Source of the DNA: Marine Group I thaumarchaeote
GTDB lineage: Archaea; Thermoproteota; Nitrososphaeria; Nitrososphaerales; Nitrosopumilaceae
Reading direction: 5' to 3'
NCBI GenBank assembly: GCA_013390785.1
Contig: JACASW010000002.1
Location: forward strand, 1 to 64,000
DNA: 64,000 bases
Shown: positions 1-64,000 of the stretch, in pieces
Layout of the letters: every line of letters begins with the position of its first letter
How positions within the stretch are numbered: the first letter of the stretch is position 1
The notes under the pieces: generated by a model
Told to the model about the DNA's origin: nothing
The model's input: the letters and a program-made list of their open reading frames with translations, nothing else
The model's database searches: none
Position numbers and translations under genes: made by a program

Positions 1-174
1 TCCACTTTGTTTTAATTTAACTAGTTTCCACTTGTCTTTTCCTTTTTGTAGTTTGCTGATAATCACTCCCCATTTTTCATTATCTCCTATTCTTGGCATT
101 CCTACAATATCAGTAATTGATTCTATTCCGAGCTGTTTTTCTTCACAAAATTTTTTTTTGCAAACTGCACATCG
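1..174 (-). CDS. Internal part of an unrecognised Cys-rich protein, inverted relative to its 3' end
   Basis: This open frame of 58 codons has neither a start nor a stop in the piece. It opens with a CxxC then FC pattern (RCAVCKKKFC), which could be half of a zinc-binding site. It continues through a lysine-rich stretch (KLQKGKDKWKLVKLKQSG) that is repeated in frame on the plus strand at 177-230. Placing the two pieces head to tail gives one continuous C-terminal region of about 99 residues. I do not recognise the family. Any product called from this end alone will be wrong, because the orientation flips inside the gene. Confidence 0.55.
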
Positions 175-230
175 CCAAACTACAAAAAGGAAAAGACAAG
201 TGGAAACTAGTTAAATTAAAACAAAGTGGA
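1..230. repeat. 55-bp perfect inverted repeat with 120-bp loop at the sequence edge
   Basis: Bases 1-55 are the exact reverse complement of 176-230, and the match stops at 56/175. The left arm begins exactly at base 1. Read on the minus strand, the loop plus left arm is coding and in frame with the coding sequence that continues rightward from the right arm. The loop is therefore the true 5' neighbour of the arm, present here in flipped orientation. This is best explained as a fold-back template-switch chimera or palindromic contig end. An arm of exactly one common assembly k-mer length (55) supports that. A genuine invertible segment is the alternative. Confidence 0.85.
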
Positions 231-356
231 ATTATTAAATTTGAAACATCTGACGAAAAAATTTTAGATCTTAAAATTGAAGATTATAAAATAGTTGACG
301 ATTTTCATACTAGCTTTTTAGTTGAAGATCACTTAAACAGGGCAGTAGAAATCTAG
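177..356 (+). CDS. C-terminal part of the same unrecognised protein
   Basis: The frame runs from the right arm of the inverted repeat to a TAG at 354-356. The last 41 residues after the arm are mixed acidic/hydrophobic (FETSDEKILDLKIEDYKIV and onward) and look like ordinary folded protein. An ORF can be opened further upstream, at 117, but its first residues are the antisense of the inverted loop and are not real coding sequence. The next gene starts 8 bases downstream on the same strand. The family is unknown. Confidence 0.6.
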   Translation, partial: KLQKGKDKWKLVKLKQSGIIKFETSDEKILDLKIEDYKIVDDFHTSFLVEDHLNRAVEI

Positions 357-363
357 ATTTACA

Positions 364-648
364 TTGAATCTAATAGTACACGTAAGTAATGTTGATGGTA
401 CCCAAATGGCGGCAAAAATTAATGGAACGTTTGAGATTGATGCTGATTCATTTGAATTTTTAGCAATAGCTTTTGGGCGTATTGGAGGACAAAACATTGG
501 GGTAAAGCTGTCTGAAGAGACAGAAAACAAACTAAAGTCATTAGAATACAATGTTGAAGAGGTTATTGACGAATTGCAAAAAAAACTTATTTCTGGAAAC
601 CTTAGTGTTCCTGACGGTCTAAAACGTGAATCATTTGCGGATGATTAA
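364..648 (+). CDS. Hypothetical protein, 94 aa
   Basis: A small acidic soluble protein with a TTG start; the first in-frame ATG is at 406, so the start is uncertain. The N-terminal half is predicted beta-rich (residues about 1-35 contain [20 protein letters not shown]) and the C-terminal half looks helical ([20 protein letters not shown]). There are no cysteines, membrane segments or catalytic motifs. It follows the preceding partial gene by 8 bases, so the two are probably cotranscribed. Its end overlaps the end of mtnP by 4 bases on the opposite strand. I do not recognise a family. Confidence 0.7.
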
Positions 649-1451
649 AACTCTGCTTCAGTCAATGCCTTCTCACAAGAACATGTTCTTTTTGTAGCAA
701 AATCATTTGGCATTTTACGAATTAATTCTGCGAGAAGTTTTTTTGTTATTTGGGCATTTTTGGATAAAGTATCCATAACTTCTTTTGCAGTTACAGATTT
801 TTCTGCCCAAACATCATAATCTGTTACCGTAGAAATTGATACATAGCACATTTGTGCTTCTCTTGCAAGCTGACATTCTGGCACCAATGTCATTCCAATG
901 ATGTCAGAACCAGTAGACTTGTAGAATTTAGATTCTGCTTTTGTTGAAAATCTGGGTCCTTCGATACAAGCATATGTACAATCTTTATGTAATGTTATAC
1001 CCTGTTCATTCGCTGTTTCTGAAACAATCTCTTGAAGATCCGGGCAAAAAGGATCCGCTACTGAAATATGAATAACCCTACCATCCTCAGAAAATGAATT
1101 TCTTCTAGATTTTGTGAAATCAATAAACTGCGTTGGGAGAACAAAATCACCAGGTTTTATTTCCTCTTTTAAACTACCAACAGCCATTGGAGAGATTATT
1201 CTTGTGATTCCTAATTCCTTGAAGGCCCAAATATTTGAACAATAATTTATCAAATGTGGAGGTATGGAATGTTTTTTTCCATGTCTTGGCATGAATGCAA
1301 TTCTTTTCCCCTCAAACTCTCCTACTGTAATTGTATCAGATGTTTTACCATAAGGTGTTTCAATTGTGATTTCTTTGCTGTCCTGTAACAATTCAGAATC
1401 ATATATTCCAGTTCCACCGAAAATCCCAATCTCAGCTATATCATCGACCAT
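645..1451 (-). CDS. mtnP: S-methyl-5'-thioadenosine phosphorylase
   Basis: It splits 5'-methylthioadenosine with phosphate into adenine and 5-methylthioribose-1-phosphate, recycling the by-product of polyamine synthesis. The 268-residue length is normal for the family. Visible family signatures are the N-terminal phosphate/nucleoside loop ([14 protein letters not shown]), the [17 protein letters not shown] segment near residue 60, the [12 protein letters not shown] motif, and [18 protein letters not shown] in the C-terminal third. The start codon at 1449-1451 shares one base with the stop of upstream apt. That pairing makes sense because Apt uses the adenine this enzyme releases. Methylthioinosine phosphorylase is the close alternative. 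Confidence 0.93.
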
Positions 1452-1963
1452 CAGTATTGCACCAGTGAGACTGTTTTGTATTTGTTTAATTCCTTGGATC
1501 CATTCAGTTCAGTCAATTCAATAATAAATGCAAACCCAGCGACTTTTGCGCCTATTTCTTCTACTAATTTTCCTGCCGCTTTTGCTGTTCCACCCGTAGC
1601 CAACAGGTCGTCACAAATTACTACTCTTTCATCTTTTTTTAACACATTTTTTTGAATCTCTAATACCGCTTTACCGTATTCGATTGTGTATGATGTTTTT
1701 GTAGTTTTACCTGGTAGTTTACCTTCTTTCCTTAACATTACCATACCTTTACTATATTTTTGTGCAAGAATGGAAGCAACAATAAATCCTCTTGACTCAA
1801 TTCCTACAAACACATCAACGTCTCTTGGATGAAACTGTTTTGAAAACTCTTCAACAATAAATGACATGGCAGCAGCATCATTGAGAATTGGACTAAAATC
1901 TCTAAACAAAATTCCTTTTTTAGGAAAATTAGGGTATTCAGCTATTATTCTTTTTAAATTCAT
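1451..1963 (-). CDS. apt: Adenine phosphoribosyltransferase
   Basis: It converts adenine and PRPP to AMP in purine salvage in the cytoplasm. The 170-residue length matches the family. The PRPP-binding loop is clear ([17 protein letters not shown], near residue 120), as are the FRDFSPIL segment close to the N-terminus and [13 protein letters not shown]. It is the first gene of a two-gene unit with mtnP, overlapping by one base, so adenine made from methylthioadenosine is reused directly. Confidence 0.94.
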
Positions 1964-2013
1964 ATTAGTTTTGATGATTAATACGAAATAAAAACCATTT
2001 TGAGATACTAAAA

Positions 2014-4164
2014 TTACTGTATAAATATTTCAGTACTACTACTATTTGCAGCATCACTAACTGTTATGGTATATACTCCCGCACTAATATTAGCAGGAAT
2101 AGTCCAAGGAAGTGAAAATGTACCATCAGATGTTATAGGAGTTTCTAATGATACAACCACTTGGTTATCTTCATCAATTATCTCAACTGTAAGACGATTT
2201 GAGTTTGATTGTCCAACTCCTTTAATTGATATAGTATCTCCAGTACTAAATTCTGTTTCCTCAATTTGTAATGTTAAACCTAGACCCAATGGAACAGATA
2301 CATTAATTTCAACACTTTTGGTATCAAGACGACTATGCGCAGTAATTTTCCAATTACCCAACGAACCATCGGATGGAATTCCTATATTTTCTGTGGAGAA
2401 ATTACCTGAACCATCTGAAAAAGTTTCAGTTTCGCTAACTACGCTTCCCGAAGGATCATAAAGTGTTACAGTTAATCTGGCATTATTACCAGTAGTACCA
2501 ATAATTAAAATTGATTCACCAGGAGAATAATTTTCTTGAGTTGTAATCAACGAAATTGGACCAGAACCTGTCTCTAAACCAATTGAGAACTTAACTGCAT
2601 CTTGAGCATTTGTTGCAGAAACAGCAGATCTGTATATTCCTGCAGAAAGATCAGTTAAATCTATAGCGTACTTAGCCTTACCAGAGGAAGTTGTTGTAAC
2701 AGAGTCAGTTAATTTAATATTGTCATTAGAATCCAAGACTGTGACTGATAGTTTGGTTAATTGTGGACCTATAATGTTCATAACTGCTACAGAATCAAGT
2801 GGGAAATTTGTTTTAGTCATCAATGCTGTGATACTTGCTGTTGGATAACGTTCAATACCAAACAAAGCAGCATCTGATCCACCACCCTTCTGTTTTATTA
2901 TTGCAGTATAAGTTCCAGAAGAAAATGTATCATCCAGAACAAATTGGTAATTTAAATCTCCATTTACATTAGTTGTAAAAACGTCATAATACAATATTTT
3001 TTTATTCTGATCTTTAATCCAGATTGTAGTTTGTGTGTTTGATTCACTGATACCTATTATGCTAACAGTGTCTCCTATATTGTATCTCACTGCAGAAGCA
3101 GAAATATCAATTGTATAATCTGATTTAATTGTCAGATTTTTTGTTGTCTTATCTTGATTATTTTTGAAAATTACATATTTTTCTCCAGTAGCATCTGTAC
3201 GATTTATCGTTTCCTCAAAAACCCACTCTCCATTTGAATTAGCTGTGATCACACGAGTTTTTTCTAAATCTCTTGTATCAATATTCTCAAATGAAATGAT
3301 AATTGCACTTTGTGGATATGCACTTCCTGAAAAAGTTAACATTTCATCATAGCTAATTTCAGTAGGAATACTGTTAACTTTAAATTCTGTAGTTTTTAAA
3401 AATCTGTTTTTTTGTTCTTCAATGTTGATATTAGTACTTTGAAAATTTCCAGATTCATCTTTTATTATAAATTCACTTGTTCCAACATTAGTTGAGTCAG
3501 GTATAGAGATTGTAGTTAGAAAATTTCCCTGTTCATCTGTATTAACTGATTTTAATATAGTGGTATCAAGATACAACTTTAATTCTTCGTCTGCACTAAA
3601 GCCATTTCCTGCCAGCCTTATATCTGAACCAACTCGAAGTTTTTCTGGGATGAATTTCTTTGTACCATAAAGGGCACTTCCTGTTTCCTTAGCTTGCTCA
3701 ACCGCCTCGCTTTCCCCCTCAATAAAACTAGGAGTTGTATGAGAAATTTCCTGAATTGACGTTTTTCTTTTATCTATTTCATTATCATTTTGATCTAATG
3801 CTTTCCAATTTATTCCAGTTACTTTTTCATTTGTTATAAGACCAAACTTTACTGATTCACCTGGATTTAGTGTATTTGTTGCGGTAAATACTACTAGCTT
3901 ACTATCAGGTGTATAACCCCAGTTTGGTTCTGCCTTAAATGATTTGAATGTAGCATCTCCTCCTAACCACATTTTAATTGCCTTTATCTTAGATGCGCTC
4001 TCGTTTTCAAATTCAATGATTATTGTATTTTGATAACTTTTTGCGCTTACAGAAATATCTTCATCTGCATTAACTTCTGAGATTGATAATAAAGTGAAAA
4101 TAGAAAATATGAGTAACACTGATACAAAAACACCACTTAATTTGTATCTCTTCATATCATTCAT
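2014..4164 (-). CDS. Secreted multi-domain beta-sandwich protein, S-layer or surface-associated type
   Basis: A 716-residue protein with an N-terminal signal peptide: basic MNDMKRYK, then the hydrophobic run VFVSVLLIFSIFTLLSI, and a likely cleavage near NADED. The rest is a string of Ig-like beta domains of roughly 90 residues. Recurring starts such as RVGSDIRLAGNGFS, NYSPGESILIIGTTG and EFSTGDTISIKGVGQ alternate with linker strands ending in Y..I.S. There is no C-terminal membrane anchor or sorting motif. It probably works outside the cell as a structural or adhesive protein, but no ligand can be inferred. A second ATG three codons in (4155) could also be the start. The family assignment is only at the domain-architecture level. 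Confidence 0.75.
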   Translation of the reverse strand: MNDMKRYKLSGVFVSVLLIFSIFTLLSISEVNADEDISVSAKSYQNTIIIEFENESASKIKAIKMWLGGDATFKSFKAEPNWGYTPDSKLVVFTATNTLNPGESVKFGLITNEKVTGINWKALDQNDNEIDKRKTSIQEISHTTPSFIEGESEAVEQAKETGSALYGTKKFIPEKLRVGSDIRLAGNGFSADEELKLYLDTTILKSVNTDEQGNFLTTISIPDSTNVGTSEFIIKDESGNFQSTNINIEEQKNRFLKTTEFKVNSIPTEISYDEMLTFSGSAYPQSAIIISFENIDTRDLEKTRVITANSNGEWVFEETINRTDATGEKYVIFKNNQDKTTKNLTIKSDYTIDISASAVRYNIGDTVSIIGISESNTQTTIWIKDQNKKILYYDVFTTNVNGDLNYQFVLDDTFSSGTYTAIIKQKGGGSDAALFGIERYPTASITALMTKTNFPLDSVAVMNIIGPQLTKLSVTVLDSNDNIKLTDSVTTTSSGKAKYAIDLTDLSAGIYRSAVSATNAQDAVKFSIGLETGSGPISLITTQENYSPGESILIIGTTGNNARLTVTLYDPSGSVVSETETFSDGSGNFSTENIGIPSDGSLGNWKITAHSRLDTKSVEINVSVPLGLGLTLQIEETEFSTGDTISIKGVGQSNSNRLTVEIIDEDNQVVVSLETPITSDGTFSLPWTIPANISAGVYTITVSDAANSSSTEIFIQ

Positions 4165-4253
4165 CAGTTTTTTGTCTCCAATTAAACTTTAATTCAGTTT
4201 TCATTTTGTATTTCTAACAAATTTTATAGTTTTAATCATCATTTGTTTGAAAA

Positions 4254-6314
4254 CTATTCCATAGGTGTTGTATTTTGATATTGTCTAATACGTTCAGCGA
4301 TTATCCGGTATAATGCACGTGTTCGATCTCTTGTTTTCTCAGTCAAGAAATTTGCAGTACCTGAGGCAATTTTGCCACATATGTACCTGCAAACTTCCTC
4401 CTTTTCAAATTCACCCCATTCATCATCACCATGTTCATTCCAAACTGCCTTTAGATTTTCAATGATTCCTTTTTTCCCATGAATTAGAACTTCTTCTTTG
4501 GTAAGATTTGCAAATCCCTCTTTCCGTAATTTTATCTCATAAGTTTGGTTTACTGCATATAAATAATCATCAACTTCCATGTAATCTTCTATTGATTGAA
4601 GAAGGTTTCCATCACTTTCGAAAAATATTATTTGTGGATCTGAAAATTTATTATTTTTTAACTGTTCAGCTATTTGATTTGATTCGTAATCATTGTCGAG
4701 TAAAACAAATGTGTTGTATCCATGAGTGTGATAAAAAATTGATAGTGGCAATACCGAATTTTTATTATATGCCGGCACAACATTTAATGGATTCATTGAT
4801 ATGTTTGGATCCTGAAGAAATTTATCAAATGCATTAAGATACATTGTATCTGACATAGCTTCCACTATAATCAGTGGGCGTGAGTTATAGCCTATCTCTC
4901 TATCAGTAATTGAATCTACTAATCCTTTTGATAATCCATAGAGAATTGGTGTAAGAGTTGCATCATCTGCTTTCCAGTAATCATAAAAAATTTTACTAAG
5001 ATGTTTTTTCCTATCAAGTTCTACAACAAGAAGATTACCAGGCGTGTAATCAAAAATCATGAAAGGTGAATGTGTTGCGTATAAGACTTGATTTGAGCCA
5101 GCAAGATTTTTCAACAAATCAGAAATTCCCATTTGTTGTGTTGGATGTAAGTTTCGTGCTGGTTCATCGAGTAATAGAATTGCTTCTTTTAACTCTGCTT
5201 TTTGTGTTTCAGCAGCAAAATTTACTATAAATGAGAATGTCCATTTGAAGCCCTCAGCTCTTCTATTCAGTAGACCAGTGTTGGTTATAGTACCATCTTT
5301 ATGAACATCTGATAGTACTACACTCAAAATATTTCCTGGATTTAGTCTTAATTCAACATTGATGGCTTCACCTTTCCAAGAGGGATTTAATCGTTCAGTC
5401 AGTTTTTTACTTGCTGTGTTTAAAAATTTAATTAATTTTGATGGACTGCTCTTAAACTCTTCTAGTTTTTCCATTTCAAATTCTGCAAGATAAAGTAAAT
5501 TTCTTACAGTTTCTGCTCTATCAAATCCCTCAATATATTCAATCCCTGCAGAAGCTTCAGTTTCAGATTCTTTAATGTATTCAGACAAGTTTATGTTTCC
5601 TAGGATTTTTTTATAATCAGAAAAATAAACAAACCGTGGATGCAACCTATCACCAATAAAGTTTTTTAAAGCCTCACTTTCTGTGTTATCAATTAAAATT
5701 TTTTCAACATTTTTTATTATTTTGGAATTGGTTTCTTCCCATTCAGAAATAACTTGTTTTTCTTCAGTTGCTATAGCGTACAGGTTATTACTGAATCCAT
5801 CAAGTTCGGCTTGAATAATTTTTTTACTTTCTGGCATACTGCCTATAAAAAAATCAGTGTCAAGTTTTTTACTTATATGATTTGGAATGCTTTCGACAAA
5901 ATTTGTTAGCTGTTTTGTGATATACTTCCAATATTCTAGGTTTTGGTGTTCTTCCCTACTAACATGAATATCACCAAAATCATACTGGATTTCTGGATTT
6001 TTGTTGGTTCTAAAAATTTTTATCTTTGTTAGATGTAAACTAGGAAATCTTTCCTTAATTATTTCAGTCTCATCATGATTCAATTCAAAATCCCCCTCAA
6101 CAATTCTAATCTCAGACTTGAGGTGTTCAGTCATTTCATCGCATAAATCAAGTTCTGAGATCATCTCATCTCTATTTAACATAGTTAACGCTTGGAGAAT
6201 TGTAGTTTTGCCGCTTTCATTTCTACCAACAAATGCAGCTAAATCACCAACTACAATATCTCCTGAATCATGAATGCAACGAAATGCTTGGACTCTAAAT
6301 TTTCTAAGACGCAA
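4254..6314 (-). CDS. OLD-family ATP-dependent nuclease (ATPase plus TOPRIM)
   Basis: A 686-residue protein with an SMC/ABC-like ATPase split by a helical insert and a C-terminal TOPRIM-like domain. Walker A is GRNESGKTT at residues 30-38. A Walker B/D-loop region (ILLLDEPARNLHPTQQMG) and a switch histidine (YATHSPF) follow at about residues 375-420. The TOPRIM acidic motifs appear as IVEAMSDTMYL and then FVLLDNDYES. OLD-family proteins are DNA nucleases often linked to phage defence or repair. No UvrD-like helicase (GajB) or reverse transcriptase is next to it, so this looks like a stand-alone class 1 OLD protein. Its neighbours are not defence genes. Confidence 0.82.
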   Translation of the reverse strand: MRLRKFRVQAFRCIHDSGDIVVGDLAAFVGRNESGKTTILQALTMLNRDEMISELDLCDEMTEHLKSEIRIVEGDFELNHDETEIIKERFPSLHLTKIKIFRTNKNPEIQYDFGDIHVSREEHQNLEYWKYITKQLTNFVESIPNHISKKLDTDFFIGSMPESKKIIQAELDGFSNNLYAIATEEKQVISEWEETNSKIIKNVEKILIDNTESEALKNFIGDRLHPRFVYFSDYKKILGNINLSEYIKESETEASAGIEYIEGFDRAETVRNLLYLAEFEMEKLEEFKSSPSKLIKFLNTASKKLTERLNPSWKGEAINVELRLNPGNILSVVLSDVHKDGTITNTGLLNRRAEGFKWTFSFIVNFAAETQKAELKEAILLLDEPARNLHPTQQMGISDLLKNLAGSNQVLYATHSPFMIFDYTPGNLLVVELDRKKHLSKIFYDYWKADDATLTPILYGLSKGLVDSITDREIGYNSRPLIIVEAMSDTMYLNAFDKFLQDPNISMNPLNVVPAYNKNSVLPLSIFYHTHGYNTFVLLDNDYESNQIAEQLKNNKFSDPQIIFFESDGNLLQSIEDYMEVDDYLYAVNQTYEIKLRKEGFANLTKEEVLIHGKKGIIENLKAVWNEHGDDEWGEFEKEEVCRYICGKIASGTANFLTEKTRDRTRALYRIIAERIRQYQNTTPME

Positions 6315-6436
6315 TTAGTGTTTGTTTACTCGAATGAGATTTAAATTATTAGTCAAAATTAGTTCGACAATTGACATTAGGTGAGTTTTATATTGTATCC
6401 AATTTTTTACTTTGATATAGTTGATGGTGATTTTTG

Positions 6437-7423
6437 ATGAAAAATGATAGTGATGGGACAGGTAAAAAAGATAAGAAAATAAACAGAATTAAGGATCAGT
6501 TAGCAAAATTACGTGAAAAACTAAAAGCATCTGAAGATCAACAATCACCAATTCCTTCAAAGAGCAAGCCTAAAAAAATTAAATCTGAAATCAAACCAAA
6601 AGAAGCAAAGAAGAAAGAAATCAAAATCAAACCAAAAAAAGCAAAGAAGAAAGAAATCAAAATCAAACCAAAAGAAGCAAAGAAGAAAGAAATCAAAATC
6701 AAACCAAAAGAAGCAAAAAAGAAAGAAATCAAAATCAAACCAAAAGAAGCAAAAAAGAAAGAGGCAAAAATTAGGGCAATAGAAAAGAAGAAAGCAAAAC
6801 AAGCAAAAAAGAAAGAGGCAAAAATTAGGGCAATAGAAAAGAAGAAAGCAAAACAAGCAAAAAAGAAAGAGGCAAAAATTAGGGCAATAGAAAAGAAGAA
6901 AGCTAAAGAAGCAAAAAAGATAGAAGAGATCAAAAGAAAAGAAGAAGAAAAAAGAAAAGAGGAAGAGGCAAAAAAGAAGGAGGAAGATGCAAAAAGAACT
7001 TACGAAGAAGAATTAGAGGAACAGCTTACTGAAGATGAGATCACTGGTTTTCAGCTAGAGAAGACAGACATGGATAAGATGTGTAACAGGGTTTGTGAAA
7101 TTATTGCTGATTATGAAACTGATGGAGTATTTCAAAGTGAACTTTGGAAAAAGCTGAAACTTTCCAGCAGAGATGGTTCCCGGTTAGCATTAAAACTGGA
7201 AAGAATGGGGATGATTACGCGCGAAAAAATTTTAGAAAAAGAAAGATGGACTTACAAACTTATAATTAAAAAAATACCAATCAGTACAAAATCTCTTGAA
7301 GGCGCACCGTGTTTAATATGTCCAGTTGAAGCAAAATGTTCACTTGATAGTACCGAGTGGCATAATCCAAAAACTTGTCAATTGATTGAGGACTGGGTTC
7401 TACTGGAATTGAAAAATAAGTAA
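6437..7423 (+). CDS. TFE-beta / RPC34-like transcription factor with a lysine-rich repeat tail
   Basis: The C-terminal ~115 residues contain a winged helix (VCEIIADYETDGVFQSELW to LERMGMITREK) followed by four cysteines near residues 293, 296, 302 and 315 (CX2CX5CX12C, including HNPKTC). This matches the Fe-S module of the RPC34/39-related archaeal factor TFE-beta, which partners TFE-alpha to help promoter opening. The N-terminal ~200 residues are an unusual, highly charged extension: 36-base repeats encoding KPKEAKKKEIKI, then 54-base repeats encoding about 18 residues each, then a Glu/Lys-rich helix. ATG at 6437 is preferred over TTG at 6434. Its stop lies one base before rlmE, so the two genes form one unit. 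The family call is from motif recognition only. Confidence 0.8.
   Translation: MKNDSDGTGKKDKKINRIKDQLAKLREKLKASEDQQSPIPSKSKPKKIKSEIKPKEAKKKEIKIKPKKAKKKEIKIKPKEAKKKEIKIKPKEAKKKEIKIKPKEAKKKEAKIRAIEKKKAKQAKKKEAKIRAIEKKKAKQAKKKEAKIRAIEKKKAKEAKKIEEIKRKEEEKRKEEEAKKKEEDAKRTYEEELEEQLTEDEITGFQLEKTDMDKMCNRVCEIIADYETDGVFQSELWKKLKLSSRDGSRLALKLERMGMITREKILEKERWTYKLIIKKIPISTKSLEGAPCLICPVEAKCSLDSTEWHNPKTCQLIEDWVLLELKNK
6593..6748 (+). repeat. 36-bp tandem coding repeats
   Basis: Copies start at 6593, 6629, 6665, 6701 and (partial) 6737 and encode the 12-residue unit KPKEAKKKEIKI, with KPKK in place of KPKE in the second copy. The DNA copies differ by only a few A/G changes, which suggests recent slippage or unequal exchange within the TFE-beta-like gene. 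Confidence 0.9.
6749..6910 (+). repeat. 54-bp tandem coding repeats
   Basis: Three 54-base copies start at 6749, 6803 and 6857. Copies one and two are identical by eye; the third diverges in its last codons. Each encodes AKKKEAKIRAIEKKKAKQ in the lysine-rich tail of the TFE-beta-like protein. Near identity at third positions points to recent expansion. Confidence 0.9.
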
Positions 7424-7424
7424 A

Positions 7425-8018
7425 ATGAAATTAATTGATGCAAGAAAAGACTATTACAGAAAACTAGCTCGTGAGGAAGGATACAGAAGCAGGTCTTCCT
7501 ACAAACTAAAAGAACTTCAGAAATCATACAGAATGATTGGTGCAGGTCACTATGTTTTAGATTTGGGCTGTGCGCCTGGAGGATGGACACAAGTTGCAGT
7601 GCAGCTTGCTGGTAATCAAGGAAAAGTAATGGGAATTGATACATCTTTTGTGGAAGAAATTCCTGGCGCACATATAATAAAATCAGATATTTGTGACATT
7701 TCAATTACGGAAGAAATTTTGTCATTTTTTGGAAGAAAAATAAATGCTGTAATATGTGATCTTTCTCCACAGGTAAGTGGTAACTGGTCTGTAGATCATT
7801 CAACTCAAATCTCACTAAATTATGCTGCCGCAAAAATTATGGATCAAGTTCTGGAAAAAAAGGGAAATGCATTATTCAAAGTTTTTGACGGTGAATATTC
7901 AAATGAATTCTATCAATATGTGAAAAAGAAATTTACCAAAGCCAAGTTAAAAAAACCTAAAGTCAGTAGAAAACAGAGTAGTGAACAATATTGTATTTGT
8001 CTTGGGTATCTGTCTTAA
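7425..8018 (+). CDS. rlmE: Ribosomal RNA ribose 2'-O-methyltransferase, RlmE/FtsJ family
   Basis: It methylates a ribose 2'-OH, by family precedent the conserved uridine in the A-loop of 23S rRNA, using S-adenosylmethionine. The 197-residue length is typical. The SAM site is LDLGCAPGGWTQVA near residue 46. The catalytic K-D-K-E set is visible: the lysine in RSSYKLKEL, the aspartate in VICDLSPQ, the lysine in LFKVFDG and the glutamate in SSEQYCICLGY. It begins one base after the TFE-beta-like gene and is probably cotranscribed with it. Confidence 0.93.
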   Translation: MKLIDARKDYYRKLAREEGYRSRSSYKLKELQKSYRMIGAGHYVLDLGCAPGGWTQVAVQLAGNQGKVMGIDTSFVEEIPGAHIIKSDICDISITEEILSFFGRKINAVICDLSPQVSGNWSVDHSTQISLNYAAAKIMDQVLEKKGNALFKVFDGEYSNEFYQYVKKKFTKAKLKKPKVSRKQSSEQYCICLGYLS

Positions 8019-8123
8019 AAAAATAGATAATTTGTGCGCGTTATTTTTAAGTAAATTTTGTAAATTAATCATATTCGAATAGTCAACATCAGACCATAGT
8101 TGCCCTTCGAATAGAGTCATCTT

Positions 8124-8152
8124 GGGCTCTCAAAAACTGAGAGCCCTTTTTT
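8124..8152 (+). terminator. Intrinsic-terminator-like hairpin and T-run
   Basis: A perfect 9-bp stem (GGGCTCTCA / TGAGAGCCC), a 5-base loop (AAAAC) and six Ts on the plus strand. It is unusually strong for this AT-rich archaeal sequence, where termination normally needs only a T-run. It lies about 105 bases after rlmE and directly abuts the stop of the small minus-strand ORF. Confidence 0.65.
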
Positions 8153-8249
8153 AATTTCTTAGAAACATCATTAGTGCAAAGATAGCCATTGCAACTGATG
8201 AACCTACACCTAATAGAAAAATAATTTTACCGCCGCTCAATTTATACAC
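8151..8249 (-). CDS. Possible 32-aa single-pass membrane peptide
   Basis: A GTG-initiated ORF of 32 codons with a basic, glycine-containing N-terminus (VYKLSGGK, initiator read as Met), one hydrophobic helix (IIFLLGVGSSVAMAIFALMM) and a short FLRN tail. Composition and topology look like a real small membrane protein rather than chance. A TATA-like element (ATATAAAG) lies about 35 bases upstream on the minus strand. The function is unknown. Homologues at the same place in related genomes would be needed to be sure. Confidence 0.45.
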   Translation of the reverse strand: MYKLSGGKIIFLLGVGSSVAMAIFALMMFLRN

Positions 8250-8309
8250 ATCCTAATTTTTTCTCAATAAAAATTCTTTATATTCGTTCAAGCTTGTTTC
8301 GCAATCAAA

Positions 8310-8316
8310 TTATAAT
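8310..8316 (+). promoter_or_regulatory. TATA-like box of the ABC transporter operon
   Basis: TTATAAT sits 21-27 bases before the TTG start at 8337. That is the spacing expected if transcription starts at or next to the start codon, giving a leaderless mRNA. Confidence 0.5.
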
Positions 8317-8336
8317 TAAAAAAATTAGCTTTAGTA

Positions 8337-9344
8337 TTGAAAGCAATAGAAGTAGATTCACTTACAAAGAAATTTGGTGATTTTAAGGCCGTAGACAATA
8401 TTTCTTTCAAAATTGAAGAAGGCGAAATTTTTGGTTTTCTGGGACCAAATGGCGCAGGAAAAAGTACTACAATGATGATACTTACAACTTTGCTAAAACC
8501 GACAACTGGTGAGGTGTTTGTGGGCGGTTATGATGTTACCTCTGATGCCAAAAAGGTGAGAGAGAAAATTGGCTACGTTCAGCAGGAAATCAGTGTAGAT
8601 GAATTTCTAACTGGCAGGGAAAATCTTTACCTACATGCACGAATAAATCAGATTCCAGGCAATCTAATTAAATCAAGAATAGATGATGTATTAGAACTAG
8701 TAGAATTAGGTGAAAAAAAAGACCAGGCAACATTAACCTATTCTGGCGGAATGCGAAAAAGACTTGATATAGCAAATGGATTGTTAAGCAGACCAGCTGT
8801 ACTATTTCTTGATGAACCCACTGTGGGACTTGATATACAAACCAGACGGAAGATATGGGGCTACATAAAAAAAATTCGGAAGGATTTTGGTATGACTGTT
8901 TTTATCAGCACTCATTACATGGAGGAGGCTGACAATCTTTGTGATAGAATAGGAATTATTGATCATGGGAAAATACAGGTCATCGACACACCAAAATCAA
9001 TGAAAAGTGCAATAGGAAATGAGATAATCTCCTTTAATCTTGTTGACGGTAAGGCAAACCAAGATGCCCTAATAGATCAAATTGGCAGAATTGAATTTGT
9101 TAAGGAAGTGAAAAATAAAGATGGCTTAATCACTGTCTTTTCTACCAAAAGCAATGAGGTAATCCCAAAGATATTTCAAGAATCTGCCAGTCTTGATATG
9201 AAGATAAGATCTCTTACGTTAAAGCAACCTACGCTTGATGATGTATTCATCTCATATACTGGGCATGATTTGAGGGATGAGACTGAAAACAAAAAATACA
9301 GTAGAAGAAAAGAATTCAATCTAAACAGGAGAAAAGGGCTTTGA
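8337..9344 (+). CDS. ABC transporter ATP-binding protein, DrrA-like
   Basis: The ATPase half of an export ABC transporter. Walker A is GPNGAGKST near residue 38, the signature is YSGGMRKRL (Tyr in place of the usual first Leu), Walker B is LFLDEPTVGLD and the switch histidine is in ISTHYMEEADNL. A C-terminal ~100-residue extension after the nucleotide-binding domain is typical of the daunorubicin-resistance subfamily. The start is TTG. It overlaps the permease gene by 4 bases. The substrate is unknown; lipids, drugs or polysaccharide are usual for the class. Confidence 0.9.
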   Translation: MKAIEVDSLTKKFGDFKAVDNISFKIEEGEIFGFLGPNGAGKSTTMMILTTLLKPTTGEVFVGGYDVTSDAKKVREKIGYVQQEISVDEFLTGRENLYLHARINQIPGNLIKSRIDDVLELVELGEKKDQATLTYSGGMRKRLDIANGLLSRPAVLFLDEPTVGLDIQTRRKIWGYIKKIRKDFGMTVFISTHYMEEADNLCDRIGIIDHGKIQVIDTPKSMKSAIGNEIISFNLVDGKANQDALIDQIGRIEFVKEVKNKDGLITVFSTKSNEVIPKIFQESASLDMKIRSLTLKQPTLDDVFISYTGHDLRDETENKKYSRRKEFNLNRRKGL

Positions 9345-10117
9345 TGATTACTGATACATACTCAATTTTCTGGCGTGAGATGAAGCGTTACAAGAAATCT
9401 AGGGGCGGTTTTATAATCAGACTGATTCAGCCAGCTGTTTGGATCATAGTTATGGGTAACATATTTTCAGGGACGCAGCCTCTGATTGAATCAGTTGGCT
9501 TTGATGGCGAATATATAGAATTCATGACACCGGGTATTATCATACTGACTGCAATTTTTACTAGTATCTTTGGTGGTGTAAACACTTTGTGGGATAGAAG
9601 ATATGGTTTTATGAACCAGGCACTTACTTCTCCAATTTCTAGGTCATCCATTGCACTTGGAAAGATGTTTGCAATATCTCTAGTTGCAGCAATTCAAGCC
9701 AGTCTAATTTTGGGAATTGCAATGGCTATTGGTGTCAGTATGCCAAATTTGTTGATGATTGGTCCAATTATGGCAATAGTGATCTTATTTTCAATTGGAT
9801 TTTCTGGAATATCTGTTATGTTTGCTGCGGCTGCCAAGTCTCAAGAAACTTTTTGGGGTACTGTCAATTTTCTAGGATTGCCAATGTTCATGATAAGTCC
9901 AGCCCTTTTTCCATTAGCTTTAATGCCAGATTGGCTGGCTAGTATAGCCCAGTTTAATCCGGTTACTTACGCGGTAGTCCTAGTTCGAAGCATGATGTCT
10001 GGCTATGTTGAAAGCTCGTCGGCTGCCTTCAGCATAGTGATTTTAGGTGGTTTTGTAATTGCTATGACCCTACTTGCTAGTTATGTATTCACGCGTGAGG
10101 TAAACAAGCCGTTCTGA
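9341..10117 (+). CDS. ABC-2 type permease
   Basis: A 258-residue membrane protein with about six hydrophobic segments: near residues 25-45 (RLIQPAVWIIVMGNIF), 60-80, 105-130, 135-165, 170-195 and 225-250. The ABC-2 signature region reads NPVTYAVVLVRSMMSG. It forms the channel for the ATPase encoded just upstream, with overlapping ATGA-type coupling. The two genes are the complete minimal transporter. The next gene downstream is a very large secreted protein, but the gap and a weak hairpin make cotranscription uncertain. Confidence 0.9.
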   Translation: MMITDTYSIFWREMKRYKKSRGGFIIRLIQPAVWIIVMGNIFSGTQPLIESVGFDGEYIEFMTPGIIILTAIFTSIFGGVNTLWDRRYGFMNQALTSPISRSSIALGKMFAISLVAAIQASLILGIAMAIGVSMPNLLMIGPIMAIVILFSIGFSGISVMFAAAAKSQETFWGTVNFLGLPMFMISPALFPLALMPDWLASIAQFNPVTYAVVLVRSMMSGYVESSSAAFSIVILGGFVIAMTLLASYVFTREVNKPF

Positions 10118-10148
10118 TTGAACTAAATTTGACCCAAAAAATAACAAT

Positions 10149-10170
10149 ATCTCACTCATGAGATCTTTTT
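10149..10170 (+). terminator. Weak hairpin plus T-run after the ABC permease gene
   Basis: A 6-bp stem (ATCTCA/TGAGAT) with a 4-base loop, followed by CTTTTT, lies 32 bases after the permease stop and before the large secreted protein. The T-run alone could serve as an archaeal terminator. Confidence 0.35.
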
Positions 10171-10188
10171 CGTCAATTTCACTCATAA

Positions 10189-13100
10189 TTGTTGAAGGGA
10201 TTAGTATTACTCACAGTGTGTGCTAGCTTACTACTAGTTGGAATTATCTCCAGTCAGTCGTTTGCATCAAGTGGTCATCCATATATTTCAGAATGGGGAG
10301 GATTTGATACTACTGAGCGAGATACTGATTGTTTGTTATGTAATGATTATTTTAATATTGTAAAGAAAGGCTGGAATCTCCCTCAGCAAATTGCAGTTGA
10401 TGATGAAGGGAACATCTATGTAGTAGATACTGGCAATTCAAGAATTCAAAAGTTTACCAATAATGGAGAATTTTTGTCAAGCTGGGGAACTGAGGGTTTT
10501 GGAGATGGACAATTTCAACATTCTACTGGTATTGTAGTTTATGAAAACAATGTATATGTTGTAGATGGAGAGCGAAACATTGTTCAAAAATTTGATAACA
10601 ATGGAAACTTTATTCTAAAGTGGGGAGGAACTGGTAGCGAAAATGGTGAATTCAACGAACCACAAGGAATTACAATAGATTCAAACAGCATTGTTTATGT
10701 TGCAGATTCCAAGAATCATAGAATTCAGCAATTTACTACTGATGGAGAATTCTTATCATCATTTGGCAAATATGGCTATGGAGATGGTAAACTAAAAACT
10801 CCAGTTGATGTTGCAATTTATGGAGATTTTATTTACGTTTCTGATCCTGGAAATTATAAAATTGAAAAGTATAGATCAGATGGAATTGTTCTAGACAGTT
10901 TTGATTACAAATTTGGTGGTTTTCCTGTTAGACCTGGTGGGTTGACAGTTGATCCTAATGGAGATATCTACTTTGTTGATGCCAGTAAATATAGAGTAAT
11001 TAAAATAAATTCTGATGGAAGGACATTAGCATCGTGGGGCAATGTTGGTCAAGGAGATGGGAAGTTTATTGAACCAAAAGATATTGTATTGGATAACCGA
11101 GGATATATTTTTGTTTTAGATTCTAGCAGTGGTTTAGTGCAAAAATTTGAAACTCCCATTGTGATGCAAATAGAAGAATCTTTAGCAGCAGAACAATTTA
11201 GAAAATTACAAGAATTAGCTTATGCAGATGCAGCAGCAGTTGCAGAAGCTGAAGCAGCAGCAGTTGCAGAAGCTGAAGCAGCAGCGGCAGCTGAAGCAGC
11301 AGCAATACCTGATACGACTAAACCAATTGTATCTCCACCAGCTGACTTGGTGATAGAAGCAACTGGAAGTCTAACATCTGTTGAACTAGGAGAGGCAGTA
11401 GCAATAGATGAAAATGGTATTCAGATTTTAGTTAACAACGCCCCAACATTGTTCCCATTAGGGTCATCTACAATAATCTGGACAGCAATCGATAACGGTG
11501 GAAATTCAGCATCAGCAATACAACAAGTTAGCATTGTTGATACAACTCCACCCATAATACATTCAGTACCTGACATAACTGCTGAAGCAGTTGTACCTTA
11601 TGATAATATTATAGAATTACAGGAACCAAGTACAGATGACCTACTAGGCGTGATTTCAATAACAAATAACGCTCCTCAGTTCTTTCCAGTGGGAGAGACC
11701 ATCGTGACATGGACTGCTACTGATGTTGGAGGAAACACAGCCAGCATTGAGCAAAAGATTACAGTTGTTGATACCATATTTCCAACTCTACAGATACCAA
11801 ATGATGTTGTAATTGAGGCAGTAAGCTTAGATCAAAATGAGGTGAATTTGGGCGAAGCCACGTCCACCGATAATGGCGAAATTGTTTCAATTACAAATGA
11901 TGCACCTGAATTCTTCTCAATAGGGGAGACAATTGTAACATGGACTACCATTGATTCATCAAATAATTTCTCAAGTCTTACACAATTAGTTTCAGTGATA
12001 GATACCACCGCACCAGAAATTTTACCATTAGAAGATATAACTCTCGAAGCATCTTCAGTTGATGCAAATATTGTTAATTTAGATAATCCAATTGTTTCTG
12101 ATATACAGGATACCACAATTTACATAGTTGCACCTGATGTTTTCCCAATTGGTGAAACCACTGTTACTTGGACTGCCGTAGACGCATCTGGTAATTCATC
12201 CATTACAACTCAGATAGTTACAATAGTTGATACAACAAAGCCAGGCTTATCAATTCCAGATGATCAAACTGTTGAAGCATCTAGTCTTGATGAGACACTC
12301 GTAGATATTGGTCAAGCTGAGGCTCATGACACTACAGGAATTTCATCAATTACACATAACGCACCAGACGTATTTCCATTAGGTTCTACTTTGATTGCCT
12401 GGACAGCTACTGATAATCATGGCAACATCACAACCGCATATCAAAAAATAACTGTGATGGATGCTACCTCACCAGTAATTATTTCTCCGCAGGATATTAC
12501 ATCTGAAGCAACTGATCCTACCATGAACTATATTGAACTTGGGGAACTCATTACCTCTGACAGCGTTGGCATTGAATCCATAATTAATGATAAACCAATC
12601 ACATTCCCATTCGGAAGCACTACTGTTACATGGACGGTGACAGATACATCAGGTAATATTTCACAGGCAACTCAAGTTGTGACACTAATTGACACAACAC
12701 TTCCAGAGATTTTTGCACCAAAAGACATTGTTGCAGAGGCCACTGGTCTATCTAGCACTATGATAGAATTGGGTGAAGCTACAAGCTATGATATAATGGG
12801 AATTGCCTCTATGACAGAACACCCATCAAGATTCTTCGTACTGGGTGATACAATAATCACATGGACAGCTACCGATACATCAGGCAATTCAGCCAGTGCA
12901 ACTCAGACAGTTACAATTGTTGATACCACATCTCCAAGCATTACTGCCCCAGGTCCAATTACCATGGAGGCAACATCCGCTGATTCAAACATAGTTTCAC
13001 TTGGTAACCCAGTTTCCAGCGACTTGGTAGACATCCCTTCAATTTCTAATAACGCACCTGATCTTTTCCCACTAGGCGAAACCATAGTTACGTGGACTGC

Positions 13101-13737
13101 TACTGACACGTCAGGTAATTCGGCCATTGCAACTCAGGTAGTTACAATAGTTGATACTACATCTCCGGAATTAATTATGCCTGAAGATGTCATGATTGGT
13201 GCATTCTCATTAGAAAAACAGGTTGAGATTGGCGAAGCACAAGCAAACGACTTGGCAGGTTCCATACTCACAATAACAAATGATGCTCCAAACACATTCC
13301 CATTGGGCGATACCATTGTAACATGGAATGTATCTGACGAATTTGGAAATTCCGTAAGCTCAGAACAGGTAATATCAGTTCAGCCATGTGGAAAGCCATT
13401 ATCATATTATAATCAAATCTTTGGAACTGCAGCAGCTGATACTATTATTGGCACAGATGTTGCTGACCTAATCTTTGCCTTTGCCGGAGATGATATGATC
13501 TTTGGCGGAGAAGGAAACGATTGCATCATTGGTGGCGATGGCGACGATCTAATATTTGGAAATGCAGGTGGTGATCATCTAGTTGGTGGAGAAGGCAATG
13601 ATATTCTCAAGGGCTTTTCCGGAGATGACAAACTAACCGGTGGAGCTGGCACTGATATTCTTGACGGAGGAGATGATTATGATACGTCATATGACTCTGC
13701 TTCAGACATTATAATCAAATGTGAAGAGCAACTTTAA
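10189..13737 (+). CDS. Giant secreted protein: NHL propeller, nine HYR domains, RTX repeats
   Basis: An 1182-residue protein. Residues 1-27 are a signal peptide (LVLLTVCASLLLVGIIS, ending SFAS). Residues ~35-325 hold six NHL-like blades (for example AVDDEGNIYVVDTGNSRIQKF). An Ala/Glu linker of about 35 residues follows (AVAEAEAAAVAEAEAAAAAE). Residues ~372-1065 contain nine HYR/Ig-like repeats of about 77 residues, each opening DTT.P and ending TWTATD..GN.......V.IV. The C-terminus has about seven RTX-like nonapeptides (GGEGND, GGDGDD, GGAGTD), which normally bind calcium. It probably forms a long, calcium-stiffened extracellular adhesin or binding protein. Two adjacent TTG codons (10189, 10192) can start it. 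No C-terminal anchor is seen. Confidence 0.85.
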   Translation: MLKGLVLLTVCASLLLVGIISSQSFASSGHPYISEWGGFDTTERDTDCLLCNDYFNIVKKGWNLPQQIAVDDEGNIYVVDTGNSRIQKFTNNGEFLSSWGTEGFGDGQFQHSTGIVVYENNVYVVDGERNIVQKFDNNGNFILKWGGTGSENGEFNEPQGITIDSNSIVYVADSKNHRIQQFTTDGEFLSSFGKYGYGDGKLKTPVDVAIYGDFIYVSDPGNYKIEKYRSDGIVLDSFDYKFGGFPVRPGGLTVDPNGDIYFVDASKYRVIKINSDGRTLASWGNVGQGDGKFIEPKDIVLDNRGYIFVLDSSSGLVQKFETPIVMQIEESLAAEQFRKLQELAYADAAAVAEAEAAAVAEAEAAAAAEAAAIPDTTKPIVSPPADLVIEATGSLTSVELGEAVAIDENGIQILVNNAPTLFPLGSSTIIWTAIDNGGNSASAIQQVSIVDTTPPIIHSVPDITAEAVVPYDNIIELQEPSTDDLLGVISITNNAPQFFPVGETIVTWTATDVGGNTASIEQKITVVDTIFPTLQIPNDVVIEAVSLDQNEVNLGEATSTDNGEIVSITNDAPEFFSIGETIVTWTTIDSSNNFSSLTQLVSVIDTTAPEILPLEDITLEASSVDANIVNLDNPIVSDIQDTTIYIVAPDVFPIGETTVTWTAVDASGNSSITTQIVTIVDTTKPGLSIPDDQTVEASSLDETLVDIGQAEAHDTTGISSITHNAPDVFPLGSTLIAWTATDNHGNITTAYQKITVMDATSPVIISPQDITSEATDPTMNYIELGELITSDSVGIESIINDKPITFPFGSTTVTWTVTDTSGNISQATQVVTLIDTTLPEIFAPKDIVAEATGLSSTMIELGEATSYDIMGIASMTEHPSRFFVLGDTIITWTATDTSGNSASATQTVTIVDTTSPSITAPGPITMEATSADSNIVSLGNPVSSDLVDIPSISNNAPDLFPLGETIVTWTATDTSGNSAIATQVVTIVDTTSPELIMPEDVMIGAFSLEKQVEIGEAQANDLAGSILTITNDAPNTFPLGDTIVTWNVSDEFGNSVSSEQVISVQPCGKPLSYYNQIFGTAAADTIIGTDVADLIFAFAGDDMIFGGEGNDCIIGGDGDDLIFGNAGGDHLVGGEGNDILKGFSGDDKLTGGAGTDILDGGDDYDTSYDSASDIIIKCEEQL

Positions 13738-13790
13738 GCAAATTTTCAAAGTGAATCTAATTAGACAGATGTCCTTTTGGATCCACTAGA

Positions 13791-14624
13791 CTAATTTCTC
13801 GCAGTGAGCAGTAAAACTTCCCAAGGAAAGTCAATCTTTCCATTTTTCTTTGTATATTGTAACGTGTTGTCTTTCACCATCTCCCGAAGGTTTGCCTTTT
13901 GAAATTTGTCTAAATCATTGAATTTTTCTTTTAATGGCTTTGATAGATATTTTTTGTAGTTGTTCCAATAGTCTGAAAACGTTCCTGGACTGTATCTGAA
14001 TAGTAGTTTTTTTACAACAATTCTATCATATCCAGCCTTTACAAACACATTCTTGAATGTGTCTTTGGTTCCAAAGCGATCCATGTCTGGATACTTTGGA
14101 AGATAATCTGGAATAATCTTCCTCGCAGGTTTTAGTATACTATCAAAGTAAGGAACATTAAACTTACTGTGAACACTCATTGCAATGATGCCGTTCTTTT
14201 TCAGAAATTTTTTCATATTTTTCAATACATTTTGTGCATTGGGAAAGAAAAAAAGAGCATACTGACACGTAATTATGTCAAACTTTGTGTCGAACTGGAT
14301 CGTTTCAGCATCGCCAAGAATGAAATGCATGTTTTGTTTCTTTCCTACCCACTTTCTTGCAATATCTAATGCAGACTTTGAGCTGTCAACGCCGTAAACC
14401 TGACCCTTTCCAACCTTGGTTAAAATTTTCTTTGTAACAAGACCAGTACCACATGCCAGATCCAGTATTGTGTATCCAGACCTTATCCTCACTGATTTTA
14501 TCAGATCATTTGTTACTCTAAAAGGACCAATCTCATTTTTTGCCCATCGGTTGTGGTAAAATGGTGCAACCTCGTTCCAAACGTTAATTGCTCTTTGCTT
14601 GTACTTTGTTGCTTTTGATTTCAT
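13791..14624 (-). CDS. Class I SAM-dependent methyltransferase, UbiE-like
   Basis: A 277-residue methyltransferase. Motif I is ILDLACGTGLVTKKI near residue 54, the acidic end of strand 2 is VYGVDSSKSALDIARKW, the motif resembling II is FDIITCQYALFFF, and the post-motif helix is VLKNMKKFLKKNGIIAMSVHS. The N-terminal YHNRWAKN is like the UbiE/COQ5 group. The substrate cannot be told from sequence; a quinone, lipid or small molecule is possible. It stands alone, convergent with the giant secreted protein and divergent from the phosphate-transport pair. Confidence 0.85.
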   Translation of the reverse strand: MKSKATKYKQRAINVWNEVAPFYHNRWAKNEIGPFRVTNDLIKSVRIRSGYTILDLACGTGLVTKKILTKVGKGQVYGVDSSKSALDIARKWVGKKQNMHFILGDAETIQFDTKFDIITCQYALFFFPNAQNVLKNMKKFLKKNGIIAMSVHSKFNVPYFDSILKPARKIIPDYLPKYPDMDRFGTKDTFKNVFVKAGYDRIVVKKLLFRYSPGTFSDYWNNYKKYLSKPLKEKFNDLDKFQKANLREMVKDNTLQYTKKNGKIDFPWEVLLLTARN

Positions 14625-14718
14625 TTTTGATCAGATGAATATAATTATTCTATCACTATATAGTTACAATATAGACTATGCCCATCACGGTTAAGTCCAA
14701 ATCTTTTCTACGCAAATT

Positions 14719-15348
14719 ATGGGACAGTTCTTTTCCTGGGTAAAATCAAATGAAAAACAAATTTTAGTAACTTTAGATGATTTGGCAAAAAAAGCTGTTC
14801 AGATATCGGAAGAATTAGTCATCATGTTATCAGATCTTAAAAATGCTGAATGCCACAAGAAAATTCATACTCTTGAAACTGAGGCTGATTCCCTAGTACG
14901 AGAGATTTTTTCTCATTTAAACAAGACATTCATCACACCCTTGGATCGTGAGGATATGCAAAGGGTTGCATCGAAAATAGATGATACAATTGATCATATT
15001 GATGGGATATCTGCAAGACTTCATAGCTACAAAATAACCACTACTCCTCCATACGCATTGGAAATGGCAACTGAACTGGTGAAAGGAACAAAAGAGGTCG
15101 AACTAATGACATCCAAATTACGAAATATTAAGAATCCATCTTCAATGCTTGAACATTGCAGAAGGACAAGTGCAATTGAACACAAAGTCGATGATTTGTA
15201 TTCAACTGCTATATCCAAACTTTTTGAGAGTAAGGACGCAATACAAATCATTAAACTAAAAGATATCTATGAATCACTGGAAACTGCGTCAGATAGATGT
15301 GTGGATGTTGCTGACGTTGTTGAAGATATCGTTCTAAAATATACCTAG
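14719..15348 (+). CDS. DUF47/PhoU-like regulator of phosphate transport
   Basis: A 209-residue all-helical protein of the DUF47 group related to PhoU. Characteristic parts are the N-terminal helix pair with HKKIHTLETEADSLVREIF, then FITPLDREDMQRVASKIDDTIDHIDGI, and the C-terminal repeat-like helix with LKDIYESLETASDRCVDVAD. In this family the acidic helix motifs bind metal clusters, and the protein usually regulates or assists a PiT transporter. Here the PiT gene begins 8 bases downstream, which supports that role. Confidence 0.9.
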   Translation: MGQFFSWVKSNEKQILVTLDDLAKKAVQISEELVIMLSDLKNAECHKKIHTLETEADSLVREIFSHLNKTFITPLDREDMQRVASKIDDTIDHIDGISARLHSYKITTTPPYALEMATELVKGTKEVELMTSKLRNIKNPSSMLEHCRRTSAIEHKVDDLYSTAISKLFESKDAIQIIKLKDIYESLETASDRCVDVADVVEDIVLKYT

Positions 15349-15356
15349 ATGGCTTT

Positions 15357-16343
15357 ATGTTAGAGATCGCAATTGCCGCTATAATTATAGCACTAATCTT
15401 TGATTTCGTAAATGGATTCAATGATTCTGCTAACTCTGTTGCTACAGTAATTGGAACGCGTGTTTTAAGACCACTTCAAGCAGTTACGTTATCCGCAGCT
15501 GCTAATTTTGCAGGACCATTCATTTTTGGTGTTGCGGTTGCAACTACTATTGCGAAGGGAATTGTTAGTCCTGACGAGATTACCGTCTATATGATTATTG
15601 GAGGTTTGGCAGGTGCAATTACTTGGAGTTCATTATGCACATATTTTGGATTACCAATTTCCAACAGCCATTCATTAATCGGTGGAATAATGGGAGCCGG
15701 CATTGCGGGATTGGGCTTTGAACAACTTGTTTATGGTGGACTAACCAAAGTTTTCGCAGGGATAATTATCGCACCAATTGGTGGAATGATTTTTGGCATA
15801 GCTTTAGCAGGAGCTATAATTGTATTCCTTGCTAAACGTAAACCGGCGATAGTAAACAGAACATTTGGTAGATTGCAAATAATATCATCTGCTTGGTTCG
15901 CACTTACTCACGGAGCAAATGATGGACAAAAAACTATGGGCATCATCGTTCTCATCTTGTTTTCAGCAAATCTCATAGACGAAATTCATATGCCACTTTG
16001 GGTAATCTTTGCAGCAGCGGGTGCAATGGGTTTGGGTACATTCTTTGGAGGATACAAAGTAATCAAAACACTTGGAGTCAAAGTAACTAGGCTGAGACCA
16101 TATCAGGGATTCGCAGCGGAAACTGGTGGTGGAATGATGTTAGCTATTTTCGCAATATTTGGAATTCCTGCAAGTACAACTCATGCAATTACTGGCACCA
16201 TCATGGGAGCCGGCGCAGCGCGAAGAAAACGTGCAGTTCGCTGGAAAGTTAGCAGGCAGATCATATTTTCTTGGGTAATTACAATACCGGGAGCCGCTGG
16301 ACTTGGAATTGGATTTACCTATGTAATCCATTTGTTTGTGTAA
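15357..16343 (+). CDS. PiT-family inorganic phosphate transporter
   Basis: A 328-residue integral membrane protein with about nine or ten hydrophobic helices. The two PiT signature repeats are clear: FDFVNGFNDSANSVATVIGTR at the N-terminus and WFALTHGANDGQKTMGIIV near residue 180, both with the GF/GA-ND core. Each is followed by a SNSHS/STTHA motif (LPISNSHSLIGG, IPASTTHAITG). It imports phosphate coupled to Na+ or H+. It is paired with the DUF47 gene directly upstream. Confidence 0.93.
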   Translation: MLEIAIAAIIIALIFDFVNGFNDSANSVATVIGTRVLRPLQAVTLSAAANFAGPFIFGVAVATTIAKGIVSPDEITVYMIIGGLAGAITWSSLCTYFGLPISNSHSLIGGIMGAGIAGLGFEQLVYGGLTKVFAGIIIAPIGGMIFGIALAGAIIVFLAKRKPAIVNRTFGRLQIISSAWFALTHGANDGQKTMGIIVLILFSANLIDEIHMPLWVIFAAAGAMGLGTFFGGYKVIKTLGVKVTRLRPYQGFAAETGGGMMLAIFAIFGIPASTTHAITGTIMGAGAARRKRAVRWKVSRQIIFSWVITIPGAAGLGIGFTYVIHLFV

Positions 16344-16428
16344 CCATTCACAAGGCAGTCTCGAGGAACACAAAAAATACCAGTATACATTAGAAAGATA
16401 TTAGTGATATTCAACACGAATTTTGTAA

Positions 16429-17709
16429 ATGGCATCCAAGTCAAAAAAGCTGTTTGAGCAGGCCAAAAAGATAATCCCATCAGGAGTTAATAGCCCAGTA
16501 AGATTTTTCAAGCCTTATCCATTCTTTGTAAAAAAATCACAGGGTAGTTCAATCTGGGACGAGGATGGAAAACGCTACATCGATTACTGTAATGGATATG
16601 GTGCTTTGCTGCTTGGACATGCGAGAAAGGAAATAATTTCCGCAGTTTCTTCACAGTTGAAAAAGGGAACACTGTATACGATTCCAACCGCACTTGAGGT
16701 TGAGCTTTCAAAATTAATAATTAAAAACTTTCCATCCATGGGGAAGGTTCGTCTTGTAAACACTGGTGCCGAAGCAACCATGACAGCAATTAGATTAGCA
16801 AGAGGATTTACAAAAAAGAAAAAAATTATCAAGTTTGAAGGATGTTATCATGGGGCATATAGTTCAGTTTTAGTTAAAGCTGGTTCCGGCTCTGCCCACA
16901 TTGGAATATCAGTTTCAGAGGGTGGGTTAAAGGAGGCTTCAAAAAATACACTTGTAGTTCCATACAATGATTCACAAACTCTTGATCGTATCCTTTCAAA
17001 AAACAAGGATGTAGCTGGTCTGATCATGGAGCCAGTTCTTGCAAACATGGGTCTCATCTTGCCAGAAAAGAATTTTCTTTCCGACGTGAGAAAAATTACC
17101 AGACAGCATGATGTCCCACTCATCTTCGATGAGGTTGTTACAGGATTTCGAATATCCGAGGGAGGCGCACAGCAAACTTTCAAAATTAAACCTGACATCA
17201 CCACTCTTGCTAAGGCTCTTGGAAGTGGCTTCACAATATCTGCAGTGGGTGGCAAAGCGGAAATAATGAACAAACTTGCGCCTGGTGGAAACGTCTATCA
17301 GGCAAGCACGTTTGCGGGAAATCCAATATCTGTTACGGCTGCAATAAACTCCATCAAGACGATTAATAAAATCAAGAACAAGCTTTACACAAAGCTTGAG
17401 AGAAACTGTGAGCTTTTAGTTGATGAGATTGATGATCTGGCAACTGATCATAAAATCCCACACCAAATTAACTCAATAGCATCAATATTCCAATTCTTCT
17501 TTTCAAGCAAGCCGGTAACTGATTACAAGACATCAAAAAAGGCAGATGGCAAAAAATTCAACAAATTATTTTTAAACTTGCTTAAGAATGGTGTGTTCAT
17601 ACCACCATCGCAATTTGAGAGTGTCTTTTTGTCTGATGCACATACTGATGCGGACATTAGAAAAACACTTGGCGCATATGGATTATCCCTAAAGGCGGTG
17701 AAGCATTGA
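16429..17709 (+). CDS. hemL: Glutamate-1-semialdehyde 2,1-aminomutase
   Basis: A PLP enzyme that turns glutamate-1-semialdehyde into 5-aminolevulinate, the second step of the C5 tetrapyrrole route. Its 426 residues match the family. Signatures are the substrate/PLP region VNTGAEATMTAIRLAR, the cofactor aspartate in PLIFDEVVTGFR, and the Schiff-base lysine in TLAKALGSGF. It is first in the run hemL-hemC-cobA-hemD, with a stop/start overlap (TTGA) into hemC. The partner HemA is encoded about 15 kb away in the second heme cluster of this window. Confidence 0.95.
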   Translation: MASKSKKLFEQAKKIIPSGVNSPVRFFKPYPFFVKKSQGSSIWDEDGKRYIDYCNGYGALLLGHARKEIISAVSSQLKKGTLYTIPTALEVELSKLIIKNFPSMGKVRLVNTGAEATMTAIRLARGFTKKKKIIKFEGCYHGAYSSVLVKAGSGSAHIGISVSEGGLKEASKNTLVVPYNDSQTLDRILSKNKDVAGLIMEPVLANMGLILPEKNFLSDVRKITRQHDVPLIFDEVVTGFRISEGGAQQTFKIKPDITTLAKALGSGFTISAVGGKAEIMNKLAPGGNVYQASTFAGNPISVTAAINSIKTINKIKNKLYTKLERNCELLVDEIDDLATDHKIPHQINSIASIFQFFFSSKPVTDYKTSKKADGKKFNKLFLNLLKNGVFIPPSQFESVFLSDAHTDADIRKTLGAYGLSLKAVKH

Positions 17710-18641
17710 CATTTTTGGTAGGTACACGGGGCAGTAAGCTCTCATTGGCGCAGACAAACTGGGTGATATCAGAATTAAAAAAGGAAAATGAAGGTTCTGA
17801 ATTTGAAATCAAAACCATCACAACCAAAGGAGATACAGATTCGAGGGCTCTCTTCACAATAGACCAGAAGGGAATATTTGAAAAGGAAATTGACAAGGCT
17901 GTAGCAGAAAAGGAGATAGACTTTGCAGTTCACAGCCTAAAAGATGTTCCATCAGACATCGCAGAATCACTTACAATTGCTTGCATACCAAAGCGAGAAT
18001 CATCCAATGACGTTATCATCACAAAGGATGGCTCTAACCTTAAGACAATTCAATCGGGTGCGGTTATTGGCACAAGTAGTCTAAGAAGAGCAGTTCAGGT
18101 TTCAAGGATAAGGCAAGATGTTGTAGTCAAGCCAGTTAGAGGAAATATTGAGACACGAGTCAACAAGGTTACTGACGGAAAATTTGACGCGGTCATATTG
18201 GCGGAAGCAGGAATCTCTAGGCTAGGCTTGGATGTTAAACATTCTATCTTATCAACAAAAGATTTTCCTCCATCACCTGGTCAAGGGGCACTTGCAATTG
18301 TTTGCAGGGCAGACGATGAGAAAACAATATCCATGTTGAAAAAGATTGAAGACGAAAAATCTAGAAATGAGATTGAAGCTGAGAGAGCACTGTCAGAATA
18401 TGTCGAGTCAGGATGCAGGTTTCCTGTTGGTGCATTAGCAACTACAGATTCAGACATGCTAAAGCTTACAGTTTCTGCATATTCGGTTGATGGAAAGAAG
18501 GCAATCACATTAGAAAAGACAGGAGACATTAGCAAACCTAAGGATTTGGGAAAAAATATTGGAGAGGAACTCCAAAAAACTGGAATCGCAGAGATTGCTT
18601 CTAATTGGAGAGAAAGCTTGGACGAGTGGAATAAAAAATGA
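17706..18641 (+). CDS. hemC: Porphobilinogen deaminase (hydroxymethylbilane synthase)
   Basis: It polymerises four porphobilinogens to hydroxymethylbilane. The 311-residue length is typical. Landmarks are the N-terminal GTRGSKLSLAQTNWV, HSLKDVPSD near residue 80, the cofactor-region arginines in GTSSLRRAVQ, and the dipyrromethane-attachment cysteine in VESGCRFPVGALA near residue 240. The start is TTG, overlapping the hemL stop. Its end overlaps cobA by 4 bases (ATGA). Confidence 0.95.
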   Translation: MTFLVGTRGSKLSLAQTNWVISELKKENEGSEFEIKTITTKGDTDSRALFTIDQKGIFEKEIDKAVAEKEIDFAVHSLKDVPSDIAESLTIACIPKRESSNDVIITKDGSNLKTIQSGAVIGTSSLRRAVQVSRIRQDVVVKPVRGNIETRVNKVTDGKFDAVILAEAGISRLGLDVKHSILSTKDFPPSPGQGALAIVCRADDEKTISMLKKIEDEKSRNEIEAERALSEYVESGCRFPVGALATTDSDMLKLTVSAYSVDGKKAITLEKTGDISKPKDLGKNIGEELQKTGIAEIASNWRESLDEWNKK

Positions 18642-19384
18642 CTGGAAAAGTATTTCTTGTTGGTGCAGGTCCTGGAGATCCAAGTCTTATCACTTTGCGG
18701 GCGGTAGAATTGATCAAGAAGGCCGATGTAGTTCTTTATGACAGATTAGTTAGCAAGAAAATTCTTTCAATGATTCCAAAAAAAGCGACAACTGTTTACG
18801 TTGGAAGAGAAGTTGGTGATGATTACAAACATCAGGACAGTACAAACGACTTGATGGTAAAGTATGCGAAAACAAAACGTTGTATCGTTAGACTGAAGGG
18901 CGGAGACCCAATAATGTTTGGCCGAGGTGGTGAAGAGGCAGAATATCTGAAAAAAAACAAAATTAAATTTGAAATCATCCCAGGTATTACATCAGGAATT
19001 GGTTCGGCAACTTATGCTGGAATTCCATTAACACATAGAAGATTTGCATCATCGGTAGTATTTGTAACTGGACATGAAGACTTTGAAAAGAGTAAGGAAG
19101 CAGTGAGATGGAAGAAGCTTGCAAAATCTACTGATACAATAGTTGTTATGATGGGTCTTTCTCGTCTTGGTATAATTTGCAAGGAGTTAGCAAGTGGAGG
19201 GATGGACAAAAAAACTCCAGTCGCTGTAATTCAAAATGGTACAACATCAAAGCAAAAAATGATTATTGGCACTGTTACAAATATTGCACAAAAGGTAACT
19301 AGAGCTAAGATAGAACCTCCCTCAATAATTATAATAGGGAAGGTTGTTAGTCTTTCAAAAACCATTGGATGGAGAAAAAAATGA
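18638..19384 (+). CDS. cobA: Uroporphyrinogen-III C-methyltransferase
   Basis: It adds two SAM methyl groups to uroporphyrinogen III to give precorrin-2, the branch point to siroheme, cobalamin and, in this organism type, heme. Its 248 residues match the single-domain form. Motifs are FLVGAGPGDPSLITLRA at the N-terminus, KGGDPIMFGRGGEEAEYL near residue 87, and PGITSGIGSATYAGIPLTHR. Placement directly before hemD and the presence of AhbAB in the second cluster support the siroheme route. Confidence 0.95.
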   Translation: MTGKVFLVGAGPGDPSLITLRAVELIKKADVVLYDRLVSKKILSMIPKKATTVYVGREVGDDYKHQDSTNDLMVKYAKTKRCIVRLKGGDPIMFGRGGEEAEYLKKNKIKFEIIPGITSGIGSATYAGIPLTHRRFASSVVFVTGHEDFEKSKEAVRWKKLAKSTDTIVVMMGLSRLGIICKELASGGMDKKTPVAVIQNGTTSKQKMIIGTVTNIAQKVTRAKIEPPSIIIIGKVVSLSKTIGWRKK

Positions 19385-20190
19385 TTGAAGGAAAAACTAT
19401 AGCTATTACACGGGCGGAAGATGATTCACAGGAATTTATTGATCTGATTACCAAGGAAAATGGAAATGCACTTCCACTCCCAACAATTGAGCTGGTAAGC
19501 AAGGGAGACAAAATAGTGGATGAATTTTTGTTAGCACTAGCAAAGGAAGATCCAGATTATTCAGTGTTTATGAGTTCAAAAGCAGTAACCCTTCTCTTTG
19601 AAACTGCAAAGAAGGCTGGAAAATTTGAAGAATTACGGTTGGCAGTTGCAAATACAATTGTGCTTGCCGTTGGTCCCAAAACCAGAGATGTTTTAGAGAA
19701 AGAAAATGTTAAGGTTGCACATATGCCAGAACGATACTCTTCAGTAGGCATAGGCGAGGTCTTTACAAAATTGAATGCAGTTGGAAAGAAAGTTATTGTT
19801 CCACGAAGTGGTGCATCAACACCTTTCCTGAAGGATCTTTTAGAAAAAATTGGAATACATGTAATAGAATTGTATCTTTACGATGTATGTGCGTTTCGTG
19901 ATACATCACAATGGAATGAATTCAGACAACTCTTTTCACAGAGTAAGGTTGACGGAGTCATATTTACTAGCGCATCATCGGTAAGAGCATTCTTTGAGAT
20001 TATGCAAAAAGATCATGAACAAAACAAACTTGTTGATATGTTGGAAAAAACTATAGTTATTTCAATTGGACCATTCACTGCGGATGAGTTAAAAAAACTC
20101 GATGTGAAAAATGTAATTGCAGATGTTCATACAATTTCTGGCTCTTTTGATGCATTAGTAAAGGCATTTTCATTAGCTAAAGCTATTTAG
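19381..20190 (+). CDS. hemD: Uroporphyrinogen-III synthase
   Basis: It cyclises hydroxymethylbilane with inversion of ring D. The family is poorly conserved, but the two-domain alpha/beta layout is visible, with TIAITRAEDDSQEFIDLI at the N-terminus, an inter-domain region around VIVPRSGAST, and VDGVIFTSASSVRAFFE in domain two. An ATG at 19369 is also in frame. I prefer 19381 because it overlaps the cobA stop (ATGA) in the same style as the rest of the operon, giving about 269 residues. Confidence 0.9.
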   Translation: MIEGKTIAITRAEDDSQEFIDLITKENGNALPLPTIELVSKGDKIVDEFLLALAKEDPDYSVFMSSKAVTLLFETAKKAGKFEELRLAVANTIVLAVGPKTRDVLEKENVKVAHMPERYSSVGIGEVFTKLNAVGKKVIVPRSGASTPFLKDLLEKIGIHVIELYLYDVCAFRDTSQWNEFRQLFSQSKVDGVIFTSASSVRAFFEIMQKDHEQNKLVDMLEKTIVISIGPFTADELKKLDVKNVIADVHTISGSFDALVKAFSLAKAI

Positions 20191-20213
20191 GATTCCCTAA
20201 ATTTCCACTGCTT

Positions 20214-20220
20214 TTTATAA
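20214..20220 (+). promoter_or_regulatory. TATA box of the suf operon
   Basis: TTTATAA lies 22-28 bases before the ATG of sufB at 20242. The spacing predicts a leaderless transcript beginning at or near the start codon. Confidence 0.6.
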
Positions 20221-20241
20221 GATATTTTTTACAACACTGTT

Positions 20242-21642
20242 ATGGCTACTGAAAATCTTGACATGGATTATTCCAAGTATGACTTTAAAGACTCTACTGA
20301 AATGTATGTTCATCTCAGCAAGAAAGGTCTGACAAAGGATACTGTTAGAGAAATCAGTCAAATGAAGGAAGAGCCAGAATGGATGCTTAATTTCAGGCTC
20401 CGTGCATATGACGTTTTCATGAAAAAACCAATGCCACAATGGGGCGGTGATCTAAATAAGATTGATTTTCAAAATATCTATTATTATGCAAAGGCATCAG
20501 AAAAAACTGAGAAAAATTGGGACGATGTTCCAGATGATGTTAAAAATACATTTGATAAATTAGGAATTCCAGAGGCAGAGAAAAAGTTTCTTGCAGGAGT
20601 TGGTGCACAATATGAATCAGAGGTTGTATATCATAATTTAAGAAAAGATTTGGCAGATCAGGGTGTTCTATTCCTAGATACAGATTCTGCACTCAAAGAA
20701 CAGCCAGAAATTTTCAAAAAGTACTTTGGAAAAATAATTCCACCAGAGGATAACAAATTTTCAGCCTTAAACAGCGCTGTGTGGAGTGGTGGTTCATTCA
20801 TCTACATTCCTCCAGGTGTCAAGGTTGACATGCCATTACAAGCATACTTTAGAATTAATGCAGAAAATATTGGACAATTTGAGAGAACTCTGATCATTGC
20901 TGATGAGGGTTCTGAGGTTCATTATATCGAAGGATGCACTGCACCAGTTTATTCTTCAGAATCACTGCACTCTGCTGTGGTTGAGTTGGTTGCACACAAG
21001 GATGCAAAGTTACGTTATACAACAATACAAAATTGGAGTAATGATGTTTACAATCTGGTAACAAAGCGTGCATATGCGTATGAGGGTGCTACTGTTGAAT
21101 GGATTGATGGAAACATTGGTAGCAAACTTACTATGAAATATCCAGGCATATACTTGATGGGCAGAAAAGCATATGGTGAAACTTTATCAATTGCATTTGC
21201 AGGAAAGAACCAACACCAAGATACTGGTGCAAAGATGGTTCATCTAGCTCCTGATACTACATCAAAAATAACATCAAAATCTGTAAGCCGTGCAAATGGC
21301 CGCTCTACATACAGAGGATTATTGCGAGTAAGAAAGGGTGCAACTAATGTAAAAGCTACTGTCAGATGTGACGCATTACTATTAGATGATACATCAAAGA
21401 CTGACACATATCCATACATGGAGATTAATCAAGAGGATGCCACAGTTACTCATGAGGCAACTGTAGGAAAGATTGGTGACGAACAAATTTTCTATTTAAT
21501 GAGTCGTGGTTTCACGGAAGAGGAGGCATTATCACTAATTGTAAATGGATTCATGGAACCATTTACAAAAGAACTTCCAATGGAATATGCAGTAGAATTG
21601 AACAGGCTCATTAAATTAGAGATGGACAATTCAGTAGGCTAA
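20242..21642 (+). CDS. sufB: Fe-S cluster assembly scaffold SufB
   Basis: A 466-residue SufB with the extended beta-helix core. Family landmarks are the N-terminal [20 protein letters not shown]-like [24 protein letters not shown] (with the cysteine used in SufB cluster assembly), and [15 protein letters not shown]. The C-terminus reads [18 protein letters not shown]. It forms the SufBC2D scaffold with SufD, next in the operon, and SufC, which in this window lies far away at 37.2 kb. Confidence 0.96.
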
Positions 21643-21668
21643 TCTAAAAACAATCTTAACGATTAACA

Positions 21669-23069
21669 ATGTCACAACTTGCTTTATCATCAATAGATTC
21701 TTCACTCATAGAAGAGATTTCTTCTAAAAAAAACGAGCCATCCTGGTTAAAAGAGTACAGAAAAAACTCTCTATCTATTTATCACGATTTACCAGCGGAA
21801 GTTTCACCACTATACAACAAGTATACTGATGCTAGAAGAATGAATCCAGAACAAGTATCATTGTCTATAAGTTCAGATTCATCTGTACCTGATTTTTTAG
21901 CTAAAAGATTAGATGAAATAAAAAATGAAATTAGTATTGTTCAAATCGGCTCGAATATTCATTCAATAAATATTGATAATGAACTAAAATCAAAAGGGCT
22001 TGTTATTTCTTCATTGGATGATGCATTACAAAATCATTCTGAGTTAATTCAAAAGACGTTAGAGGATTCAAACTCTAATGAAGATAAGTATACAGCATTA
22101 AACAACGCTGCATTTAATTCAGGAGTTTTTGTTTATGTTCCACAAAATCTTACTATTGACAAACCAATTCATTTGGTATCATGTCTATCTTTAGATGGAA
22201 TATCCACAATATCTCGAAATATGATCATCGCTGAAAAAAATACACAAGCTTCAGTTGTACAGGAACTTTATGCCCCAAAAATGTCAAAACAGCAGGCATA
22301 TCTTGAATTGTTAGATACACGTGTTGGTGAAAACAGCAAATTAGATTTTACAACATTACAAATCATGGATCAAAGCACAGTTAACTTTTCTACCAGAAGA
22401 ACTCATCTTGCTCAAGACGCTAAGATAAATTGGTATCTTGGTTTGTTTGGTTCCATGTTGTCACGATATAGACTTGATTATGATCTTAATGGTACGGGCT
22501 CTGCTGTAAATGATGCTCAAGTGGTTTTTGGAAACAATGACCAGTCATTTGATCTAAATACCATTGTTAATCATAACGCTCAATCGACGGATGGAAAAGT
22601 TGTTGAAAAATCAATTCTAAAAGATACATCAAAATCATTATTCAAAGGCATGATTAGAATTAATGAGCAGGCTGCACACTCAAATTCATTTTTGTCTGGA
22701 CGTTCCATTCTATTAAGCAAGGGCGCAAAATCTGATTCAATACCTGGGCTTGAAATTCTTACAAACGATGTGAAAGCAACCCATTCTGCATCAGTTGCTC
22801 AAATGGATGATGAGCAAATTTTCTATCTTGGTACACGCTGTCTAAGTTATTCTGAAGCAGAACGGATAATTGTTGAAGGATTCTTAGAACCACTTTCTAG
22901 AACCATGTCTCATCAAGTTAGAGCATGGATCTCAAATATCATTGAATCAAAATGGGCTAATAAAGAATTAACAATTAACATGGATGAGAATCTTAAGGCT
23001 ATTGTTGAAGTGGAGGAGACACGTTATAATGAAAACGAAGAAGTTGAACAGCATTACAAGTACAGGTAG
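21669..23069 (+). CDS. sufD: Fe-S cluster assembly protein SufD
   Basis: A SufB paralogue, also 466 residues, with the same beta-helix fold but weaker central motifs. The end is family-typical: KATHSASVAQMDDEQIFYLG then LSYSEAERIIVEGFLEPL. The N-terminus (PSWLKEYRKNSLSIYHDLP) matches SufD. It partners SufB and SufC. The gap from sufB is 26 bases and to sufS 13 bases, so this is one operon. Confidence 0.94.
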   Translation: MSQLALSSIDSSLIEEISSKKNEPSWLKEYRKNSLSIYHDLPAEVSPLYNKYTDARRMNPEQVSLSISSDSSVPDFLAKRLDEIKNEISIVQIGSNIHSINIDNELKSKGLVISSLDDALQNHSELIQKTLEDSNSNEDKYTALNNAAFNSGVFVYVPQNLTIDKPIHLVSCLSLDGISTISRNMIIAEKNTQASVVQELYAPKMSKQQAYLELLDTRVGENSKLDFTTLQIMDQSTVNFSTRRTHLAQDAKINWYLGLFGSMLSRYRLDYDLNGTGSAVNDAQVVFGNNDQSFDLNTIVNHNAQSTDGKVVEKSILKDTSKSLFKGMIRINEQAAHSNSFLSGRSILLSKGAKSDSIPGLEILTNDVKATHSASVAQMDDEQIFYLGTRCLSYSEAERIIVEGFLEPLSRTMSHQVRAWISNIIESKWANKELTINMDENLKAIVEVEETRYNENEEVEQHYKYR

Positions 23070-23082
23070 AGGTGTTTGCTAA

Positions 23083-24327
23083 TTGCAAAGTACACAATAT
23101 TCTCTTGATAGCATAAGAAATGACTTTCCCGTACTGGAGAGAAAAGTCAGAGACAACAAGGCTTTAGTATATTTGGATAATGCAGCAACTACTCAAAAAC
23201 CAATTCAGGTTATCGACGCAATTACTGATTATTACAAAAACCATAATTCCAATATCCACAGGGCTGTACATGCTTTGGCAGAGGAGTCTACAGAAGCATT
23301 TGAGGTAACAAGAAGTAAAGTTGCAAAATTTCTAAATGTTGTAAATAATGATGAGATAATTTTTGTAAGGGGAACAACAGAAGCTATCAACTTAGTTGCT
23401 TATGCATGGGGAAGAGATAATGTACAAAAGGGTGACATTGTTGTCACAACAGAGTACGAACACCACTCAAACATAGTTCCATGGCAGATACTAACGCAGG
23501 AAACCGGTGCAGAACTCAGATATATCGATATTGATAAAAATGGCGAATTAATGCTAGAACAACTTGATGAACATCTTGCAACTGGTAGGGTAAAACTAGT
23601 AGCTGTTAGTCATGTTTCAAATGTTCTTGGAACAATAACTGACATTAAAGAAATCATAACTAAATGCAAAAACGCTGGATCTAAAATTCTAATTGATGGT
23701 GCACAGGCAGTTCCACACATGAAAGTAGACATCAGTGATCTTGATTGTGATTTTTACGCTTTTTCCGCTCATAAGATGTTAGGTCCAACAGGTGTTGGCG
23801 TTCTATGGGCAAGAAAAGAGTTACTAGAAAAGATGAGACCTTTCCAAGGCGGTGGAGATATGATAAGGGAAGTTCACAAATTTGAAACCACTTACAATGA
23901 TCTTCCATACAAGTTTGAAGCTGGAACACCTAATGTGGCTGATGTTATTTGTTTTTCAGCTGCAATTGATTATCTCACAAAAATTGGAATGGATAATGTT
24001 AGAAATCATGAAATTGAGTTAACAAAATATGCATTAGAAAAAATGTCCAAAGTTAATGGTCTAGTCATTTATGGTCCTAAGAATTCTGAAAAACAGGGCG
24101 GTGTCATCTCATTCAATTTCGAAGATGTGCATCCTCATGACGTTGCAACCATAGTTGACAAAAATGGTGTTGCAATAAGATCAGGACATCATTGTGCACA
24201 GGTTTTGATGGAGAAACTTGATGTTGCAGCAACTAACCGTGCTAGCTTTTACATTTACACGACAAAACAAGAGATAGACGTTCTCATTAATTCACTTGAA
24301 GAGGTTGCTAAGGTGTTCAAATTATGA
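23083..24327 (+). CDS. sufS: Cysteine desulfurase SufS
   Basis: A PLP enzyme that takes sulfur from cysteine for cluster assembly. Its 414 residues fit group II desulfurases. Motifs are VYLDNAATTQKP at the N-terminus, the histidine of TEYEHHSNIVPWQ, the PLP lysine in FYAFSAHKMLGPTG near residue 230, and the active-site cysteine in RSGHHCAQVLM near residue 370. The start is TTG (23083). The stop overlaps sufU by 4 bases. Confidence 0.96.
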   Translation: MQSTQYSLDSIRNDFPVLERKVRDNKALVYLDNAATTQKPIQVIDAITDYYKNHNSNIHRAVHALAEESTEAFEVTRSKVAKFLNVVNNDEIIFVRGTTEAINLVAYAWGRDNVQKGDIVVTTEYEHHSNIVPWQILTQETGAELRYIDIDKNGELMLEQLDEHLATGRVKLVAVSHVSNVLGTITDIKEIITKCKNAGSKILIDGAQAVPHMKVDISDLDCDFYAFSAHKMLGPTGVGVLWARKELLEKMRPFQGGGDMIREVHKFETTYNDLPYKFEAGTPNVADVICFSAAIDYLTKIGMDNVRNHEIELTKYALEKMSKVNGLVIYGPKNSEKQGGVISFNFEDVHPHDVATIVDKNGVAIRSGHHCAQVLMEKLDVAATNRASFYIYTTKQEIDVLINSLEEVAKVFKL

Positions 24328-24773
24328 GTGGGGATCCTATCTACACAGAAATGATAATTGAATATTCTAGAAACCCTTCAAATTTTGGTAAAATAGAAAA
24401 TCCTCAGATACACAGACATGACAGTAATCCTCTCTGTGGTGACAGTATTGATTTGTATGTTAACACAGATGGGACTAAGATTACTGAAGTGAAGTTTGAT
24501 GGTAAGGGATGTGCCATATGTATGGCATGTACTTCCGTTTTAACTGAAATGATACAAAACAAAAATCTAGACGAAGTAAAAAATTTTCAAAAAGATGAAT
24601 TGTTAGCAGAACTTGGTCTGGAACACCTAATCAAAACAAGCCCAGTACGAATAAAATGTGCATTGCTTTCATTAAAGGCATTGAAATACGGAATTTATTC
24701 TTATTTTGTTGAAAAGATGAATGATGTAGAGGCTGCAGGAAACTTAAAAGAAGAAGCTGCGTCTCTATACTAG
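24324..24773 (+). CDS. sufU: SufU/IscU-type sulfur acceptor or scaffold
   Basis: A 149-residue U-type protein. The three conserved cysteines are present in NPLCGDSIDLY, GCAICMACTSVL and RIKCALLSLKAL, with the aspartate beside the first. The insertion between the second and third cysteine motifs resembles SufU rather than IscU. It takes sulfur from SufS and sits right behind it with an ATGA overlap. Confidence 0.92.
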   Translation: MSGDPIYTEMIIEYSRNPSNFGKIENPQIHRHDSNPLCGDSIDLYVNTDGTKITEVKFDGKGCAICMACTSVLTEMIQNKNLDEVKNFQKDELLAELGLEHLIKTSPVRIKCALLSLKALKYGIYSYFVEKMNDVEAAGNLKEEAASLY

Positions 24774-24774
24774 C

Positions 24775-25113
24775 ATGCCTGATAACTCACCAATAACAAC
24801 CAGTATCAGAAAGGTAATTTTTGAAAATTTTAACGATGATGATTTAAGATTCAATAATGATCAGATTTTTGAAATTTTAAAGCAAAATGAGATGGTTGAT
24901 CCATCTATGACAATCGACAGCATGGAAGTATATTTTAAGGAATTATGTGACGCTGAAATTTTACGTAATATTGCCCAGAATTTTACTACACAATGGTTCA
25001 AGCTGTTTGAACCAATTGAGAAAATTCAGTGTGGCTCATGTAAAAAAGAAAGTTACATCACACAATCTGAGAATAGAACATGCCAAAATTCTAGTTGTGA
25101 TTCTACTATTTAG
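24775..25113 (+). CDS. Winged-helix plus zinc-ribbon-like small protein
   Basis: A 112-residue protein starting one base after sufU. Residues ~5-80 look like a winged helix (IFEILKQNEMVDPSMTIDSM, then YFKELCDAEILRNIAQ and a WFKLFEP wing). The tail has two cysteine pairs, CGSC and CQNSSC, spaced about 17 residues apart, which would suit a zinc ribbon. A DNA-binding or Fe-S/zinc-sensing regulator of the suf operon is a reasonable guess from position, but nothing confirms it. It overlaps the pgk 3' end by 8 bases, convergently. Confidence 0.8.
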   Translation: MPDNSPITTSIRKVIFENFNDDDLRFNNDQIFEILKQNEMVDPSMTIDSMEVYFKELCDAEILRNIAQNFTTQWFKLFEPIEKIQCGSCKKESYITQSENRTCQNSSCDSTI

Positions 25114-26314
25114 CTCTGTATTTTTTCGCTGATTCCTCAAGAGCTTGAATCATTGGTAATTTAGTTCCAGTTAGATAACGTACCAATGCGCCACCAGCAG
25201 TGCTGATATGTGTTATTTTTTCTGCCAAGCCAAATTTTTTCAAGGCAGATGAAAGATGTCCTCCACTAACTATTGTCGTAGCCATAGAATCCGATACAGC
25301 CTCTAGAAGAGCCTTGGTACCAAAATCGAAACCTTCTTTTTCAAAAAATCCAGCTGGACCGCTGATAAATACAGTTCCTGCTCCAGATATGAGTTTACTA
25401 TAATGTTCTATAGTTTTTGGACCAAGATCATAAATTGCATCATCCTTGTTTAATTCTCTAATATCTAATTCAACCCTCTTTCCATTCTGTTCTATTGCAA
25501 CATCTACTGGTGTAGAGAAAACATCTGGAAACTCACCTATCAATGTGTGTGCTTTGGCAACAATCTCATCTTCTCTCTTAATTCCAAGAGAGGATCTTAT
25601 TCTACCTTGAGCTCTTAAGAATACATTACCAATCAAACCAGTAAGTAAAACATGATCTGCTCTACCATTTTCTATTAGTAATCTAATTGCTTCAAGTCTG
25701 TCTTCAACCTTTTTACCTCCTAGGACTAGTACAAAAGGCGCTTTAGTTACACTCATAATTTCGTCTAGTTTTTTAACTTCTTTTTCAACAAGGCGTCCAG
25801 CACATGATGGAAGTACATATGGAAATCCTACTATTGATGGATGAGATCTGTGCGCGCTTGGGAATGAATCCAACACACAAAAATCCAACATCTTTGACAA
25901 TCGGTTAACCATTATTGTTTTTGCTGCATTAGATGCAGTAAATTCATAGTTTTCTTCAGCACATAATCTAAGATTATCCAGTAACAAGATTTCACCATCA
26001 TTTAGTTTTTTTATTTCATCTTGCGCAGCAGAACCCATAACATCACTGACATATGCTACCTTTCTACCAAGTAACTCTTCAAGTACCTTAGCATGTTTTT
26101 CCATTCCAGTGTAATCTTTGTTGCCAACTCTTCCCTGATGTGATGCAATCACAATTTTAGCATTATTTAACGAATTAATCGTTTCAACAATTTCTTCAAT
26201 TCTTTTTGTACCAGAAATCTCTAATGTTTCAGGATCTATAGGGCAGTTCATATCTACTCGCAAAAAAACAGTTTTGCCTTTAAGGTCAAAATCATCAATA
26301 GTTAAGAATTTCAC
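25106..26314 (-). CDS. pgk: Phosphoglycerate kinase
   Basis: It interconverts 1,3-bisphosphoglycerate and 3-phosphoglycerate, here probably for gluconeogenesis. The 402-residue length is normal. Signatures are VFLRVDMNCPID at the N-terminus, the substrate-binding region IVIASHQGRVG, LGGKKVEDRLEAI in mid-protein, and the nucleotide loop TIVSGGHLSSALKKFG near the C-terminus. It stands alone. The companion enzyme ApgM is encoded about 24 kb away. Confidence 0.95.
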   Translation of the reverse strand: MKFLTIDDFDLKGKTVFLRVDMNCPIDPETLEISGTKRIEEIVETINSLNNAKIVIASHQGRVGNKDYTGMEKHAKVLEELLGRKVAYVSDVMGSAAQDEIKKLNDGEILLLDNLRLCAEENYEFTASNAAKTIMVNRLSKMLDFCVLDSFPSAHRSHPSIVGFPYVLPSCAGRLVEKEVKKLDEIMSVTKAPFVLVLGGKKVEDRLEAIRLLIENGRADHVLLTGLIGNVFLRAQGRIRSSLGIKREDEIVAKAHTLIGEFPDVFSTPVDVAIEQNGKRVELDIRELNKDDAIYDLGPKTIEHYSKLISGAGTVFISGPAGFFEKEGFDFGTKALLEAVSDSMATTIVSGGHLSSALKKFGLAEKITHISTAGGALVRYLTGTKLPMIQALEESAKKYRAK

Positions 26315-26401
26315 ATATTTTTTTCCTTTAACTACTGTTAAAATCTTTTAGTCCATACTATTATCAGCAAAATTAAAAATGATCGTATTGCAGGGTGATT
26401 A

Positions 26402-27061
26402 GTGCAGAAATTTATATTTGAAATACGTTCACGTGGATTTTTCCTATTGGTCATAGCATTTTTAATTATGGCAGGATTAGTATATTCAGAAATTACTGAG
26501 GAATTTGATAGGTCATCTATACTGCATTTTCAATCTGTAGCAGGTAATGCACCATTGGATCTATCGATGTGGTTTTTGACAGAAATTGGTGGAATAATCC
26601 CAATCATGATCTTCTGTTTTGTAATGTTTGCATGGAGAAAAACTAGACGTATGGGTCTCATAATGTTGCTTGCTATCTTGATCGGTACAGTAGTAGCTGG
26701 ATATCTAAAAGATTACGCAGTTGAGCGTCCAAGACCAGATCTTGAGTATCTTGGCAGTGAATTGCCTATTGAGATAGAAAGTGATACTACAGTTTTAGGT
26801 GGTAAGGGCTCATTTCCATCAGGGCATGTAACGCGTGCATCTGCACTTGCATTTGTCTTGGGCTATGCACTTTCAGACAGATTTCCGCGTGGTTGGATTC
26901 TTGTGTGGATTTTTCCGGTAAGTATGGCGTTAAGCAGAATCTACCTACTACAGCACTACCCAATGGATGTAATTGGTGGTATCTTATTTGGAATTATTAT
27001 TGCCGGCATACTTGCAAACAAACTCAAGCTTTCCGAGTATCTAAATAAATCAAAAATCTAA
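26402..27061 (+). CDS. PAP2-family membrane phosphatase
   Basis: A 219-residue membrane protein with about six hydrophobic segments and the three-part acid-phosphatase signature: KDYAVERPRPD near residue 103, SFPSGHVTRAS near residue 140, and SRIYLLQHYPMDVIGG near residue 180. It probably removes phosphate from an isoprenoid or lipid phosphate at the membrane. The start is GTG at 26402, after a TAG in the same frame. Its end overlaps the next, convergent gene by 12 bases. Confidence 0.88.
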   Translation: MQKFIFEIRSRGFFLLVIAFLIMAGLVYSEITEEFDRSSILHFQSVAGNAPLDLSMWFLTEIGGIIPIMIFCFVMFAWRKTRRMGLIMLLAILIGTVVAGYLKDYAVERPRPDLEYLGSELPIEIESDTTVLGGKGSFPSGHVTRASALAFVLGYALSDRFPRGWILVWIFPVSMALSRIYLLQHYPMDVIGGILFGIIIAGILANKLKLSEYLNKSKI

Positions 27062-27367
27062 TTCCTCTACAACCTTAGAACTTACTAGCACAATACCATA
27101 ACGTTCCTTGTCATGATGATATGTCCAATATCTGATATCTCTATGCTGATCTTCCTTCCTTAAACTGGAAGTTACAGTAGTGGTAACGATATACCCAATA
27201 CGCTTAGCATTTTTTTTTGGTTCTTTTGGCATCAACACTTTGAATCCTTTTTTTTCTTTGTAAAACCCTATTTGCACCATTTCCTCAGCAGCATCATAAG
27301 CATCTTTTTCATCTTTTAGATCAAATGTCTTTTGAATTGGTATCGCTTCAATGTCTGCCTTTTCCAT
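27050..27367 (-). CDS. Hypothetical protein, 105 aa
   Basis: A charged soluble protein with a central lysine-rich stretch (YKEKKGFKVLMPKEPKKNAK) followed by predicted strands (RIGYIVTTTVTSSL, RYGIVLVSSKVVEELDF). It has no cysteines or recognisable motifs. It is divergent from msrA, with 37 bases between the start codons, so the two promoters share a short region. The family is not recognised. Confidence 0.75.
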   Translation of the reverse strand: MEKADIEAIPIQKTFDLKDEKDAYDAAEEMVQIGFYKEKKGFKVLMPKEPKKNAKRIGYIVTTTVTSSLRKEDQHRDIRYWTYHHDKERYGIVLVSSKVVEELDF

Positions 27368-27372
27368 GTAAA

Positions 27373-27379
27373 TTATAAA
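27373..27379 (+). promoter_or_regulatory. TATA-like box of msrA
   Basis: TTATAAA lies 26-32 bases before the msrA start codon at 27405, in the short gap shared with the divergent 105-residue gene. Confidence 0.45.
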
Positions 27380-27404
27380 TTAGATAATTCGTTATTAAAA
27401 TAAT

Positions 27405-27863
27405 ATGAAAGCCACATTTGGCGCAGGTTGTTTTTGGCATGTTGAGGAGATATTTAGGAAAACAAATGGAGTTAAATCAACACAAGTTGGTTATTCCGGT
27501 GGAATGAAACAAAACCCTACCTATGAAGAGGTGTGTACAGATACGACTGGACATGTCGAATCGGTGGAGGTTGACTATGATCCGGAGGAAATTTCATACG
27601 AAGATCTATTAAAGATTTTTTGGGATAATCACAATCCTACTACACCAAACAGACAGGGACCAGATATAGGAACACAGTATAGATCGGTGGTATTTTTTCA
27701 TACACCAGAACAAGGAAAAACTGCACTTGAAATGAAAACAAAATTAAATCCTATTGCAAAAGAAAAATTTAACGCAGAAATAGTGACAGAGATCAAACCT
27801 GCACAAGAATTCTATGTAGCAGAGGAATATCATCAACAATATTTTGCCAAATCCAATTTATGA
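27405..27863 (+). CDS. msrA: Peptide methionine sulfoxide reductase A
   Basis: It reduces methionine-S-sulfoxide in proteins, a repair step after oxidative damage. It is 152 residues. The catalytic motif GAGCFWHVEEIFR is at the N-terminus, followed by VGYSGG and the active-site tyrosine/aspartate region FWDNHNPTTPNRQGPDIGTQ. The usual C-terminal resolving cysteines are absent, so recycling probably uses another thiol. Confidence 0.95.
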   Translation: MKATFGAGCFWHVEEIFRKTNGVKSTQVGYSGGMKQNPTYEEVCTDTTGHVESVEVDYDPEEISYEDLLKIFWDNHNPTTPNRQGPDIGTQYRSVVFFHTPEQGKTALEMKTKLNPIAKEKFNAEIVTEIKPAQEFYVAEEYHQQYFAKSNL

Positions 27864-27877
27864 ATAAAACATCAATA

Positions 27878-27887
27878 TTTTTATAAG
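27878..27887 (+). promoter_or_regulatory. TATA-like box of the histone-H1-like gene
   Basis: TTTTTATAAG lies about 28-37 bases before the ATG at 27915 in a short, AT-rich intergenic gap. Confidence 0.45.
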
Positions 27888-27914
27888 TTAATTTTTACCA
27901 ATTCACAATTCATA

Positions 27915-28835
27915 ATGAAATCTTTCTCTAAAAAAGCAGTGCAGTTGCAGCAAAAAAAGACAAGATCATCAAAAATTCGTAACAAGGCTATACGATCTCT
28001 CAAAACAGCGAGAAAATTACATAGAAAGTCAACATCTGCTATTAATTCAATACAACGTAGAGTATCAAAAATTCATGCTGAATTAGATGATGTGTCTAAT
28101 GCATTACAACATAGCTTAGCCCAGAAAGAAAGCATTCAAAGATTGAAAATTAATGCAGAGGAACGTCTAAAACAAGAAAAAGAACGAAAAAAACAAATCG
28201 AGCGTGAAATTTCTTCAGCTACTAGTAATGTCAGGGATCAATTAGAGTTCACTTTGGATACAATTTCTGATCAGATTAATGAAATAAGAAATGAGATTAG
28301 ACAAAGAAACTCAACTGCTAGAAAAGTAGAAAAAATTATTGGAGAATGTAATACTAAAAAATCCAAACTATGTAGCCAAATCAAAAGAGCTACCAAGTCA
28401 AAACCACGTATAACCAAAATCATGAATGAAAGTAAGAAAAATGTAGCAAAACTAGAGAAAAGGTTACCGTCTCTCACCAAAACTGAGAAAAACATTAGAA
28501 AAAATTTCTCTAGAATTAACTCATCTATTAGGGAGCAGGCAAAAAGAAAGAAAGTAAGTCAAGCGAAATCACGAAGAGATAAGTCAAGAAAAGTAGCAGA
28601 AGCGAAGAGAATTCAAAATTTGGCTAGAAAACTTGCAACTCAGATGTTAGCGGGAAAAAGAAAAGCACCTAAGAAAACAAAGGCTAAAAGAAAAGCACCT
28701 AAGAAAACAAAGGCTAAAAGAAAAGCACCTAAGAAAACAAAGGCTAAAAGAAAAGCACCTAAGAAAACAAAGGCTAAAAGAAAAGCACCTAAGAAAACAA
28801 AGGCTAAAAGAAAAGCACCTAAGAAGCGTAGATAA
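27915..28835 (+). CDS. Lysine/arginine-rich coiled-coil protein with a histone-H1-like repeat tail
   Basis: A 306-residue, very basic protein. Residues ~1-250 are almost entirely helical with coiled-coil heptads (KINAEERLKQEKERKKQIER, and SSATSNVRDQLEFTLDTISD farther on). The C-terminal ~55 residues are perfect decapeptide repeats, KAPKKTKAKR, like the tails of eukaryotic H1 and bacterial histone-like proteins. It probably binds nucleic acid nonspecifically and may compact or bridge DNA. The adjacent convergent gene encodes an OB-fold protein. There are no enzyme motifs. The role is inferred from composition only. Confidence 0.8.
   Translation: MKSFSKKAVQLQQKKTRSSKIRNKAIRSLKTARKLHRKSTSAINSIQRRVSKIHAELDDVSNALQHSLAQKESIQRLKINAEERLKQEKERKKQIEREISSATSNVRDQLEFTLDTISDQINEIRNEIRQRNSTARKVEKIIGECNTKKSKLCSQIKRATKSKPRITKIMNESKKNVAKLEKRLPSLTKTEKNIRKNFSRINSSIREQAKRKKVSQAKSRRDKSRKVAEAKRIQNLARKLATQMLAGKRKAPKKTKAKRKAPKKTKAKRKAPKKTKAKRKAPKKTKAKRKAPKKTKAKRKAPKKRR
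28661..28810 (+). repeat. 30-bp perfect tandem repeats in the H1-like gene
   Basis: Five identical 30-base copies start at 28661, 28691, 28721, 28751 and 28781, with a partial sixth. Each encodes a KAPKKTKAKR-type decapeptide. Identity at every codon means recent expansion or active homogenisation, so copy number may vary between strains. Confidence 0.95.
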
Positions 28836-28871
28836 AAAATTAGAAAAATAACTAATTATTGTATTTCAGTA

Positions 28872-29168
28872 CTAACCAGAAATTACTTCCAGTTTTCCGT
28901 CCTTTCTACCTTTGTTCAACTGGATTTCGTTTCTAAAACTTGTTGTGTATCCACCTTCAAGAGAAACCATATCTCCATCTTTCACTTTCTCCGTATCTTC
29001 GGCCCAAAGTGTAAGCTTGATTGAACCAGAATCATCCGCCAAATATGCATCACAAACCTTGGTTTCACCAAACTTTGTATTTACAGTTCTGACCTCGCCT
29101 TTTCGTTCAATTTTTCCTTGAACGTTTATTCCACTTCTCATTTGTTTTGCTTCTTCGCATGTAGTCAT
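28872..29168 (-). CDS. Small OB-fold (RPA-like) nucleic-acid-binding protein
   Basis: A 98-residue single OB fold. The pattern GINVQGKIERKGEVRTVNTK, then VCDAYLADDSGSIKLTLWAE and KVKDGDMVSLEGGYTT, is typical of archaeal RPA/SSB OB domains. It is too small for a full RPA and has no zinc finger, so it may be a single-domain SSB or an accessory factor. It is convergent with the H1-like gene. Confidence 0.88.
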   Translation of the reverse strand: MTTCEEAKQMRSGINVQGKIERKGEVRTVNTKFGETKVCDAYLADDSGSIKLTLWAEDTEKVKDGDMVSLEGGYTTSFRNEIQLNKGRKDGKLEVISG

Positions 29169-29229
29169 ACAAAAATCTCTATTTCTTCAATTAATAACTT
29201 TTTTTAAATGTTCTAAAGCAGTTTATGGT

Positions 29230-29330
29230 GCAGGGGTATCGAAGCCCGGCCAACCGAGAAGGACTCAAGATTTTGGCAATGGGCCATCCTTTCCTTTAGG
29301 GGTTCGTGGGTTCAAATCCCACCTCCTGCA
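29230..29330 (+). tRNA. tRNA-Leu (CAA) with a 16-nt intron
   Basis: The acceptor stem GCAGGGG pairs with CTCCTGC (one G-U), with discriminator A at 29330 and no encoded CCA. The D stem is TCG/CGA, the anticodon stem AAGGA/TCCTT, the loop CT-CAA-GA (anticodon 29266-29268), there is a class II variable arm of about 14 nt, and the T stem is GTGGG/CCCAC. An intron of 16 nt, about 29270-29285, falls at the canonical 37/38 position. The mature length is 85 nt. Intron ends are placed by convention. Confidence 0.93.
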
Positions 29331-29398
29331 TTTTATTTCAAAAGAATGTCATCATATCTTTTCTCAAGAGTTTTAGAGATCTACTCTTTCTATAACCT

Positions 29399-30019
29399 AT
29401 GGTTGATATCATTGAGACAATTATGGAATATTCCTACATTGGAATATTCTTTTTATTGATTGCAGTCAATGCAGCACCGATTTTAATGCCTCCAACCTGG
29501 ATTATCCTTTCATCATTTTTTGCGTTAGATGCATCACTTGATCCATTCGTCTTGGCATTAGTTGGAGCAACTGGCGCCACAATAGGTCGATTCTTTTTAA
29601 AACGCATAAGCGGTCTTTTCCGAAGATTTGTAGGTAAGGAACAAGAATCAAATCTAGATGCTATAGGCAATTTTCTAAATAAGAAAAAATTTGGATACAC
29701 GTTGACATCTTTTCTGTTTGCAGCAACACCACTGCCCAGCAATATGTTATTCATTACATATGGGATGATGAAGGCGAAAAGTATAGGACTCTATATCGGA
29801 TTTTGGGTTGGTAGGCTTGTATCCTACTACGTAATGATCACAATAAGCGAAGCTGTACTCACACCACTTTTAGAACTATTCGAAGATAGAATAATTGGAA
29901 TTATTGTAGCAGACATTGTTGGTATAGGCTCCGTGATATTTTTCACATGCATCAATTGGCAGGCACTTCTGTTTGAACGAAAACTAAGGTTTGTCAGACC
30001 AAAACTCTGGCGGATTTAA
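29399..30019 (+). CDS. VTT/DedA-like membrane protein
   Basis: A 206-residue membrane protein with about five hydrophobic stretches. The N-terminal re-entrant region VNAAPILMPPTWIILSSFF and the later FAATPLPSNMLFITYGMMKA resemble the VTT (SNARE-associated, DedA) fold, whose members move or scramble lipids. A glycine/arginine motif (GATGATIGRFFLKR) lies between them. The substrate is unknown. It begins 68 bases after tRNA-Leu on the same strand. Confidence 0.8.
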   Translation: MVDIIETIMEYSYIGIFFLLIAVNAAPILMPPTWIILSSFFALDASLDPFVLALVGATGATIGRFFLKRISGLFRRFVGKEQESNLDAIGNFLNKKKFGYTLTSFLFAATPLPSNMLFITYGMMKAKSIGLYIGFWVGRLVSYYVMITISEAVLTPLLELFEDRIIGIIVADIVGIGSVIFFTCINWQALLFERKLRFVRPKLWRI

Positions 30020-30027
30020 GAAATATT

Positions 30028-30339
30028 TTATCCATAATCGACATATCTATCATATCGCTTTTCAACCTCAGGATTTTTTCCATTACTTATCTTTTCCAGT
30101 TCTACGGCGTTTCGTTTTTTTAAATAATTAACAATTTCTTCAAAATTCTTATCCTGAGGATATACATTTACCAGAGGCTCTAACATTTTGAAATATTCAG
30201 TTACTTTTTCCCTAAATTCCTCCCTTGTTGGTTTTTTAATTTTGTTTAGACGAAACCAGATAGTAGCCCAACTACAACCTACCACATGTGGTAGTAAGTC
30301 AAAAGCAGATTGTATCTCAAAGCGCTCGTCGTCTATCAT
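30028..30339 (-). CDS. Hypothetical protein, 103 aa, cotranscribed with hemB
   Basis: A soluble, mixed-charge helical protein (AFDLLPHVVGCSWATIWFRL in the N-terminal part; EYFKMLEPLVNVYPQDKNFE later) with one cysteine. Its ATG overlaps the hemB stop by 4 bases, so it is the last gene of the heme operon read from sirC through hemA and hemB. A heme-related role is only inferred from position. The family is not recognised. Confidence 0.75.
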   Translation of the reverse strand: MIDDERFEIQSAFDLLPHVVGCSWATIWFRLNKIKKPTREEFREKVTEYFKMLEPLVNVYPQDKNFEEIVNYLKKRNAVELEKISNGKNPEVEKRYDRYVDYG

Positions 30340-31334
30340 GAACTATCGCTAATTATTTTTGCACCTGACTTTGCCAAATATGTAACGATAAAATCAGCCC
30401 CAGCACGTTTGATAGAAGATAGAATCTCATTTGTTATTTGATCTTCATTAATCCATCCTTGATTGGCAGCAGCCTTCACCATGGCATATTCGCCAGATAC
30501 GCTGTATGCCGAAACTGGAATATTGAATCTTTTCTTGGCTTCTGCAATCAAGTCAAGATAGGATAGTGCAGGTTTTATCATCACTATGTCTACACCCTCT
30601 TCAACATCCGCTTCAACTTCTCTCATGGCTTCACGTGGATTTGTAAATGGAACTTGGTATGTTTTCCTGTCACCAAACTGTGGTGCACATTCCGCGGCAT
30701 CCCTAAATGGTGAATAAAATGATGAGCTGTGTTTTGCTGAATGTGACATTATGATCACGTCCTTAAAATCAGCATCATCTAATCCCTTTCTTATAGCAGA
30801 AACTTGGCCATCCATCATTGCAGACGGAGAAACCACATCAACACCAACCTTTGCCTGGCTAACAGCAATCTTGGTTAACGTTTCAATACTTAGATCATTG
30901 TCTATCTTTTTGTCATTAATTATTCCACAATGACCTGAATTGGTATATTGACATAAGCAAACATCAGCCATTATAGAGATTTTATCACCAAAATTATTTT
31001 TTATTTCAGAAATTGCTTTCTGCACAATGCCGTCATCGGCAAACGCAGACGTACCCTTGTCATCTTTTTGCGAAGGAATACCGAACAACATTACCGCTGG
31101 AATTTTTAAATCAGAAATGTTTTGCACTTCATTTGAAACTTCTGACAAAGGCAGTCTCATAATGTCTGGCATTGAATCAACAGATTTCTTTTCTTTCAGC
31201 CCTTCTTCCACAAAAATTGGACAGACCAAATCATTTGTAGATAATCTAACTTCCTGTACCAGGTTTCTTATATTTTCATTAACTCTCAGTCGTCTCAATC
31301 TTTTTGAGGGGAATGTAGTCATGCCAAAAATCAA
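30336..31334 (-). CDS. hemB: Delta-aminolevulinic acid dehydratase (porphobilinogen synthase)
   Basis: It condenses two 5-aminolevulinates to porphobilinogen. Its 332 residues match the family. The metal site reads DVCLCQYTNSGHCG with three cysteines, indicating the zinc type. The active-site lysines are in MSHSAKHSSSFYSPFRD and VDIVMIKPALSYLD. It is in an operon with hemA and sirC, 34 bases after hemA. Confidence 0.95.
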   Translation of the reverse strand: MIFGMTTFPSKRLRRLRVNENIRNLVQEVRLSTNDLVCPIFVEEGLKEKKSVDSMPDIMRLPLSEVSNEVQNISDLKIPAVMLFGIPSQKDDKGTSAFADDGIVQKAISEIKNNFGDKISIMADVCLCQYTNSGHCGIINDKKIDNDLSIETLTKIAVSQAKVGVDVVSPSAMMDGQVSAIRKGLDDADFKDVIIMSHSAKHSSSFYSPFRDAAECAPQFGDRKTYQVPFTNPREAMREVEADVEEGVDIVMIKPALSYLDLIAEAKKRFNIPVSAYSVSGEYAMVKAAANQGWINEDQITNEILSSIKRAGADFIVTYLAKSGAKIISDSS

Positions 31335-31368
31335 ACAACATACAATATAATCTTAGGTTAGAGTTTTG

Positions 31369-32622
31369 TTATTCCTTTTTCTTATAGACGAATAATTTAC
31401 TTGCGATATCCAACAAGTCAGGATTTCCCTGCTCAGAGGCTTTTCTTAAATTATTCATGGGTGTAGAAACAATGCTTTCTACAACAGCCTTTGTCAGGTC
31501 ATCAATGATTCTTATTCTTTCTTCGTCAGTTTCCCCTAACATTTGAAGTGCCTTTTGTAGTTCCTTCACTCTCAGAGAATCTGCATTGGTAAAGACATCC
31601 TTAACCAGTGGTTCCGCATCGAGTCGTTTCATTGTCGCTTCAATAATTGGAACTTCTTCACTAATTATATTTTCCACTGTGGAAACTTTATCTTTTCTTT
31701 TTTTCATGTTTTTGTCCACCATCTCGGCAATCTGATCAATATTCATCAGTTTAATTCCAGGAATAGTAGCAACTTTTTCATCTACTGTTCTAGGGTTTGA
31801 CAAATCAAGTATCATGGTTCCAGATTTATTTTTCATAGCATCTTTCATTTTATCAAATGTAACTAGGAAATATGGTGCTGTGGTCGCAACAAATATGATT
31901 TCATAATCGCTGAATCCTGTTAGTACGTCTTCAAATTTTATTGGTTTTCCCCCAAGCGTTTGAGAGAACCCAACGGATCGTTCTAAAGTTCGACTAGTAA
32001 CATTGAATGCATATCCCCTTTTCTTTAGAGACTTGGCAACCATCGTTGCAGCTTCCCCTGTACCGATAAGTAGCACGCGTTTTGATTTAATGTCATCAAT
32101 ATTTTCCTCCGCAAGTTTGACAGCCATGGAACCAAGTGATATTCCACCTCTGCCTATTCCAGTAGAATTTCTAATACGAGTTCCAATCCTGATAGATCTT
32201 TCAAATAATTTATTCAGTCTTTTACCTGATGCATCAACCTTTCTCGCAGCTGAAATTGATTCTTTAATTTGGCCAAGAATTTGTTCTTCCCCAACAACCA
32301 ACGATTCCAGACCTGATGTGAGTTTTAACAGGTGTTCATATGCATCCCTATTCTCGCACACTTCAAGTGTATCTCTAAACGCATTGTCATCTAGTCCAGT
32401 AAGTGATGCCCATGTGTTTTTGATTTCATCAACGTTATGATTATCTGATGTGGCAAAGAGTTCAATCCTGTTACATGTTTGAATTATTACACATTCTGAA
32501 ACGCTAGAATTTTTTTTGAAAGTTAAACATGCATTGGGCATATCTTTGAAGGCAAATTTCTCTAAAACATGAATTGGTGATTTCCTAAAAGTTACTCGAG
32601 CGTTGATAATATTTTGTTTCAT
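31369..32622 (-). CDS. hemA: Glutamyl-tRNA reductase
   Basis: It reduces Glu-tRNA to glutamate-1-semialdehyde, the first step of the C5 route. It is 417 residues. The catalytic cysteine is in VIIQTCNRIELFA near residue 50, followed by LTSGLESLVVGEEQILGQIK and the NADPH loop LLIGTGEAATMVAKSL. The start overlaps the sirC stop by 4 bases (ATGA), giving sirC-hemA-hemB as one unit. It supplies HemL of the other cluster. Confidence 0.95.
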   Translation of the reverse strand: MKQNIINARVTFRKSPIHVLEKFAFKDMPNACLTFKKNSSVSECVIIQTCNRIELFATSDNHNVDEIKNTWASLTGLDDNAFRDTLEVCENRDAYEHLLKLTSGLESLVVGEEQILGQIKESISAARKVDASGKRLNKLFERSIRIGTRIRNSTGIGRGGISLGSMAVKLAEENIDDIKSKRVLLIGTGEAATMVAKSLKKRGYAFNVTSRTLERSVGFSQTLGGKPIKFEDVLTGFSDYEIIFVATTAPYFLVTFDKMKDAMKNKSGTMILDLSNPRTVDEKVATIPGIKLMNIDQIAEMVDKNMKKRKDKVSTVENIISEEVPIIEATMKRLDAEPLVKDVFTNADSLRVKELQKALQMLGETDEERIRIIDDLTKAVVESIVSTPMNNLRKASEQGNPDLLDIASKLFVYKKKE

Positions 32623-33275
32623 GTCAATTCCCTCAGCATTTTTTTTACTCGTCCCTGTGCCATTTTGTATTTTCCTTCTTTTAATAATCCTTTTACACGC
32701 TTGTCATTCATTACTCCGTACAGGAATTTTTTGCGATCTAATTGGGTTGAGAGCACTTGTTTTGCCTCAAATCTTGCAAATTTCTGCAGTTTGATTTGAT
32801 AGATATCCTCGCTTGAGATATTTTTCTTCAAGAAGGATTCTGTCTTTATCTTGATCTTTCTTGCCATCGCAGGACTGCTTCCGCCAGTTGATACTGCAAC
32901 TTGTACCGTGTCTGCGATGTTGATCACGGAAGGATGGGAAAAGTCGCTAATCTCAGGATCATCTGACGCATAAGCATAGGATTTCATTTTCCTAGCCTTT
33001 TCAACAATTTTTCTGTTCAGCGCCTTGTCAGTGGTAGTAGCCATGACCAGATATGGCTTGTATTTTGAAAGAAAGCTTGCGTCATTTAGTTTGATTTTTT
33101 TAAATTTGATTTTTCTTTGCTTAGTGTATTTCTCAATTTGAGGATTTGAATTACTGCTTATCACAAGAATTTCACAGTCCTGTGTCAAGAGCGAGCTCAC
33201 TTTCTTCATGCCTTCGTTTCCAGAGCCAACTACGATGACGAGGTTTCCCTTTAGGTGTAGATCAACAATCAACAC
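32619..33275 (-). CDS. Precorrin-2 dehydrogenase / sirohydrochlorin ferrochelatase-type protein
   Basis: A 218-residue protein like the N-terminal part of CysG, Met8p or SirC. The NAD-binding loop is VIVVGSGNEGMKKVSSLL, the mid motif is YLVMATTTDKALNRKIVEKA, and the family hallmark is VAVSTGGSSPAMARKIK. It oxidises precorrin-2 to sirohydrochlorin and may insert iron. It is first in the operon with hemA and hemB and divergent from the siroheme decarboxylase gene, so the siroheme steps are grouped. Confidence 0.92.
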   Translation of the reverse strand: MLIVDLHLKGNLVIVVGSGNEGMKKVSSLLTQDCEILVISSNSNPQIEKYTKQRKIKFKKIKLNDASFLSKYKPYLVMATTTDKALNRKIVEKARKMKSYAYASDDPEISDFSHPSVINIADTVQVAVSTGGSSPAMARKIKIKTESFLKKNISSEDIYQIKLQKFARFEAKQVLSTQLDRKKFLYGVMNDKRVKGLLKEGKYKMAQGRVKKMLRELT

Positions 33276-33353
33276 TCAGGCACACCGTGGATGATATTTA
33301 TAGATTAGAGAAAGCCAGCTACATTTTTTAATTGACACTAAAGATCTGGAGTA

Positions 33354-34376
33354 TTGTCTAATATGGATAAACTAGATACTGAAATTCTAAACGAGATACA
33401 GTGGACATTTCCATTGGTAGCCAAACCATTCGATGAAATTGCAAAGAAATTTGACATTTCACCTGATGAGGTAAAGGAAAAACTGATTCAGCTTAAGAGA
33501 AAAGGTGTTCTGAGACAGCTCAGTGCAATCTTTGACACAAGGAAGCTGGGATATACCAGTTCACTAGTGGCAATGGAAATTGAACCTGACAAGCTGGAAC
33601 ATGTTGCACATCAAATCAACAAACATCCTGGCGTAAGCCATAACTATGAAAGAGAACATGAGTTCAATCTCTGGTTTACTTTGGCTGTACCTCCTGGCAC
33701 CGACTTGGAAAAGGAGTTAGAGAAATTTGCAAAGTTGGACGGAATCAAGAAGACAAGAATGCTTCCTACGTTACAACTGTTCAAGATTGGAGTAAAGCTG
33801 GACATGGTTGATGACAAAAAACATGATGTAAAGCCATCCGAAGAAAAGAAAAAAGTTACCGATGTAAAGTTTGTCCCAACTGAGGAAGATAAGGAGTTCA
33901 TCAGACAGTTACAAAAAGATATGGAGATAGTTGACAGACCTTTCCAAAAGGCTGCTGAAAATCTGGGAATGACTGAGGAGCAAATTTTTGAAAAGTTACA
34001 TCACTACGAAGAGATTGGAGTTATGAGAAGATATGCAGCAATTTTACGACATAGGGAAGCTGGCTTTACTGCCAATGGAATGATTGTATGGAAAGTTCCG
34101 GAAGGGCGAATCACCGAAGTTGGAAACAAGCTTGGTGCTTTTCCACAGGTAAGCCATTGCTATGAGAGACCGGTATATCCAGACTGGCCATACAATGTGT
34201 TTTCAATGATTCATTGCAAGTCTTTTGATGAAGCAGGAGAAGTCGCTGGACAAATTCAGAAGCAGATTGATGTTGACGAATACAAGATTCTATTCAGTGC
34301 AAAGGAATTCAAGAAGACAAGGGTAGAATATTTTGTCGAGAATGAATTCAGTTTAGAAGAGAAAATCACTGCCTAA
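33354..34376 (+). CDS. Fused siroheme decarboxylase (AhbA-AhbB)
   Basis: A 340-residue tandem of two AsnC/Lrp-like units. Each has a winged helix (DTEILNEIQWTFPLVAKPFD; EFIRQLQKDMEIVDRPFQKA) and a ligand-binding ferredoxin-like domain. The diagnostic motifs are VSHNYEREHEFNLWFTL in the first half and VSHCYERPVYPDWPYNVFSM in the second, matching AhbA and AhbB, which decarboxylate siroheme to didecarboxysiroheme on the way to heme. A charged linker (residues ~155-180) joins them. The enzymes are usually two polypeptides, so this is a fusion. It is often misannotated as a transcription regulator. Confidence 0.88.
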   Translation: MSNMDKLDTEILNEIQWTFPLVAKPFDEIAKKFDISPDEVKEKLIQLKRKGVLRQLSAIFDTRKLGYTSSLVAMEIEPDKLEHVAHQINKHPGVSHNYEREHEFNLWFTLAVPPGTDLEKELEKFAKLDGIKKTRMLPTLQLFKIGVKLDMVDDKKHDVKPSEEKKKVTDVKFVPTEEDKEFIRQLQKDMEIVDRPFQKAAENLGMTEEQIFEKLHHYEEIGVMRRYAAILRHREAGFTANGMIVWKVPEGRITEVGNKLGAFPQVSHCYERPVYPDWPYNVFSMIHCKSFDEAGEVAGQIQKQIDVDEYKILFSAKEFKKTRVEYFVENEFSLEEKITA

Positions 34377-34380
34377 TTTT

Positions 34381-34623
34381 CTAAGATTTCTCTGATTTTG
34401 TTAAACCACTGTGAAAAGGATCCTTTAGCTCTTCCTTTTGTGTGAATTCTTGAATAGAATTTAATACATCTCTTACTTTTTTATTATTTTTCATAAAATA
34501 AGTTTGAATGACCTTTTGAAATTCAGGCCTGATATTTTCTATTAGTTCTGCCTGACCTTGAATATATTGATCCCATGCAAGAATTAAAGAATCGTTTTCT
34601 TCAATTTTTTCCTTATCGTTCAT
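34381..34623 (-). CDS. Small hypothetical protein, 80 aa (MNDKEKI start)
   Basis: A helical, acidic/basic protein without cysteines (SLILAWDQYIQGQAELIENI, then FQKVIQTYFMKNNKKVRDVL). Its first 25 bases around the start codon are identical to those of the next upstream small gene, giving the shared N-terminus MNDKEKI. It is the last gene of the run that begins with sufC or the chlorite-dismutase-family gene, after a 44-base gap. The function is unknown. Confidence 0.65.
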   Translation of the reverse strand: MNDKEKIEENDSLILAWDQYIQGQAELIENIRPEFQKVIQTYFMKNNKKVRDVLNSIQEFTQKEELKDPFHSGLTKSEKS

Positions 34624-34667
34624 AATATTCTAAGATCATACTAACTGATTAAATTTTAGCAGATAAT

Positions 34668-34847
34668 CTAAGTTAGAATTTCCTTAATTTTCTCTAATAC
34701 TCTTTTTTGGCTTTCAAGAATCTCAATAACCGACTCTTTTTCTGGCAAGTCTTTGGATGAAGCACATTTTTTGAGATTGGTATTGGTTCTTACAAGAAAT
34801 GAGTCAATGAACATTGCAGCTTTTTTGATTTTTTCCTTATCGTTCAT
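34668..34847 (-). CDS. Small hypothetical protein, 59 aa (MNDKEKI start)
   Basis: Helical and lysine-rich (VLEKIKEILT at the end) with one cysteine. An upstream TTG/ATG extension is possible (to 34886), but 34847 is chosen because its start region matches the start of the 80-residue gene base for base over about 25 nt. The body sequences after the shared N-terminus are only loosely alike. It lies 4 bases after the putative 37-codon ORF. The function is unknown. Confidence 0.6.
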   Translation of the reverse strand: MNDKEKIKKAAMFIDSFLVRTNTNLKKCASSKDLPEKESVIEILESQKRVLEKIKEILT

Positions 34848-34851
34848 AATA

Positions 34852-34965
34852 TCAGTCCGTATCCTTAGGAGGTTTAACAATATCACGTAAATCCTTTACA
34901 AGAAGCCGTAAGCAACGCCTGCAGCACCACCAATATTTGCCGTTGCATTTTCCTTCATCGTCCAT
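34852..34965 (-). CDS. Putative 37-aa Cys-rich peptide, or frameshifted remnant of a MNDKEKI gene
   Basis: The ORF starts 6 bases after the aldo/keto reductase stop and encodes MDDEGKCNGKYWWCCRRC plus a basic tail, with four cysteines in the first 18 residues. Its start region resembles the two MNDKEKI genes. Removing one base near 34955 would give MDDKENATANIGGAAG in the same frame as those genes, and an alternative 20-codon ORF at 34896-34958 reads that way (MKENATANIGGAAGVAYGFL). It may therefore be a metal-binding peptide or a decayed repeat copy; I cannot decide from sequence. Confidence 0.35.
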   Translation of the reverse strand: MDDEGKCNGKYWWCCRRCLRLLVKDLRDIVKPPKDTD

Positions 34966-34971
34966 GATATT

Positions 34972-35973
34972 CTATTGCACTGTAGCCTTTAGTTCGTAAG
35001 GAGATTCTTTCCACCAGCTGTTATACAGGTCGTCAATCTCCTTCATGTCGGAACTACTAATGTAGTTTCCATCAGACATTGCGGCAAATTTTTCGATTTC
35101 CTCCTCGCTGATAACTGTTGGTAGTACAGATGAGATTGGATTCTTTGAGATGATGAACTTTATTGCAAGTTCTATGATGCTAAGGTCGTTTCTTTCTGCT
35201 ATTGGGCGGAGCTGCTCCACCTTTTTCAGTGACGCCTTAATCCATTCACCCTTGCGAACAGAGCGGTGATCCTTTTCGTCAATCTTGGTCTTTTCATTAA
35301 CCTTGCCGGTCAGGATTCCAGAGGCATCTGGAACGCGAACCAGTATGCCAACATCCTTCTCTGCACCCCTTTCAATAAGCTCGTTACCTGGTGTTTGCTC
35401 TAAAATGTTGTAAACAGTCTGCACTGCACTGACATTTTTTCTTTCCATAGCCTCAATTCCTTCTTCCGTCCAGCCTATCGCAGGACCCAAGGCAACTTGG
35501 TATGTTTTGATCTTTTCGTCTCCAATCAGACCATCAAGCGTTTGAAATATTGTATCATCGTGAATGTGTCTCAGTTTTGGGTTGTGCAAGCCATAAACGT
35601 CAATATAGTCAGTCTGTAATCTTGCAAGACTGTTCTTTAGCGCATTGTTTGTAAACTCTGCATCAAATCTTTGTGGCAGTTCCTTGTGGCCAATCTGATC
35701 AACGTTTTCAAAATCATAACTGTATTTTGTTGAAATTACAACTTCATTGCGCATTCCAGAAAAAACTTCCCCTATCAGTTTCTCGCTCTTTCCCTTTCCA
35801 TACATGTCAGCAGTTTCAAAAAAGTTTATTCCAACATCATATGCCTTCTTGAGCATTCTTTTTGCTTCATCTTCTTCAATCTCTTTTCCCCACCAGTTCA
35901 GCGCTATTGTCCATGCGCCGAATCCTATTTCAGAAACCTTGATTCCACTTTTTCCTAATTTCTTATACTTCAA
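34972..35973 (-). CDS. Aldo/keto reductase
   Basis: A 333-residue NADPH-dependent oxidoreductase with a TIM barrel. The catalytic tetrad is visible as Asp and Tyr in FETADMYGKGKSEKL, Lys in VISTKYSY, and His in VYGLHNPKL. The cofactor region is near ISVLPTVISEEEIEKFA. It is closest in style to the YajO/Kv-beta group. The start overlaps the DUF1802 stop by 4 bases, so it belongs to the chlorite-dismutase-family operon. The substrate is unknown. Confidence 0.9.
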   Translation of the reverse strand: MKYKKLGKSGIKVSEIGFGAWTIALNWWGKEIEEDEAKRMLKKAYDVGINFFETADMYGKGKSEKLIGEVFSGMRNEVVISTKYSYDFENVDQIGHKELPQRFDAEFTNNALKNSLARLQTDYIDVYGLHNPKLRHIHDDTIFQTLDGLIGDEKIKTYQVALGPAIGWTEEGIEAMERKNVSAVQTVYNILEQTPGNELIERGAEKDVGILVRVPDASGILTGKVNEKTKIDEKDHRSVRKGEWIKASLKKVEQLRPIAERNDLSIIELAIKFIISKNPISSVLPTVISEEEIEKFAAMSDGNYISSSDMKEIDDLYNSWWKESPYELKATVQ

Positions 35974-36515
35974 TTTACAATCTCCTTGAATTCTTTCATC
36001 CTTGATTCTATATCTTCATCGCTCAAAACTGATTTTGCATCTCGATCCTTTTCATTTAATTCTATCCAAGATTTACATCCGTGATATTCTGACTTTATTG
36101 GAATCTCAAACTCTGGAACTTTGTATGTTCTCACGAATAATGCCTTCATTGATTTTTCTGGAAGCCACTCAATTCTTTCCTTAACGTAAGAATCACTTAG
36201 AATGTGAAATGGTGACAACGCGTTTATCTTATCTTCAGAATCAATATCCTTTTGGTATAACACATTTGCAAAAGAAGTGATATTGTTAACCCCATCTTTT
36301 GGTTTGCTTGCTAGTGCATCTTCCAAGTGTTTGTGGAACTGCGGCTTGAGGTGTCTTGTTTCCTGGTGTTCAAAGGTTGGAAACAAAAAAAACTTTTCAC
36401 TTTCAACTACAAAGCCTGATGAATCCTCTAGTATTCCTCCCTTTCTCAAAAGTACAGTCTGGTCTCCATTTTCAAGGGCATTAACAACAGTTGCCCATTC
36501 CTTCAGTGCGTTCAT
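35970..36515 (-). CDS. DUF1802 family protein
   Basis: About 181 residues from the ATG at 36515. That start is chosen because it shares a base with the upstream stop (TAATG) and opens with the family's MNALKEWATVVNALENGDQT. Other conserved parts are VLLRKGGILEDSSGF and LFPTFEHQETRHLKP. The biochemical role of DUF1802 is not known to me. Translational coupling to the chlorite-dismutase-family gene and to the aldo/keto reductase suggests a shared process, perhaps redox or heme handling, but that is inference. Confidence 0.85.
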   Translation of the reverse strand: MNALKEWATVVNALENGDQTVLLRKGGILEDSSGFVVESEKFFLFPTFEHQETRHLKPQFHKHLEDALASKPKDGVNNITSFANVLYQKDIDSEDKINALSPFHILSDSYVKERIEWLPEKSMKALFVRTYKVPEFEIPIKSEYHGCKSWIELNEKDRDAKSVLSDEDIESRMKEFKEIVN

Positions 36516-37192
36516 TATCCCAAACTGGTAATTAGAGGAACTATATCCTTTTTGATACAAGTGATCATTGGTGTATCTATTGCAACATATGCAGATACTT
36601 GAGTCTGTCTCAAATCCATGATTAGGTTTTGAAAGTCACGCAAGTTATCACACTCAAACGCTAGCATGAAATCTTGATCATGTATTCCGAATGAATATGT
36701 TGTATTCAGCGTGACTTGAGGGTATTTCTCACTCACATTGATGTGTTGATCCATCATCTTCTGCCTTTGTTCTTGTGGTAAGAGATACCATTCTCTTGTC
36801 TTGGTAAATGGATATACAACTACAAATTTTTGTGGTTCATTTCCTAAAACAAATGATGGGAGCGTTCCCTTTCTGGCGTATGTAGAAGATCTTGTACAGG
36901 AAAGATAAACACGTGATGGTATGATGTATTTTCCAAAGACTGTCAGGTAAAGTTTTGACATTACGTCTTGAATTTCTTCTACCGTTTCCGCTGCAAACCA
37001 AAACAAAAATTCTGCGTCATCACGCAAGCCAAGTGTTGAGTAGGATCTGAATTTTATTCCAGAATTAATAATTATATTTTCAACTTCTTTGGCAGACTCT
37101 TCCTTGGCTAGATCTGCCATCCACCTCCATTTTGGATCGATCTTAAAGAATGAAAAATTAAAAAAATACTGTTCGTTATCTGCTGCTTCCAA
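36515..37192 (-). CDS. Chlorite-dismutase/HemQ family protein
   Basis: A 225-residue member of the dimeric alpha/beta barrel heme family. The family core is clear: VVVYPFTKTREWYLLPQEQR, then QKMMDQHINVSEKYPQ and NTTYSFGIHDQDFMLAFE. In Gram-positive bacteria HemQ makes heme from coproheme, but the heme genes in this window are of the siroheme route. Here it more likely binds heme as a peroxidase-like or unknown-function protein. It begins 3 bases after sufC ends and is first of a tightly coupled set (DUF1802, aldo/keto reductase). Confidence 0.88.
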   Translation of the reverse strand: MEAADNEQYFFNFSFFKIDPKWRWMADLAKEESAKEVENIIINSGIKFRSYSTLGLRDDAEFLFWFAAETVEEIQDVMSKLYLTVFGKYIIPSRVYLSCTRSSTYARKGTLPSFVLGNEPQKFVVVYPFTKTREWYLLPQEQRQKMMDQHINVSEKYPQVTLNTTYSFGIHDQDFMLAFECDNLRDFQNLIMDLRQTQVSAYVAIDTPMITCIKKDIVPLITSLG

Positions 37193-37195
37193 TGT

Positions 37196-37969
37196 TTAGT
37201 CAGATTTCTTTTCTAATACCCAATCATAACCTTTTTCCTCAAGTTCACCTGCAAGAGATGCGTCACCACTCTTCAAGATTTTTCCTTGAGCAAAAACATG
37301 GACATAATCCAACTTGTCTAGATAATTAAGAATTCTTGCATAGTGTGTAATCATAATTGTGGTTGTGTTTTTGTCAAACGTATTGCTGATTGCTTTTGCA
37401 ACTGCTTGAACAGAGTCTATGTCTAAACCAGAATCCGGTTCGTCCAATATTGAAACTCTTGGCTTTAATACAGTCATTTGCAATACTTCAGATCTCTTTT
37501 TTTCACCGCCAGAAAACCCTTCATTCAAATATCTTGACAGGAATTCATCTTTCATTCCAACAGCATTAACATTTTCTTTAAGATATTTTTGAAATTCTCT
37601 TACAGTTATGAATACTTCACGCTCATCGTCTTTGAGTGCTTTACTTAGTGCATTGTATGATGTTCTAAGAAAGTGAGAAAAACCTACACCAGAAACTTCA
37701 GTTGGATATTGAAAACCCAAAAACAATCCTTTTTTTGCTCTTTCATCGGTTTTCAATTTCAAAATGCTTTCCCCATCCAATAAAATGTCGCCGCTTGTTA
37801 CCTGGTATTTTGGATGACCAAGCAATGTGTACGCTAGGGTACTTTTTCCTGAGCCGTTAGGACCCATTATAGCATGAACCTCTCCAGGTCCTGTTTTCAG
37901 GTTAACTCCCTTGAGAATTTCCTTGCCTTCCCTTGAAACACAAAGGTCTTTGATTTCCAAAGTTGCCAT
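37196..37969 (-). CDS. sufC: Fe-S cluster assembly ATPase SufC
   Basis: A 257-residue ABC-type ATPase. Walker A is GPNGSGKSTLAYTLLG near residue 36, the signature is EGFSGGEKKRSEVLQM, and Walker B is SILDEPDSGLDIDSV with ITHYARIL after it. Those features are SufC-specific. It powers the SufBCD scaffold, but its gene is about 13 kb from sufBDSU and in the opposite direction, so the complex is made from two loci. It has its own promoter. Confidence 0.95.
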   Translation of the reverse strand: MATLEIKDLCVSREGKEILKGVNLKTGPGEVHAIMGPNGSGKSTLAYTLLGHPKYQVTSGDILLDGESILKLKTDERAKKGLFLGFQYPTEVSGVGFSHFLRTSYNALSKALKDDEREVFITVREFQKYLKENVNAVGMKDEFLSRYLNEGFSGGEKKRSEVLQMTVLKPRVSILDEPDSGLDIDSVQAVAKAISNTFDKNTTTIMITHYARILNYLDKLDYVHVFAQGKILKSGDASLAGELEEKGYDWVLEKKSD

Positions 37970-37990
37970 GGTGTTTAAAATTTAATTCTC

Positions 37991-37998
37991 TATATAAC
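37991..37998 (-). promoter_or_regulatory. TATA box of sufC
   Basis: On the minus strand GTTATATA-like sequence lies 22-29 bases before the ATG at 37969, consistent with a leaderless start. It probably also drives the chlorite-dismutase-family gene and its followers. Confidence 0.55.
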
Positions 37999-38067
37999 CG
38001 AGGCGAATTTTAGCTAATCCTAACCTAAACAATTGATTTTGATTGTGATAAAAAAAAGAAAAAGAGA

Positions 38068-39030
38068 TTATTTTTTAGCTAATGTTGGTCTAAGTGTTAC
38101 TTTCAATTTGAAACCGGAAAGGATTTCCTTACACCTGTTTCTAATTGTAACTTCTGTTACACCTGAGACGCTAGATATGTCTCTTTGAAGAACACTTTGT
38201 CCAAGAAGAATTGATGCAATATACAAGTATGCTGCAGCAATTCCATTTGGTGCCTTTCCATCAGCCAAATTACGGTCTTTTGTTTTCTCTGCAATTTCTA
38301 GAGATAGTCTTTCTACTCTTGTTTCAGTATTTGTCATGTTTGCAATTTTTGAAATGTACTTATCCATTGTTACAATGGGTGCAGTGACTGTTCCAAGTTC
38401 CATTACAAGCATTCTGTAATATCTTGAAGCCAGTTTTGTTTTTGATTTCAGTTCTTTTGCGTGACAAATTTCACGTAGAATTTCTTCAAGAGAGCGAATT
38501 ACATCACACTGTTTACATGCCATGTAAACTACTGCTGCAGAAATACTAATCACTGATTTTCCTTTGACTTTGATGTCCTTTCCATCAAGACCACGGTAAA
38601 TGAGTGAGGCAGTTTCTATAACATTTTTAGGAAGAGAACTCTTTTGACAAATTTCTGAAACTGTTCCTAAAACATTTGACAACCTTCTGTCTCGTGAAGA
38701 GGAGACTCTTACTCTTTGTTGCCATTTTCCTAGTCTATGCATTTGACTAGCCATTTCTGCATTGATTTTTTTTCCACTAAAATCCGTAGATCCAATGGAA
38801 ATTTCTGTGGTTATTCCCAAATCGTGCTGAGAATATGATGTTTGACCAGTTGCCCTAGCAAGTTTCTGCTTGTCTTCTAAACTATTGCTTCTTCCTTCTG
38901 GGCCGTGATCTGCTATATGTTCTTGCGTTACAATTCCGCAACCAGAACAAATTATTTCGCCATTATCTGTGTCATCAACAAGTGATGCATTACAGACCGT
39001 ACATTTTGTTTCTATTTCTATCGTTTCCAT
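38068..39030 (-). CDS. tfb: Transcription initiation factor TFB
   Basis: The archaeal TFIIB homologue that bridges TBP and RNA polymerase at promoters. It is 320 residues. The N-terminal zinc ribbon has CTVCNASLVDDTDNGEIICS then GCG. The B-reader region is around EGRSNSLEDKQKLARATG. Two cyclin repeats follow (ETASLIYRGLDGKDIKVKG; GKAPNGIAAAYLYIASIL). The BRE-recognition helix reads GVTEVTIRNRCKEIL. It overlaps gar1 by 13 bases. Confidence 0.95.
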   Translation of the reverse strand: METIEIETKCTVCNASLVDDTDNGEIICSGCGIVTQEHIADHGPEGRSNSLEDKQKLARATGQTSYSQHDLGITTEISIGSTDFSGKKINAEMASQMHRLGKWQQRVRVSSSRDRRLSNVLGTVSEICQKSSLPKNVIETASLIYRGLDGKDIKVKGKSVISISAAVVYMACKQCDVIRSLEEILREICHAKELKSKTKLASRYYRMLVMELGTVTAPIVTMDKYISKIANMTNTETRVERLSLEIAEKTKDRNLADGKAPNGIAAAYLYIASILLGQSVLQRDISSVSGVTEVTIRNRCKEILSGFKLKVTLRPTLAKK

Positions 39031-39296
39031 TTTCGTTTTCTCCTGTTTTCTTTGTGTTTTTTTGCAGAAGGGATTTCAAAAGTAAACATCTTTTTCCCAA
39101 CAAATTTTTTGACGTCGTTAGTCAAGGATATGGCAGACGCATATGGTTTAGCAATAGGTCCAATTAATTCTGTAACCTTTGCAACCTTAGTACTGTTTTC
39201 ATCACAGAGTATCTGATCTTGTTGTACTACTTTCGAAAGTCTTACTATGACTCTGCCACTATTGGCCAGATGCAAAATTTCCCCTACCTCCTGCAA
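39018..39296 (-). CDS. gar1: H/ACA RNP protein Gar1
   Basis: A 92-residue protein with the Gar1 beta-barrel pattern: GEILHLANSGRVIVRLS, then VAKVTELIGPIAKPYASA and KKFVGKKMFTFE, followed by a basic tail. It is part of the pseudouridylating H/ACA ribonucleoprotein with Cbf5, Nop10 and L7Ae. It overlaps tfb, as seen in many archaea. Confidence 0.9.
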   Translation of the reverse strand: MQEVGEILHLANSGRVIVRLSKVVQQDQILCDENSTKVAKVTELIGPIAKPYASAISLTNDVKKFVGKKMFTFEIPSAKKHKENRRKRKWKR

Positions 39297-39369
39297 TTAT
39301 ATCTAAAAACGTCTAATACTTGATCAAACGTTCTGTCAACTTTACTTTAGCTTGGAGCTAGATAGAATT

Positions 39370-39669
39370 TTATTTTGACTGTTTGGCTCTTTTTACAACC
39401 AATTTTTCTGAAATTTTGTCAAGAATTTTTGTTTTTGGTAATTTTTTTTCTAATATGATATATCCTGATCTGACAAAAGGTCTTCTTGGAAATCTTACTT
39501 GATCGTCTGTTTCTGTTGGTTCAAGTCCAGCAGCTTTCGCTGATTCAATTAATTCGTTTAGTGATGGATCAAAAACACATTTGTCTTTTGCCAATCTTCT
39601 TCCTTTTTGTCTAGATAATGTTTTGTTAAAATAATCTAGCCAGACTACGATATGATCGTAATCTTTCAT
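39370..39669 (-). CDS. srp19: Signal recognition particle protein SRP19
   Basis: A 99-residue protein that binds SRP RNA and helps load SRP54. Family motifs are HIVVWLDYFNKTLSRQKGRR at the N-terminus and VRSGYIILEKKLPKTKILDK toward the C-terminus. It lies 4 bases after rps8e. SRP54 is encoded about 5 kb away on the other strand. Confidence 0.93.
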   Translation of the reverse strand: MKDYDHIVVWLDYFNKTLSRQKGRRLAKDKCVFDPSLNELIESAKAAGLEPTETDDQVRFPRRPFVRSGYIILEKKLPKTKILDKISEKLVVKRAKQSK

Positions 39670-39673
39670 AAAA

Positions 39674-40051
39674 TCACTTTACCAATATTGCGTTTACAGT
39701 ACCATGTTGTCCTGGTCTTGAAATAACTCGACATTTTCCTTCTTCTGTTTCTAGTATTGCACCTTTAGAAATTATTCCACGTCGTTGGTAATCATTATTT
39801 GTAGCGTTTTCTAACACTTTAATTATTTTCACTCTTTTAATTTTGGAATCTATTGCAAGATTAACAGAATCAATTGTTTTAATTGCAGTCTTAACGTTTT
39901 TTCCACGAACTTTTCTTGTGATCGTTATCTGTTCACCAATTAATGCTTCATTAGGAAATCTGTCTATCTCATACTTTCGTCTAGATCGTAATGGATGTCT
40001 ACGTCCTCCTGTCACTTTACTTGTACCTAAATTCTCAATTGACTTTTTCAC
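39674..40051 (-). CDS. rps8e: Ribosomal protein S8e
   Basis: A 125-residue small-subunit protein specific to archaea and eukaryotes. Landmarks are KVTGGRRHPLRSRRKYEIDR at the N-terminus and the C-terminal RRGIISKGAILETEEGKCRV then SRPGQHGTVNAIL. The start codon is GTG. A TATA-like box lies 23-29 bases upstream, so it is the first gene of the srp19 unit. Confidence 0.95.
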   Translation of the reverse strand: MKKSIENLGTSKVTGGRRHPLRSRRKYEIDRFPNEALIGEQITITRKVRGKNVKTAIKTIDSVNLAIDSKIKRVKIIKVLENATNNDYQRRGIISKGAILETEEGKCRVISRPGQHGTVNAILVK

Positions 40052-40073
40052 GAACTGTGTCTAATTAACTCTA

Positions 40074-40080
40074 ATTTATA
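40074..40080 (-). promoter_or_regulatory. TATA box of rps8e
   Basis: Minus-strand TATAAAT sits 23-29 bases before the GTG at 40051. Confidence 0.5.
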
Positions 40081-40108
40081 CAAATCGAAAGAATCATGCT
40101 ATTTTTGA

Positions 40109-40633
40109 TTATTTTCTTATTTTTTTGAATAGTTTTTGTTTAAGCGCAGTAACATCACCTTCAATTCCAAAATATTTTTGAAATTTTTCAGTTGTTGAGT
40201 AAATCCTTAATCTCCCGACCGATTGGTGTTCAATAAAATTAAGCTGTCGTAATTCTTTCAGCTGTGCATAAACACCAGATCCTCTAACTTCCAAGAGTTG
40301 TTTTGAACTTATTGGTTGTTCTAATGCGATATATGATAATGTTTTTTGTGTAGCTCTGGATAAAAGTGGTTTTGATGCATATTTTCTAACGCTTGAACTG
40401 TATTCTGGTTTTAACTGAAAAACATAGCTGCCATCTGGTAAAATAACTATTTCAATAGCTTTGAACACATTTTTCATTTTTTTAATAATCGAGTCCAGGG
40501 CTGCTGTAGTTTTTTGTCGCGATTCTGTTCCAGACGCTTTGATTAATTCTTCTAGAGTTAGTGGTCTTCCTGCAGAATACAATGCAGATTCAAGTCGTGC
40601 TGCTATAGTATTCTCATTTTGAATTTTGATCAT
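40109..40633 (-). CDS. scpB: Chromosome segregation/condensation protein ScpB
   Basis: About 174 residues from the ATG at 40633. It contains two winged helices: LESALYSAGRPLTLEELIKA and LSYIALEQPISSKQLLEVRG, ending with LNFIEHQSVGRLRIYSTT, all matching ScpB. It joins ScpA in a kleisin-SMC complex that compacts chromosomes. The start lies inside the 3' end of scpA, an overlap of 20 bases. Confidence 0.9.
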   Translation of the reverse strand: MIKIQNENTIAARLESALYSAGRPLTLEELIKASGTESRQKTTAALDSIIKKMKNVFKAIEIVILPDGSYVFQLKPEYSSSVRKYASKPLLSRATQKTLSYIALEQPISSKQLLEVRGSGVYAQLKELRQLNFIEHQSVGRLRIYSTTEKFQKYFGIEGDVTALKQKLFKKIRK

Positions 40634-41315
40634 ACTTTTTCTCCTTTTTTGTTTCATTATTGATTAAAGTAATTTGAATATCATCGTCAACCTGAGATAT
40701 CTCAATTTTTTGATCACGCGCTAGGAATAAAACTGTAAAAAAACATCTTATAGAATCCAGGCTATCCAAATCTGCAACAATTTCCTTTAACAATCCATTT
40801 CCGGTACTTCCAATTTTGCGAATAATTAGACTTTCATATTCTTCAACTAAATCTTCAAATGCAACAAAATAGTCTTTGAAATCCGGTGGGTCAGCCTCAA
40901 AATCTAACTGTCCTTTCCTGCGTGAACGAGGATTTGCGATGGTGACAATCAAATTCTCAAGCAAATCCAGTAATTCATCAAGTGAGACAGGATATGTGGA
41001 TTCATGCCTATATGGGATATCTAAAATATCAATATCGACGTCCCGTCTGTTAATTAATGGTTTTTTCTCCATTGCAGCCTTTTGTAGTGCAAAAATACTT
41101 TCCACTTTCATTCGATAAATCAGGGATGAAGAAAGTGCAGCCATACCTGCAACCTTCAAATCTTTTTTGCCCGTTGCTTCTAGTATTTTTATTAACATCT
41201 TCAAAATTTCAACGATGTTGATTTGCCAAACGTCTTTTTTTGAAATTACAGATGGATTAAATAAAATATTTACTGGGTCTTCAGAAATACCGGAAATTTC
41301 TTCATTATGGCTCAT
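40614..41315 (-). CDS. scpA: Chromosome segregation/condensation protein ScpA (kleisin)
   Basis: The kleisin partner of SMC. From the ATG at 41315 it has about 233 residues. The N-terminal SMC-binding region includes NPSVISKKDVWQINIVEILK then AGMAALSSSLIYRMKVESI. The middle is acidic and variable, and the C-terminal winged helix includes DLDSLDSIRCFFTVLFLARD with KIEISQVDDDIQITL. An in-frame extension to 41378 is possible but less likely. It is directly followed by scpB. Confidence 0.88.
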   Translation of the reverse strand: MSHNEEISGISEDPVNILFNPSVISKKDVWQINIVEILKMLIKILEATGKKDLKVAGMAALSSSLIYRMKVESIFALQKAAMEKKPLINRRDVDIDILDIPYRHESTYPVSLDELLDLLENLIVTIANPRSRRKGQLDFEADPPDFKDYFVAFEDLVEEYESLIIRKIGSTGNGLLKEIVADLDSLDSIRCFFTVLFLARDQKIEISQVDDDIQITLINNETKKEKKYDQNSK

Positions 41316-41411
41316 AGATTTTGTATAACAACGATTCACTAATACTATGAAATCTATTTTTTTGTTGTTTCCAGTCAACTCTTATATTATAATAAACGGA
41401 AAAATTCGACG

Positions 41412-42461
41412 TTGAAGGCAGCGCAAATCATAGAGCCTAACAAGCCCTTGAAAATATCTGAAATTGATACTCCGACCCCTACTGGTAAACAAGTTTTAGT
41501 TAAAGTCAAAGCAGTCGGTGTTTGTCATAGTGATCTGCATCTTTGGGAAGGTGGTTATGATACTGGCGATGGTTTTATGAAAGTTACAGATAGAGGCGTA
41601 AAATTTCCTGTTATTCCAGGCCATGAAGTTGTTGGAACTGTAGCAGAGATTGGAGATTCTGTCGAGGGAGTCAATGTAGGTGATGATGTATTAGTATATC
41701 CTTGGATAGGCTGTGGTAATTGTCCTACGTGCGAAAAAGGTGATACCAATTTATGCGAGGCTCCACAATCACTTGGTGTATTCCAAGATGGTGGATACGC
41801 TGAATATTCACTAATTCCAGATTACAAATTCTTGGCTAAAATTTCAGGAATTGATCTAGAAGGCGCTGCATCATTAGCATGTTCTGGTTTGACTGCTTAT
41901 ACTGCAGTAAAAAAAGCAATTTCGAATTCCCCGGAGAATATTTTGATAGTTGGAGCTGGTGGACTAGGTTTAATGGGGGTCCAAATCGCGAAAGCACTTT
42001 CTAATGCAAAGGTTATTTGTGCCGATTTGACTGATGAGAAATTACATAAAGCCAAGGAGATGGGAGCTGACCATATTGTAAACACTAAAGATTCTGTGGC
42101 TTCAAAAAACATAATGTCAATTTGTAGTGAAAAGGGTGTAGATAGCATAATTGATTTTGTCAATGCACCTCCTACTGTCAAGTTAGGTCTCTCTGTTATT
42201 AGAAAACGAGGTAATATTGTTCTAGTTGGTTTATTTGGCGGTGCGGTAGATTTACCACTAGTCTCAATCCCATTAAAAGCAATAACAATACAGGGAGCAT
42301 ACACTGGAAATTATAATGATATGATTGCACTCATTGATTTGGCTAAACGCGGTGTCATTAAACCAATTGTTTCAAAACATTATTCCATGGATGAAGCAAA
42401 CACCGCCTTGGAAGATCTAAAAAATAGAAAAGTTATTGGTCGTAGCGTAATCAATCCTTGA
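41412..42461 (+). CDS. Zinc-dependent alcohol dehydrogenase (MDR family)
   Basis: A 349-residue medium-chain dehydrogenase. The catalytic zinc site is GVCHSDLHLWEGG and PGHEVVGTVAEIG, the structural zinc cysteines are in CGNCPTCEKGDTNLCE, and the NAD(P)-binding loop is VGAGGLGLMGVQIAKAL. The start is TTG, after a TATA-like stretch (TTATATTATAAT) about 15-25 bases upstream. The real substrate cannot be told. It stands alone between the scpA and tRNA-Tyr loci. Confidence 0.9.
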   Translation: MKAAQIIEPNKPLKISEIDTPTPTGKQVLVKVKAVGVCHSDLHLWEGGYDTGDGFMKVTDRGVKFPVIPGHEVVGTVAEIGDSVEGVNVGDDVLVYPWIGCGNCPTCEKGDTNLCEAPQSLGVFQDGGYAEYSLIPDYKFLAKISGIDLEGAASLACSGLTAYTAVKKAISNSPENILIVGAGGLGLMGVQIAKALSNAKVICADLTDEKLHKAKEMGADHIVNTKDSVASKNIMSICSEKGVDSIIDFVNAPPTVKLGLSVIRKRGNIVLVGLFGGAVDLPLVSIPLKAITIQGAYTGNYNDMIALIDLAKRGVIKPIVSKHYSMDEANTALEDLKNRKVIGRSVINP

Positions 42462-42472
42462 AGGGTTGTAAG

Positions 42473-42594
42473 TCCCAAGCGAAGGAATTGAACCTTCGAC
42501 AACCCGGTTTCTGTATGCCTGATAGGCTGGAATTCAGTTTAGCCTAAAGCCAACTACTACAGCCGGAAGCTCTACCAGGCTGAGCTAGCTTGGG
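42473..42594 (-). tRNA. tRNA-Tyr (GTA) with a 48-nt intron
   Basis: On the minus strand the acceptor stem is CCCAAGC/GCTTGGG with discriminator A and no encoded CCA. C1-G72 is the archaeal tRNA-Tyr identity pair. The anticodon stem is TCCGG/CCGGG, the loop contains GTA, and the T arm is GAAGG-TTCAATT-CCTTC. The exons are 42557-42594 and 42473-42508, and the intron is about 42509-42556, at 37/38. The mature length is 74 nt. Confidence 0.94.
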
Positions 42595-42702
42595 ACAATA
42601 TCACCGAAACATTTAGGCGTTAAATAACTATCGGCTGTTCTTTCATTAGTTGTAATAAATAGAAAATTATGAAAAATTAAGTATGGGTATGATTCTGTTT
42701 CT

Positions 42703-43311
42703 GTGTTGAAGAAAAATATAAAAAAATCTGGATATGTCTGTGTACCATATCAACATGATAAATTTTCAATAGGTGTCAAAGATATGTGGGATAATTCAAG
42801 AAACATAAAATCCATATATTTTGTAGCTGCGACTTTTGCTGATGAGTGTAAACCATACTTTCCATCCTCAACTAACCATTATCTATTGGCAAAGTTCTAT
42901 GATGAAGAAAAACTCATCAAGGACGCAGAGAAATTTACTATTTCTAAACCTTCATTCGTTTTTACTGTTGATAATCAGCTTTTTGAAAGAGATTTAGATA
43001 ATGAGGAGAGTTTCATCTCTACCTATTACCTAGAATACCATGATCCTGATGCTATATCTGATGTTGCAAGCACTATTGTGAAAAAAGATAAAATACGGCA
43101 AGCTGGGTTTGCCCATCTGAATTTGTTTTGTGCTGACAAGCCAAAATTTGTATTTCCACATACAGAAAAAATTGTTATTTTAGAGGTGTCTGATGAGCGT
43201 AGTCCTCAAAGTATAAATCAATATTGTCAAAAGATGCGGCAAGATATTTCTCGCAAGGGGGTTGTAATGAATAATTTTGTTAGCATTTCTCTTCTTGAAA
43301 AACTGAAATAG
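42703..43311 (+). CDS. Hypothetical protein, 202 aa
   Basis: A soluble alpha/beta protein with a likely TTG start. It has no recognisable motif. Notable segments are YVCVPYQHDKFSIGVKDMWD near the N-terminus, YFVAATFADECKPYF, and the closing MRQDISRKGVVMNNFVSISL. Cysteines are scattered. It lies between tRNA-Tyr and aIF5A on the same strand, but gaps of 35 bases or more make cotranscription unclear. The family is not recognised. Confidence 0.75.
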   Translation: MLKKNIKKSGYVCVPYQHDKFSIGVKDMWDNSRNIKSIYFVAATFADECKPYFPSSTNHYLLAKFYDEEKLIKDAEKFTISKPSFVFTVDNQLFERDLDNEESFISTYYLEYHDPDAISDVASTIVKKDKIRQAGFAHLNLFCADKPKFVFPHTEKIVILEVSDERSPQSINQYCQKMRQDISRKGVVMNNFVSISLLEKLK

Positions 43312-43347
43312 AAAAGTTCAAAAGCTCCTCATAGTTCATTTTTCATC

Positions 43348-43761
43348 ATGAGTAAACCTACTGAGTTGGGATCATTGAAAATTGGATCTTATATCTTGCT
43401 TCCAGTGTCTGATCAACCAACAGGTGATCCATGTAGGATAACTGAATATGATACAAGTAAACCAGGAAAGCATGGATCAGCTAAAGCAAGAATAGTCGGA
43501 GTAGGAATATTTGATGGACAAAAACGCCCACACGTAGGTCCGGTTAATATGCAGATACATGTGCCTTTAATTGATAAAAGAGCAGCTCAGATAATTTCGA
43601 TAACAGGTTCTAAAATCCAAGTCATGGATTCAGAGACATTTGAAACTATTGATGTTGATATGGTTGAGGAAGAACTAGAGGGAAAATTAGAGCAGAGTAA
43701 TGATATTGAATATTGGAATGTTATGGGCAGAACTAAAATAATGCGTGTCAAGTCATCATAA
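43348..43761 (+). CDS. Translation factor aIF5A
   Basis: A 137-residue translation elongation/initiation factor 5A, which relieves ribosome stalling. The hypusination loop carries the modified lysine in SKPGKHGSAKARIVG, followed by an OB-fold domain (AAQIISITGSKIQVMDSETF). It is the usual archaeal length. Its stop lies 4 bases before the probable C/D box RNA. Confidence 0.94.
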   Translation: MSKPTELGSLKIGSYILLPVSDQPTGDPCRITEYDTSKPGKHGSAKARIVGVGIFDGQKRPHVGPVNMQIHVPLIDKRAAQIISITGSKIQVMDSETFETIDVDMVEEELEGKLEQSNDIEYWNVMGRTKIMRVKSS

Positions 43762-43764
43762 TTT

Positions 43765-43829
43765 GGATGCTGATGATGATTGGAAAAGCCGTCTGAGATT
43801 TGATGAGGATTATGAGAAGTGAGGCATCC
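43765..43829 (+). ncRNA. Probable C/D box sRNA
   Basis: In a 120-bp gap there is a terminal stem GGATGC (43765-43770) / GCATCC (43824-43829). Inside it, in order, are a C box ATGATGA (43773-43779), a 13-nt guide, a D' box CTGA (43793-43796), a C' box TTGATGA (43800-43806), a 12-nt guide, and a D-like GTGA (43819-43822). The order, spacing and closing stem fit archaeal C/D methylation guides. The D box deviates by one base (GTGA for CTGA). The targets were not determined. Confidence 0.6.
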
Positions 43830-43881
43830 TCCATTTTATTCCTTGGTAAAAAATAAAATCTTTTGAATTGTAGTTTTTTGT

Positions 43882-44574
43882 ATGAAAGTAGCAGCATTAT
43901 TCTCTGGTGGAAAGGATAGCACATATTCAATTTATAAAGTAAAGCAGATGGGGCATGACGTAAAATGTTTGGTAACTATTTTTCCCAAATCTTCAAACAG
44001 TCATCTACTGCATTTTTCTGCCATAGAATCGACAGAATTACAATCAAAGACTTTGGAAATACCACAAATAATTTCAACCTTAGATTCTGATGAATTGAAA
44101 GAAGAAATGAATGTTCTTGAAATGTTATTGGAAAAAGCAAAACAAGATTTTCAAATTGAAGGATTGGCACATGGTGGTATATCCAGCGAATTTCAGAAAA
44201 AATGTTTTGAAAAAATCTGTGAGAAAATTGATTTGGAGATAATTACTCCGTTATGGAAAATAAATGCAAAAGAATACATGAATGAACTAATTGATTCCAA
44301 GTTTAAATTTATTTTAACTAGCGTATCATCTGGTGGTCTAGATGAGACATGGTTGGGAAAAATTATTTCTGCAGAGGATATATCAGAACTAGGTAAACTA
44401 TCCACCAAATATGGATTCAACCTAAATTTTGAAGGTGGAGAGGCTGAAACCTTTGTTATCGATTGTCCACTTTACTCATATCCGATTAAAATAACAAAGT
44501 CGAAAGTAGTGTGGGATGGTTACATAGGAAGGTTTGAAATAGAGGATGCTCATTTAGATTCCAATGCTAGATAA
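43882..44574 (+). CDS. dph6: Diphthine-ammonia ligase (Dph6-type PP-loop ATPase)
   Basis: A 230-residue PP-loop ATPase. The nucleotide motif is ALFSGGKDSTYSIYKVKQMG at the N-terminus, and the family-specific C-terminal motif is NFEGGEAETFVIDCPLY. It probably completes diphthamide on elongation factor 2 by amidation. Its last 11 bases overlap the start of srp54, so the two genes are translationally coupled, next to aIF5A: a small translation/targeting group. Confidence 0.9.
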   Translation: MKVAALFSGGKDSTYSIYKVKQMGHDVKCLVTIFPKSSNSHLLHFSAIESTELQSKTLEIPQIISTLDSDELKEEMNVLEMLLEKAKQDFQIEGLAHGGISSEFQKKCFEKICEKIDLEIITPLWKINAKEYMNELIDSKFKFILTSVSSGGLDETWLGKIISAEDISELGKLSTKYGFNLNFEGGEAETFVIDCPLYSYPIKITKSKVVWDGYIGRFEIEDAHLDSNAR

Positions 44575-45889
44575 TCTAAAATCTAGTCTGAGAGCTGCTA
44601 TTAAAAAAATAGTAAGTTCTTCAGGTGTTGATGAGGAACTTATCAAAGAATTATCCAAGGATGTTCAACGTTCATTATTACAATCTGATGTTAATGTCAG
44701 ACTAGTGTTAGAAATAACTAAAAATATTGAAGACCGTTCGTTAAATGAGAAACCTCCACCGGGATTATCAAGAAAAGATCATATTGTTAAAATATTATAT
44801 GATGAACTTGCAAAATTATTAGGTAATGACACTGAATTTCATTTTAAATCTGGAAAAATCAACAAAGTTCTCTTGCTAGGAATTCAGGGCAGTGGAAAGA
44901 CTACTGTTGCATCAAAACTTGCTAGATTCTTGTCAAAGCAGGGTTACCGAGTAGGCGTCATAGGAGCTGACACGTTTAGACCTGGAGCCTTGGTTCAATT
45001 GCGGACAATGTGTGAAAAATCTGATGTTGAAGTTTATGGTGATGAAAAAAACAAGGATTCGCCTCAAATTGTTAAAAATGGTTTAAAACATTTTGAAAAA
45101 TCTAATCTTGATATAGTTTTGATTGATACTGCTGGGCGTCATAAGGAGGAAAAAGATTTGTTGGATGAGATGAAGCAAATCAATAAAGTAGCTTCACCAG
45201 ATCTTGCATTGTTGGTAATTGATGGGACAATTGGTCAACAATGCCATGCACAAGCGGAGGCATTTCATAAAACAGTTTCAGTTGGTGGAATAATAATTAC
45301 AAAACTTGACAGCTCAGCTAAAGGAGGTGGTGCATTAGCTGCATCAGCAACTACTGGTGCACAGGTAATGTACATTGGTACGGGTGAGCGTATTGATGAT
45401 TTAGAAACGTTTTCTCCAACTCGCTTTGTAGGTAGATTACTTGGCATGGGTGATATTCAAGCAGTACTTGATTTGGCTAAGAGATTAGAAAACGAAGCAG
45501 ATGACGTTCGTATGAAAAGAATATCAACCGGTAAGATGAATATGGAAGATTTCTATTATCAACTTGAAGAAGTCACAAAAGCTGGTTCATTTCAGGGATT
45601 GATTGATAGTATGCCAGGTTTATCAGGCATGGTCAAAGAAGATCAACTTGATAAAATGGAGGAAAGGATAGACAAATGGAGGTATATTATTCAAAGTATG
45701 AGTGATGCTGAGAAGGCTGATCCTGATCTTCTTAATGCTTCTAGGGTTAAGAGAATTGCACGAGGTTCTGGTTGGCCTGAACATGAAGTCAAAGAGTTGA
45801 TAAAAAATTATAAAAATTCGAAAAACATGATGAAGGCATCTAAAGGTAGACAGATGCAAGGTTTTCTTCGTAAACTTGGTATGGGTTAA
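44564..45889 (+). CDS. srp54: Signal recognition particle GTPase SRP54
   Basis: A 441-residue SRP54. The N domain helices are followed by the GTPase motifs LLLGIQGSGKTTVASKLARF (G1), DTFRPGALVQL, VLIDTAGRHKEEKDL (G3) and IITKLDSSAKGGGAL (G4 region). The methionine-rich M domain with MPGLSGMVKEDQL and LLNASRVKRIARGSG binds signal peptides and 7S RNA. It directs membrane and secreted proteins cotranslationally. Confidence 0.96.
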   Translation: MLDNLKSSLRAAIKKIVSSSGVDEELIKELSKDVQRSLLQSDVNVRLVLEITKNIEDRSLNEKPPPGLSRKDHIVKILYDELAKLLGNDTEFHFKSGKINKVLLLGIQGSGKTTVASKLARFLSKQGYRVGVIGADTFRPGALVQLRTMCEKSDVEVYGDEKNKDSPQIVKNGLKHFEKSNLDIVLIDTAGRHKEEKDLLDEMKQINKVASPDLALLVIDGTIGQQCHAQAEAFHKTVSVGGIIITKLDSSAKGGGALAASATTGAQVMYIGTGERIDDLETFSPTRFVGRLLGMGDIQAVLDLAKRLENEADDVRMKRISTGKMNMEDFYYQLEEVTKAGSFQGLIDSMPGLSGMVKEDQLDKMEERIDKWRYIIQSMSDAEKADPDLLNASRVKRIARGSGWPEHEVKELIKNYKNSKNMMKASKGRQMQGFLRKLGMG

Positions 45890-45926
45890 TAGTTTGTTTA
45901 TTATTTTCAATTAAACTACATTTTTT

Positions 45927-47099
45927 ATGCAAAAGTGTGGCGTGTTAGAGAAGGATAATAAAATCATACTTCAATCCAAATCCATTCTTAGTGAATGTGA
46001 TTTATGTGATAATTGTTTAGGAAGATTTTTCGTTAGTTCTACCAATTTATTATCTGGAAGAAGATTAGGTAATAAAATTAGAAACTCGATAAATTTTAGA
46101 ATTACAACGAAATGTTACATTTGTAAAAATCTGTTCTCCAACATAGATCTTTATGTAAAAATGATGCAGAACGTGTCAACAGAATATGAATTTTCTACTT
46201 TCACAGTTGGTGCAATCTTAAAACAATCTATTATTGAAAGGGATGATAAACTACGATCAAGGTTTCACCTTCGTGGTGTTGATGGGATAAAAACAGATGT
46301 AACAAAAGAGCTCGGAAAAAAATTCATAAGGAAAACAAAGAAACGTATTGATCATCTTTTACCAGATGTTACATTCACAATTAATTTTAAAACTGAACAA
46401 TGTAATGTGAAAACAAAATCAGTCTTTTTGTATGGGAGGTATGTTAAAGATAAGAGAGGATTACCTCAAAAAGAAGAATCATGTAGAGATTGCATGGGCA
46501 AAGGCTGTATTTTTTGTAATAATCATGGAATAGTTTCATTTGGTGGTGTTGAAGGCAAAATATCCAAATTTCTTTATGAAAAATTTAAGACTGAACGAGT
46601 AAAGTTTACTTGGATAGGCGGTGAAGATAAAACGAGCCTTGTTATGGGTAATGGAAGGCCATTTTTTGCAAAACTACTTTCTCCAAAAAAACGAAATGTT
46701 AGATTAGCAAAAAAATCCAACCTAAATGAAATTATGATATATGACTTAAGGAAGATAGATCATATTCCAAATGGCTCAATTCAGTTTAAATCTAAAACAA
46801 AGATAGTAGTTTCTACAAAAAATAATCTTTCATCTAATAAACTAAAAAAGCTAAAACAACTTACAGATGCTCCAATTGAAATAACTGACTCGGATAAACA
46901 ATACAAAAAAAGAATCTACAAATTAAAATACAAAAAACATTCTTTACAATCCTTTGCTGTAGAGATGGAGGCTGATGGAGGAATACCCATAAAACGCCTT
47001 GTTAATGGATTTAGTGTTATTCCCAACATAAGTAGTATTTTAAATACAGATTGCTTTTGCGAAAAATTTGATGTTGATCAGATTTACTTGTCAAAATAA
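45927..47099 (+). CDS. pus10: tRNA pseudouridine synthase Pus10
   Basis: A 390-residue protein that makes pseudouridine 54/55 in archaeal tRNA. Residues ~20-60 hold a zinc-binding CDLCDNCLGRFF and a later CYIC. A THUMP-like middle contains VFLYGRYVKDKRGLPQKEES then CRDCMGKGCIFCNNHG. The catalytic domain has IGGEDKTSLVMGNGRPFFA, with the catalytic aspartate in GGED. The family length is right. It follows srp54 after 37 bases. Confidence 0.93.
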   Translation: MQKCGVLEKDNKIILQSKSILSECDLCDNCLGRFFVSSTNLLSGRRLGNKIRNSINFRITTKCYICKNLFSNIDLYVKMMQNVSTEYEFSTFTVGAILKQSIIERDDKLRSRFHLRGVDGIKTDVTKELGKKFIRKTKKRIDHLLPDVTFTINFKTEQCNVKTKSVFLYGRYVKDKRGLPQKEESCRDCMGKGCIFCNNHGIVSFGGVEGKISKFLYEKFKTERVKFTWIGGEDKTSLVMGNGRPFFAKLLSPKKRNVRLAKKSNLNEIMIYDLRKIDHIPNGSIQFKSKTKIVVSTKNNLSSNKLKKLKQLTDAPIEITDSDKQYKKRIYKLKYKKHSLQSFAVEMEADGGIPIKRLVNGFSVIPNISSILNTDCFCEKFDVDQIYLSK

Positions 47100-47152
47100 T
47101 TAATCATAGGTTAAGATTAACATTTTTCTAGTCAAAATAGTGATTTCAATCA

Positions 47153-47860
47153 TTGAACCCTTTACTAAAAGTCAGAGAAGCATTTCAGAATGGTGTTTTA
47201 CCAAAAAAAGAATATTCGTTGATAGTTAAGCGATTCCCAATTGTGGTTTCAGGTATTACTAGAATAGAGAAAGCTTCTGGTGTTGAATTTCCTATAGCAT
47301 ATGTTGAACCTTCTATAACCATATCTTCATCAGGCACAAATTCATTCGAATATGGCATATTATTTGCAAGAACAATTCCTGTTGTTGCCAAAAATACATT
47401 ACAGGTTGTTATTCAGATATCTGCACCACTAGTGGCATATGGCTTGAAGGGAACGATACATGCAATTTTAGCACATGAATTTTTACATTATTTAGAATTA
47501 ATGCGTAAAATTTCTAATATGGAATTAATCTCTGATGAAATTTCAACAAATCTTTTTGAAAATGTTTATGCAGATAGTGAGAGACTATTTGAGCCACGTG
47601 CAGTATTTACTGATAAGACATTACTTTTACATATAACAAAAAAATTTCCATCTGGATTTAGAGATTATAAACTTGAGGATAAAATATCGAAATATTGGAT
47701 TGAAAAAAATCTACCAATTACAAACATCACATTAGATACAAATGTTACAAAATTACCACCTGATTTAATTTCAAAAATTAGATTAGCGCCAAATCTTATC
47801 TCAAGAATTAAAAGTTTTGAATTAAAAGCATCAAAATTAAGAAAAAAAAGACTTTATTGA
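47153..47860 (+). CDS. Hypothetical protein with an HEXXH zinc-protease-like motif
   Basis: A 235-residue protein starting with TTG. Residues ~95-125 read AYGLKGTIHAILAHEFLHYL, containing HEFLH, the HEXXH pattern of gluzincin or minigluzincin peptidases. A downstream glutamate (MELISDEISTN, about 20-25 residues on) could be the third ligand. The N- and C-terminal parts are unrecognised; the end is strongly basic. No signal peptide is visible. It overlaps the rps27ae 3' end by 7 bases, convergently. Peptidase activity is inference. Confidence 0.75.
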   Translation: MNPLLKVREAFQNGVLPKKEYSLIVKRFPIVVSGITRIEKASGVEFPIAYVEPSITISSSGTNSFEYGILFARTIPVVAKNTLQVVIQISAPLVAYGLKGTIHAILAHEFLHYLELMRKISNMELISDEISTNLFENVYADSERLFEPRAVFTDKTLLLHITKKFPSGFRDYKLEDKISKYWIEKNLPITNITLDTNVTKLPPDLISKIRLAPNLISRIKSFELKASKLRKKRLY

Positions 47861-48027
47861 GAAAATTCTGTCAATCCACATTTACCACAAGTCTTTCGGT
47901 CTTTGTGTTCTGACATGAAAACACCCTTACCACAACGAGAACAAGTTTTGTGTGTTTTAGTTACTTTTTCACCATCTACTTTATAGTATTTGTAAACACT
48001 TGGACTAAGTCCTTTTTTTCCAGCCAT
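47854..48027 (-). CDS. rps27ae: Ribosomal protein S27ae
   Basis: A 57-residue zinc-finger ribosomal protein of the small subunit. It begins MAGKKGLSPSVYKYYKVDGE. The zinc site is CSRCGKGVFM and CGKCG, with the spacing usual for S27ae. It is directly downstream of rps24e, whose stop overlaps its start by a base, the standard archaeal gene pair. Confidence 0.95.
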   Translation of the reverse strand: MAGKKGLSPSVYKYYKVDGEKVTKTHKTCSRCGKGVFMSEHKDRKTCGKCGLTEFSQ

Positions 48028-48485
48028 TAGTTATTTTCACTTTTATTTTTTGTATCTGGTTTATCAGTAGATGCATCTGCCTTTGCTGGTTCTGCATCTG
48101 CCTTTGCTGGTTCTGCATCTGCCTTTGCTGGTTCTGCATCTGCCTTTGCTGGTTCTGCATCTGCCTTTGCTGGTTCTGCATCTTTTTTCTCTTCACTAGG
48201 ATTTTTAGCCTTATCCAAACGAGAAAAAATAATTGGATTTACATGTTCTCTTGCAAGTTTTTCATCATCATAAACATAAAATGTACCAGTAATTTTTGGT
48301 TGACCAGTATGATTTTGTAATTTAATTGGAATCACAATCTTTCCATCCAATTTGAGTTCTTTAGTAAGCATTTCTACAGCCTCTAATTTTTTTAGTTTTC
48401 CACCTAATCTATTAAAATCACAAACAATCTCTCGCCTAGATAAAAATGAGTTATTTTCGTCACTTAGTGTTTCAATCATTGACAT
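48027..48485 (-). CDS. rps24e: Ribosomal protein S24e with an Ala/Glu/Pro/Lys repeat tail
   Basis: Residues 1-~100 are a normal S24e (SFLSRREIVCDFNRLGGKLK, then TGTFYVYDDEKLAREHVNPI). A C-terminal extension of about 50 residues follows: five AEPAKAD heptapeptides and a TDKPDTKNKSENN end. Archaeal S24e normally stops near residue 100, so the tail is extra. The tail is low complexity and probably disordered. The gene starts the rps24e-rps27ae pair. Confidence 0.93.
   Translation of the reverse strand: MSMIETLSDENNSFLSRREIVCDFNRLGGKLKKLEAVEMLTKELKLDGKIVIPIKLQNHTGQPKITGTFYVYDDEKLAREHVNPIIFSRLDKAKNPSEEKKDAEPAKADAEPAKADAEPAKADAEPAKADAEPAKADASTDKPDTKNKSENN
48073..48177 (-). repeat. 21-bp perfect tandem repeats in rps24e
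   Basis: Five identical 21-base units, with six further bases of a sixth, encode the AEPAKAD heptapeptide of the S24e tail. Perfect identity including wobble positions implies recent expansion. Confidence 0.95.
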
Positions 48486-48563
48486 GTTTCAAATCCCCTG
48501 AATATTTCATATAAACCTTCAACATAATACCAACAAATTTATGAAATCATAACAAAAAAAAGC

Positions 48564-49124
48564 ATGGACAGATTCATGTTGCACTTGAAAAATTCTGATT
48601 ATACACCAAAAGATGCAAAAACTATCCGTTCGGATGCACGCGATCTAACTTATGGTATGAGTGTAGTCATTCGCGATTGTAGGATATCAAGCAAATTCAT
48701 TGAGTTAGATGTTTCTGTGCATAAGGATAATCTTGAATTATTGTTGGAAAAACTAGTTTCAATTGGGCAGATTGATGATTCTAGGCATATTATTGAAGAA
48801 GAAATAGAAAAAAATCAATTGATTAAAGATGGAATTTTTTATTTTAATAATGAAAGATTTTGGGAATGCCATGAAGCTTTCGAGGGCGCATGGAAACAAT
48901 GTACAGGTAATGAAAAAGAGCTAATTCAGGGATTAATACTGGTTGCTGCAGCACTTGTACATTATCAGAAAGATGAAGATACAATATGTCTTTCAGTGCT
49001 TGGCCGTGCACTTGAAAAATTACATGATAAATCAGGCGAGTATTATCAAATTAATGTTGATAGAGTTAAACAAAAAACAATTGAAATGTTAGATAAAAAA
49101 GAAATATTTATTTTTACGTTTTAA
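48564..49124 (+). CDS. DUF309 protein with an extra N-terminal domain
   Basis: A 186-residue protein. The C-terminal ~100 residues carry the DUF309 hallmark FYFNNERFWECHEAFEGAWK and the following ELIQGLILVAAALVHYQK, a helical bundle thought to bind a ligand or metal. Residues 1-~75 form an unrelated beta-rich module (DLTYGMSVVIRDCRISSKFI) not usual for the family. The cellular role is unknown. The stop overlaps the apgM 3' end by 11 bases. Confidence 0.85.
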   Translation: MDRFMLHLKNSDYTPKDAKTIRSDARDLTYGMSVVIRDCRISSKFIELDVSVHKDNLELLLEKLVSIGQIDDSRHIIEEEIEKNQLIKDGIFYFNNERFWECHEAFEGAWKQCTGNEKELIQGLILVAAALVHYQKDEDTICLSVLGRALEKLHDKSGEYYQINVDRVKQKTIEMLDKKEIFIFTF

Positions 49125-50358
49125 ACAAATCTATTCCAGTTTTTACTACTTGCACGCCATCAATTAATCCAATCGCGCCTTTTTTTGCTTCTGTCTCAGT
49201 AAAACGCAGTGTATCATCATTTGTTATCATATTTCCAGAAATTAGTAATGGAACCGGATCATCACTATGCCCCTTATGGATACTTGGTGTAGAATGATCT
49301 GCTGATATCATTATAGCAATCTTTGATGCATCTACATGATCTAGCAAAGTACCAAAAAACCGTTCATCAATCTCCTCAATATTTTTCATTTTACCAATTG
49401 CATCACCATCATGTCCAAATTCATCTGGTCCCTTCAAGTGTACATATATTGCATTTTCAGTCTCCATTGCTTGCGCTGCAACCCTGGCCTTTTCTTCATA
49501 ATCAGTTAGACCACCAGCATTAAACGCCTTCATTTTAAGAATATTGGAAATACCAATCTCTACTGGCATATCAACTATGCATGAAAAGTTCATAGAGTGT
49601 AAATCGTTGATTGGTTTCACATTTGGATATTTGTTACCTGCATCCCTTAACAATATACTATTCAGTAATTTTTTATTTTTTTGCGATCTTTGTTTATTTA
49701 CATCACTTTTTTTCATTATTTCTAATGATTGTTTGGTAAACTCATTTACCAAATTTGCTGCATTAGCAGCGTTTTCTGTTTGCTCTAACGGAATGCATTT
49801 TTCAATTTTCATAAAATCACTTACTGCCTTTGCAATCCCCATTCCATCTACACGTGCATAAGCTGGATCAGTGTTACTAATTTCTGAGGAAAGTGGTTTA
49901 CTATCTCTCAGTCTTATAGTCACTCTATGTCCAACTGTAGGCGCCACAGCTACAGTTGTATTAGGATTTGAAAATTCAATTTCTTTTTCAATTTCTTTTG
50001 AAATTTTTTCTACATCTTCTCTCTCAATTCTTCTACCTGCACGCCGATCAATAATTTTTCCTTCATCATCTAATGTGGCAAAATTACCGCGTAATGCTAA
50101 ATCACCATCCTTGAAATCAATTCCAATCCCAATTGCCTCGATTACACCCCTTCCTGCGTAGTCAGAATGTTGAAATTTGTACCCTAGCATGTTAAAGACA
50201 GCTATATCTGATTCTGGTGCTATACCCTTTCCAACTGATATAACCTGACCCATAATACCATTTTTTGCTAACATATCCATGTTTTTTGTTGTTGCAGCCT
50301 CAAGTGGTGTCTTTCCTGCCAAGTCTGGATGTGGCAGATCACCTACACCGTCTAACAA
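49114..50358 (-). CDS. apgM: 2,3-bisphosphoglycerate-independent phosphoglycerate mutase, archaeal type
   Basis: It interconverts 3- and 2-phosphoglycerate. At least 414 residues carry the alkaline-phosphatase-like metal sites: LDGVGDLPHPDL at the N-terminus, AVFNMLGY with ESDIAV, HLKGPDEFGHDGD, and MISADHSTPSIHKGHSDDP. The only in-frame start is TTG at 50358, which omits the beta strand KIIYV that is encoded just upstream in the same frame. No ATG, GTG or TTG precedes it before a stop. One extra A in the A7 run at 50394-50400 would link to an ATG at 50417 and restore a normal N-terminus. Confidence 0.9.
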   Translation of the reverse strand: MLDGVGDLPHPDLAGKTPLEAATTKNMDMLAKNGIMGQVISVGKGIAPESDIAVFNMLGYKFQHSDYAGRGVIEAIGIGIDFKDGDLALRGNFATLDDEGKIIDRRAGRRIEREDVEKISKEIEKEIEFSNPNTTVAVAPTVGHRVTIRLRDSKPLSSEISNTDPAYARVDGMGIAKAVSDFMKIEKCIPLEQTENAANAANLVNEFTKQSLEIMKKSDVNKQRSQKNKKLLNSILLRDAGNKYPNVKPINDLHSMNFSCIVDMPVEIGISNILKMKAFNAGGLTDYEEKARVAAQAMETENAIYVHLKGPDEFGHDGDAIGKMKNIEEIDERFFGTLLDHVDASKIAIMISADHSTPSIHKGHSDDPVPLLISGNMITNDDTLRFTETEAKKGAIGLIDGVQVVKTGIDLFKT

Positions 50359-50517
50359 AACATAGATTATCTTGACATCACTGTTATCAGCGATTTTTTT
50401 CCATCTCCTATTTTCATGAAATAGTTGGGATGGTTAAAAGTTTGTAATCAAAATAGCGATCTTAGAAATAATTGTTCTGTTTAGAATATTTTGGAAAGAT
50501 TTTAACCCTCAAAAATC

Positions 50518-51546
50518 ATGTTATTTCTTATGGGGGATATGAGAAAAGATTACGTTCTTGAGCGTGAAGTTATAGTTCATCCTTCTACAAAAAAAAAGAC
50601 TGATGCTAAAAAATGCCCTTATTGTCCTGGAAACGAATCTATGACTAACCCATCATTATTATCACTTGTTGCAAAAGATGGTATGTTACAGAGGTTACAA
50701 GATAGCGAGGATTTTTTTGTGGATAATTGGTCTGTTCGTGTATTTGAAAGTAAGGAACCAGTTGTTTCAGTTGAAACTAAAAATACATACACTGACAGAC
50801 CACTATATAGTGAACCTGCGTACGGATATCACTACATTGTAGTTGCGTCTCCTAAACATAAAGAGAGTCTCGCCACTATAGATATGGAACAATGGTCAAA
50901 TGTTTTGGTTGTGGTTCAAGATAGACTTAGATGGTTATACACACAAAAAGGAGTTACATACGTATCTATTTTTGTAAATCATGGGAAGGAATCTGGAAGT
51001 AATGTGGAACACGCACACATCCATATGGTAAGTTTTTCAACTTTACCACCAAGAATTGATGAAGAAGCTGAAGCCTCACATCAAATACTTAATGAGAAAG
51101 GTGTATGTCCAATGTGTCAGGTAGTAAATACTGAAACTAGTGGACCAAGACAAATCTTGCAAACTGAAGGATTTATCGCATTTTGTCCTTGGGCACCCTC
51201 TTATCCTTTTGAATTTTGGATATCTCCTAAAAAGCATTCCACAAGTTTCTCAAAAATAACTCAAAAAGAAATCAACGACGTGTCATTAATTTTAAGGGCA
51301 ACACTTGGGGGTTTGACGAAAGAAATTAAGGATGTATCATTTAATTTAGCGTTTCATCTATCACCTGAAAAGAAAAACAGTAGACAAATTCATTGGCATA
51401 TTGAGGTATATCCAATAACAGGTAATTGGTCTGGTCTTGAACGAGGATATGGTGTATTTCTGAATACAATCTCACCCGAGAAGGCAGCTGAAGCATTAGG
51501 TGCAGCATGTAGAAAAGAGCTGGCAAATCTTGTCGGAATAGATTAA
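50518..51546 (+). CDS. Galactose-1-phosphate uridylyltransferase-like protein (HIT superfamily)
   Basis: A 342-residue protein related to GalT. The zinc site near the start is CPYCPGNE, a second CPMCQ lies in mid-protein, and the HIT-type active-site region is NVEHAHIHMVSF. A later RQIHWHIEVYPITG resembles the GalT C-terminal half. It may transfer UMP or another nucleotide to a sugar phosphate. A sugar nucleotidyltransferase gene lies about 1 kb away. Starts at 50518, 50530 and 50539 are all possible. Confidence 0.82.
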   Translation: MLFLMGDMRKDYVLEREVIVHPSTKKKTDAKKCPYCPGNESMTNPSLLSLVAKDGMLQRLQDSEDFFVDNWSVRVFESKEPVVSVETKNTYTDRPLYSEPAYGYHYIVVASPKHKESLATIDMEQWSNVLVVVQDRLRWLYTQKGVTYVSIFVNHGKESGSNVEHAHIHMVSFSTLPPRIDEEAEASHQILNEKGVCPMCQVVNTETSGPRQILQTEGFIAFCPWAPSYPFEFWISPKKHSTSFSKITQKEINDVSLILRATLGGLTKEIKDVSFNLAFHLSPEKKNSRQIHWHIEVYPITGNWSGLERGYGVFLNTISPEKAAEALGAACRKELANLVGID

Positions 51547-51585
51547 TAAAAACAGTTTATTTATCCATGATAAAATTTCATTGAT

Positions 51586-52011
51586 ATGGCATTACAGTAT
51601 GGCGCATACATTGCAATGGCAGGTATTGGTCTGTATGCTATATTTGTGGGAGAAGTAATTTCAATTTTTCATTTTATGGGTGAGCAAACCTTCGCGACTT
51701 TCGAACCTGCATCAAAAATGTTGCAATTTATCTCAATAGGAGTTGCACCTGCGGTGATCATGTCTGGCACATCTTATATGATTGCTAGGAAATTTGGTTC
51801 AAAACAAATTGGTTGGCTGGTAATTGCTGGAGGTATTATACTGTTAGCTGGTATGTCTTATGCGTATACAATGTTGGATAGCCTAGACAAAGATTATCAG
51901 GTATTTACTGTTATTATAACTCCACCACTGTTCATTGTTGTTTCTATACCGGTTATGGTAGTCGGGGCACTTTTGTTTAGAATTAAAAAAAGACCAAAAA
52001 GATATTTTTAG
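51586..52011 (+). CDS. Small membrane protein, 141 aa
   Basis: About four transmembrane helices: residues ~5-30 (AYIAMAGIGLYAIFVGEVIS), ~50-70 (MLQFISIGVAPAVIM), ~80-100 (GWLVIAGGIILLAGMSYAY) and ~112-135 (VIITPPLFIVVSIPVMVVGA), with a basic end KKRPKRYF. The topology is typical of small archaeal membrane proteins. There are no functional motifs, and the family is unknown. Confidence 0.8.
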   Translation: MALQYGAYIAMAGIGLYAIFVGEVISIFHFMGEQTFATFEPASKMLQFISIGVAPAVIMSGTSYMIARKFGSKQIGWLVIAGGIILLAGMSYAYTMLDSLDKDYQVFTVIITPPLFIVVSIPVMVVGALLFRIKKRPKRYF

Positions 52012-52445
52012 TTATGATCATATCGCATGCCGTTTGATTCACGCTTAAATCCAATTCTCTCATAAAATTGTTTTACGTCATCATTGCAATCTAAAATTGT
52101 TTTGTAGCAATTTTTTTCTTTTGCACGTTCTAACAAAGATGTAACAAGTTTAATTCCTATCCCCCTTCCCTCATAATCTTTTCTTACTACAACGTCTTCT
52201 ATATGTCCCACAAGTCCACCATCATGAATGAATTTCTGCTCAATCAACAATGTAGTCGAACCAACAATTTTGTTATCATATACTGCAATATGGATTATAT
52301 GATTTGAATTTTGTTGTATTTTTTTTAAAATTTCCTTAGCTTTATTTTTATCAATATCACTTGCCTTTCTTAAAAAATCTAATGTTTCTAGGAATCCCTT
52401 CTCAAGATCACCATCCTCAATTTCACGGATTTCAATTTCTGACAT
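52008..52445 (-). CDS. GNAT-family N-acetyltransferase
   Basis: A 145-residue GNAT protein. The acetyl-CoA binding loop is VVRKDYEGRGIGIKLVTSLL near residue 85, preceded by VGSTTLLIEQKFIHDGGLVG and followed by CNDDVKQFYERIGFKRE. The pattern resembles glucosamine-6-phosphate N-acetyltransferase, which fits the sugar nucleotidyltransferase 6 bases upstream. The substrate is uncertain. Confidence 0.88.
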   Translation of the reverse strand: MSEIEIREIEDGDLEKGFLETLDFLRKASDIDKNKAKEILKKIQQNSNHIIHIAVYDNKIVGSTTLLIEQKFIHDGGLVGHIEDVVVRKDYEGRGIGIKLVTSLLERAKEKNCYKTILDCNDDVKQFYERIGFKRESNGMRYDHN

Positions 52446-52451
52446 ATTAAA

Positions 52452-53150
52452 TCAAATCTTACCTAGTTTTTTATATTCTAAGTTTAATTTCTCATAAGTT
52501 TTTTTATCGCCAACATCTATGAAGCCATTTTTTACTAGCACACTGTTAACAGTATTACGCTTAGAAATTACTTTTTTTATTACACTATCCATTCCATATG
52601 GTTTGTTTTTAGGAATAAAGTTTAGGATGTTGGGTTCCATAACATAGCAACCCATGTTGATTTTTGACTTAATCTCAGGTTTTTCATTCCAAGATAATAC
52701 TTTACCATTGCCTTTAGTTTCGATAACTCCATACTTGATGGATGTTTTGTGCTCGTAAAGACTCATTGTGATAAATGATTTCTTTTTCTTATGAGCAGCT
52801 ATCATGTTTTTCAGACTAAAATTGAAAAGCGAGTCTCCATAAACGCAAACGAATGTGTCATCAATGAATTTTTGTGCAGTTTTTAACTGTCCTGCTGTTG
52901 CAAGTGGCTTTCTTGATACAGCATACTCGATATTCACACCAAATTTACTTCCATCCTCAAAATATTTTTCAATTGTTTCATGAAGGTAACTAACACATAG
53001 GACGATATCTTTTACACCATTTTTTCTAATCCACTTGATTAGATATTCTAACAGAGGTTTCTTACCTAATGGTAGCATTGGTTTTGGTTTTTTATTAGTA
53101 AGTGGACGCAGTCTTGTCCCCAAACCGCCGGCGAGAATCACAGCCTTCAT
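52452..53150 (-). CDS. Sugar-nucleotide transferase (NDP-sugar pyrophosphorylase)
   Basis: A 232-residue nucleotidyltransferase. The signature is ILAGGLGTRLRPLTNKKPKP then MLPLGKKPLLEYLIKW at the N-terminus, with VCVYGDSLFNFSLKNMI (metal aspartate) and MGCYVMEPNILNFI in the core. Length and motifs fit glucose-1-phosphate thymidylyl- or mannose-1-phosphate guanylyltransferase types. It probably makes an activated sugar for glycosylation of lipids or S-layer proteins. The GNAT gene follows closely. Confidence 0.9.
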   Translation of the reverse strand: MKAVILAGGLGTRLRPLTNKKPKPMLPLGKKPLLEYLIKWIRKNGVKDIVLCVSYLHETIEKYFEDGSKFGVNIEYAVSRKPLATAGQLKTAQKFIDDTFVCVYGDSLFNFSLKNMIAAHKKKKSFITMSLYEHKTSIKYGVIETKGNGKVLSWNEKPEIKSKINMGCYVMEPNILNFIPKNKPYGMDSVIKKVISKRNTVNSVLVKNGFIDVGDKKTYEKLNLEYKKLGKI

Positions 53151-53198
53151 GAATTTGTATTCTCACGCTGGGACTATTTATGTTAGGTTACACAATTT

Positions 53199-54485
53199 TT
53201 AGTGAAACGATGTCAATTTTGAAACTTTTTGTATTACATCGCTAGGGTTTTTACCAAAGATTAGTATCATTGCTTCCTTTCCGATGTCACCTTTATGATA
53301 AATTACATCAGGCGATTTTGCATTGAGAGAGTTGGATATTCCCCAAGAAATGGAAGAGTTTTCCTTTTGCTTTGACTTTTTTGGTTCCTTGCTCCTGTCA
53401 TAGCTTAGAACAGTGAATTTTGATTTTTTTGCCTTTGCAATAATTTTTGGGTTATATTTTATGTTAAGACTAGAACGAATTTTTGGAAATTTTTTGTTTA
53501 CTTGAATTACAGCAGTTCCGACATGCTGTGAACCACCATATACAATTTCACCAGCTGTCACAACCTCCTTGCCTGATTTTACCAAACGACCGGATATTCC
53601 TAATACATCTTTTATGATTTTTGGGTTTTTTTTAGCAAAAACGAAGTTTGTTTGACACTCTGGAATTACTTTGTAAATGTTTTTGATTTGCTTAAAGTGA
53701 TTGATCGAATCTGATAATTCCCTCATCCCATTTGAAATATTTTTATGAGTAATACTCACGCCTTTTCCAATCTTTTTTGAATTCCTTATGGACTGGTAAA
53801 CATAATCCTTGGCTGTTTTTACTGCATTATACATTGTATTTCCCTTTGCAAGTGATACAGCAATTGACGCAGAGTAGTTACACCCACTACCATGGTTTTT
53901 AATGGGAATTTTTTTGCCAGAAATTACATATTCTTTACTCTCTTCTAAAACAAAATCAGAAATTTTACCATTTGATAAAGTTGTGCCAGTAATGATTACA
54001 CATTTGGCACCCATTGATTGAATTTTCTTTGCGGATTTTTTTGTGTTTGATATTCCTGATAACGCTTTGGCCTCAAACTTGTTTGGAGTTATAACATCAG
54101 CCAATGGAACTATCATCTTTTTGTAATCACGCAGTGCACTTTTTTTAAGAAGTATTGCACCTGTTGTTGATTTTATTATGGGATCGACAACTATTGGAAC
54201 TTTGATTTTTCTTAACTTTGAATGAATTACCTTTATTATTTGAGAATTGTAAACCATCCCAATTTTGATTGCATCAATATGAAAATCAGACAAAATTGAA
54301 TCTATCTGTGCAATTAAGCTTTTAGCAGAAACAGGCTCAACTAATGTAACTTTTCTTGTATTTTGGCTGGTAATTGCAGTTACAACTGTGAATCCGTATA
54401 TATCATGATTAGAAAATGTCTTGATGTCACTTTGTATTCCAGCACCCGAGGATGGGTCGGATCCTCCAATGGAAAGAATGTTCAT
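53199..54485 (-). CDS. Bifunctional HMP kinase / thiamine-phosphate synthase (ThiD-ThiN)
   Basis: A 428-residue fusion. Residues 1-~250 are ThiD, with IGGSDPSSGAGIQSDIKTFS, VVDPIIKSTTGAILL and KNHGSGCNYSASIAVSLAKG. Residues ~255-428 are ThiN, with VPECQTNFVFAKKNP and VTAGEIVYGGSQHVGTAVIQ near the ligand site. It phosphorylates HMP twice and condenses it with the thiazole phosphate, replacing ThiE. thiC follows within 1.5 kb on the other strand. Confidence 0.93.
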   Translation of the reverse strand: MNILSIGGSDPSSGAGIQSDIKTFSNHDIYGFTVVTAITSQNTRKVTLVEPVSAKSLIAQIDSILSDFHIDAIKIGMVYNSQIIKVIHSKLRKIKVPIVVDPIIKSTTGAILLKKSALRDYKKMIVPLADVITPNKFEAKALSGISNTKKSAKKIQSMGAKCVIITGTTLSNGKISDFVLEESKEYVISGKKIPIKNHGSGCNYSASIAVSLAKGNTMYNAVKTAKDYVYQSIRNSKKIGKGVSITHKNISNGMRELSDSINHFKQIKNIYKVIPECQTNFVFAKKNPKIIKDVLGISGRLVKSGKEVVTAGEIVYGGSQHVGTAVIQVNKKFPKIRSSLNIKYNPKIIAKAKKSKFTVLSYDRSKEPKKSKQKENSSISWGISNSLNAKSPDVIYHKGDIGKEAMILIFGKNPSDVIQKVSKLTSFH

Positions 54486-54583
54486 ATCTATATTGAATTA
54501 TGTACCATATTTTAAAAGTAAAATATAGAGGATACCCTTCTACATTAGGTAGATTTTGATAACAAGGCACATTTGGGAGTATC

Positions 54584-55261
54584 ATGCGAGTTCTATGCCT
54601 GAACTGTAATCGTGGTTCAAGCCGAATATCAGGTGAAATCCTAGAAAAAAATGCAGATATTATTTTGTTACAAGAATGGATATCACACAAGACAGATCAA
54701 AGTGCGATTGCTCAAGACTTGTTGAATAGTTTAGGTGAAATATCATCTACAAGATATTTAGTTACAGCATCAAAACAAAAACATATCATACTGCATAAAT
54801 CAGACCGAATTTTAATCACTCAGCATGATTCATCAATTCTCATCAATACTTATTTTCCAGCGGGAAAAACAATCGAAAGGAATGAACACTTCCAAAAATT
54901 GTCTTCGATTATTGATAATCTAAATTTGACTCCTATGTTGATTGCTGGTGATTTCAATTTAGCGCCCAGGAAGAAAGATGGTTGGTATGGAAACACCCAT
55001 TCTGATTTCACAAAAAAATCTGAAAGAGAAAATTTTCTCAAATTCTTGAGGAAATATGAGTTGTATGATTTGGGTATGGAGCTGGACTGGGTGCCAACCC
55101 TTGAGCGTGATATTAACGGAAAAAGTAGTAGATTTAGATGTGATCTTTTCCTACTCAAGGAAGATCTCCTAGAACTATCTAAAATGAGCTATGACCATAA
55201 ATTTAGAACTCAAAAAGGTCTGAGTGATCATTCAGCATTATTAGTGGAGTTGGAATTATGA
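54584..55261 (+). CDS. Endonuclease/exonuclease/phosphatase (EEP) family protein
   Basis: A 225-residue Mg-dependent phosphodiesterase fold like APE1/exonuclease III. Motifs are VLCLNCNRG at the N-terminus, the metal glutamate in IILLQEWIS, the catalytic MLIAGDFNLAPR near residue 125, a variable DLFLLK aspartate, and the final GLSDHSALLVELEL. The substrate may be DNA, RNA or a small phosphodiester. The stop overlaps the next gene (ATGA), so the two are coupled; that partner is a methyltransferase-like protein. Confidence 0.88.
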   Translation: MRVLCLNCNRGSSRISGEILEKNADIILLQEWISHKTDQSAIAQDLLNSLGEISSTRYLVTASKQKHIILHKSDRILITQHDSSILINTYFPAGKTIERNEHFQKLSSIIDNLNLTPMLIAGDFNLAPRKKDGWYGNTHSDFTKKSERENFLKFLRKYELYDLGMELDWVPTLERDINGKSSRFRCDLFLLKEDLLELSKMSYDHKFRTQKGLSDHSALLVELEL

Positions 55262-55854
55262 AAAATGAATCCCACAAAACAGCCATCCCTAGAAAAGAAT
55301 GGTCAAAACCGGGAAGATGGTTATATGAACATTTTTTCCAAAAAGACAACATTACTCTAGGTTCAATGTTGGATTTTGGTGCAGGAAAATCAATAGATAG
55401 CGAATGTTGGCAAAAAGAAACTGGTGCTATTGCACAAGCATATGATGAACATGAACAACCTAAATTCCCAGGGAGGGGTAATAGGCCAGACGGACAAAAA
55501 TTCGGACTCGTTACTGTTATTTTTGTGTTGAATGTAGTTGAAACCGATCAAGACAGAATTAAGATACTAAATGATGCGATGCAATATGTCAAGCCAGATG
55601 GTTATATTTTCATCGCCACCAGAAGTAAGAAGGATATTGCCAATGCAGTGAAGAGGGGAAACAACTGGAAAGAAATATCACCTGGGGCTTATGTGTCTGA
55701 TCCCAGAAAAAATACGATCCAATGTGGAGTCGATGATCAAGATATTCAAAGTTTAATTTCGAAGTCAGATTACAGTCATTTCACATACAAAGAACTCAAC
55801 GAACATCCGGGTTCAGAAATTGGTTGTGCTCTTTTTCAGAACACTAGAACATAA
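55258..55854 (+). CDS. SAM methyltransferase-like protein related to phosphorothioation-associated methyltransferases
   Basis: A 198-residue protein. It opens HKTAIPRKEWSKPGRWLYEH. Motif I is SMLDFGAGKSIDSECWQKE, the strand-2 acidic residue is in YDEHEQPKFP, and VTVIFVLNVVETDQDRIKIL has the pattern of the putative methyltransferases associated with DNA phosphorothioation in bacteria, recalled from memory. No dnd genes are visible. It is translationally coupled to the EEP-nuclease gene directly upstream. Activity and substrate are unproven. Confidence 0.72.
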   Translation: MKNESHKTAIPRKEWSKPGRWLYEHFFQKDNITLGSMLDFGAGKSIDSECWQKETGAIAQAYDEHEQPKFPGRGNRPDGQKFGLVTVIFVLNVVETDQDRIKILNDAMQYVKPDGYIFIATRSKKDIANAVKRGNNWKEISPGAYVSDPRKNTIQCGVDDQDIQSLISKSDYSHFTYKELNEHPGSEIGCALFQNTRT

Positions 55855-55936
55855 GGGGGTCCCTTGTAAACTACGTCATATACGTGGGTACCGACGGTGT
55901 ATTATTTTTAAAATTTGATCGCTGACTTGACGACTG

Positions 55937-55943
55937 TTTAAAT
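55937..55943 (+). promoter_or_regulatory. TATA-like box of thiC
   Basis: TTTAAAT sits 23-29 bases before the thiC ATG at 55966. No thi-box (TPP riboswitch) pattern is seen in the 111-base gap. Confidence 0.5.
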
Positions 55944-55965
55944 CCATCAGAAGGTTAGTGTACTT

Positions 55966-57294
55966 ATGGCTACTCAAATGACCTCTGCAAGAAGAGGTAT
56001 TGCAACTGATGAGATGAAGCAGGTTGCAAAAGATGAAGATGTTACACTTGATTGGCTTTTACCAAAAATTGCAATAGGTTCAATTATCATTCCAAGTAAC
56101 AACGTAAGACCCCAGAAGATTCACAATGTGGGAATTGGAAAAGGCATGAAAACTAAGGTGAATGTAAACATTGGTACTTCAACATTAAACGTCAACGTTG
56201 AGGAGGAGATTGAAAAAGCCAAAGTAGCTGTAAAATATCATGCTGATACAATCATGGATCTTAGCGATGGCGGGGATGTTGGCAGCATTAGAAGGACGTT
56301 ATTGGATACAGCACCTATAACATTTGGAACTGTACCAATTTATGAAGCATATAACTTCGGTGTTGAAAAACACAAAAATCCTCTTGATATTACGGAGGAT
56401 GATTATCTAAAGGCATTCGAAAATAACATAAAAGATGGAGTTGATTATACAACAATTCATTCTGGAATTACCAAAGAAATTGCAAAAAGAATTTTCAAGG
56501 TAGAACGATATGCTGGTGTTGTAAGTAAGGGCGGAACAATAACTGCAGCATGGATGCTGAAATATGATAAGGAAAATCCTTACATCACTCATTATGACTA
56601 TATGATTGAATTAGCGCAAAAATATGATGTCACTTTTAGTCTAGGCGATGCACTTCGTCCAGGTTCTATATTGGATTCACATGACGAATTACAGGTACAG
56701 GAAATGATCAATATAGGGAGGCTAGCAAAGCGTGCAATTGAAAAAGATGTTCAAGTAATGATTGAGGGTCCTGGTCATGTTCCACTGAATGAAGTTACTG
56801 CAAATGTTACACTAGCAAAATCAATGATTGGAGACGTCCCATACTATGTTTTGGGACCTCTTGTTACAGATATTGCATCTGGGCATGATCATATAGCAAG
56901 CGCAATTGGTGCTGCAGTTTCAGCAAGTGCGGGGGTTGATCTTTTATGCTATCTAACACCATCTGAACACTTGGCGTTACCAACTCCAGATGAAGTAAAA
57001 GAAGGTCTGATAGCATACAGAATTGCTGCTCATGCAGGAGATTTGGTGAAGCTCCGAGAGAAATCCATTAAATGGGATATGGATATGACTGAAGCAAGAA
57101 GAACCCTTGACTGGGAAAAGCAACTTGCTTTATCAATAGATCCAGAAAAGGCCGCATTAATTCATGGACGTACAGGACAGCATCCAGGAAATAATGTACC
57201 GTGTACCATGTGTGGTGGTGCTTGTGTGTATATCATGCTACCAAAACAACGTAAGTACGAAAAAGAAGAAAAAAAATTACAGCAAACTAAATAG
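55966..57294 (+). CDS. thiC: Phosphomethylpyrimidine synthase ThiC
   Basis: A radical-SAM-type enzyme that rearranges AIR into HMP-phosphate for thiamine. It is 442 residues, the shorter archaeal form. Motifs are DTIMDLSDGGDVGSIRR, the SLGDALRPGSILDSHDELQ segment, MIEGPGHVPLNEV, and the C-terminal Fe-S cysteines in VPCTMCGGACVYIM (CX2CX3C). It supplies the substrate of ThiD-ThiN. Confidence 0.96.
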   Translation: MATQMTSARRGIATDEMKQVAKDEDVTLDWLLPKIAIGSIIIPSNNVRPQKIHNVGIGKGMKTKVNVNIGTSTLNVNVEEEIEKAKVAVKYHADTIMDLSDGGDVGSIRRTLLDTAPITFGTVPIYEAYNFGVEKHKNPLDITEDDYLKAFENNIKDGVDYTTIHSGITKEIAKRIFKVERYAGVVSKGGTITAAWMLKYDKENPYITHYDYMIELAQKYDVTFSLGDALRPGSILDSHDELQVQEMINIGRLAKRAIEKDVQVMIEGPGHVPLNEVTANVTLAKSMIGDVPYYVLGPLVTDIASGHDHIASAIGAAVSASAGVDLLCYLTPSEHLALPTPDEVKEGLIAYRIAAHAGDLVKLREKSIKWDMDMTEARRTLDWEKQLALSIDPEKAALIHGRTGQHPGNNVPCTMCGGACVYIMLPKQRKYEKEEKKLQQTK

Positions 57295-57684
57295 TATTTT
57301 TTCTAACTCTGGAACAGTTTCATAATTTTTAATCTCGTTTGGTTTTATCCATTTAAATTCGGAATTTTCCCAATTAAGTTTTATTTCTGGATTTTTTGTC
57401 TTGAATAAAAATGGAAAAATATTCCACTCGTGATTTTTATATTGTACAGCTTCAATTTTTATTCGTTCATTAGCCTTCAATAATTCTATTTCTTCTTCAT
57501 TAATCCCAGTTTCCTCCAAAATTTCAGTTTTTGCTCTATCTAATGGGGTTGTGTCATTTTTTTCAATAATTCCACTTACTCCGGCCCATAAACATTTCAT
57601 GGATTTTACTTTATCACTTCTTTTTAAAATAAGAATTCTGTCACCATTTTTAATAAACGACGTAACAATATTTGTAAAGCGCAT
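57277..57684 (-). CDS. Nudix hydrolase
   Basis: About 135 residues from ATG 57684; an earlier ATG at 57699 is also possible. The Nudix box reads GIIEKNDTTPLDRAKTEILE then ETGI, with the expected Gly, Glu, Arg-type pattern (Lys in place of the usual Arg). A preceding GDRILILKRSDKVKSM and the later WNIFPFLFKTK fit. It hydrolyses a nucleoside-diphosphate-linked compound; the substrate is unknown. It is the last gene of the aro operon, about 4 bases after tyrA, and overlaps the thiC 3' end by 18 bases. Confidence 0.88.
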   Translation of the reverse strand: MRFTNIVTSFIKNGDRILILKRSDKVKSMKCLWAGVSGIIEKNDTTPLDRAKTEILEETGINEEEIELLKANERIKIEAVQYKNHEWNIFPFLFKTKNPEIKLNWENSEFKWIKPNEIKNYETVPELEKILFSLL

Positions 57685-57688
57685 ATTG

Positions 57689-58543
57689 TTATTTTTCAAC
57701 TGTCTTGATCATTGCAGATAATTTTTTATTTGATTTTTCTAAATCTACATTTTTTGAAATTTTTTCTTGGCTTGATTTAATATAATCAATTATTTCTTCA
57801 CTTTTTCCTTCCTGTGAATTTGTAAGAAGTCGTCCTATATCCTTCCAAAACTCTTCGCCAGATTTTCTTACCTCTGGATTGGATACTATTGTTTCTATCA
57901 GTTCAGCTGATTCTGTAAGTATACTTTCAGCAATGATCCTTTGAGCTTTAAATGTTGTACCAGCCATTTTTTCAGTTAGTGAAATTTTTTCATCTTTTGC
58001 AAGTATGTTTGCAAAGGCAATATTGATTAAATGAGTCAATCCAAGAATAACAGCGATTTTTTTATCATGTTCAGTTGCATCAATTGTAACAAAATTTGCT
58101 CCTGGAAAAAGCGATTTTGTTGCTGTTAATTCCTTTTGTGCATCCTTGATCGGTACTATGATTATGTTTTTACCTTTAATGTTTTTTATACCTGGTCCAA
58201 ACATTGGGTGAATGCAAATAGGGTTTATTTTAGATGGCGTTTTTAAAAGCGTTTGAGCGGTTTTAGATTTTTGCGAAGATATTTCTATTAGATATGAACC
58301 ACGTTTCATTTCTTTAGAAATTAATCTTATAATTTCAGGGGTGTTTTTTGTAGGTGTGCACAAAAGGACATAATCAATTTGTAATATTGCGCTAACAAGA
58401 GAATGTGCTTTATCGACGAATTTTTCTTTTATCTCATTATTTGTATCAAATCCCTTTACCTTGAAACCCATTTTATGAAAATAATTTGCAAACCATTTAC
58501 CCATTTTGCCGTTTACGCCAACGATTGCAATTTCTTTATTCAT
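57689..58543 (-). CDS. tyrA: Prephenate dehydrogenase
   Basis: A 284-residue TyrA. The NAD(P)-binding loop is IVGVNGKMGKWFANYFHKM at the N-terminus, with VLLCTPTKNTPEIIRLI, the catalytic-region histidine in NPICIHPMFGPGI, and the helical dimer domain with GLTHLINIAFANILAKDEK. It converts prephenate or arogenate toward tyrosine. It overlaps the upstream chorismate mutase/aminotransferase by 8 bases, a direct pathway neighbour. Confidence 0.93.
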   Translation of the reverse strand: MNKEIAIVGVNGKMGKWFANYFHKMGFKVKGFDTNNEIKEKFVDKAHSLVSAILQIDYVLLCTPTKNTPEIIRLISKEMKRGSYLIEISSQKSKTAQTLLKTPSKINPICIHPMFGPGIKNIKGKNIIIVPIKDAQKELTATKSLFPGANFVTIDATEHDKKIAVILGLTHLINIAFANILAKDEKISLTEKMAGTTFKAQRIIAESILTESAELIETIVSNPEVRKSGEEFWKDIGRLLTNSQEGKSEEIIDYIKSSQEKISKNVDLEKSNKKLSAMIKTVEK

Positions 58544-59903
58544 ATGATTCCTTCAATACGGTATCTAATATTATCATACCTTCCTTTAACTTGGTTTCAT
58601 CTATTGCTGTGATTCTAAAAAATTCCTTATAGTCTCCAAACCCCTCGCCTGGGGCTATGGCAACCCCTTGTTCTAACAGCTTTTCTGAAAATTTTGTTGC
58701 ATCAAAATCCTTGTATTTTGTTTTAGCAAACAGGTACATGGCTCCATCGGGCTCGACGAATTCCAGACCGATATCTTTTGCACTTTTCACTAATGCTTGT
58801 CGTCTTTCGCTTATAATATCTGAACTCTCAGACGTGTCAAACCCAAGAGCTTGTAATGCAACATATTGAATTGGCTCTGAAACATTTGTCAGACTAAGCG
58901 CTTGTAACTTTGACATTTTCTCTATGATGTATGGTTCTGCAATTACAAATCCAATCCTATAGCCAGTCATAGCATACGACTTGGAAAATGATTTTGTGAT
59001 TATAGATTTTTCATAATTATATTTCACCACAGATTCAAGCCATAAATCAGTCTCCTGCATCATATCATAAATCTCATCGCTTAATACATAGAGATCATGT
59101 TCTTTTGCTGTTTGGATAATATTATCTAGAAGTTTCTGTGGGATAGTCTTTCCTGTTGGGTTATTCGGATAGTTTAGGATAATCATCTTTGTGTTTTCAT
59201 TTATCGTATTGTTGATTTGTTCAATGGATGGTTCCCATTTTGTTTCTAGTGTTGTCTTTATTGTTCTAACTTTGATGCCAGCATTTAATGCACAGTCCTT
59301 GTATGCTGGCCATGCTGGTTCTATTACAATTATTTCATCACCAGGATTTAGTAGTGTAGTTATCGCCAGGTAAACTGCGAATCTTGCACCCGGGCAAATC
59401 ATTATGTTTTCTACTGGTACGTCTCCAGATACAACTGTACCAACAATTCCCTTTCGCAATTCTGTAATTCCCTTTGTAGGACCATACTTTCCGTATCCTT
59501 TGTCGTATACCTCTGCAAGTGCAGTTTTTACCACTTCTGGTGGCTTGAAATCTGGTTCTCCAACTTCAAGATGGATTATTTTTTTACCCTCTTCTTCAAG
59601 CGCTTTTGCTTTCAAAAATACTGAAAGATGTGTTTGCTTGCCGTCAGATTGTACCTTTACAGACTCGTTAAGTAGTAAATTGAGAAATTTTAATGCCGTA
59701 GATTGATCCAAGTCAATTTCCTTGCATAACTTGGTAACCTGAGTTCGTAACGCATCCTCTCTTTCCTCGTCTGTTACAGTCATGCCAAGATTTGCTTTGG
59801 CATCGCCTATCTGTTTGGCAATGTCTGTTCTTGTCTTTAACAGCTTGATCATCTCAAGCGTTATCTCTTCAATTTTCTTACGATGTTCCTCTATATCTGA
59901 CAT
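58536..59903 (-). CDS. Fused AroQ chorismate mutase and class I aminotransferase
   Basis: A 455-residue fusion. Residues 1-~85 are an AroQ helical bundle (RKKIEEITLEMIKLLKTRTD, with IAKQIGDAKANLGM). The remainder is a PLP aminotransferase of AspC fold, with LEVGEPDFKPPEVVK, KYGPTKGITELRKGIV, ILNYPNNPTGKTIPQ, the PLP lysine in ITKSFSKSYAMTGYRIGF, and an arginine late in FFRITAI. It would turn chorismate to prephenate and transaminate prephenate or phenylpyruvate-type acids. Placement between aroC and tyrA supports aromatic synthesis. Confidence 0.92.
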   Translation of the reverse strand: MSDIEEHRKKIEEITLEMIKLLKTRTDIAKQIGDAKANLGMTVTDEEREDALRTQVTKLCKEIDLDQSTALKFLNLLLNESVKVQSDGKQTHLSVFLKAKALEEEGKKIIHLEVGEPDFKPPEVVKTALAEVYDKGYGKYGPTKGITELRKGIVGTVVSGDVPVENIMICPGARFAVYLAITTLLNPGDEIIVIEPAWPAYKDCALNAGIKVRTIKTTLETKWEPSIEQINNTINENTKMIILNYPNNPTGKTIPQKLLDNIIQTAKEHDLYVLSDEIYDMMQETDLWLESVVKYNYEKSIITKSFSKSYAMTGYRIGFVIAEPYIIEKMSKLQALSLTNVSEPIQYVALQALGFDTSESSDIISERRQALVKSAKDIGLEFVEPDGAMYLFAKTKYKDFDATKFSEKLLEQGVAIAPGEGFGDYKEFFRITAIDETKLKEGMIILDTVLKESYE

Positions 59904-59904
59904 T

Positions 59905-60999
59905 TTAGATAACTGGTTTTATGAAACCACCTTGCAATGCTTGGTCTGCAATTACTAGCGACACTATAGAATCAACAACAGGAGGTGCTCGTGGCACTAC
60001 GCATGGGTCGTGTCTACCCTCTACTCTTAATTTTGTATTTTTCTTAGTTTTGAGATCAACCGTTTCCTGAATCTTGCCTATCGATGAAGCTGGCTTGAAG
60101 GCAACTCGCATTACTATTGGCATTCCATTTGATATGCCGCCTAAAATTCCACCGGAATTATTTGTCTTAGTAATCACCTTGCCATTACGGAATGTGTAAG
60201 AATCATTATTTTGTGAACCGTGTTTTTCAGAACCGGAAAATCCAGAACCAAATTCAACCCCCTTGACAGCTGGTATTGCATAAATGGCCTTACTGAGTTC
60301 TGATTCTAGTGAGCTAAAAATTGGCTCTCCCAGCCCGACAGGAATATTGTTTGTTACAGATTCAATAACACCTCCCAACGAATCACCCTTTTTCCTAGCG
60401 TCAAGTACTGACTTTTTCATTTTTCCTGCGATCGCTTTTTCAGGACACCTGACTTCGTTTCCATATATCGATTTGAGCATCTGTGAAGTAGCTTGATTTT
60501 TCATCTTTATCTTTCCAATTTGGCATGTGTATGCGTTTGTTTCAACACCAAGTGTAACTTTGAGTAATTTTCTCGCAATTGCACCACCCATTACATGCGT
60601 GGCTGTCAATCTTCCGGAAAATCTTCCACCGCCACGATGATCATTGAATTTTTTGTATTTTACAAAAGCAGGATAATCAGAGTGACCCGGTCTCATTGTG
60701 GTTTTTAATTTAGCATAACTTTTTGAATCATGATCTTTGTTCCAGATGATTGTTGTAATGGGTGCACCCGTAGTGTATCCTCTAAACACACCTGAAAGAA
60801 TCTCTACGATGTCGCCTTCTTTTCTTTGTGTTGAAACTAATGATTGACCAGGTCTCCTTAAATCAAGCATTTTTTGTATGTCTTTTTCGTCTAATTCTAG
60901 ACCCGCTGGGCAGCCGTCAAGTACTGCCCCTACACATTTACCATGACTTTCACCAAAACTTGTTAAGACTAAATTATGTCCAATTGAGCTTCCTACCAC
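59905..60999 (-). CDS. aroC: Chorismate synthase
   Basis: It makes chorismate from EPSP using reduced flavin. The 364-residue length is normal. Family signatures are SFGESHGKCVGAVLDGCPAG at the N-terminus, the FMN/substrate region DHRGGGRFSGRLTATHVMGG near residue 118, and VEGRHDPCVVPRAPPVVDSI near the C-terminus. It lies 60 bases after aroA and one base before the chorismate mutase fusion. Confidence 0.96.
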   Translation of the reverse strand: MVGSSIGHNLVLTSFGESHGKCVGAVLDGCPAGLELDEKDIQKMLDLRRPGQSLVSTQRKEGDIVEILSGVFRGYTTGAPITTIIWNKDHDSKSYAKLKTTMRPGHSDYPAFVKYKKFNDHRGGGRFSGRLTATHVMGGAIARKLLKVTLGVETNAYTCQIGKIKMKNQATSQMLKSIYGNEVRCPEKAIAGKMKKSVLDARKKGDSLGGVIESVTNNIPVGLGEPIFSSLESELSKAIYAIPAVKGVEFGSGFSGSEKHGSQNNDSYTFRNGKVITKTNNSGGILGGISNGMPIVMRVAFKPASSIGKIQETVDLKTKKNTKLRVEGRHDPCVVPRAPPVVDSIVSLVIADQALQGGFIKPVI

Positions 61000-61059
61000 A
61001 GTATAATATTATTTTAAGATAAATATAACTCTACAATTGATTTAGCAAATAATTTCCTA

Positions 61060-62328
61060 TCAATCAACAAAAATTTTACATCCAATTCTTTTCATTTCAG
61101 AAATGAAATTCGGGTATGAAATTTCCACGGATTCTGGGTCTGATATAGTACAATTACCAACATGCATTCCAGCTATGCAAAAAGCCATGAACAGTCTATG
61201 ATCATTTTCAGAATTTAGATCAGCACTAGTCAAACTTTTTGAATTGTTCAGTACCAATCCATCCTTTTTTTCCTTAACCTTAATTCCTAATTTAGTAAGT
61301 TCCCTTGCAAGTATAGCAATCCTATCCGTTTCTTTGTATCTTGCATGTTCAACATTAAAGATTTCAATCGGCTTTGACGCTTTCAAGGCAAGTATTGCAA
61401 TAGCAGGAATAAGATCTGGGGAATTGCTTAAATCAAATTTTCCACCATCAAGTTTTTCTGGCGATTTTACTGTTATCGTATTCTTATCTAACGTAATCAC
61501 CACACCCATAATTTCTAAAATATCTATAATTGCTTCATCAGCTTGCGGCATGGATCCTGTAGATATTTGTATTGTAAGGTCTTCTCCAAGCAACACAGCT
61601 GCGGATAGTAATAGTGCAAGACTAGAAAAATCAGATGGTATTGTCAAAGTAGTGGCTTTATAATTTTGTTCAGGTATGATGTATTTTTTATATGGAGTTT
61701 TAGTTTCTACTTTGGCACCAAATTTTTCCATCATTGCAATTGTTGCATCAACGTACGGTTTTGATACTAACTTGCCTTGAATGTTTAGTATAAGCCCATT
61801 TTCTAATTTTGGAGCAGTAATCATCAATGCTGAAATGAATTGACTTGAAACATTTCCAGGAATTTTAACTTCTCCTCCTTTTATCATACCTGCAATTGAT
61901 ATGGGTGGACTACCATTATCTGAACTACATTTTGCTCCTAGTGATTTTAGAGCATCAAGCAATGGTTGCATTGGTCGTTTTTTTAGGCTTGAATCTCCTG
62001 TTAAAACTATTTTGTCATTTGCTAGAGCTGAAATTGCAGCCGCAATCCTAATAGTCGTTCCAGAATTAGCGGCGTCTATAGTATTATTTTGTAATTTTAA
62101 TTCTTTTGCACTGGTTACCGTTATATCATCTCCTACGTCTTTTATTTCCACACCAAAGTTTTTGCAAGCGTTAATTGTAGCATTAGTATCTCCTGATCTC
62201 AAAATATTTTTGATAATGCTTTTGTCAATAGCTAGCGACGCCAAAAAAATTGCTCTATGCGTATAACTTTTGTTGGGAGGACATATGATCTTTCCACTAA
62301 TCTCAGATTTTTCTACTCTACAATTCAT
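61060..62328 (-). CDS. aroA: EPSP synthase (3-phosphoshikimate 1-carboxyvinyltransferase)
   Basis: A 422-residue enzyme that joins phosphoenolpyruvate to shikimate-3-phosphate. Motifs are ICPPNKSYTHRAIFLASLA at the N-terminus, AANSGTTIRIAAAISAL near residue 85, VSSQFISALMITAP, the catalytic aspartate in NSPDLIPAIAILALKA, and the C-terminal ENDHRLFMAFCIAG. It overlaps shikimate kinase by 11 bases. Confidence 0.96.
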   Translation of the reverse strand: MNCRVEKSEISGKIICPPNKSYTHRAIFLASLAIDKSIIKNILRSGDTNATINACKNFGVEIKDVGDDITVTSAKELKLQNNTIDAANSGTTIRIAAAISALANDKIVLTGDSSLKKRPMQPLLDALKSLGAKCSSDNGSPPISIAGMIKGGEVKIPGNVSSQFISALMITAPKLENGLILNIQGKLVSKPYVDATIAMMEKFGAKVETKTPYKKYIIPEQNYKATTLTIPSDFSSLALLLSAAVLLGEDLTIQISTGSMPQADEAIIDILEIMGVVITLDKNTITVKSPEKLDGGKFDLSNSPDLIPAIAILALKASKPIEIFNVEHARYKETDRIAILARELTKLGIKVKEKKDGLVLNNSKSLTSADLNSENDHRLFMAFCIAGMHVGNCTISDPESVEISYPNFISEMKRIGCKIFVD

Positions 62329-63172
62329 GCACTTCAGCCTTTTTGTTATTTATTTGAGCAACAGTAGTATTACCATCAAGTGTAGAAAATAATTTTTTAA
62401 TCTTTGGTACAGAGTTATTTTTAACAATTGCAGCTATTGATGGACCATTACCAGAAACTGATGCTCCTATTGCCCCATTTTCGATTAGTTTAAGGATAAT
62501 TTCTGGTTCTGAGCTTAGGATGGTAGATGTTGCTATACCGTTTAGATTCATGGCATTCCAATAATCAGATTTTTTTGCAAGATTCCAAGCTTGCTCAAAA
62601 TCGTCACTTGATGCTTTAAGTTTTCTAACATTTCCCCTTTTTCTTGATTTAGGTATAAAAATTACAGCAGATACATGATTAAGACACTTTTCAGAACGAA
62701 TTAGTTTTTTCTTATAATTATCAGTCACAACAAATCCACCATAATAGCATGCACATGCATCATCATATGCACCAGTCAAACTAACTTTAGTTTCGATAGA
62801 TGCCTTAACTCCAACATTTAATATTTCTGTGTCGTTCATATTTGGTTTGAATAATTTTGCACATGCCATAGCTACTGCAGTGGAAATTGCACTTGAACTT
62901 TTCAATCCATATCCTGTCGGAATTTCCGAGTCCAATGAGATTTTCAATTTTGTTTTAGATAGTTCATTTTTTGGAACGATTTTTTCAATAACTTTATTGA
63001 TTAAGCGTGAGCTCATTGATTTATTTTCAACTTCAATTATCACGCCTTTTCCGTATGAAGTTTCCATTTCAACATTAACCCTTTTTGATATACCAAGTGC
63101 TGCTCCCTTTCCTGTTGCGATTGCATTTACGATAGAGATTGCACCATGTATAGTTGCTTTAGCTATTGCCAT
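62318..63172 (-). CDS. Shikimate kinase, archaeal GHMP type
   Basis: A 284-residue GHMP-superfamily kinase, unrelated to bacterial AroK. The ATP loop is PTGYGLKSSSAISTAVAMAC near residue 90. The N-terminal KATIHGAISIVNAIATGKGA and the C-terminal GASVSGNGPSIAAIVKN are also typical. It phosphorylates shikimate. The start codon shares one base with the aroE stop. Confidence 0.93.
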   Translation of the reverse strand: MAIAKATIHGAISIVNAIATGKGAALGISKRVNVEMETSYGKGVIIEVENKSMSSRLINKVIEKIVPKNELSKTKLKISLDSEIPTGYGLKSSSAISTAVAMACAKLFKPNMNDTEILNVGVKASIETKVSLTGAYDDACACYYGGFVVTDNYKKKLIRSEKCLNHVSAVIFIPKSRKRGNVRKLKASSDDFEQAWNLAKKSDYWNAMNLNGIATSTILSSEPEIILKLIENGAIGASVSGNGPSIAAIVKNNSVPKIKKLFSTLDGNTTVAQINNKKAEVHEL

Positions 63173-63993
63173 TAAACTCCTCCAAGTAATGCTTTTTTCA
63201 TAACATCATATGGAGCTTCCGTCTTATGCCAAATTTCAAACGAACATGCAGCCTGGCTCAAAAGCATTTCATAACCATAAATTATAGTCGCACCATTTTC
63301 CTTTGATTTTTTAATAAGATCCGTGTTCATTGGCTGATACACAATATCGTAAACTATAGAGTTCTTACTTATGTTCTCAGTTGAGATTGGGCTAGGTTCA
63401 TTTTTCATACCAATAGAAGTTGAATTTATAATAAATTTGTAATCAGCGATTAATTCATCAACTTCTTGCATTGGAGCTACATCTACATTACCTCCAATTT
63501 TTTTAGCAAATTCTGTTAATTCTTTTGCATTTTCTTGGGTTCTGTTTGCAATTGTAATTTTTCCAGCTTTTTCTTTAACCATTGCAGTTATTATTGCTCT
63601 TGCAGCCCCACCTGCACCTAAAAGTAATACCTGAGAACCTTCTATTGTCAAATTTTTCTTTTTGATAGGATCAAGGAATCCAATCATATCTGTATTGTAA
63701 CCTTTCAGTTTTCCATTATCATTTAATACAGTATTTACTGCTCCAATTACTTTGCATGTTGTGTCCATTTCATCTAATAATTTCATCATTTCAATTTTAT
63801 GAGGAATTGTAACGTTAAACCCCGCAATTTTTATCGCTTTTAGTGCTTCTATTCCTGCAGTTAGTTCTCCTGCTGGTATCCTGTATGCAATATACGTATG
63901 ATCTAATTGTAAATGGCGAAATGCTGCATTGTGTATATTTGGTGATAAAGAATGATCTATCGGATCTCCTATCACAGCATATGTATTGGACAT
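63172..63993 (-). CDS. aroE: Shikimate dehydrogenase
   Basis: A 273-residue NADP enzyme reducing 3-dehydroshikimate. Signatures are AVIGDPIDHSLSPNIHNAAF at the N-terminus, the catalytic lysine in FNVTIPHKIEMMKLLDE, the aspartate in GYNTDMIGFL, the NADP loop LLGAGGAARAIITAMV with the following ANRT, and the closing YGYEMLLSQAACSFEIW. It is the first aro gene visible. Earlier steps (DHQ formation and dehydration) probably lie beyond 64 kb. Confidence 0.95.
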   Translation of the reverse strand: MSNTYAVIGDPIDHSLSPNIHNAAFRHLQLDHTYIAYRIPAGELTAGIEALKAIKIAGFNVTIPHKIEMMKLLDEMDTTCKVIGAVNTVLNDNGKLKGYNTDMIGFLDPIKKKNLTIEGSQVLLLGAGGAARAIITAMVKEKAGKITIANRTQENAKELTEFAKKIGGNVDVAPMQEVDELIADYKFIINSTSIGMKNEPSPISTENISKNSIVYDIVYQPMNTDLIKKSKENGATIIYGYEMLLSQAACSFEIWHKTEAPYDVMKKALLGGV

Positions 63994-64000
63994 CTATTTT

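Follow-up and report, generated by a model that had tools for sequence, protein, structure and literature searches.

An inserted gene pair encoding an EEP nuclease and a methyltransferase between thiDN and thiC in a Marine Group I thaumarchaeote

Results

Gene content of the locus

The DNA analyzed here, referred to as the window, is a stretch of 64,000 nucleotides from a Marine Group I thaumarchaeote whose genome assembly comprises 0.95 Mb and is 82% complete. Its gene content and its relatives suggest an ammonia-oxidizing archaeon similar to Nitrosopumilaceae. Two genes on the same strand lie between the thiamine genes thiDN and thiC, within a segment bounded by short direct repeats. The features of the locus are as follows.

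53199-54485, minus strand: thiDN, flanking gene
54510-54517, plus strand: direct repeat TTTTAAAA, left copy, 8 bp
54518-55905, 1388 bp: inserted segment with both genes; its limits are the 8-bp repeats, aligned locally to the empty sites of the same-genus loci L034-L037 and L055
54584-55261, plus strand: EEP nuclease gene, 225 aa, EEP superfamily, with a predicted ExoIII/APE1-type catalytic set (N7, E31, D123, N125, D187, H216)
55258-55261, plus strand: ATGA start/stop overlap of the two genes, read from the sequence
55258-55854, plus strand: methyltransferase gene, 198 aa, predicted class I SAM methyltransferase, single domain, related to the methyltransferase domain of TIGR04096
55906-55913, plus strand: direct repeat TTTTAAAA, right copy, 8 bp
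55966-57294, plus strand: thiC, flanking gene

The arrangement is that described in the first-pass annotation, including the four-base ATGA overlap, which is likely to couple translation of the two genes. Both open reading frames have conserved homologues, and therefore neither is a chance reading frame.

The pair occupies an inserted segment

The thiC loci of relatives were retrieved, and the distance between the start codons of thiDN and thiC was compared wherever both genes were readable. This distance is 52-84 bp in all 18 such loci of the same genus, versus 1480 bp in the window. The empty sites carry TTTTAAAA as a single copy; the closest of them, in G010 (thiC 99% identical), runs through it once. 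The 8-bp pair in the window resembles either a target-site duplication or a microhomology. The sequence returns to this locus at precisely these 8 bp, which makes a chimeric assembly unlikely. No transposase or integrase was seen among the reading frames of the window, nor were terminal inverted repeats seen at the junctions; the best pair of inverted arms (54470-54487 and 55323-55340) was rejected because it lies off the ends of the insert. GC and GC3 of the insert resemble those of its neighbors (GC3 0.30 versus 0.20-0.32 in host genes), and therefore composition alone is no mark of foreign origin. The proposal that the two genes form an inserted accessory module, which was to be judged by the adjacency of thiDN and thiC in relatives, is supported by these observations.

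The pair was found in one species-level genome of the 31 in the genus: the nuclease gene was not found in the 30 other genomes, and the methyltransferase was not found in the 60 relatives searched. Among 250 genomes of the family, the nuclease was found in that of the window and in none of the other 249, and relatives of the methyltransferase occur in three, namely the window's genome, G1016 and G978. A profile search for the pair over 398 Thermoproteota genomes detected it only in the window's genome; the remaining matches were weak, ExoIII-like and from other families. The distribution is patchy, as for an accessory function. The relative in G978 (L079:2769-3356; 195 aa, 63 bits) is a single-domain, TIGR04096-like methyltransferase on a 3.8-kb contig, adjoined by reading frames for small membrane proteins. 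In a further genome, G293 (L057), a sequence that resembles the TIGR04096 partner domain (E=3e-11) contains six in-frame stops and may be a decayed copy.

The nuclease is distinct from archaeal ExoIII

The nuclease just passes the cut-off of Pfam Exo_endo_phos_2 (PF14529; 28.9 versus 27.4 bits), falls slightly below that of Exo_endo_phos, and misses those of the NCBIfam ExoIII equivalogs TIGR00195 (37 versus 182.6 bits) and TIGR00633 (33.2 versus 99.1 bits). Together with the Pfam match, the catalytic N, E, D.N, D and DH residues place it in the EEP superfamily. D123, N125, D187 and H216 were assigned from an alignment with APE1, whereas N7 and E31 were picked out by eye in the N-terminal motifs; all six are conserved in the fusion proteins described below.

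The protein thus shares the fold and catalytic residues of ExoIII/APE1 (xth) and of the LINE-1 endonuclease, but differs from them in several respects. In a phylogenetic tree, the window's protein and the fusions separate from 18 archaeal ExoIII rows with support of 100/99. APE1 has an aromatic segment before its final catalytic Asp; the window's protein has PTLERDINGKSSRFRCDL there and DHSA where ExoIII/APE1 has DHxP, and its partner is a methyltransferase. A plain AP endonuclease is unlikely because of these two replacements. In a structural model of a fusion protein (pLDDT 77), the nuclease half matches the LINE-1 and TRAS1 endonucleases, ExoIII and APE1; that is, its best matches are DNA endonucleases.

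The methyltransferase is a relative of TIGR04096

The first-pass annotation had assigned the second protein to the phosphorothioation-associated methyltransferase family, subject to a profile match. The kinship is borne out and the membership is not. Residues 4-109 align with positions 3-97 of TIGR04096 at E=1.7e-5, yet they score 23.8 bits where the cut-off is 150, and the second domain of the family is absent from the 198-residue protein. Because the score is far under the cut-off and there is no second domain, we place the methyltransferase outside TIGR04096, as a relative of the family. It was the only protein in the window's genome that this profile matched.

The protein carries a series of motifs, HKTAIPR, LDFGAG, FVLNV and TRS..DI..A...W. 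The first three are common to TIGR04096, in the form of an N-terminal HxTA[IM]xR, a D[FYH]G.G motif I and a VLNV motif IV region, whereas the last is shared only with the fusions and with the G1016 methyltransferase. The fusions and the G1016 methyltransferase also share with the window's protein an extra segment, TRSKKDIANAVKRGNNW, that distinguishes it from TIGR04096. On inspection of the translation, the classical DNA-methyltransferase motifs (D/N/S)PP(Y/F) or PC are absent, and the motif IV region reads FVLNV. The structural model (pLDDT about 73, i.e., 72.6) matches class I methyltransferase folds with an uninformative nearest neighbor, and the matches are generic small-molecule and tRNA methyltransferases.

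A first tree separated the window's protein and the fusions from the TIGR04096 rows with support of 99/99. When G1016 and G978 were added and the Methylibium row left out, support was 89/82 for the window plus fusions and 87/84 for these plus G1016, below the strict threshold; exact placement is uncertain because the window branches are long. All nine TIGR04096-type loci scanned on plasmids, and three on Streptomyces chromosomes, encode the TIGR04096 partner domain; in L061 it has a gene of its own, upstream. The window's methyltransferase and the fusions are without it, and an EEP nuclease stands in the partner position. On the alphaproteobacterial plasmids L005, L059, L060 and L061, a gene with an FtsK/SpoIIIE domain lies directly upstream of the TIGR04096-type methyltransferase gene.

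The two domains are fused in Actinomycetota

In a protein search of 72,556 plasmids, the only two matches of the nuclease were also the two best matches of the methyltransferase, namely two Streptomyces proteins of about 450 aa each, with the nuclease N-terminal and the methyltransferase C-terminal. A search of genome contigs yielded five further fusions, four from Streptomyces and one from Sinosporangium. The first-pass expectation that the two proteins belong together is therefore upheld. Of the two outcomes that had been named as counting against the proposal, a failure of the pair to co-occur and a match of the methyltransferase to a housekeeping small-molecule family, neither was observed. 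The fusions (for example, WP_329317326.1 and WP_037791868.1, annotated 'methyltransferase domain-containing protein') have the same domains, order and catalytic motifs as the archaeal pair, at about 28-30% identity over the pair, but form one polypeptide with a linker of about 35 residues where the archaeon has two genes. They are rare: among 396 sampled genomes of the phylum, only one had a fusion, and that one was the query's own; since this search used two short peptide patterns only, pairs of greater divergence may have been missed.

Two of the fusions are plasmid-borne, with a phage portal gene near one and a MobF relaxase near the other. The fusion genes sit downstream of a gene for a LysR-type regulator, and most Streptomyces loci contain genes for a cysteine desulfurase, a protein of about 314 aa with no family match (X), a HIT protein, a dCTP-deaminase-like protein and a MazG-like protein, none of which is in the archaeal insert. 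The conserved set, comprising desulfurase, X, HIT, dCTP-deaminase-like, LysR, EEP-methyltransferase and MazG-like genes, spans L003:2607-8899 and is also seen in L004, L028, L031 and L032; we found no description of it in the literature searched. An ATP-grasp reading of X was rejected because neither Pfam nor PDB supported it. Against the PADLOC models, the desulfurase reaches 456 bits for DndA and 452 bits for SspA; in NCBIfam it stays under the thresholds set for DndA, NifS and IscS, and it is therefore placed only broadly in the IscS/NifS/DndA type.

A related operon and links to dnd

In the Nitrosopumilaceae genome G1016, an operon at L078:22-3101 (contig 149) encodes HIT, X, a 271-aa Cys-rich protein, the TIGR04096 partner domain and the methyltransferase, the contig starting inside the HIT gene. 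Its HIT and X proteins are homologous to those of the Streptomyces fusion loci (pairwise E 5e-8 and 1e-11); a MazG identity of the 271-aa protein was not confirmed. As in the window, a related single-domain methyltransferase gene directly follows a coupled partner gene, but the partner is the second domain of TIGR04096 in G1016 and the nuclease in the window. X was not found in the window's genome. A candidate X in another Nitrosopumilaceae genome, G1036 (E=5e-4), was rejected, as this reading frame lies in a run of genes resembling arginine/lysine biosynthesis and itself looks like an amino-acid kinase.

The reading frames read on either side of the insert include no dnd genes, in agreement with the first-pass annotation, and DndC was not found in the 82% complete genome. 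DndCD homologues have been reported in archaea including Thaumarchaeota (PMC6459918); phosphorothioation genes are thus known in the phylum, although our results show no connection between them and the insert. One member of the TIGR04096 superfamily lies beside dndB/C/D on a Pseudoalteromonas megaplasmid.

Searches for viral and known defence relatives

A search of viral contigs with the methyltransferase profile yielded two distant relatives of the methyltransferase (L084, L085), both without the nuclease, and the other viral contig searches gave no confirmed relative. Phage records gave one weak match to the methyltransferase only, inside a large phage protein, and none to the nuclease; no fusion was among the matches listed from a viral structure library. 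A viral origin of the pair was therefore rejected. The PADLOC defence models contain no family for either protein, neither Pfam nor NCBIfam gave a match to Hen1, and nothing relevant to the combination was found in the literature searched.

Discussion

Because the same two domains are fused in some Streptomyces, the nuclease and the methyltransferase very probably cooperate on one and the same nucleic acid; that this is DNA is moderately supported. We tentatively favor, at somewhat less than even confidence, a horizontally acquired two-protein enzyme that works as one unit on nucleic acid, in a small modification-linked defence or counter-defence module. The ExoIII/APE1/LINE-1-type nuclease and the SAM methyltransferase would be made together and act as a unit, most likely on DNA. 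The methyltransferase would mark a base, the backbone or an end, and the nuclease would cut depending on the presence of the mark; the module may then constitute a small defence system, or a counter-defence system borne by an element. This reading is based on the insertion into an otherwise conserved thiDN-thiC gap, the fusions and the grouping of the window's proteins with them in the trees, the conserved catalytic set, the DNA endonuclease matches of the nuclease half, the dndB/C/D genes beside a TIGR04096 member, the desulfurase near the Streptomyces fusions, and the patchy distribution, with two fusions on plasmids. Against it stand the lack of classical DNA-methyltransferase motifs, the lack of a PADLOC match and the generic fold matches of the methyltransferase, as well as the occurrence of the pair in only one archaeal genome found. 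The HIT, MazG-like and dCTP-deaminase-like neighbors of the fusions likewise weaken it, as they suggest nucleotide chemistry no less than DNA modification. The broader idea, that the pair is a new compact modification-dependent system with an EEP effector and a non-classical Dnd-superfamily marker, as the minimal form of a wider archaeal and actinobacterial system with HIT and X, is doubtful. To our knowledge, the EEP fold does not occur in restriction enzymes.

The main competing explanation, which we consider rather unlikely, is nucleotide chemistry: the methyltransferase would act on a nucleotide or a sulfur-bearing small molecule, and the nuclease, as a phosphodiesterase or phosphatase, would clear or release the product, within a larger nucleotide-centered system. 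In its favor, the Streptomyces fusions are surrounded by genes for HIT, MazG-like and dCTP-deaminase-like proteins and a cysteine desulfurase, HIT and X recur beside the related methyltransferase in G1016, and the fold matches include small-molecule enzymes. However, the partner genes are absent from the insert, X was not found in the host genome, and the nuclease half is best matched by DNA endonucleases.

Less likely still is a pair for end repair, in which the nuclease would process damaged sites or 3′ ends that are blocked, by trimming, and the methyltransferase would cap or mark the end, in the way that Hen1 marks or caps RNA ends. The ExoIII/APE1-type catalytic set and the overlapping reading frames are consistent with such a role, but PTLERDINGKSSRFRCDL replaces the aromatic stretch of APE1, none of the loci seen has a ligase or kinase partner, and Hen1 itself was not matched in Pfam or NCBIfam. 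That the pair is passenger DNA, recently inserted and with no role in the host, is improbable: its presence in a single species-level genome of the genus and the flanking 8-bp repeat would suit this, but both reading frames are intact, the catalytic residues are conserved and GC3 is host-like.

The finding points to a multi-gene system of HIT, X and methyltransferase, of which we found no description in the literature searched. We also found no function assigned to the methyltransferase domain in the Dnd-associated family; an EEP protein of DNA-endonuclease type fused to or overlapping such a domain, across archaea and actinomycetes, gives it a testable partner and a class of substrate.
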